Below are positions 1 to 23,528 of a stretch of 23,528 nucleotides of DNA, piece after piece. The DNA is from a virus. The notes beneath the pieces were generated by a model. That model saw nothing but the letters and a program-made list of their open reading frames with translations. It was not told the DNA's origin and ran no database searches. A program made the translations under genes and the position numbers. The stretch lies in IMG/VR virus record IMGVR_UViG_3300025093_000125, positions 1 to 23,528 of that record; one strand, written 5' to 3'. Positions within the stretch are counted from its first letter, which is position 1; every line of letters starts with the position of its first letter.

Positions 1-2
1 AA

Positions 3-218
3 TGTCTCGCCGCAACTGGTCAAACGCTTGAGCGCATCAATGACAAGATTGATGACGTGCACACAAAAGTCACCAAGGTTGAAACGCTTTCAGATAATAT
101 GAACAGGGTGACAACTGAAACCGGAGCGAATGTTTTCAAGTTACTTGAAGACGTGAGGCTCAAGGAAGCTGAAGAGCGCGGAAGGGCGCAGGCTTTAGCA
201 GTCAGGGGGGAACAATGA
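3..218 (+). CDS. Small coiled-coil protein, 5' end outside window
   Basis: This frame is open from the window edge to a TGA at 216-218 and encodes at least 71 residues; the true start lies upstream or at an internal codon. The product is charged and heptad-like (LERINDKIDDVHTKVTKVE, then an Arg/Glu-rich tail), so it should form an alpha-helical coiled coil. No membrane segment is seen in the visible part. The stop overlaps the next start as ATGA (215-218), so it is translationally coupled to the holin-like gene and is probably part of the lysis cassette. XhlA-like lysis accessory proteins are similar in size and helicity, but the sequence does not prove that assignment. Function unknown. Confidence 0.6.
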   Translation, partial: CLAATGQTLERINDKIDDVHTKVTKVETLSDNMNRVTTETGANVFKLLEDVRLKEAEERGRAQALAVRGEQ

Positions 219-454
219 AGCCGGGAATCAAAACGAGTGAGATGATTATCACGTTAATCGGCATGATTGGCGGTGTGGTGCTTGCCAGCATTGAAGGCAA
301 CCAATGGACTCAAATCATCGGCGGCATTCTTGCTGCGGTATGCGGTGGCAGCTACACAATGGGCCGCAGTATGGTCAAAGGCAAAGAAGCCATCGGGGCC
401 GCCCAGGTTCAAGCGGCGCGTGAGCTCGCAAAAAAGCAGGGCCCCGAGAGCTAA
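215..454 (+). CDS. Holin-like two-TM membrane protein (zero-frame product)
   Basis: A 79-residue protein with two hydrophobic segments, about residues 9-25 (MIITLIGMIGGVVLASI) and 31-50 (WTQIIGGILAAVCGGSY), followed by a basic, Ala-rich cytoplasmic-type tail. Size, topology and position directly before an M15 endolysin fit a phage holin, which times lysis by opening the inner membrane; this is inferred from context because holins share little sequence. A short tail follows a slippery A AAA AAG at 430-436 before the TAA at 452-454. A -1 shift there would bypass the stop and extend the protein into the frame ending at 666, giving about 150 residues in place of 79. The 79- and 150-residue forms could act as a holin/antagonist pair. 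Confidence 0.75.
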   Translation: MKPGIKTSEMIITLIGMIGGVVLASIEGNQWTQIIGGILAAVCGGSYTMGRSMVKGKEAIGAAQVQAARELAKKQGPES

Positions 455-476
455 TCAATGCGGCTCTCGCTGGGGC
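430..476 (+). promoter_or_regulatory. Candidate -1 programmed frameshift signal in holin-like gene
   Basis: The heptamer A AAA AAG (430-436) sits in the correct phase of the holin-like frame (codons GCA AAA AAG), the same heptamer used by E. coli dnaX. Four bases later a stem starts: 441-451 (GCCCCGAGAGC) pairs fully with 463-468 plus 472-476, with a 3-nt bulge (469-471) and an 11-nt loop that contains the zero-frame TAA. Slippery site, short spacer, strong stem and an open -1 frame are all visible. Efficiency and biological use are inferred. Confidence 0.75.
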
Positions 477-666
477 AAATCAGGCTTCCAAAATGGCGGC
501 GGGTTCGGGACTCTTTACGCTTGGCGCTGGCATTATCAATGATGTTGGCAAGCTTGATGCTGCTCTTAACACTCGAATCAATGAAAGCGTGTCTCTATTT
601 GCCAGCGGCAGCGTGGACACGTCTAGGAATTGGCAAGCGATGACCGGGCTGAAGGTGCAATGGTGA
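436..666 (+). CDS. -1 frame extension of holin-like protein
   Basis: This frame has no convincing start of its own: the first ATG is at 493 with only a distant GGGG upstream, yet protein-like sequence begins well before it (AGPRELINAALAGANQASKM). Read after a -1 slip at 436 it adds 76 residues to the first 74 of the holin-like protein. The extension is Ala/Gly-rich with a weakly hydrophobic stretch (GSGLFTLGAGIINDVGKL) and ends LKVQW. Its TGA (664-666) overlaps the ATG of the endolysin gene at 666 as TGATG, so translating this extension would couple to endolysin synthesis. Alternatives are a separate 57-residue protein from 493 or a broken gene; the intact slippery site and stem favour frameshifting. 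Confidence 0.6.
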   Translation, partial: AGPRELINAALAGANQASKMAAGSGLFTLGAGIINDVGKLDAALNTRINESVSLFASGSVDTSRNWQAMTGLKVQW

Positions 667-1085
667 TGGGCAGAGTCGGCCAATACTTCAACGCTTCAGA
701 GTTTGCTTGCCCTTGCTGCAATCTATCAAACCCAAGCCAGCTCTTGGTCAGCATCTTAGACGAGACCCGCAAGGCTCTTGGCGTACCGCTTCGAATCTCC
801 AGTGGTTTGCGCTGTGAGTCTCACAATCAAGCAGTAGGCGGCGCCTCCAAGAGCTGGCATTTGCCCCGTGGCGGTGTTGGATATGCGGCGGACGTTACTT
901 ATTCAGAAAGCACCAAACGCCACGGAGAACATATTCTCCGGCTATACGTGGAGCTTGAGAACGTGGCGAGGCGCCGGGGTGTGGCCTATGGCCTTGGTTT
1001 GTACAATGGCTGGGTTCACCTCGACACCAGAGGCGAGCAAGGCGGAGGAATGGCGAGATGGTCCAAATACAGCTGGCCGCGTTGA
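666..1085 (+). CDS. Endolysin, M15 zinc peptidase (D-Ala-D-Ala carboxypeptidase-like)
   Basis: A 139-residue protein of the small peptidase M15 family that cleaves peptide bonds in peptidoglycan stems; here it would be the phage endolysin. The start YFNASEFACPCC is typical of these phage enzymes. Zinc ligands are visible as His65 (SWH) and Asp76 (YAADV) in the widened SxH...AxD motif, and His118 (GWVHLD). The insertion LPRGGVGY between the first His and Asp resembles other phage members. I chose ATG 666 because it overlaps the preceding stop as TGATG and lies 10 bases after GAAGG (651-655); ATG 660 is also possible. No signal peptide is seen, so export would need the upstream holin. Confidence 0.88.
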   Translation: MGRVGQYFNASEFACPCCNLSNPSQLLVSILDETRKALGVPLRISSGLRCESHNQAVGGASKSWHLPRGGVGYAADVTYSESTKRHGEHILRLYVELENVARRRGVAYGLGLYNGWVHLDTRGEQGGGMARWSKYSWPR

Positions 1086-1138
1086 GTCTGGCTCAATACT
1101 TCATATGCGGCGGATACGTCTGCGCGATTGTTTAAAAT

Positions 1139-1214
1139 GGCCCCACTCTAAGTCTTGAAAATTTTGAATCTGTTTGAGGGATTCGCAATATTCCACATTC
1201 TTGCGAGCGGGGCC
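1139..1214. terminator. Structured convergent region, possible bidirectional terminator
   Basis: Between the convergent endolysin gene and leftward operon, GGCCCCACTC (1139-1148) pairs with GAGCGGGGCC (1205-1214) with one mismatch, flanked on both sides by A/T-rich bases. Inside lies a smaller GAATC/GATTC stem. The position suits a shared terminator, but there is no strong U tract and the main loop is long, so this is tentative. Confidence 0.35.
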
Positions 1215-1219
1215 GGTGT

Positions 1220-1354
1220 TTAATCGTTATAGGCTTTCTCTATCTTTCGCCGCAAGTTTTCGCGGGCATATTTTTCATATGCTTCGCGGACTAACATGGC
1301 GACGCCGACAGCGCCGAAGAGTCCAAGCGTCCAGCCCAAGAAACTTCCCATCAT
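1220..1354 (-). CDS. 44-residue single-TM membrane protein
   Basis: A short gene ending the leftward operon. The protein begins MMGSFLGWTLGLFGAVGVAM, one hydrophobic membrane segment, then a basic amphipathic helix (REAYEKYARENLRRKIEKAY) expected on the cytoplasmic side. A strong GGGGG ribosome binding site lies 6 bases before the ATG, and the ATG overlaps the stop of the upstream gene as ATGA, so it is part of the same transcript. No family is recognised. Small phage membrane proteins of this kind can affect lysis or superinfection, but nothing here proves a role. Confidence 0.7.
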   Translation of the reverse strand: MMGSFLGWTLGLFGAVGVAMLVREAYEKYARENLRRKIEKAYND

Positions 1355-1740
1355 TGTTTCCCCCTAAATGGCTTTTCTTTGAGGCCATATTTTGAAGCGT
1401 AAATCGTGCAAGACCTTTCCGCAGCATAATCCGCAGCCTCTCTTGGCTCCATGCCTTCGGCCACCTTTTCTTCCCACAAGTCACTGAAATACTGGTACTG
1501 CTGATCCCACATGATGGACGGGACGGGCTTATCGTATTGCTTGCCGAACAAGCCCGTATGAATCTCGCTCTTCTTCGAAATTCTTCTGATGCGGTAGAAC
1601 AGAGACAATGAAACCACGACGCACCCGGCAGCTAGAAGGCCGGGGTGAATCCCTCTTTCGTAAAGCCTGACGACAACAAGAGAAAGAGACGCAACAAAGA
1701 CAGCCCACCAAGCCAAAACAATGAACAGAGTTTTAAGCAC
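1351..1740 (-). CDS. Two-TM membrane protein, unknown function
   Basis: A 129-residue protein from a GTG at 1740. The GTG was chosen because it follows GGGAGGTGG and overlaps the TAA of the upstream gene (GTGCTTAA); a longer reading would run through that gene. Two hydrophobic segments are clear, about residues 2-24 (LKTLFIVLAWWAVFVASLSL...) and 31-49 (GLLAAGCVVVSLSLFYRI). The rest is soluble and charged (SDLWEEKVAEGMEPREAADY), probably cytoplasmic. It lies in a run of small membrane-protein genes at the distal end of the early operon. No family recognised. Confidence 0.7.
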   Translation of the reverse strand: MLKTLFIVLAWWAVFVASLSLVVVRLYERGIHPGLLAAGCVVVSLSLFYRIRRISKKSEIHTGLFGKQYDKPVPSIMWDQQYQYFSDLWEEKVAEGMEPREAADYAAERSCTIYASKYGLKEKPFRGKQ

Positions 1741-2053
1741 GGCCACCACCTCCCAGCAGGCGCAGAAACCCCTTGGGGCGCGGAGCTGGCATCGTGGCCG
1801 CTGCTTCTGCTTCCAATATCTCTTCGGCCTCACTCACGCGGCGATAGACCGCGCGCAGAGAATGAACAGCCTCCTCGTAGATAGCCGAGACCGCTTTGAG
1901 CTTATCGCAATCGTTCGTCCAGCTCTTGCCCTGAAGTTGACCGCCGCAGTCTGCAAATCCCATACACGTCATGCGGATTTCCTCCATCAGTCTCTGGACG
2001 TTCTCCAAGTCAATTTGCTCCGGCGTCTTTTCAATCTTCTTTCGCTTTCCCAT
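1733..2053 (-). CDS. Hypothetical helical protein with Cys residues
   Basis: A 106-residue, mainly helical charged protein (MGKRKKIEKTPEQIDLENVQ at the N-terminus) with Cys residues in TCMGFADCGG and NDC and an Ala/Glu-rich helix near the end (VSEAEEILEAEAAATM). ATG 2053 overlaps the upstream stop (TGATG) and is preceded by GAGGGGGG. No membrane segment is seen. Its neighbours on both sides encode membrane proteins, so it might be a cytoplasmic partner, but I do not recognise a family. Confidence 0.65.
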   Translation of the reverse strand: MGKRKKIEKTPEQIDLENVQRLMEEIRMTCMGFADCGGQLQGKSWTNDCDKLKAVSAIYEEAVHSLRAVYRRVSEAEEILEAEAAATMPAPRPKGFLRLLGGGGRA

Positions 2054-2376
2054 CACTCACCCCCCTCGATGATTGCAGCCAGCCCGGCCCGGTCTTCGTC
2101 TGAGTAATCTACAAAACGTTCCAGCTCCTGAGCCCTCATCTTCTCAGAATCTTCTTTCCTGAGCTTATCGAGCCGCTTCGTTTGCTGGACCAGTTCCGCA
2201 AGCGTTTTGTTCCTTTCACCAACGGCAGCACGCTCAAGTGCAAAGCTTCGTTGAAGACCAAAGTGAGCCACGGTCATGGCTACGGCTGCGACGAAGAGCA
2301 GGCCCTTGAACCACCAGCCGTCGTTTTGGTTTTCTTGTCTGGGCGCACTGGGGCGCCGGTCCATAATATCTCTCAT
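2053..2376 (-). CDS. Single-TM coiled-coil protein, spanin-like architecture
   Basis: A 107-residue protein with a short polar N-terminus, one membrane segment at about residues 21-41 (WWFKGLLFVAAVAMTVAHFGL) and a long charged helix (LERAAVGERNKTLAELVQQT and onward). An N-terminal anchor followed by a coiled coil is the layout of phage inner-membrane spanins, which join the two membranes in the last step of Gram-negative lysis. The gene is on the strand opposite the lysis cassette and no lipobox outer-membrane partner is visible, so this is only a possibility. ATG 2376 follows AAGGGG with 7-base spacing. Confidence 0.65.
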   Translation of the reverse strand: MRDIMDRRPSAPRQENQNDGWWFKGLLFVAAVAMTVAHFGLQRSFALERAAVGERNKTLAELVQQTKRLDKLRKEDSEKMRAQELERFVDYSDEDRAGLAAIIEGGE

Positions 2377-2400
2377 CAAATACCCCTTATTTTTTTGGCC

Positions 2401-2598
2401 TCACTTGGCCTTTTTGGTTTCTTCTTCATCCCCGGGCCAGTTTTTGCGACTATGGGCCCGACCCAGCTCGTATGCTTTACGAGGCAAAGGATTTAGACAC
2501 TTTTCACAAAGCCAGTATGGTTTCCCGTCGGCCTTAGTAAGTTTCAATGTGACATCCGTCCGGATGCAGCCTTGGCAGTAACTTGTTTTTTTAAACAT
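2401..2598 (-). CDS. Small two-CxxC zinc-finger protein
   Basis: A 65-residue protein with two CxxC pairs about 20 residues apart (CQGC near residue 8 and CEKC near residue 32), the pattern of a zinc ribbon, then a basic, charged tail (ending EEETKKAK). Such small phage proteins may bind nucleic acid or protein, but no family is recognised. ATG 2598 overlaps the TGA of the upstream gene as TGATG, so the two are translationally coupled. Confidence 0.7.
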   Translation of the reverse strand: MFKKTSYCQGCIRTDVTLKLTKADGKPYWLCEKCLNPLPRKAYELGRAHSRKNWPGDEEETKKAK

Positions 2599-2774
2599 CA
2601 CCGCCGCCAGCTTCCCGGTTCATGGTATTCCGTCATTGCGTTTTTGCGCTGATGATTCAGCACTTCAGAACGCAAGCGGTCAATCAGCTTCCGGCTTTGG
2701 CGCTTCTCGTAGAGCACCGAACAAATCAGACCCAGCGCAATCACGCCGAACCCATATAGAATTACAATTCCCAT
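2598..2774 (-). CDS. 58-residue single-TM protein
   Basis: A short gene giving one N-terminal hydrophobic segment (MGIVILYGFGVIALGLICSV) followed by a basic helix (LYEKRQSRKLIDRLRSEVLN) and a polar end. A GGGGG site 9-13 bases upstream (TGGGGGATAATTAAAATG) supports the start, and the stop overlaps the next start as TGATG. This is an N-terminal anchor with a cytoplasmic basic helix. Function unknown. Confidence 0.65.
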   Translation of the reverse strand: MGIVILYGFGVIALGLICSVLYEKRQSRKLIDRLRSEVLNHQRKNAMTEYHEPGSWRR

Positions 2775-2779
2775 TTTAA

Positions 2780-3652
2780 TTATCCCCCAAATACAGGCAG
2801 CGACCGGCTGCCGATTTGTTCATATTTTGCGCAGCCCTTTCGCTGCTCTTCCCCACCAAGCGGCGCACCGCTCAAGTTACAAACCCATTGCCCTCCCCTC
2901 CCCTCAATCACTGGCTTGCCGTGTTTGCAGCTTCGGCAAGTTTGAACCGGGCCGATGATTTCGGCTTGGCAAGCTTCGCGGTGGTGACACCAGCGGCACT
3001 GATAGTAATCTTCCCGCTCTGAAATTTTAGCCGGTGGCTCCGACGATTCAATGATTCGCCGGGCTTTTTCCATGAGTTCCCCAGCAAAGTATTTGTCATA
3101 CTCGCCCCGCTCAAAATAAATCCGGTCCGAGTCTTTACACACCGCGAAATAGGCCCAGCGGCTCAAGCCGAACAAGTGACAGTACAGCTGCATCTGCGCG
3201 AAGTGCATCGGCTTCGCTTTCCTGACTCGCTTCTTCTCTAAGTCGTCAAAGCTTTTCCGGTTATGCGTCTTGAATTCGGCACAATGCCACGTTTTTGGGG
3301 CCTCCTTAAGCCCAAGTAGGGCCGAGTCCATGGAACCGCCCAGGTGGCCACCTAGGGCACTGGCGCGCCATTGTTTGCCAATCTCTGGCCCCTCGCTGAC
3401 TTCAACGCCAGCAGAGCGCAAGTCTGAAATCAGCCAGGTCTCTTCAATCTCACCGCGGCGAAATAGTCGAAGAATCCGGCCATCGAACTCCGGCGGACGC
3501 CACCAGCGCCAGTTATACCAAATCTTTCTTTCACAATCGTCACCAAGCCCAGAACAGCCCAAGTGGTCACGTTGCCACGGGCTGGCGGCGCGGCGAATTT
3601 GATGATAAATCTCTGCTATTGTTGGCGATTGCATCTTCGGAAGTTTTGCCAT
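2780..3652 (-). CDS. Cas4/RecB-like PD-(D/E)XK nuclease with Cys cluster and C-terminal zinc ribbon
   Basis: A 290-residue nuclease. The PD-(D/E)XK core is visible as GGSMDS (Asp109), AEFKTH (Glu126, Lys128) and QMQLY (Gln153, Tyr157), matching the RecB/Cas4 pattern of Asp, ExK and QxxxY. A Cys at residue 40 (DDCERKIWY) with CRWCHHREAC (219, 222, 228) gives the spaced four-Cys set that holds an iron-sulphur cluster in Cas4 and AddB. A further CRSC...C...C group (239-274) looks like an added zinc ribbon. It likely resects DNA ends for recombination together with the SSB-like and Sak4-like genes immediately upstream. ATG 3652 was chosen for the GGGGG site before it; a reading starting at 3772 would run back into the gene upstream. 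It is not part of a CRISPR system, since no cas1 or array is present. Confidence 0.85.
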   Translation of the reverse strand: MAKLPKMQSPTIAEIYHQIRRAASPWQRDHLGCSGLGDDCERKIWYNWRWWRPPEFDGRILRLFRRGEIEETWLISDLRSAGVEVSEGPEIGKQWRASALGGHLGGSMDSALLGLKEAPKTWHCAEFKTHNRKSFDDLEKKRVRKAKPMHFAQMQLYCHLFGLSRWAYFAVCKDSDRIYFERGEYDKYFAGELMEKARRIIESSEPPAKISEREDYYQCRWCHHREACQAEIIGPVQTCRSCKHGKPVIEGRGGQWVCNLSGAPLGGEEQRKGCAKYEQIGSRSLPVFGG

Positions 3653-3665
3653 CAGAAATACCCCC

Positions 3666-3696
3666 GGCTGGCGGGTGCGAATCACTCCCGCCAGCC
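3666..3696 (-). other. Perfect 10-bp hairpin between DUF669 and nuclease genes
   Basis: GGCTGGCGGG (3666-3675) is exactly complementary to CCCGCCAGCC (3687-3696) with an 11-nt loop. It fills most of the 58-base gap between two early genes, and on the minus strand it ends just before the GGGGG ribosome binding site of the nuclease gene. There is no U tract, so a role in attenuation, RNA processing or stability is more likely than simple termination. Confidence 0.6.
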
Positions 3697-3710
3697 CCTG
3701 GTTTGATTGT

Positions 3711-4226
3711 TTAAAACGGAACCGTTCCCTGTCCCTGATTTCCGCCCCATGGTGGCGCCGCTTGCGGTTCACCCGCTATCGGTGCTTGAGCTGGCTGGCC
3801 CATGTCTGCCTGCTTCGGTGCCGGGTAGTAGGCTGCGACGGCGTTTGAAGCCTCGTATCCGTTGCTTGCTGGCTTCGTCTTAACTTGAATCCGAACCAGT
3901 TTACCGTGAATTTCGCTGGAGTCTTGTGGGCTATGGTCAATACCGGCGGCGCGCAGTGCTTTCTTCCACTGCTTGCGCCCAATCTCTTGTGCCTGCTCGC
4001 TGCTGTGAACAATGGTGATTTTGTCCCAGATGAGGCGCCGCTCATGTGGGCCGCTCTGAATCTGCCAAGTGAGCTCAAGAATCTGGCCATTGCCCGAGCG
4101 CGTAGGCTGCACTTTTGATTCTGTGACTTTCGCGAGATACTTGCCCTCAGGCAGCAGGCCGTACCCTGTTCCCGCGTCCGGTCCAATGTCTACGTTATCG
4201 ATGTTGATGTGAGATAAGTTTGCCAT
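3711..4226 (-). CDS. DUF669-family SSB-like phage protein
   Basis: A 171-residue protein of the DUF669 family, common in phage recombination and replication modules. The body has the typical region GLLPEGKYLAKVTESKVQPT followed by NGQILELTWQIQ, a compact beta-rich fold. The C-terminus is Pro/Gly/Gln-rich and disordered and ends PPWGGNQGQGTVPF, resembling single-strand DNA-binding protein tails although it lacks a strongly acidic tip. It lies between a Sak4-like ATPase and a RecB-like nuclease, the usual neighbours, supporting a role in binding single-stranded DNA during recombination. The start at 4226 is the natural one and lies close to the stop of the preceding gene (4232). Confidence 0.85.
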   Translation of the reverse strand: MANLSHINIDNVDIGPDAGTGYGLLPEGKYLAKVTESKVQPTRSGNGQILELTWQIQSGPHERRLIWDKITIVHSSEQAQEIGRKQWKKALRAAGIDHSPQDSSEIHGKLVRIQVKTKPASNGYEASNAVAAYYPAPKQADMGQPAQAPIAGEPQAAPPWGGNQGQGTVPF

Positions 4227-4231
4227 CTTGT

Positions 4232-4903
4232 TTATTCTCCTAGGATTTTGGTTTTAATTTGCGACAAGTCGCAGGGTTCAAAAAGTTCAAGCGCGCCGCT
4301 TCTGTCTTTCGCGGTGTGCGTGCCGTTGGCGTTCGTCTGAAGCCATCGCTGGATATTGCCCTCTTCGTCAGTGTGAACACGGAGAGCGAAGACTTCATCG
4401 AAAAAGTAGGCCAAGCCCTGGGTCAGGTTCTTACCCGGCATCGATGGGCCAAAAATCATAGAGCCATCGTCTAGCTGGGTTCGTTCCTGCTTCGCGGTCA
4501 TGTAAACGTGCCGCTCTGGCAGGTCTCGAAACGCGCGAATCAAACTGGTCATTTGGTCCGCCATTTGGCCATAAGCGCGCATCGTGTTTTTGTTCTCTGC
4601 TTTCTCGTGAGCCAGTGAGACTTCCGCGATTTCAGAGATTGAATCCAGGCATACCCATTGGATGCCCTGAGCTTCCTTGGAACCCACCGCCCATTTATAC
4701 GCTTCTTGGATATCGGCGATGCTCTTAACTTCAATCGCTGTGATATCGTGGTCACGCAGAGAGAGAAGGCCGCCCTCTGCACTAATGACGACCGTAGGGG
4801 CGCCGGTTGTTGCAGCGAGCCGCGTCTTACCTGCGCCAGCTTCGCCATAAATTACCATTTTGAGAAAGTGACCGCCGAGGTCGTTTGTCTTTGTTATCTT
4901 CAT
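4232..4903 (-). CDS. Sak4-like phage RecA-family ATPase (AAA_24)
   Basis: A 223-residue P-loop ATPase. Walker A is GEAGAGKT (about residues 20-27) and Walker B is WVCLDSIS with the catalytic-type acid in the following SEIAE. Length and motif order match the AAA_24/Sak4 group, phage single-strand annealing or RecA-like recombinases that act with their own SSB. The next two genes downstream encode a DUF669 SSB-like protein and a RecB-like nuclease, completing a resection, SSB and annealing set. ATG 4903 was chosen because it overlaps the upstream TGA as ATGA; an extension to 4948 would overlap further into that gene. Confidence 0.85.
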   Translation of the reverse strand: MKITKTNDLGGHFLKMVIYGEAGAGKTRLAATTGAPTVVISAEGGLLSLRDHDITAIEVKSIADIQEAYKWAVGSKEAQGIQWVCLDSISEIAEVSLAHEKAENKNTMRAYGQMADQMTSLIRAFRDLPERHVYMTAKQERTQLDDGSMIFGPSMPGKNLTQGLAYFFDEVFALRVHTDEEGNIQRWLQTNANGTHTAKDRSGALELFEPCDLSQIKTKILGE

Positions 4904-5103
4904 ATCTTTAGCTCGTCTCTGTTTGGGTTGTGGTATTGCGGAAACCAAGCGACTTTTGAGCCATTGGCTTCTACTTTAATTTCACCGGGCATTTCTGGCA
5001 TTTCAAAATAGCGCAGCCCCGGCGCGTTGTAGGTTCTCTGGATTTCCCATTTACCGTTATCAAGCAGCTTCCAGATGCTGCCGCCGTCGTATTCATCAAT
5101 CAT
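4900..5103 (-). CDS. Hypothetical 67-residue protein
   Basis: A small protein of beta-rich, aromatic character (IWKLLDNGKWEIQRTY, then VAWFPQYHNP). The start follows AGGGGTATAAC and the stop overlaps the ATPase start as ATGA, so it is translationally coupled to the Sak4-like gene. No motif or family is recognised. The clean overlap and strong ribosome binding site support a real gene. Confidence 0.65.
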   Translation of the reverse strand: MIDEYDGGSIWKLLDNGKWEIQRTYNAPGLRYFEMPEMPGEIKVEANGSKVAWFPQYHNPNRDELKI

Positions 5104-5130
5104 GTTATACCCCTGCGCAATGTGTTGGTG

Positions 5131-5159
5131 CCCCGGCGGGATTGCGCGACCCGCCGAGG
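5131..5159 (-). other. GC-rich hairpin in early-operon gap
   Basis: CGGCGGG (5134-5140) pairs with CCCGCCG (5150-5156) around a 9-nt loop. After one mismatch, two more pairs extend the stem (5131-5132 with 5158-5159). It resembles the hairpin at 3666-3696 in the shared GGCGGG...CCCGCC stem and also precedes a G-rich ribosome binding site in the minus direction. Role unknown. Confidence 0.5.
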
Positions 5160-5160
5160 C

Positions 5161-5200
5161 TTGACCGACTAGGCCGAAGGGTTCAAGCTTCGCCGGTCAA
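5161..5200 (-). other. Second hairpin, spanning a stop codon
   Basis: TTGACC (5161-5166) pairs with GGTCAA (5195-5200); inside, 5172-5179 pairs with 5188-5194 with one bulged base. The structure covers the last codons and stop of the 63-residue gene, and on the transcript is followed at once by the hairpin at 5131-5159. The tandem pair could act as an attenuator or a processing site. No U tract is present. Confidence 0.5.
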
Positions 5201-5374
5201 TCTGAAATTTTCGTGTGATTCGTTGTGTATGATGAAGCCACCATCTCGCGCATCGTATCGTTTGATTTTGACTGTGTCAGGCTTGATGCTTAAAGCCTCA
5301 ACCCATCCATGCGTTCGATGATAAACTTCAACCTTGCCGCCAGAGCGGCGCATTTTATAAGCCATCAAGGCCAT
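5183..5374 (-). CDS. Hypothetical 63-residue protein
   Basis: A small basic beta-rich protein (KVEVYHRTHGWVEALSIKPD, then GFIIHNESHENFRL). The start is well set by GGGGGTTTCTG before ATG 5374, and it overlaps the stop of the upstream gene as TGATG. No recognised family. Two hairpins lie at and just after its 3' end. Confidence 0.65.
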   Translation of the reverse strand: MALMAYKMRRSGGKVEVYHRTHGWVEALSIKPDTVKIKRYDARDGGFIIHNESHENFRLTGEA

Positions 5375-5547
5375 CAGAAACCCCCTTGTTTTTTGTTTTC
5401 AATCTTCGCAATCGCTTGCGCGTTGCTGTCTTCGTGCGTGATTCCATAGCTGTAGAAATCACCTATAAAGTAATAAGTGTTGTGCTCTGGGCGGTACTCG
5501 TAGACGTGATTGCAAGCCCAGTCGATTCGGTACTTGTCGAGCGTCAT
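5374..5547 (-). CDS. Hypothetical 57-residue protein
   Basis: A short gene overlapping its neighbours at both ends: the start overlaps the upstream TAA as TAATG (5546-5549) and the stop overlaps the next ATG as TGATG. The product is acidic and Tyr-rich (MTLDKYRIDWACNHVYEYRP, then YYFIGDFYSYGITHEDSNAQ). GGGGGTGAGTA precedes the start. Overlap coupling on both sides and the strong ribosome binding site argue for a real gene. Function unknown. Confidence 0.65.
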   Translation of the reverse strand: MTLDKYRIDWACNHVYEYRPEHNTYYFIGDFYSYGITHEDSNAQAIAKIENKKQGGF

Positions 5548-5876
5548 TACTCACCCCCGCCGAGTCTTGCAATCGTGCGTTGCGCGGCTTCTCGCTCGCG
5601 GCGTTCGTGGTCGAGTTGTTTTTTTAGTGCATGGTTTTCGGCGCGAAGGGCTAAAAAGTCTGTCATGCGGGCCATTTCGCGATGAACTGCCGTCCACAGG
5701 CTTGCGCCGTGGCGATCATATCCTGAAATGTCTTTGACGGCACTGAATTCATTTTGACAGATGGCATCGTCGATGCTGATGGTGCGGCTTTCGTCGCCGA
5801 TCCAACAATCGAAGCCGGGGCTTCCTGTTCCATCGTCATGCACAAACTCTGCCCTGATTTGAATTTCTTCTCTCAT
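5547..5876 (-). CDS. Hypothetical protein with C-terminal coiled coil
   Basis: A 109-residue protein. The N-terminal half appears beta-rich and acidic (MREEIQIRAEFVHDDGTGSP); the C-terminal third is a charged coiled coil (LRAENHALKKQLDHERRERE). It is preceded by the leader ACGAAAGAAAGAA, a 13-base sequence repeated exactly in front of the next upstream gene. No family recognised. Confidence 0.65.
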   Translation of the reverse strand: MREEIQIRAEFVHDDGTGSPGFDCWIGDESRTISIDDAICQNEFSAVKDISGYDRHGASLWTAVHREMARMTDFLALRAENHALKKQLDHERREREAAQRTIARLGGGE

Positions 5877-5914
5877 CGTTCTTTCTTTCGTTTGTTTGTT
5901 GGTGGTTGGCCATA

Positions 5915-6208
5915 TTAGGCCCAGTCATTGAATCGCCAATCACAAAGAACGCATAAGCCTTGTTCGTCCCGGGCAATTGTAGCCACAAGCACGGCGCTTG
6001 CCTTTTTGCCGTTGAGTTTAAAGAACCCACGGGCCACAGGCTTGGTCTGAATGCCCCTTACGCTGCTTGGGTCCAACTCGGATAAGTCGTCCGTGATTTC
6101 AATTGAAGAGATAAGGCGGTCGAAAGTGCTGCGTGCATATCCGCGCTTGCCTGGGCAGTTGTGGATGGTGTGTTTTTTCTCTTGTGTGTGTCGCTCTCTG
6201 ATCATCAT
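5915..6208 (-). CDS. Hypothetical protein, first gene of leftward early operon
   Basis: A 97-residue protein from ATG 6208. A longer reading from 6235 is possible, but the strong promoter at 6249-6278 would start transcription near 6242, leaving that ATG almost no leader; ATG 6208 also carries the same 13-base leader as the next gene. The middle is acidic (SSIEITDDLSELDPSSVRGI), and the end has a CVLCDWRF motif with a CxxC-type pair. No family recognised. As the first gene of the early operon it may act very early in infection. Confidence 0.65.
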   Translation of the reverse strand: MMIRERHTQEKKHTIHNCPGKRGYARSTFDRLISSIEITDDLSELDPSSVRGIQTKPVARGFFKLNGKKASAVLVATIARDEQGLCVLCDWRFNDWA

Positions 6209-6248
6209 TCTTTCTTTCGTTCGTTGCGGCGTCATTGCCTACTCTCTG

Positions 6249-6278
6249 ATTATGCCCATAGTTTGCGCTTGCCGTCAA
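6249..6278 (-). promoter_or_regulatory. Strong sigma70-type promoter for leftward early operon
   Basis: On the minus strand TTGACG (6273-6278) and CATAAT (6249-6254) are separated by 18 bases; each differs from consensus at one position. The predicted start is near 6242. The -35 box overlaps that of the rightward promoter, so one bound regulator could control both. Confidence 0.7.
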
Positions 6279-6297
6279 ATACTTTTTAATGATAAAA
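6269..6297 (+). promoter_or_regulatory. Divergent rightward promoter before RHH gene
   Basis: TTGCCG (6269-6274) and GATAAA/ATAAAA (6291-6297) with 16-17 base spacing form a moderate sigma70-like promoter. An alternative is TTGCGC (6263-6268) with TTTAAT (6285-6290). The surrounding TTTGCGC and GTCAAA form imperfect half-sites that could be an operator. Confidence 0.45.
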
Positions 6298-6327
6298 CAA
6301 AGAAAACATAAACAAGGGAGTTTTTTT

Positions 6328-6510
6328 ATGTCAGAAAGTACAGTTTATGGAATTAAAATTTCCACAGAAATTTTAGAGCGGGCCGATAGAGTGGCCGAGG
6401 ATTTAAGTAAGGACGTTCGGCGCTTTCCAAGCGGACAAGCCGGGCGGGCTGACGTTGTGCGTCTTGCAATAATTATGGGCCTTGATGCACTGGAAGAGGC
6501 CAGGAAATAA
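6328..6510 (+). CDS. Ribbon-helix-helix transcriptional regulator
   Basis: A 60-residue protein with the ribbon-helix-helix layout: an N-terminal strand (YGIKIS), helix A (TEILERADRVAEDLSKD), and helix B after a turn (RADVVRLAIIMGLDALEEA). RHH proteins dimerise and insert the strand pair into the DNA major groove. It is the first gene right of a divergent promoter with overlapping -35 boxes, so it probably represses its own promoter and the leftward early promoter. ATG 6328 follows AAGGGAG with an A/T spacer; the reading from 6289 lacks such a site and would start inside the promoter. Confidence 0.8.
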   Translation: MSESTVYGIKISTEILERADRVAEDLSKDVRRFPSGQAGRADVVRLAIIMGLDALEEARK

Positions 6511-6528
6511 TTCAAAGAGGGGGTTGAG

Positions 6529-8730
6529 ATGATGGCGGGATTTACGGCGGCGGACTGGTCCAGTTTGGCCGAAATATTCAATGGGCGCTTACTGCGCGGC
6601 GAGCGCGGAACAAATGCAGTAAAAACAGAAGGCTGGAATTTATTCAGCACCGGCAACACGGTAACAGCTGAAGAGCTGGAAGCGATTGACGGCGAGGCTC
6701 CGGCGTTTAACCTGGGTATAAGAACAGGGCGCGGCCTGGTTGTGGTGGATATCGATAAGCCAGAGAAAGAGCCTTTAATCAGGGGAATCGTTGGCCATAG
6801 CAACTTCGAAGTACAGACGCCGCGCGGGCGGCATCTCTACTTCAGGACCGACCCAGGGGCGAAGATTCCATCTCGTATCATGGGCGGTGTGGATATCTTC
6901 TGCAGTCCAAGCGGTGACAGCTCCAAGGGCTCTTATGTGGTGGCGCCGGGGAGCGTCAGGACCGCTGACAGAGATTTGAAGCTTAAAGGCTACGGCGTTG
7001 AACGGGCTGTTTATGATTTAGTTGTCTTCGATGGCATCGATGATTTCGAGGATTTAGCTTACCGCTCCCCTGATGTGATTTTTGAACTCATGCGGGCAAT
7101 CGGGACGAGTGGGCCGGTTGGGACGGTCTTCCCGCCGGGAGGGCAACCTGGGAATATCTTTGACGTATCGGCGGTTAAGATACCGCACGACGGGCGGCCA
7201 GTGGGTGAGAACCAAGGGCGCAACAATGCGGCGGCCTCACTCGTTGGGCAGTTCATCCACGAGGGTGATGATTTCAATCGGGCTTTCAAGAAAGTTTCGG
7301 ACTGGAATGAAAGAAACCCGGTCCCGCTGGAGGCCAGGGAGCTGCACAAAACAGCGGTTTCAGTATTCAAGAGCCACCAGCGAAACCATCCAGAAGATAA
7401 GCCCATAGAGCCTACCAGCGAGCCCATACGCATCAAAAAGCCCAAGACTGTTATCAGTACACTACCGGCGAAGCTTCACACCATACCGGGCATCCTGGGC
7501 GATTTTGTCAGATGGTATATGGAGACGGCACCGGCGCCACATGTGGAGATGGCGGTACAGTCTGCGCTGGCTCTGGGCTCGGTCGTCCTTGGCCGCAAGT
7601 ACGTGACAACGGAATCAAACTTTACAAGCCTTTATTTCCTAACCGTGGCCAAGAGTGGCACCGGCAAAGAATACGGCAAAAAGGCCATTGAGAAAATTCT
7701 TGACGCGGCGGGTCTCGATGACCTGATAGGCGGCAGCGGTTACACGTCACCGGGCGCGGTATATTCAGAGCTTCGGGATCGTCCAACGCACATCACCGTG
7801 ATTGACGAGTTCGGGAAGTATCTTCAGGCGTGCAGCGCGTCGGGGAATAGCCAGCTCCAAGAAGCGGTGACGACTCTTGTCGAGGCTTTTGGGCGGCTCG
7901 ATGGTACGCTTAGACCGCGCGCATACTCTTCGATGGGTCTGACAGAAAAGCAGAGGGGCGACGTTGAGCGGCTCAAGGTGACGCGGCCAGCTATCACGCT
8001 GTACTCGATGACCACGCCGAAGCAGTTCTACAGCGCCATAGGCGAGGCCGATATCGAAGCGGGGATGCTTGGCCGGTTTCTTGTGGTCAACAGTGACGCG
8101 GAGTGTGGAGCTCGTAAGCGTGGACAAGCTAAAGCGGCGCCACCGGCTGGCGTTGTTCGGTGGGCTCAATCCATGCGGGATGCGGGCGGTGGTAATTTGG
8201 CCGGGGTTGAAGTTCACGACGTGGCGCCGAAGACCGTTGAGCTTGAGTTCACCCCGGCGGCCTATGAAGTGCTGGATGCTTTCGAGGCCGAGACCGTGAA
8301 GAGGCGCCGCAGGCTTTCCAATAGCGGCATGGATGTTTTGCTGGCTCGCTCTGTAGAAATCGCAATGCGCTTGGCTGCCATTGTGGCTTGTTCGAAGCAA
8401 TCGCCGCGGATTGACCGCGAGGCCATGGAGTGGGCGGTGGTTTATTCTGGCCATGCATTTAATGGGCTTGTTGAAGCCGTTGGGACCCAGATGACCGGGA
8501 GCGAGTTTGGCGCAAGGCGTCAGGCGATGCTCGAAGCTATTACGGCAGCAGGTGAGCGGGGCATGACTGACCGGGACTTGAAAAAGCGGTTTAGAAACTT
8601 GAAGCCGAAAGAGCACGCCGAGGCCGTGAGGGCCCTGGTTGATGCTGGCGAAATTGCACTGGTAGAAATTGAGCATCGGGGGGCGGGCAGAAAGCGCCGC
8701 GCGTTCGTTGCAATTGAAGAAGAAATATAG
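6529..8730 (+). CDS. Primase-polymerase fused to P-loop ATPase/helicase-like domain
   Basis: A 733-residue replication protein. The N-terminal bifunctional primase/polymerase domain shows VVVDID (71-76), TPRGRHLYF (97-105) and VDIFCSPSG...GSYVVAPGS (121-142), the metal-binding and nucleotide-binding motifs of archaeo-eukaryotic-type prim-pols. A PriCT-like helical segment follows (GRNNAAASL, about 230-280). The C-terminal half is a DUF3987-like ATPase with Walker A VAKSGTGKE (about 373-381) and Walker B ITVIDE (422-427), then a winged-helix-like end (RGMTDRDLKKRFRNLKPKEH). The Walker A Ser/Thr is replaced by Glu, which is unusual. The protein probably primes and unwinds phage DNA. ATG 6529 or 6532 both fit the AGAGGGGG site. 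Confidence 0.88.
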   Translation: MMAGFTAADWSSLAEIFNGRLLRGERGTNAVKTEGWNLFSTGNTVTAEELEAIDGEAPAFNLGIRTGRGLVVVDIDKPEKEPLIRGIVGHSNFEVQTPRGRHLYFRTDPGAKIPSRIMGGVDIFCSPSGDSSKGSYVVAPGSVRTADRDLKLKGYGVERAVYDLVVFDGIDDFEDLAYRSPDVIFELMRAIGTSGPVGTVFPPGGQPGNIFDVSAVKIPHDGRPVGENQGRNNAAASLVGQFIHEGDDFNRAFKKVSDWNERNPVPLEARELHKTAVSVFKSHQRNHPEDKPIEPTSEPIRIKKPKTVISTLPAKLHTIPGILGDFVRWYMETAPAPHVEMAVQSALALGSVVLGRKYVTTESNFTSLYFLTVAKSGTGKEYGKKAIEKILDAAGLDDLIGGSGYTSPGAVYSELRDRPTHITVIDEFGKYLQACSASGNSQLQEAVTTLVEAFGRLDGTLRPRAYSSMGLTEKQRGDVERLKVTRPAITLYSMTTPKQFYSAIGEADIEAGMLGRFLVVNSDAECGARKRGQAKAAPPAGVVRWAQSMRDAGGGNLAGVEVHDVAPKTVELEFTPAAYEVLDAFEAETVKRRRRLSNSGMDVLLARSVEIAMRLAAIVACSKQSPRIDREAMEWAVVYSGHAFNGLVEAVGTQMTGSEFGARRQAMLEAITAAGERGMTDRDLKKRFRNLKPKEHAEAVRALVDAGEIALVEIEHRGAGRKRRAFVAIEEEI

Positions 8731-8739
8731 GGGTTTCTG

Positions 8740-9702
8740 ATGAGTGATTTAATAGCTGAAACAAACAAGAAGATTAAAGACAGCGGGCGGCCAATTATTG
8801 CGTCGGTGTCCGGCGGTAAAGATTCAATTGCCATGGCGCTATGGCTGAAAGAAAACGGGTTTGAAGAAACAAATCCTGTTTATTACGTTTACGCCGATAC
8901 AGGATGGGAACACCCTGTGCTCTACGAATATATAGAGAAAACGGTCAAGCCTTTGCTGGGCGATAAGTTCCATAGAGTCGTCAGCGAAAAATACCCAAAC
9001 GGGATGATGGACATGGTGGCAGGAGAAGGGGCTTTTCCCAGCCGCCGCATGCGATTTTGTACACGCATCCTAAAGACAGATCCCATCAAGGCGTTTATCA
9101 AATCAGTGGGGAACGACCCGCTGCCAGTCAATGCGATAGGCATAAGGGCCGCCGAGAGCGTGGCGCGCAGCAAGATGGATCTCTGGGAACCGGGGAGCAT
9201 ATTCGGGGCAAATGTCTGCGACACCTGGCGCCCCCTGATCTCCTGGGTTGTTCAAGACGTGGTGGATATTCACAAACGCCACGACCTGCGCCCATGCCCT
9301 CTATACCTGAAAGACAAGTACCCCGCCGAGCGCGTCGGCTGCTGGCCTTGTATCATGAGCAAAAAAAGCGAGATCAGGGCCATGGTAGAAACTGACCCAG
9401 GGCGTCTGGTTCAAATTAGGCAGCTAGAGGAAAAAGTCTCTGAAATAGCTGAAGAAAGATACAAGAAAAAAGGCGAAACATTTGAAAGCCTTGGATTTAA
9501 AAAGCCCGCATTCTTCCAGGCAAAGACCGGCGGAACGGGAGAATGTTGGCCAATCGATAAAGTGGCCAAATGGGCAAAAACAGAAAGAGGCGGTCACCAA
9601 TACGGCCTTGAATTGTTTTTACCGTCTGACCCTTCAGAACGTGGGTGCCAGATGTGGGGGCTCTGCGACGTACCCGACGAGAATGGGGAGTTTTCAGAGT
9701 GA
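8740..9702 (+). CDS. PP-loop ATPase, PAPS reductase-like (IbrA/DndC-type relative)
   Basis: A 320-residue protein with the PP-loop SGGKDS (24-29), the adenylating motif of the PAPS reductase/ATP sulfurylase/tRNA-thiolation group. GIRAAES (133-139) is the second conserved element. Cysteines at 106 (RFCTRIL), 200 and 203 (VGCWPCIM), with 185 nearby, could bind an iron-sulphur cluster or a zinc ion, as in DndC-type proteins. True PAPS reductases have a different C-terminal Cys motif, so sulphate assimilation is unlikely. IbrA-type phage and island proteins occur with ParB-domain IbrB partners, and a ParB-domain gene lies 1 kb downstream. Substrate unknown; nucleotide or DNA modification is plausible. 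The start follows AGGGGTTTCTG. Confidence 0.85.
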   Translation: MSDLIAETNKKIKDSGRPIIASVSGGKDSIAMALWLKENGFEETNPVYYVYADTGWEHPVLYEYIEKTVKPLLGDKFHRVVSEKYPNGMMDMVAGEGAFPSRRMRFCTRILKTDPIKAFIKSVGNDPLPVNAIGIRAAESVARSKMDLWEPGSIFGANVCDTWRPLISWVVQDVVDIHKRHDLRPCPLYLKDKYPAERVGCWPCIMSKKSEIRAMVETDPGRLVQIRQLEEKVSEIAEERYKKKGETFESLGFKKPAFFQAKTGGTGECWPIDKVAKWAKTERGGHQYGLELFLPSDPSERGCQMWGLCDVPDENGEFSE

Positions 9703-9875
9703 TCAAAGATAAAACCTTGAGGGCCTGCGCCGCCTGTGATTGCGTGTGGCGTGGGCCCATTTTCTGCCCAGAGTGTGATGAGCCGACCGGCGAACCCATC
9801 AATGAATCACTTTATGAGGCATATCTTGAGCTCATACTTACCCTGATGCCCGACGATACCAGGCACGACAACTGA
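9699..9875 (+). CDS. Small zinc-ribbon protein
   Basis: A 58-residue protein starting with GTG that overlaps the preceding stop as GTGA. Two Cys pairs, CAAC (followed by DCVW) and CPEC, form a zinc-ribbon pattern (CAACDCVWRGPIFCPECDEP), followed by a helical acidic tail (INESLYEAYLELILTLMP). GGGGAG lies upstream at a suitable distance. It is the last gene before the large non-coding region and is coupled to the PP-loop gene. Possible roles include a nucleic-acid-binding accessory; family not recognised. Confidence 0.65.
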   Translation: MIKDKTLRACAACDCVWRGPIFCPECDEPTGEPINESLYEAYLELILTLMPDDTRHDN

Positions 9876-9974
9876 TGTGACACGACCCCGAAAAGCTGAT
9901 AAAATTGCAGAGCTCTAAGAGAACCGAGCGCACTTCTTAAAATCAAAAATCCTTAAATCTGCCCAATCTGGGCA

Positions 9975-9992
9975 AATACGCCGCGGCGTATT
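9975..9992. repeat. 18-bp perfect palindrome, AATACGCC half-sites
   Basis: AATACGCCGCGGCGTATT is fully self-complementary, so it is two adjoining AATACGCC half-sites. It abuts a 6-bp-stem hairpin (9960-9974). The same half-site recurs as an inverted pair at 10185-10223. It is probably a binding site for a dimeric protein. Confidence 0.8.
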
Positions 9993-10184
9993 GATTGCAA
10001 TAATATCAAGCACTTGAGCACTGTTTTGAATTGTGCCCAGACCCCCCTATACCCTTTCTTTTTTGCTTCGATTTTCAGAGAAGGGGGGTACCCCTGTCCA
10101 TAATCCCATAATTAGGAAGTAATACATAAAGAGTAATAAATATATTAATAAAAACAAGGATGTTGCGTTTTCTTTGTTATCAAA

Positions 10185-10223
10185 AAATACGCCGCGGAGG
10201 GTACCGGCGAATTGGGCGTATTT
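10185..10223. repeat. Spaced AAATACGCC inverted repeat
   Basis: AAATACGCC (10185-10193) and GGCGTATTT (10215-10223) are exact reverse complements separated by 21 bases. The left copy continues GCGG exactly as in the palindrome at 9975, and the right copy continues GC as in the mirror of 9973. It lies just right of the AT-rich stretch. Confidence 0.75.
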
Positions 10224-10311
10224 GCGCACCGCGTCAGAGATGAGAGCAATATGGGACCATTTTTGTACCTGTTTAACGCAGTGCAGAAGAAACGTACTTT
10301 TTCGGGTTTGG

Positions 10312-10339
10312 TTGTTCTTTTTTTGGATTTGCCTATAAT
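10312..10339 (+). promoter_or_regulatory. Promoter with consensus -10 for nuclease/ParB/Mom/late genes
   Basis: TATAAT (10334-10339) matches the -10 consensus exactly, with TTGTTC (10312-10317) 16 bases upstream. Transcription would start near 10346, leaving a short leader that includes AGGGGG before the ATG at 10357. It probably drives the whole rightward block. Confidence 0.6.
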
Positions 10340-10356
10340 GCGGACAGGGGGCAAAA

Positions 10357-10659
10357 ATGGCCGAGCCGAAGAAGAAACGCATCAACACGAAAGCCAAAGG
10401 GACCCGGCTGGAGCACAAAACTATGAGAGTTTTGGAGGCGGCGGGCTATAAGTGTTGCCGCAGTGCGGCAAGCTTGGGTGAGTGGGATGTTATCGCTATT
10501 GGACCGGCTGGGGTAAGGCTGGTTCAAGTTAAAGCTAATCGGCGGCCTGGTTCGGTTGAGATGGAGACGCTGAACTCTTTTGTGGCGCCGGACAATTGCA
10601 GCCGCGAGGTGTGGGTGTGGAAAGACCGAGCTCGTCAACCGATTATAGAGGTGCTTTGA
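10357..10659 (+). CDS. Hjc-like Holliday junction resolvase/PD-(D/E)XK nuclease
   Basis: A 100-residue nuclease of archaeal Hjc-like type. Motifs in order are Glu19 (TRLEHKTMRVLE), Asp44 (GEWDVIAIGP) and Gln57-x-Lys59 (RLVQVKAN), the E, D and (E/Q)xK pattern. Such proteins cut branched DNA and in phages usually clear junctions before packaging, which fits the place just ahead of the terminase block. The basic N-terminus (MAEPKKKRINTKAKGTRLEH) may help DNA binding. The start is fixed by AGGGGGCAAAA. The stop overlaps the next ATG as TGATG. Confidence 0.82.
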   Translation: MAEPKKKRINTKAKGTRLEHKTMRVLEAAGYKCCRSAASLGEWDVIAIGPAGVRLVQVKANRRPGSVEMETLNSFVAPDNCSREVWVWKDRARQPIIEVL

Positions 10660-11282
10660 TGGAAACCCAAAGAGTCAATATTTCCGAGCTTTCATGTGAC
10701 CCGGCGAACGTCCGGGCGCATGATGGCAAAAACCTGGATGCAATCAAGGCCAGCCTGCAGAGGTTTGGGCAGCAGAAACCTATCGTTGTTGATGAAAAAG
10801 GCGTTGTGATTGCTGGCAATGGCACGCTTACGGCGGCGCGGGCTCTGGGATGGGAGGCCATTAACATTGTACGCACTGAGCTGGCAGGGGCCGAGGCTAC
10901 GGCGTACGCCATCGCAGACAACCGGACGGCGGAGCTTGCCGAGTGGGATGATGAAGCACTGGCTAAACAATTGAGCGCGCTTCAGATTGAAGACGAGGCG
11001 CTTATTGAGGCGGCGGGGTTTAGTGATGAGGAAATCACAAAAATATTAGAGGGCAGCGGGATATTCGATGTTGAATCGTCAGAGATGCCGGTGCTGCCCG
11101 ATGGCGACAGGGCACCTTATCAGCAGAAAACTTTCACCCTGCACGATGAGCAATGCGAGGACGTGGATGCGGCGGTGTCCATTGCCAAGGATATGGGGCA
11201 CAGCCAAAGCGCAATCAATGAAAATTCAAACGGTAACGCCTTGGCATTTATCTGCCAGTTTTTTGTTAGGGCGCATCAATGA
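10659..11282 (+). CDS. ParB/Srx-domain protein (IbrB-like)
   Basis: A 207-residue protein. Residues 1 to about 90 form a ParB/sulfiredoxin-type nucleotide-binding domain with the box IAGNGT...RALGW (51-65). A helical region follows (AIADNRTAELAEWDDEALAK). The C-terminal part (about 145-207) includes FTLHDEQ and a NENSNGNAL segment and looks like a distinct small domain. It is not a partition protein in context, since no ParA or parS-like array is seen. Stand-alone ParB domains of this kind occur in phages beside DNA-modification genes, and this one overlaps the Mom-like start as ATGA, so the two are made together. It may help target or regulate DNA modification; this role is inferred. Confidence 0.82.
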   Translation: METQRVNISELSCDPANVRAHDGKNLDAIKASLQRFGQQKPIVVDEKGVVIAGNGTLTAARALGWEAINIVRTELAGAEATAYAIADNRTAELAEWDDEALAKQLSALQIEDEALIEAAGFSDEEITKILEGSGIFDVESSEMPVLPDGDRAPYQQKTFTLHDEQCEDVDAAVSIAKDMGHSQSAINENSNGNALAFICQFFVRAHQ

Positions 11283-12064
11283 GGGCCAAAGATATACAAG
11301 TTCGGCCCATATCGTCACAGGATGCGGTGCGGATTATTAAAAGACTTCATTACAGCGGCAGGGTGACACAGAACAGCCAGCTCCATTTTGGCGTATTCTT
11401 AGGCGGCCAGTGTGGTGGCGCTATGCAGTTTGGCCCCAGCATGAAAAAAAGAGAAATGATGCCACTGGTATCAGGAACGCGGTGGAATGGTTTTCTTGAA
11501 TTAAACAGAATGGCATTGGCTGAATGGCTGCCGCGAAACAGTGAGTCCAGGGCTTTATCAATAACCTTGCGCATGATTAAAAAACACTATCCAAAAATAG
11601 AGTGGATCGTTTCTTTTGCTGATGCTACGCAATGCGGAGACGGCACAATTTACCGGGCGAGCGGGTTTGATTTGGTGCAGATTGCAAAAAATAAAAGCCT
11701 TTATCGTCTGCCATGCGGCAGGGTTATCAATAATATAAACATGACCGGTAAGTATATGCTCAGGGAATTAAAGAACCGCCCAGACGTATCCTCCTCCTGG
11801 TCATATAATAAAAACGCCAAAATACTGGGAGCCAAACCGGTTGAGGGCTACCAGCTTAAATATGTTTACTTTTTAAACAAGGCAGCACGGGAACGGTTAA
11901 CCGTTCCAGTTATCCCGTTCAGTGAAATTAAAAAACGAGGCGCTTCGATGTATCGAGGCAAGCCCCTAGGCGTGCAAAGCATAGATAGCGATGCATCTAG
12001 CGACCAGCTAGAAGAGGGCGGTGCAAGTCCGACCTGCACGCTCCAGGGGGCGGTCAATGGCTAA
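11279..12064 (+). CDS. Mom-like GNAT-fold DNA adenine modification enzyme
   Basis: A 261-residue protein resembling phage Mu Mom and relatives: LHYSG near the start, GAMQFGPSM, LVSGTRWNGFLELNRMAL, SFADATQCGDGTIYRASGF and SLYRLPCG in the expected order. Mu Mom converts adenine to N6-carbamoylmethyl-adenine (a glycinamide derivative) and protects DNA from restriction. The enzyme probably ends near MYRGKP; the last about 30 residues (SIDSDASSDQLEEGGASPTC and onward) are low in order and are encoded by the tRNA-like element at 11970-12045, so they may be forced by RNA structure. It overlaps ParB upstream by 4 bases and terminase downstream by 8. The local sequence is somewhat richer in AT and AAA codons than its neighbours, hinting at separate ancestry. 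Confidence 0.8.
   Translation: MRAKDIQVRPISSQDAVRIIKRLHYSGRVTQNSQLHFGVFLGGQCGGAMQFGPSMKKREMMPLVSGTRWNGFLELNRMALAEWLPRNSESRALSITLRMIKKHYPKIEWIVSFADATQCGDGTIYRASGFDLVQIAKNKSLYRLPCGRVINNINMTGKYMLRELKNRPDVSSSWSYNKNAKILGAKPVEGYQLKYVYFLNKAARERLTVPVIPFSEIKKRGASMYRGKPLGVQSIDSDASSDQLEEGGASPTCTLQGAVNG
11970..12045 (+). tRNA. tRNA-like element with glycine identity features, probably non-decoding
   Basis: The 76-nt stretch folds as a cloverleaf. The acceptor stem is GCGTGCA/TGCACGC (11970-11976, 12035-12041), 7 perfect pairs, followed by U73 and encoded CCA (12042-12045). The D stem is GCAT/ATGC. The anticodon stem TCTAG/CTAGA encloses the 7-nt loop CGACCAG. The variable loop has 4 nt. The T stem GGCGG/CCG(A)CC has one bulged A, and its loop TGCAAGT differs from canonical TTCAAGT at one base. 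G1-C72, C2-G71, G3-C70, U73, C35 and C36 are the known E. coli glycine identity set. U8, the D-loop GG and U33 are missing, so it is unlikely to decode. It sits inside the Mom-like coding end and ends just before the terminase ribosome binding site. Confidence 0.65.
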
Positions 12065-12554
12065 GAAACCAAGAGCCAAGGCACCGGCCAAGCCGAAGAC
12101 CAAGAAGAAGCCAGGGCGCAAGCGCAAGGTTTTGACGGAAGAGGCTCAAGATAAGTTTCTAAAAGCCATCAGGCTGGGCTGCCCTATTAAGGATGCTTGC
12201 GGCTGCGCTGGCTTTTCGGAGACCTGGTTTCACGACGAGAAGAGACGAGCGAAAGAGAATCCGCAACTGGAAACCAGCAAGCGGTTCGCGGCATTTCTGG
12301 CGCGCATAAAAGAGGTTGAAGGCGAAGCAACGAACCGCTGGCTGGCCATGGTGGAAAAGGCTGCAATGTCTGGCACTTGGCAAGCGGCGGCGTGGAAGCT
12401 CGAGCGGCGCAGGGGAATGACGCTCAAGGTACAGCAGGAGATAAGCGGACCAGAGGGGGGACCGATAAAACATGAAATCACCGATGCCCGCGAAAGGCTC
12501 TTGGACAAGCTGGCTCGCCTCGCTGCCAGTGAAGAGCCGGACGACGTTTCTTAA
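12057..12554 (+). CDS. Terminase small subunit
   Basis: A 165-residue DNA-recognition subunit of the packaging motor, assigned from position and features. The N-terminus is very basic (AKKPRAKAPAKPKTKKKPGR); then comes a helix-turn-helix-like segment (LGCPIKDACGCAGFSETWFH) that would read the packaging site, an oligomerising helical middle and an acidic end (ASEEPDDVS). The large subunit starts within its 3' end, the usual order. ATG 12057 follows AGGGGG directly after the tRNA-like element; a start at 12021 would fall inside that element. Confidence 0.82.
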   Translation: MAKKPRAKAPAKPKTKKKPGRKRKVLTEEAQDKFLKAIRLGCPIKDACGCAGFSETWFHDEKRRAKENPQLETSKRFAAFLARIKEVEGEATNRWLAMVEKAAMSGTWQAAAWKLERRRGMTLKVQQEISGPEGGPIKHEITDARERLLDKLARLAASEEPDDVS

Positions 12555-13806
12555 CTCGCTGGACGCGGAAGAAATCGCAGCTCTCGAGAATGACTGGCTC
12601 TTCACGGCCAGGCCGGAACAGCTGCAGCCTGATGGGGACTGGCGTATCTGGCTGATTCAATCGGGGCGCGGATGGGGCAAGACCAGGACCGGCGCCGAGT
12701 GGGTTCATATGATGGCGATGACCAAACCCGGCATCCGGATTGCCCTGGTTGCACGAACCGCCGCCGATGCCCGGGACGTCATGGTTGAAGGCCAGTCTGG
12801 CATCCTGGCTTGCGGTGGCGCCGACCGCCCAGAATACGAACCAAGTAAGCGGCGTGTTACCTGGGCCAATGGAAGCATGGCCAGCACGTACAGCGCCGAT
12901 AAGCCCGACCAGCTACGTGGACCACAGCATCATATCGCGTGGGCCGATGAGCTGGCGGCGTGGCCTCGCTGGGATACGTGGGATCAGCTCCAGTTCGGGC
13001 TTCGACTTGGCGACGATCCGCGCTGTGTTGTAACGACGACACCGAGGCCACTGGCAAGGCTGCGCCGAATCGCCGAAGACTCGCGCACGTACCTGACCCG
13101 CGGCGCCACGATGGACAACCGGCAGAACCTGAGCCGGGATTTTATCCGCGCGATTCATGACCGATACAAGGGCAGCACCCTGGGGCGCCAAGAGCTAGAT
13201 GGTGAGCTACTCAGCCAACTACCCGGCGCGCTGTTTATGCGAGACGATATCGAGAAGCACCGGGTAAAAGAGGCGCCGACCCTGCGCCGGATAGTTGTGG
13301 CGGTTGACCCGGCGGTGACCAGCTCAGACGAAGCGGACGAATCGGGCATTGTTGTCGCAGGTCTAGGCGATAACGGTCACATGTTTATTCTCGATGATAT
13401 CTCGATGCGAGGCACGCCGGACGCTGTATGCCGCCGAGCTCTCGAGGCGTATCACTTTCACAAAGCCGATTGCGTTGTCTTCGAATCGAACCAGGGCGGC
13501 GAGACCTGGAAGAGCATAACGGCCCAGCTTGACAGAAACGCAGCGGTCAAACTGGTCCATGCATCTCGAGGGAAACACGCGCGCGCGGAGCCTATCGCCA
13601 GCCGGACGGAACAGGGGAAAATTCATTTCGTCGGAATCTGGCCAGAGCTCGAAGACCAGCTCACAAACTACGTCCCCGGCCTAAGCAAAAAATCACCGGA
13701 CAGATTGGACGCTTTTGTTTGGGCTTGTACTGAGCTGGATATGCTGCCCAGCTTCGACATCTCGATTAATCCTGATGACGGCTTTGTGGCGAGTGCGTGG
13801 CTATGA
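12472..13806 (+). CDS. Terminase large subunit (Terminase_6 type)
   Basis: A 444-residue packaging motor and nuclease. ATPase motifs are Walker A SGRGWGKT (64-71), Walker B HIAWADE (154-160) and coupling motif TTTPRP (188-193). The RNase H-like nuclease domain has Asp279 (VVAVDPA), Glu338 (CVVFESN) and a late Asp (DRLDAFVWA). The N-terminal WLASLPVKSRTTFLNSLDAEE and ARPEQLQPDGDWRIWL are typical of the family, which supports the start at 12472 despite an 83-base overlap with the small-subunit gene. It pumps DNA through the portal encoded two genes downstream. Confidence 0.95.
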   Translation: MKSPMPAKGSWTSWLASLPVKSRTTFLNSLDAEEIAALENDWLFTARPEQLQPDGDWRIWLIQSGRGWGKTRTGAEWVHMMAMTKPGIRIALVARTAADARDVMVEGQSGILACGGADRPEYEPSKRRVTWANGSMASTYSADKPDQLRGPQHHIAWADELAAWPRWDTWDQLQFGLRLGDDPRCVVTTTPRPLARLRRIAEDSRTYLTRGATMDNRQNLSRDFIRAIHDRYKGSTLGRQELDGELLSQLPGALFMRDDIEKHRVKEAPTLRRIVVAVDPAVTSSDEADESGIVVAGLGDNGHMFILDDISMRGTPDAVCRRALEAYHFHKADCVVFESNQGGETWKSITAQLDRNAAVKLVHASRGKHARAEPIASRTEQGKIHFVGIWPELEDQLTNYVPGLSKKSPDRLDAFVWACTELDMLPSFDISINPDDGFVASAWL

Positions 13807-14717
13807 GAGCAGAGGTACGCAAGGCAAGAGCGCGGCGACGGTTCGCACCCGTGGGAAGAACCCGGCGCGGACCTGGCGCACGCAAGGCTGAAGCGCGGAG
13901 CAAAGCCCTTGCGCCTAAAATCAAAGCCATCTTTGACCGGTACTATCGGGTCTTGGTCGATGAAGAAATCAAGCGCGTCAAGGGCGTGGTTCGAAAGAGC
14001 GCAGCAGACCGCGAAAGATTCATTGAGCAGATGGCGACGCTTTTGACGGTGAGCGGCATCCGCGAAGTGGAAGACGCAGGCCGAAGAGAAGACCCTGAAT
14101 TTACAGTTTCGCCGACGTTCTATCAGCAATATTTCAACGAGAAGAAGAACGAGGCAACGGCGATGCTCACGAACGTTGATGATGAGTTCAGAAGCAAGAT
14201 GCGCGAGTTTATGGCCCAGTGGCTAACGGAAGACCCTGGTATCACTCAAGCAGAGCTCGCGCGGCGTATTCGATTTTCTTTCTACGCCGACGGGGCTGAA
14301 GTGCTGGCGCCGAATCAGAAGCCAAGCCGGGGAATTCTCGAGCCTCTGGAGCGTGGGCCAAGAATCACCCGCGATGTTTTCGCGCGGGCTTCGCTGATTG
14401 CTCGGACTGAAATGGGCATGGCGCAAAACCGCGGAAACTTTGAAGCACTCAAAGCAACAGGTCGAAAATATAAAATGTGGATGCCTGAGCGAAGCGACGG
14501 CGGCAGGGGACACCAGGAGATGAAGGGCGAAATTGCCCCAATGGGCGAGCCTTTCAAGTTACCCGATGGAACAAAGATGATGTACCCCGGCGACCCCAAC
14601 GGGCCAATCAAGCACACTGCAAATTGCAGATGCGGAATCGCAACACCAACCCCAGCCCAAGTTCGAGCATATGAACGGCGGATGGGCATAACTCCGAGCA
14701 AGCTGACTGAGCTATAG
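13803..14717 (+). CDS. Mu gpF-like head morphogenesis protein
   Basis: A 304-residue minor head protein of the Phage_Mu_F type. The N-terminus is highly basic (MRAEVRKARARRR); the middle is helical and carries ARASLIARTEMGMAQNRGNF, the family signature, and the C-terminal part has MWMPERSDGGRGHQEMKGE and HTANCRCGIAT, where the Cys pair and His resemble the metal-binding end seen in this family. These proteins are carried inside the procapsid at the portal and may act with injected DNA. ATG 13803 overlaps the terminase TGA (ATGA). A GTG at 13797 is an alternative. Confidence 0.85.
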   Translation: MRAEVRKARARRRFAPVGRTRRGPGARKAEARSKALAPKIKAIFDRYYRVLVDEEIKRVKGVVRKSAADRERFIEQMATLLTVSGIREVEDAGRREDPEFTVSPTFYQQYFNEKKNEATAMLTNVDDEFRSKMREFMAQWLTEDPGITQAELARRIRFSFYADGAEVLAPNQKPSRGILEPLERGPRITRDVFARASLIARTEMGMAQNRGNFEALKATGRKYKMWMPERSDGGRGHQEMKGEIAPMGEPFKLPDGTKMMYPGDPNGPIKHTANCRCGIATPTPAQVRAYERRMGITPSKLTEL

Positions 14718-14737
14718 TCACAAAAGGAATAGACAAG

Positions 14738-16117
14738 ATGGCAGAAGAAAAGAATAAAGACGAGACGCTTGATATTATCGGCGCCAGTGGCCTCAAGCAG
14801 TGGGACGGCAAAATCTCCGAAGAGTTTTTGCCTGACCTACAAGGCGACAAAGCGGCGCGCGTGTTCAAAGAGATGAGCCTGAACGAGCCGGTGATAACCG
14901 GCATCCTTTACGCCATCCGGACGCTGGTTCGTCAGACCCGATGGGAGATTCGAGAGGCCGACGATACGCCAGAGGCAAAGGCGGCGGCGGAGTTTGTTTC
15001 TGAATGCCTGTTCGAAGATATGGAGCAAACCTGGTCAGACACGTTGAGCGAGATTCTGAGCTTTCTGACCTTCGGCTATTCAGTTAATGAAATCACCTAC
15101 AAGATTAGACGCGGACCAACCGAGGAAGATAAGCGGTTCAAGTCGAAGTTCTCGGACAATCGTATCGGTTGGCGAGGCTTTCCGATTCGAGCTCAAGAGT
15201 CAGTCTGGAAATGGGACATCGACAACGAAGACGGTTCAATCCTTGGTGTCTACCAGCAGCCACCGCCGAACTATAATATGCGCTATATCCCGCGGGATAA
15301 GTTTCTACTCTTCAGAGCGGATGCCCATAAGAACAACCCGGAAGGCCGCAGCATCCTGCGCGGGTGCTATATCTCATATTACTACAAGAAGAAGATCGCC
15401 ACCTACGAGGCCATAGGTATCAGCAGGGACCTAGCAGGTCTTCCGGTCCTCGAGGTCCCGCTGCAAATCTTAGCAAGCAGCGCAAGCGCAAGCGAAAAGG
15501 CTGTACTGGCAGCAATGAAAAACATGATTCAGCGAGTTGGGCGCGATGAATACGAGGGCCTGGTTATTCCGAGCGAGCAGTTGGCGGACGGTTCCCCGAG
15601 CGGCTACAAGCTCAAGCTATTAAGCGCAGGCGGACGGCGCCCCATTGACGTCAACGAAATCATCAAGCGGTACGAGTCGCGAATTGCAATGAGCATGCTT
15701 GGCGAGTTCATCTTATTGGGCTCCGAGTCGGTGGGCTCTTATGCACTGGCTGACACCAAAACTTCATTGTTTGCCCAGGCTCTTGGAACGTACCTGGACA
15801 GCATGAGCGCAGAGTTTAACAACCACGCAATCCCGAAACTGATGCGCTTGAATGGCTTCGCAGAAAAAGACTTCCCAAGGCTTTCCTATGATGACATCGA
15901 GACGCCAGAGCTCGCAGAGTTGACCGGGGCGCTTTCTGGGCTTGTTGGCTCCGGCATCCTGACGCCAGACGATAAGCTCGAAGACTTTGTACGTGAATAT
16001 GCAAACTTGCCAGCAGTGGATTCCATGACAGCGCGGCAAGAAGAGCCGGACGCCGTAGCAATGACCGAGGAATCCATTAAAGCTTTCGGGGAAGGTGAAG
16101 AAAATGAAGACGGTTAA
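14738..16117 (+). CDS. Portal protein (DUF935/Mu gp29-like)
   Basis: A 459-residue portal of the DUF935 family. Typical elements include ITGILYAIRTLVRQTRWEIR near the start, LSFLTFGYSVNEITYK, VWKWDIDNEDGSILGVYQQP, DKFLLFRADAHKNNPEGRSI and a late helix-rich region beginning YALADTKTSLFAQAL. The dodecameric ring forms the DNA gate and the docking point for terminase and neck proteins. The ribosome binding site AGGAA lies 9 bases before ATG 14738. It follows the MuF-like gene, the reverse of the more common portal-then-MuF order. Its end overlaps the protease start. Confidence 0.92.
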   Translation: MAEEKNKDETLDIIGASGLKQWDGKISEEFLPDLQGDKAARVFKEMSLNEPVITGILYAIRTLVRQTRWEIREADDTPEAKAAAEFVSECLFEDMEQTWSDTLSEILSFLTFGYSVNEITYKIRRGPTEEDKRFKSKFSDNRIGWRGFPIRAQESVWKWDIDNEDGSILGVYQQPPPNYNMRYIPRDKFLLFRADAHKNNPEGRSILRGCYISYYYKKKIATYEAIGISRDLAGLPVLEVPLQILASSASASEKAVLAAMKNMIQRVGRDEYEGLVIPSEQLADGSPSGYKLKLLSAGGRRPIDVNEIIKRYESRIAMSMLGEFILLGSESVGSYALADTKTSLFAQALGTYLDSMSAEFNNHAIPKLMRLNGFAEKDFPRLSYDDIETPELAELTGALSGLVGSGILTPDDKLEDFVREYANLPAVDSMTARQEEPDAVAMTEESIKAFGEGEENEDG

Positions 16118-17531
16118 CATTGCAGCGCCAGAGGGCTACCACTGGATGGAATATGAAGGCGGGCCGGTTCTTATGGTCGGCGATTACGTCCCCCACGAAG
16201 GCGCAGCCGAGTACGTGGCTTTTGAGGTCATTGATGAGCACGACCCCGAGAGGTTGACGCAGCCCGAACCAGTGGAGCAGGGCGCGGAGTGGGACAAAAT
16301 TTACAATGCAATTCTCGAGCGCACCGGGAACAAAGAGCTGGCAGCCGCAACGGCCACCGCTCGAACTGGTTCGCGATACGAGAAAAGCGAGGAACCCGAA
16401 AAGGTTTCAAAGAAAGAAAAGCGGCTTCTCTTCGTTGTAAGCCAGCCGAGCAACCTAGACCGCGTCCGCAAGTTTCACCTGTGCGGCGTTGAAGGCCGAG
16501 TATTCAAGGAACAGTATCTGGACCCGCTGGGGCTTGAGCGTTCAGCCGTGGACGTGATTGATTTGGGCGAGCTCGCAGAGCACCAGGACGCCGAACCGTT
16601 GGCCGTTGTGGCGCTTGGTAAGGCTGCCAGGCTCGCACTGGGCCAAGCCGCTGATTTCAGCTTGCCGCACCCGTGGAGCATTCGAAAGAGCGGCGACAAG
16701 CGCGGAGAGCTCGCGCGTAAATTCAAGCGCATCGGCCAGCTATTGGAAAAACAGCAAAGCTACCAGCCACCGCTGGGCGTCCAGGACGCGGCGGCGCGTG
16801 GGCTGATGCTTCGGGCCAAACATGGGCGAGGCGGTACAGAGGTGGGAGTCGCGCGGGCTCGTGATTTGAAAAACGGGCGCCGCGTTTCCATTGATACAAT
16901 CAAGCGCATGGTGAACTTCTTCACCCGCCACGCTAGAGACCTGGAAGCACCAGCCAACAAGAACCCCAGGGACAAGGATTACCCAGGGGCGGGCCTTGTT
17001 GCGCATCTGCTCTGGGGCGGCGACCCAGGGCGGCGATGGGCTGAAAAAATCCTTCGGCAGTACGAGCGGGAGCAAACGAAGAAAGCCGTGAACATTTACA
17101 AGGCAGACAAAGCCAAGCGCATCGTCTACGGCGTGGTCTTAGACCCCTATATCGTTGACGCTCACGATGATTATGTAAGCCCTAAAGAGATTGAAGAGAC
17201 GGCGCACAATTTTATGATTTCAAGCCGGACCATTGGACTTGACCACAACGGCGCCACCGAAGCGCAGGTAGTTGAGTCGTGGGTTGAAAAATATCCGAGT
17301 GATGAAGACTATAAAAAAGCGATAAATGGCGAAGAGCACAAGGCGCACAAAAAGCCCTTCGGCGATGACTTCGTGCATTCAGGCTCTTGGATTCTAGGCG
17401 TAAAATTAAGCCCTGAAAACTGGGCCAAGGTTCAAGCCGGGGAGCTAAATGCCTTCAGCATCGGCGGCTTCGGAACCCGGGAACCCATCGAAGCAAGCGA
17501 GATGCCCAGGGTTGAATTTATAAGTGGTTGA
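16104..17531 (+). CDS. XkdF-type prohead protease fused to UDG-like and other domains
   Basis: A 475-residue multidomain protein. After a short N-terminal region, residues about 105-215 resemble the uracil-DNA glycosylase superfamily fold (LLFVVSQPSN, GLERSAVDVIDLGEL, VVALGKAARLALG, LPHPWS). Residues about 220-320 form a helical phage module (GGTEVGVARARDLKNGRRVS, NFFTRH, LVAHLLWGGDPGRRWA). The C-terminal about 335-475 is the XkdF serine protease with GLDHNG and LNAFSIGG as likely His and Ser sites. The protease matures the capsid; the UDG-like domain lacks an obvious catalytic Asp/His set and may only bind DNA. ATG 16104 follows GGGGAAGG; a GTG at 16095 is possible. Domain limits are approximate. 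Confidence 0.82.
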   Translation: MKTVNIAAPEGYHWMEYEGGPVLMVGDYVPHEGAAEYVAFEVIDEHDPERLTQPEPVEQGAEWDKIYNAILERTGNKELAAATATARTGSRYEKSEEPEKVSKKEKRLLFVVSQPSNLDRVRKFHLCGVEGRVFKEQYLDPLGLERSAVDVIDLGELAEHQDAEPLAVVALGKAARLALGQAADFSLPHPWSIRKSGDKRGELARKFKRIGQLLEKQQSYQPPLGVQDAAARGLMLRAKHGRGGTEVGVARARDLKNGRRVSIDTIKRMVNFFTRHARDLEAPANKNPRDKDYPGAGLVAHLLWGGDPGRRWAEKILRQYEREQTKKAVNIYKADKAKRIVYGVVLDPYIVDAHDDYVSPKEIEETAHNFMISSRTIGLDHNGATEAQVVESWVEKYPSDEDYKKAINGEEHKAHKKPFGDDFVHSGSWILGVKLSPENWAKVQAGELNAFSIGGFGTREPIEASEMPRVEFISG

Positions 17532-17556
17532 CCGAATCTTGAGAATGGGCAATAAT
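17528..17556 (+). promoter_or_regulatory. Internal promoter before scaffold/capsid genes
   Basis: TTGACC (17528-17533) and AATAAT (17551-17556) are 17 bases apart, each one base off consensus. The predicted start near 17563 coincides with an AGGTC/GACCT hairpin (17563-17580) that would cap the 5' end of the message. The 100-base gap is the longest in the head operon, and the promoter would boost the most abundant virion proteins. Confidence 0.55.
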
Positions 17557-17631
17557 TCGGACAGGTCGAGAATCTGACCTACCCAGCCCGAGTCAGGGCG
17601 AAAACAATCAAAAAACAAAGCGAGGCAAGCC

Positions 17632-18534
17632 ATGGGCAAGCGTCGAATTACTGCGCTTAAAGACGTTAAGACTCTTGAGGTCTCACTCGTTGAAGCGGGC
17701 GCAAACATGAAAAAACGATTTCCAATCATGAAATCACGGAGCGACCAAATGGATGAAATCCTGGTAGAGGTGCTTAAAGCTGAGGGGCAGAGCGAAGCCG
17801 TTGAGAAGCTTACAAGCATTCTAAAAGAAGAGATGCCAGAAGACGCGAAAAACGCGGTGATGGCAGCAATGAAACTTCTCGAAGCTTATTCCGATATGAT
17901 GCCAGTAGGCGAAGCCCTTGCGGCTCTGCGTTCGGCATCTGGCGAAGAAGAAGAAGCGGACAAAGCCGAAATGGAAGAGGCCGCGGAGAAGATGGAAGAG
18001 GAAGCCGAAAAGGCAGACGAATCAGAAGAGGAAAAACTGATGAAGTCTCTTGGAGATCTTCCAGCGTCAGCCCAGAACGCCATGCAGGCAATCTGGAAGC
18101 GCAGCGAAGAGCTGGCCAAAAAACTCGAAGACCGCGAGAAAGAGCTGGGCGAAGAAATCGCCAAGCGAGCGCGCCGCGAGTATCTGGCCAAGGCTGAAAC
18201 AACGCTCTGCAACATCCCAGGCCATAGCCTCGAGGAAGTTGTCGATTTGATGATTGATATTAAAGCACGCGACACCGAGCTCGGTGGACGTGTTGAAAAA
18301 GCTTTGGAAGCTGCGAGCGCAGCACTTCAGGGCGGGCCGCTTCTCGTTGAAGCAGGCCGCAACGTGCCGGAAATGAACGCGGGCGACCCGTGGGCAAAAA
18401 TCCAGCAAATTGCGAAATCAGAAGTTGAGACCAGTGGTGGCAAGCTGACAATGCCTGCAGCCATTGCTAAAGCAATCCAAACCAACCCAGCGTTGTATCA
18501 AGAATATAATGAGCAGCGCACCGGAGGAAAGTAA
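17632..18534 (+). CDS. Acidic scaffold-like head assembly protein
   Basis: A 300-residue protein with a basic start (MGKRRITALKDVKTLEVSLV) and a VEAGAN motif also seen near protease-linked scaffolds. A very acidic, coiled-coil middle follows (EEEEADKAEMEEAAEKMEEE), then an ordered C-terminal part (TLCNIPGHSLEEVVDLMIDI). Position between the protease and capsid genes, together with the composition, indicates an internal scaffold or assembly protein removed by the protease. GAGG lies before the ATG. The exact family is not recognised. Confidence 0.72.
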   Translation: MGKRRITALKDVKTLEVSLVEAGANMKKRFPIMKSRSDQMDEILVEVLKAEGQSEAVEKLTSILKEEMPEDAKNAVMAAMKLLEAYSDMMPVGEALAALRSASGEEEEADKAEMEEAAEKMEEEAEKADESEEEKLMKSLGDLPASAQNAMQAIWKRSEELAKKLEDREKELGEEIAKRARREYLAKAETTLCNIPGHSLEEVVDLMIDIKARDTELGGRVEKALEAASAALQGGPLLVEAGRNVPEMNAGDPWAKIQQIAKSEVETSGGKLTMPAAIAKAIQTNPALYQEYNEQRTGGK

Positions 18535-18535
18535 C

Positions 18536-18919
18536 ATGGCATATGCAGGCCAACAGATTTGCGCAACGTTCGAGGCCGGAGCAGACCTCAGCGCCAAGCA
18601 ATATTACTTTGTTAAGTTAAGCGCGGCGAACACGGTCAACGTGTGCTCCGCTATCACAGACATTCCAATCGGCATTCTTCAGAACAAGCCCGGAAGCGGC
18701 GAAGCTGCGACCGTTTGTCTGTTTGGAATTTCTAAAGTTTCAGCGGATGGAACTTTGGCAGCTGGAAACCTTATCGGGACCTCAGCAGATAGCCAAGCGG
18801 ACGCAATCACCGCGGGAACTGATACCACCGTTTACACCATGGGCCACGCTCTTGAAGCTGCATCAGCAGGCGACACCGTGAGCATGTTCCTTAACCCAAC
18901 CGGCTCACGCGCCGCATAA
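18536..18919 (+). CDS. Capsid decoration protein (DUF2190-like)
   Basis: A 127-residue beta-rich protein just before the major capsid gene. The pattern AGADLSAKQYYFVKLSAANT, IPIGILQNKPGSGEAATVCL and AGNLIGTSADSQ fits DUF2190-type decoration (cement) proteins that trimerise on the outside of the head. An AGGA ribosome binding site 7-11 bases before ATG 18536 sets the start; an upstream extension would overlap the scaffold gene in another frame. Confidence 0.82.
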   Translation: MAYAGQQICATFEAGADLSAKQYYFVKLSAANTVNVCSAITDIPIGILQNKPGSGEAATVCLFGISKVSADGTLAAGNLIGTSADSQADAITAGTDTTVYTMGHALEAASAGDTVSMFLNPTGSRAA

Positions 18920-18933
18920 GGGAGTTTTAAGTC

Positions 18934-19899
18934 ATGCCTTTAGTTACGTCTGATGTACATGTAGACCAGGCGTTGAGCAATGTTTCCATTGCTTACGCCC
19001 AAGAACAAAATCGATTTATTGCCAGCCAGGTATTCCCCTCGGTCAACGTAAGTCACCTTTCCAATAAATATCATATCTTTTCCAAGGATGCGTACCTACG
19101 AAGTGAAGCAGGTTTGCGAGCTCCAGGCTCACGGTCTCGGACTGCAAACTTCCAGCTTTCAACTGGTACTTACTCTTGTGAAGAGTACGGCGTTGCAATG
19201 AACGTCGATGACTTGGTAGCGGCTAACGCTGACGCCGGTCTTGATATTCTTACAAGCACAACCAAGTACGTTACTGAGCAGCTTCTTCTGAAGCGTGATC
19301 AAGTTTTTGCAGCGGCGGCATTCACCACCGGTGTTTGGACTGGCTCCACCAGCGGCAGCGACATTACCCCGTCCACTCTCTGGAGTGCTTCGGGTGCTAC
19401 CCCAATCAAAGACATCCAAACGCAGCAAGATGCGGTTGAGTCCAAGACTGGGCGCAAGCCTAACGTTCTCGTCCTAGGATCTGACGTATACACGACACTT
19501 CGTGATTCAGACGACATCTTGGACCGCGTTAAGTATTCCGAGCGCGGAATCCTGACGACTGACTTGATGGCGTCAATCTTCGGCGTTGACAAGGTTATCG
19601 TTGCGGCTCCAATCGTGAACAGCGGACCAGAAAGCGGAACAGCTTCCTACGGTCGAGTGTTTGACGCGGACGACGCTCTTCTCTGCTACGTTCCAGATGC
19701 TCCGGGTCTTATGACCCCATCGGCTGGTTACATGTTCAGCTTCACCGGCGTAAGCGGCGCTTACCAGTTCGAAGGACTGCGCACTCGACGTTACCGCGAA
19801 GAAGCAATGCACTCCGAGCGCATCGAAGCTTTGAGCGCGTTTGACTTCAAGGTTACCGGAGCTGACTTGGGCGTATTCTTCAACGAGTGCGTAGCTTAA
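18934..19899 (+). CDS. Major capsid protein
   Basis: A 321-residue protein in the usual place after the decoration gene. It opens MPLVTSDVHVDQALSNVSIA and contains AQEQNRFIASQVFPSVNVSH, QTQQDAVESKTGRKPNVLVL and GLRTRRYREEAMHSERIEAL, typical of HK97-fold capsid proteins in phages with DUF935 portals. Codon use is more T-ending and regular than in the neighbours, as expected for a highly expressed gene. A GGGAG site 9 bases before the ATG supports strong translation. No large delta domain is seen, in line with a separate scaffold. Confidence 0.9.
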   Translation: MPLVTSDVHVDQALSNVSIAYAQEQNRFIASQVFPSVNVSHLSNKYHIFSKDAYLRSEAGLRAPGSRSRTANFQLSTGTYSCEEYGVAMNVDDLVAANADAGLDILTSTTKYVTEQLLLKRDQVFAAAAFTTGVWTGSTSGSDITPSTLWSASGATPIKDIQTQQDAVESKTGRKPNVLVLGSDVYTTLRDSDDILDRVKYSERGILTTDLMASIFGVDKVIVAAPIVNSGPESGTASYGRVFDADDALLCYVPDAPGLMTPSAGYMFSFTGVSGAYQFEGLRTRRYREEAMHSERIEALSAFDFKVTGADLGVFFNECVA

Positions 19900-19900
19900 A

Positions 19901-20110
19901 ATGATTTTTCCAACGCGGGACATTAGGACAAACGACGGGACCATCAAAGCATGGACCCCCGTTCCTGATGCCCGCGATTGGCCGGGCTTTCGGCGAATGA
20001 TGACGGCGGGAACTCTCGTTGAGGTTCCCGACCGTCTTCTTGCCGACCAAGTGAAACCAAAACAAGAGAAGCGCGGACGGGGGCGACCCCGGAAGAGGGT
20101 TGAACCATGA
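19901..20110 (+). CDS. Small head-operon protein with C-terminal AT-hook-like motif
   Basis: A 69-residue protein. The N-terminal part (MIFPTRDIRTNDGTIKAWTP, then DWPGFRRMMTAGTLVEVPDR) is a compact unknown fold; the last 20 residues are basic and contain KRGRGRPRKR, an AT-hook core (RGRP) that binds the DNA minor groove in other proteins. It follows the capsid gene by one base with no clear ribosome binding site, so it is probably translated by coupling, and it overlaps the next gene as ATGA. It could be a neck or head-completion protein, with the tail contacting packaged DNA. Confidence 0.7.
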   Translation: MIFPTRDIRTNDGTIKAWTPVPDARDWPGFRRMMTAGTLVEVPDRLLADQVKPKQEKRGRGRPRKRVEP

Positions 20111-20511
20111 GCTGGTCATACAGTGACGCACTGGCCACGGATCGCGACAAGTTGCGGTTTAAAATAGGCGACACAGACACCAACGAACAGCTCTTGAGCA
20201 ACGAGCTCTTGGACGCTCTTCTTGCAACACGGGCAACCCCAACACTTGCCGCGATTGATGCCGTCAACGGTATCCTTGCGCAATTTGCCCGCGACATAGA
20301 CCGCAGCGCCCTGGGTATGGGCGGCGCGCGTTCTCAAAAGACACAGTTCTATCGTGACCTACTCAAAGAGCTTCGGGCCGAAGCAGCCAGGGGCGACACT
20401 GGAATCTTTTTCGGTGGCGGCTCTATCTCTCAGAAAGAATCTAACCGCGATGATTCTGACGCACCGCTGACGCCGTTTAGAATTGACCAGTTCAAGAATA
20501 ATGGAAGCTGA
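20107..20511 (+). CDS. Head-tail connector (neck adaptor-like) protein
   Basis: A 134-residue mostly helical protein. The start MSWSYSDALATDRDKLRFKI followed by GDTDTNEQLLSNELLDALL is typical of neck adaptor proteins that join the portal ring to the tail completion ring. Helices continue (AAIDAVNGILAQFARDIDRS) and the end is a flexible Gly/Ser-rich strand. Its place between the capsid gene and the gp10-like gene supports the assignment. It overlaps the preceding gene as ATGA. Confidence 0.75.
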   Translation: MSWSYSDALATDRDKLRFKIGDTDTNEQLLSNELLDALLATRATPTLAAIDAVNGILAQFARDIDRSALGMGGARSQKTQFYRDLLKELRAEAARGDTGIFFGGGSISQKESNRDDSDAPLTPFRIDQFKNNGS

Positions 20512-20514
20512 GTC

Positions 20515-21111
20515 ATGGCGAAGGGGTTCAAGCTAGAAATTGATAATGAGTTCTCGAAGTTTGCCGAAGAATTCACCGATGCGCTTGGGGCAGAGCTGGG
20601 CCAAAAGCTTGCTCATGCTGGCCAAGTTTTGCAAAACGTCTTGCAAGATAGCACTTCCGAAAACTTGTTTAAGAACCCCAAGGGCACGCTGAAAAAAGGC
20701 TGGACCGTGGGGCCTATCAAGATGGGCGAAAACGCTTTCAAGGTAGACGTTTTCAACCTTGTACCCTACGCGGCCATTCATGAGACCGGCGGCGTGATTC
20801 GACCTAAGCGCGTGAAGGCTTTGGCTGTACCGAATCGGGATTATCGGCCCATCATTAAGAACGGGTCACCGATAGCGCCTCGGGAGTTTGACCCAGGCCG
20901 GACGCTTTTGAAGTTTTACCCGGCCATATCTCCAGGCAGACTGCGCGGCTATTTGGTGGACAAGAGAACGGGCCAGCTTGCATATACGCTGATGGCATCG
21001 GTAACAATCAAACCGACGAACTACGTCACCGAAGCGATAGACGAAGCCACACCAGCCATTCTCGAAATCACCGGCGGCGCCGTCGTAACCGCAATGGGCA
21101 AGGCGGGCTAA
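20515..21111 (+). CDS. HK97 gp10/Mu gpG-like neck or tail completion protein
   Basis: A 198-residue protein with the family signature PYAAIHETGGVIRPKRVKAL and a following ALAVPN segment, found in HK97 gp10-type head closure or tail completion proteins and in Mu gpG-type virion morphogenesis proteins. A helical N-terminus (FSKFAEEFTDALGAELGQKL) precedes the core. It would sit at the head-tail joint. Start at 20515, three bases after the preceding stop. Confidence 0.8.
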   Translation: MAKGFKLEIDNEFSKFAEEFTDALGAELGQKLAHAGQVLQNVLQDSTSENLFKNPKGTLKKGWTVGPIKMGENAFKVDVFNLVPYAAIHETGGVIRPKRVKALAVPNRDYRPIIKNGSPIAPREFDPGRTLLKFYPAISPGRLRGYLVDKRTGQLAYTLMASVTIKPTNYVTEAIDEATPAILEITGGAVVTAMGKAG

Positions 21112-21112
21112 A

Positions 21113-21568
21113 ATGGGTACGCCAACTAGAAAGCTGATTCTTGAGAATCTCCAGACAACGTTCGAGGGCGTGACCACGGGCAACGGCTACAAAACGACCG
21201 TGACCACCGTCCAGGCTCTGGCGCGTGGCTATTTCGACGTGAAGACAGGCGAGCGGCCTTTTATTGGGTACGTCCCAACATCGGAAAGCTTCCAACACCA
21301 GCCAGGCGGCAACATGTACAGCACCATGAACGTCACGGTCATTGGACATATCGCAGGCAATACACTGGGCGAGCGTCAGACAAAGATAAACAACCTTATC
21401 GATGATGTGATTGCAGTCTTAAACGTGGACACTACCAGAGGCGCCAACGCAATCAGCACAACGGCAGTAAGCGTAGACACGGACGAAGGCGATCCTGATG
21501 CCTATGGTGATGGTAGCTTCGTAATGCAGACCCAGATAAAATACATTCGAACAACGGCAGCGAGTTAG
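21113..21568 (+). CDS. Tail terminator-like protein
   Basis: A 151-residue alpha/beta protein (RKLILENLQTTFEGVTTGNG, FIGYVPTSESFQHQPGGNMY, VTVIGHIAGNTLGERQTKIN, LIDDVIAVLN). Length, fold pattern and place after the gp10-like gene match tail terminator proteins (lambda gpU-like) that cap the tail tube and fix its length. The start follows the preceding TAA as taaaATG with little ribosome binding site, so translation is probably coupled. Confidence 0.72.
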   Translation: MGTPTRKLILENLQTTFEGVTTGNGYKTTVTTVQALARGYFDVKTGERPFIGYVPTSESFQHQPGGNMYSTMNVTVIGHIAGNTLGERQTKINNLIDDVIAVLNVDTTRGANAISTTAVSVDTDEGDPDAYGDGSFVMQTQIKYIRTTAAS

Positions 21569-21571
21569 AAA

Positions 21572-21763
21572 ATGAAAATCAAATATGTGGGCGATGATTT
21601 AGCGGCGATTAGGTACGGTGACAGCTTGCTGAAAAACGGAGACGTTTTAGATTTGCCGGACGCAGACGCGAAGCAGCTGCTCAAATCTGAGCGATTCGAA
21701 GCCGTTAAGAAAAAAGCGAAAAAAGCCGCAAAGGCTGAAGAGACACAAAACGAGGAGAGCTGA
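21572..21763 (+). CDS. Hypothetical 63-residue protein with Lys/Ala-rich tail
   Basis: A small protein with an ordered front (MKIKYVGDDLAAIRYGDSLL, then GDVLDLPDADAKQLLKSERF), like short beta-domain proteins found in tail operons, and a basic tail (KKKAKKAAKAEETQNEES). It lies between the terminator and tail tube genes with 3-base gaps. Function unknown; a tail assembly accessory role is possible. Confidence 0.7.
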   Translation: MKIKYVGDDLAAIRYGDSLLKNGDVLDLPDADAKQLLKSERFEAVKKKAKKAAKAEETQNEES

Positions 21764-21765
21764 TT

Positions 21766-22959
21766 ATGGGCGCAAGTACAGACCACGCACTAGGAAGAAA
21801 TCTGCGATTCTTCTGCAAGAAAGAAAGCACCGCGGGCGGTGCATACGGAACCAGCAGCCAAGAAGCCTTGGCTGGCAGCGATGCTGCCAAGGTTCTATCC
21901 AGCTCTATGGAATTCACCGTCGCGCGTAATGACCGCATGGACAGCCGCACCAGCCGGTCAGTTATGGAGCGAATCACGGGCAAGCAGGAAATCAGCTGGA
22001 GCTGCGAAAGCTACCTGCTGCCAGCTGGCAGCACAACGGCGCCAGACATTGACCCGTTTATCGAAGCGGCGATGGGTGGCAGCTTCGGCGGCAGCACTGC
22101 GAAGACTTACGAGTTTTCAGATTCTAACGCTCTGCCAACTTGCCGAATCGCACGAACAGCCAACGGCGTTTTGCGTGAAGACCTCTTTGGCGCCTACGTG
22201 GAAGAGATGAGCATTTCAGCAAGCGGCGGAGAAGAGCCCAAAATCAGCTTCAGCGGCGGAGCCTTCAACTATGCGTTGACCGGCACAGGTTCAGCCGATG
22301 GCGTGGGCTCTTCAACAACGGCTCTGGCCGTTCACTCTGGTGAAGGTGTTGGCTTTATGGTGGGCTCTGTTATCAGCCTGAACAGTGCCGAAAGAACAAT
22401 AACAGCCAAGACAGGCGCTGACGCTCTAACACTTGATTCCAATCATAGTTGGAGCAATGACGACGCGGTTACGCCTTCAACATACACCGAAACCACCGCA
22501 GGGAATCCAGTCAACGGAATCAGCGGAAGCCTGATTCTTAACAGCGTATCACTTCCGGTGACTTCTTTCGATGTGACCGTCACCAACGGAATCAAGGCGC
22601 TTTCAGATGAAGCCTTTGAAAAAGGAACTTCCGATTTCGTGGCCGGTTTTCGTTCAGTAAAGGGCAACATCTCAGTGCGAGCCAGAAAAGACTTCATTGC
22701 ATCACTGGCCCAGCGATATGTTCAATTCAACGGCACCGACCCAACCGCCACCAATTACGACCCAACTTTCTCGAGCGTGGCCCTGGTAGTGACCATGGGC
22801 AGCACAACGGGCTACAAGGTAGTGGCAACGATGAGCAATGTTGAAATCGATTTCGCTGGGATTGAAATCCCAGAATCAGAGGAAGCGGTTTTGAGCTTGC
22901 CTTTCACAGCATTAGGAACGAGCGGAAGCGACGAGCTAACGCTTGCATGGAACCAGTAA
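21766..22959 (+). CDS. Major tail tube protein with inserted or added beta domain
   Basis: A 397-residue tail tube protein. N-terminal FFCKKESTAGGAYGTSSQEA and SMEFTVARNDRMDSRTSRSV, DIDPFIEAAMGG in the middle, and GFRSVKGNISVRARKDFIAS toward the end are typical of long tube proteins of this phage type. The segment about 170-240 (GSADGVGSSTTALAVHSGEG, ISLNSAERTITAKTGADALT) reads like a surface beta domain. It assembles as stacked hexamers that form the tail channel. GAGGAG lies before the ATG. It is followed by the frameshifted chaperone gene, which confirms the tail assignment. Confidence 0.85.
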   Translation: MGASTDHALGRNLRFFCKKESTAGGAYGTSSQEALAGSDAAKVLSSSMEFTVARNDRMDSRTSRSVMERITGKQEISWSCESYLLPAGSTTAPDIDPFIEAAMGGSFGGSTAKTYEFSDSNALPTCRIARTANGVLREDLFGAYVEEMSISASGGEEPKISFSGGAFNYALTGTGSADGVGSSTTALAVHSGEGVGFMVGSVISLNSAERTITAKTGADALTLDSNHSWSNDDAVTPSTYTETTAGNPVNGISGSLILNSVSLPVTSFDVTVTNGIKALSDEAFEKGTSDFVAGFRSVKGNISVRARKDFIASLAQRYVQFNGTDPTATNYDPTFSSVALVVTMGSTTGYKVVATMSNVEIDFAGIEIPESEEAVLSLPFTALGTSGSDELTLAWNQ

Positions 22960-22978
22960 CATAAACAAGGAAACCAAA

Positions 22979-23338
22979 ATGACATACAACGCAGAGGACG
23001 TGAGGGTATACGTTCCAAAGTGGAATGATAATCGGGACAAGCCCGAAGAAGAGCAGATGAGCGCGGAGCTTGCGCCGATGACAGGCGGCGAGCTTCGAGC
23101 AGCCCAGCGGGCAAGCATTGGCAAGGATGGCAAGGTAAGCTTGAAAGCGGCTGAGGCTGCGATTGAAAAGATTATCAAGGCGCGGGTGGTAAAACTGGAC
23201 GGCGCCACCGATATCCTAGACCGGCCAATCGCTGACGGCGCAGAGCTTTGGGACCGTGGGGAGCAGTCTTTGATCGATGAGCTCTACAACGCAATAACGG
23301 AAATCTCTACTTTGTCGGAGGGGCTCCGAAAAAAATAG
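22979..23338 (+). CDS. Tail assembly chaperone, short (G-like) form
   Basis: A 119-residue protein that would coat the tape measure during tail assembly, as lambda gpG does. It is helical and acidic (DKPEEEQMSAELAPMTGGEL, IEKIIKARVVKLDGATDILD, LIDELYNAITEISTLSEGLR) and ends at TAG 23336-23338 right after A AAA AAA. A -1 shift there opens a frame that runs to the window end. Place after the tail tube gene and the frameshift signal are the main evidence. ATG 22979 was preferred over 22943, which lies inside the tube gene. Confidence 0.85.
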   Translation: MTYNAEDVRVYVPKWNDNRDKPEEEQMSAELAPMTGGELRAAQRASIGKDGKVSLKAAEAAIEKIIKARVVKLDGATDILDRPIADGAELWDRGEQSLIDELYNAITEISTLSEGLRKK

Positions 23339-23368
23339 AGCTGGCTGCTCGATTCTTTTCGAGTGGCC
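23329..23368 (+). promoter_or_regulatory. -1 frameshift signal of tail assembly chaperone
   Basis: A AAA AAA (23329-23335) is in the correct phase just before the zero-frame TAG. A 7-base spacer follows, then a 10-bp stem 23343-23352/23359-23368 (two G-U pairs) with the loop TTCTTT. The -1 frame is open to the end of the window. Confidence 0.85.
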
Positions 23369-23528
23369 ATGCCTCTCTAAAATGGAAATGCTCAAGATGC
23401 AGGGGGCCAGAGGCGGCAGAGCATGACCACAAGCGAGAGTTTAGAAACTGCGACGATGAGACGACGCAGAACCTAGCTTTCGAGTTTGCCCCATCGCTTC
23501 GGCGATGCCCCTGGTCACAGATTGACGC
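23335..23528 (+). CDS. Tail assembly chaperone, -1 frame extension (T-like), truncated by window
   Basis: After a -1 slip the frame reads IELAARFFSSGHASLKWKCS and continues through RCRGPEAAEHDHKREFRNCD without a stop for at least 64 codons to the end of the window. No start codon with a ribosome binding site is seen, so it should be made only as a fusion (GT-like) to the 119-residue protein. The CxxC and His/Cys spacing suggests a zinc site. By analogy with lambda gpGT, this domain would recruit tail tube subunits to the tape measure. The 3' end is outside the window. Confidence 0.8.
   Translation, partial: MELAARFFSSGHASLKWKCSRCRGPEAAEHDHKREFRNCDDETTQNLAFEFAPSLRRCPWSQID

Follow-up and report, generated by a model that had tools for sequence, protein, structure and literature searches.

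We analyzed a linear IMG/VR record of 23.5 kb, and by "the window" we mean this whole stretch of DNA. It has Pfam matches to a Mu-type portal, a large terminase subunit, and a tail tube protein. Its left end carries, all on the plus strand, the end of a gene for a coiled-coil protein (positions 3-218), a gene for a 79-residue protein with two hydrophobic helices (215-454), and an M15 peptidase endolysin (PF08291, E = 2.3e-15; phrog_894 endolysin, E = 3e-29) that could start at the ATG at 660 or at the ATG at 666 and that ends at 1085. Between the last codons of the two-helix gene and the endolysin, the same strand also holds a slippery heptamer, a predicted stem-loop, an extension in the -1 frame, and a second open reading frame (ORF) in the zero frame that is hidden beneath that extension. 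The coiled-coil gene, of which the window includes the C-terminal part, has a stop codon that overlaps the start of the two-helix gene (ATGA). It is conserved in position in relatives, where it comes in two sequence types and where the copies have a hydrophobic N-terminus and a coiled coil. Elsewhere in the window, three small ORFs that include hydrophobic or charged segments and match no family lie on the minus strand (1351-2379), in the direction opposite to the lysis cassette, and a phage-borne protein with a PAPS reductase domain (8740-9702; PF01507, E = 2.6e-19) adjoins a Prim-Pol/PriCT/DUF3987 protein (6529-8730).

We refer to the 79-residue zero-frame product as holin-like. As a small two-helix protein adjoining an endolysin, it meets the size and position criterion for a holin (one to three transmembrane helices). 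No holin family matched it above the cut-off, so its identity rests on its size, its two hydrophobic helices, and its gene neighborhood rather than on a family match. A distant relative, L049, is the only one to match a holin family (phrog_1299, E = 0.013). By the positive-inside rule, both termini of the holin-like protein are predicted to be cytoplasmic. The next gene is an M15 endolysin in the window and in L002-L007, L044, L048, L082, and L083, and the start of the next gene is in most loci no more than 4 nt from the stop codon of the -1 frame. A scan for ORFs with a lipobox found none in the window; in the 13 relatives that were scanned, it found a single ORF, which looks like a chance match, so we have no convincing candidate for a spanin. 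Separately, L049 encodes a two-helix protein that is related but lacks a frameshift site (L049:2947-3201), and this is followed by an apparent small lipoprotein gene, which is a possible spanin.

Protein-guided scans of IMG/VR identified relatives of this locus on more than 30 distinct contigs, and we analyzed 29 loci, namely the window and 28 IMG/VR contigs. All of the relatives that carry the module are metagenomic contigs from uncultured sources, and they are not independent samples. We found no homologue in cultured phages, nor in a scan of GTDB genomes with the holin profile. Two other candidates, L024 and L025, were rejected as chance matches.

The first-pass annotation of this DNA proposed a programmed -1 frameshift in the holin-like gene, with products of 79 and about 150 residues and with the longer one ending at the start of the endolysin, and comparison with the relatives strongly supports this. 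The heptamer A_AAA_AAG at 430-436 is of the dnaX type and is in phase with the 79-residue ORF (zero-frame codons GCA AAA AAG), as had been claimed. A shift at this site would join 74 residues to the 76 codons of the -1 frame extension (436-666), for a product of 150 residues that ends at the TGA at 664-666. This stop codon overlaps the ATG at 666-668, so the TGATG overlap with the endolysin start (664-668) is as originally described. It was also correct that the -1 frame reads on before reaching any ATG, as the first one is 21 codons in. This frame had been described as open on both sides of the heptamer: downstream it continues to the TGA, and upstream it is open for just 2 codons.

A heptamer lies in phase, shortly before the stop codon of the two-helix gene, in all 29 of the analyzed loci, which answers the proposed check for its conservation in relatives. 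There are two types: 20 loci, including the window, have A_AAA_AAG, while in the other nine, which encode another type of holin, that position (codons 71-73) is occupied by G_GGA_AAG. The three codons that touch the heptamer are invariant in all 19 of the A_AAA_AAG loci that were tested, as compared to none of the 49 other codon columns of the holin gene, for which the mean synonymous identity is 0.40. Such invariance is confined to the heptamer. Furthermore, the residue before the heptamer varies between alanine and valine in the A_AAA_AAG clade while the base that belongs to the heptamer stays fixed, and in the G_GGA_AAG clade the heptamer bases are constant in nine of nine loci even though the preceding residue is V, L, or M. 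This satisfies the test that conservation of the slippery site should exceed that of the encoded residues. Both G_GGA_AAG and A_AAA_AAG have been described as highly shift-prone in E. coli (PMC5009743). It is hard to explain why a slippery site would be exchanged for another sequence that is still slippery, except by selection for frameshifting. The comparison shows that selection maintains a canonical -1 frameshift signal shortly ahead of the holin-like gene's stop codon; the fusion product has not been detected.

The evidence for stimulatory elements is more uneven. A stem-loop is predicted at 441-476, beginning 4 nt past the heptamer, in which 441-452 would pair with 462-468 and 472-476, with a 3-nt bulge at 469-471 and with the zero-frame stop codon (452-454) at the loop. 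So the stem that was noticed originally is confirmed as a prediction, including its spacing and its bulge, but it has 12 pairs rather than 11 and its energy stands out only modestly (z = -1.66, with 13 of 200 shuffled sequences as good). At most one of nine relatives lacks the outer C-G pairs, and L007 has a compensatory change. Stems are predicted in group A and also in part of group B, where L009 has z = -3.0 (these are two of the groups of extensions described below). On the other hand, conservation of the stem does not extend to the G_GGA_AAG clade, for which we found no conserved downstream stem. In that clade, a GAGG located about 13 nt ahead of the heptamer could be an internal Shine-Dalgarno stimulator.

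The extension itself encodes a conserved C-terminal domain, as the comparison of sequences shows, and the -1 frame is under protein-type constraint past the end of the hidden ORF. Across the loci, the -1 domains fall into four groups with very different sequences, and nearly all of them end with G-x-x-x-x-W/F. For the window's domain, AlphaFold (AF2, 30 rows) predicted one helix and four antiparallel strands, with a pLDDT of 91.2. The top five fold matches in the PDB are all membrane anchors of trimeric autotransporters (Hia, AtaA, and YadA), with probabilities of 0.99-1.00 and E values of 0.003-0.12. Among the best viral fold matches, the ones with names are YadA-like anchors and adhesins of phages. 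We also compared the profile for the window's group to a profile of phage YadA anchors (from phiEco32 and nine others) with hhalign: 66 columns aligned, with a probability of 91% and E = 1e-6, as compared to a probability of 0.1% for the holin profile as a control. Pfam gave no YadA_anchor match for the extension, and the parts of the fusion had no informative match in Pfam, PHROGs, or NCBIfam. Given the predicted structure and the profile match, we regard the assignment of the -1 domain to the outer-membrane anchors of the YadA or trimeric-autotransporter type as firm for the window's group, but neither trimerization nor insertion into a membrane has been shown. For the other groups this assignment is inferred: group B by itself had no significant profile match to YadA anchors, and its structure was predicted with low confidence. 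The comparison supports the first-pass annotation in that the long product would be a frameshift-made fusion, and we would amend it in that the product appears to end in a YadA-type anchor instead of being merely a longer holin. A scan with the anchor profile had a sole match, in the Acidobacteria metagenome-assembled genome L095, to an ORF that resembles an outer-membrane beta-barrel protein. We rejected it as a homologue of the module, as the ORF is unrelated and there is neither a holin nor a heptamer.

The original description of a gene with two products also needs to be extended to include a third. Beneath the -1 frame, at 458-643, the zero frame contains an ORF of 61 amino acids with a basic N-terminus and one predicted transmembrane helix, whose ATG lies 3 nt past the zero-frame stop codon. 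In all 29 loci there is an ATG or GTG at exactly this distance, and this hidden start always uses a T at the wobble position of the -1 frame. The hidden ORF has 36-64 codons, and its product combines a single hydrophobic helix with an N-terminus that is strongly basic. (In L016 and L017, the frame that opens at the +3 start is only three codons long, and its role passes to a GTG 21 nt past the zero-frame stop codon.) The window has a weak Shine-Dalgarno-like GAGAG at 446-450, 7 nt upstream of the hidden start codon, and many relatives have AGGA, GGAG, or GAG a few bases upstream of theirs, with AGGA or GGAG at the same place as in the window. When the -1 frame was recoded synonymously, the observed start, length, and hydrophobicity appeared in at most 0.3% of trials for each locus, except for L016 and L017. 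Four-fold degenerate sites of the -1 frame are identical at 76% and 73% inside the hidden ORF versus 39% and 33% beyond its end (p = 0.004 and 6e-7 in column tests of this difference), while the agreement at such sites in the holin gene is about 44%. Inside the hidden ORF, changes at first codon positions of the -1 frame are no less frequent, so the constraint is specific to a frame and does not reflect a quiet region. In other words, the hidden ORF constrains sites that are silent in the -1 frame, which satisfies our test for overlapping genes. We conclude from these patterns of substitution that the DNA past the zero-frame stop codon also encodes a small, basic, putative membrane protein with a single helix, although the product has not been detected.

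Could these patterns arise without ribosomal frameshifting? The -1 frame might be a separate gene with its own internal or reinitiation start, next to an incidental heptamer. Some loci do offer possible starts: L022 and L042 have a TAATG in the anchor frame and may also make the anchor as a separate protein, in group A the frame has an ATG 21 codons in, and in L080, L082, and L083 it has one after 7-9 codons. But no start position is common to the groups, many group B loci have only TTG or GTG, and a separate gene would leave both the invariance of the heptamer and its replacement by another slippery heptamer unexplained, so we consider this improbable. A fusion could also be made by slippage of the RNA polymerase on the run of A's, and four further loci (L020-L022 and L042) do have runs of 8-9 A's. 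Nevertheless, most loci have just six, the run stays at six with the phase of X_XXY_YYZ kept, and the nine loci with GGGAAAG have no run that is long enough, which makes transcriptional slippage very hard to sustain. Finally, homopolymers are prone to sequencing errors, and one might suspect a mistake in sequencing or assembly, or else a gene in decay. We can practically dismiss this, as comparison of the relatives has already refuted it: the same arrangement is present in over 30 independent contigs with divergent sequences and two different heptamers, and the -1 frame is under protein-type constraint beyond the hidden ORF.

So we favor programmed frameshifting within a lysis gene with three products, that is, a frameshift signal, a conserved anchor domain, and a hidden ORF for a membrane protein, with mutually exclusive fates for the ribosome, and we put the probability of this reading at roughly 80%. 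The decoding by frameshift and the dual coding are well supported by comparison, albeit without any experiment. From the layout, we infer that a ribosome at the heptamer would have two exclusive fates. One that keeps to the zero frame would make the short holin, stop at 452-454, and possibly start again at 458 on the hidden membrane protein. One that shifts would make the 150-residue fusion of holin and anchor and stop at 664-666, on top of the endolysin's start codon. Because these fates exclude each other, the rate of shifting would set the ratio of the short holin and the membrane protein to the fusion and any coupled translation of the endolysin.

It is less clear what the fusion would do. 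Our inference, in which we have less confidence, is that it ties the inner membrane to the outer membrane, much as a spanin does, once the holin has opened a hole. This is attractive because the fold of the anchor points to the outer membrane and there is no convincing lipoprotein spanin nearby. A difficulty is that the predicted cytoplasmic C-terminus of the holin conflicts with an outer-membrane anchor unless that end is moved or released. Alternatively, the long form could act as an antiholin or regulate the short holin from the cytoplasm, rather than serve as a tether that spans the membranes. The predicted topology, with both termini inside, would fit with this, and dual holin products in other systems regulate the timing of lysis. 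However, a cytoplasmic protein does not need a YadA-type anchor with a C-terminal signal like those of outer-membrane proteins, and while regulation is a real possibility, we would not bet on it. The anchor may reach the periplasm only after the holin's hole opens, or the long form may regulate the short one. The strongest form of the tether reading, in which a frameshifted holin that ends in a YadA-type barrel is a new membrane-bridging lysis protein and the slippery site sets the order and the ratio of all of the lysis functions, is tentative, and we consider it more likely to be wrong than right.

Most known cases of programmed frameshifting in phages come from the genes for tail-assembly chaperones and from a small number of capsid genes. 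The G/GT tail chaperone of phage lambda and dnaX of E. coli use the same heptamers (G_GGA_AAG and A_AAA_AAG) and the same -1 logic, with a common N-terminus and two C-termini. In contrast, the gene that we studied is holin-like and linked to lysis, and its membrane-anchor extension is overlapped by a further ORF. The lysis gene L of MS2 likewise encodes a membrane protein that is small and basic and has one helix, and ribosomes arrive at its start after terminating and reinitiating at a gene that overlaps it (PMC5009743), but our phage has double-stranded DNA, and the competing fate would be a programmed frameshift into a conserved domain. Like the spanins (Rz/Rz1, or the unimolecular spanin gp11 of T1; PMC6139136), the module sits in a lysis cassette, involves a pair of genes in overlapping frames, and might bridge the inner and outer membranes. 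Unlike them, it has no lipoprotein signal that we could find, it would be attached to the outer membrane by a YadA-type barrel, and it would be made by frameshifting. The anchor shares its helix, four strands, and C-terminal aromatic residue with YadA-type anchors and with YadA-like proteins of phages, such as the agglutinating adhesin of phiEco32 and g139 of phiR1-RT; the known phage proteins carry a signal peptide, whereas here a two-helix holin-like N-terminus would be joined by a frameshift. (In the Yersinia phage phiR1-RT, which is T4-like, g139 is annotated as hypothetical, and its 122 amino acids comprise a signal peptide and a YadA-type anchor; L096:523-891.) Lastly, the order of a coiled-coil membrane protein, a holin, and an endolysin is reminiscent of the XhlA/holin/endolysin cassettes, but with E = 0.37 for the match to XhlA, this is a resemblance and not membership.

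In the open-access literature that we could search, we did not find this arrangement of a frameshift and a hidden gene for lysis, nor any case of frameshifting in a holin or a lysis cassette, nor anything relevant on YadA and lysis. If it is correct, then a frameshift signal, a region that codes in two frames, and two coupled starts further downstream would all lie on one short stretch of DNA, and what the ribosome does at seven bases could determine the proportions of the lysis proteins. If the fusion does link the membranes, it would also be an answer to how phages without a recognizable spanin open the outer membrane.

The cassette appears to be mosaic: in L045, L036, L082, L083, and others, the types of coiled-coil protein, holin, and anchor are variously combined, and a slippery heptamer is always at the junction. 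L022 (1009-1205) and L042 have an anchor frame with its own start in a TAATG overlap, beside a run of nine A's, and they lack the hidden ORF. This layout is possibly an alternative or an ancestral arrangement.
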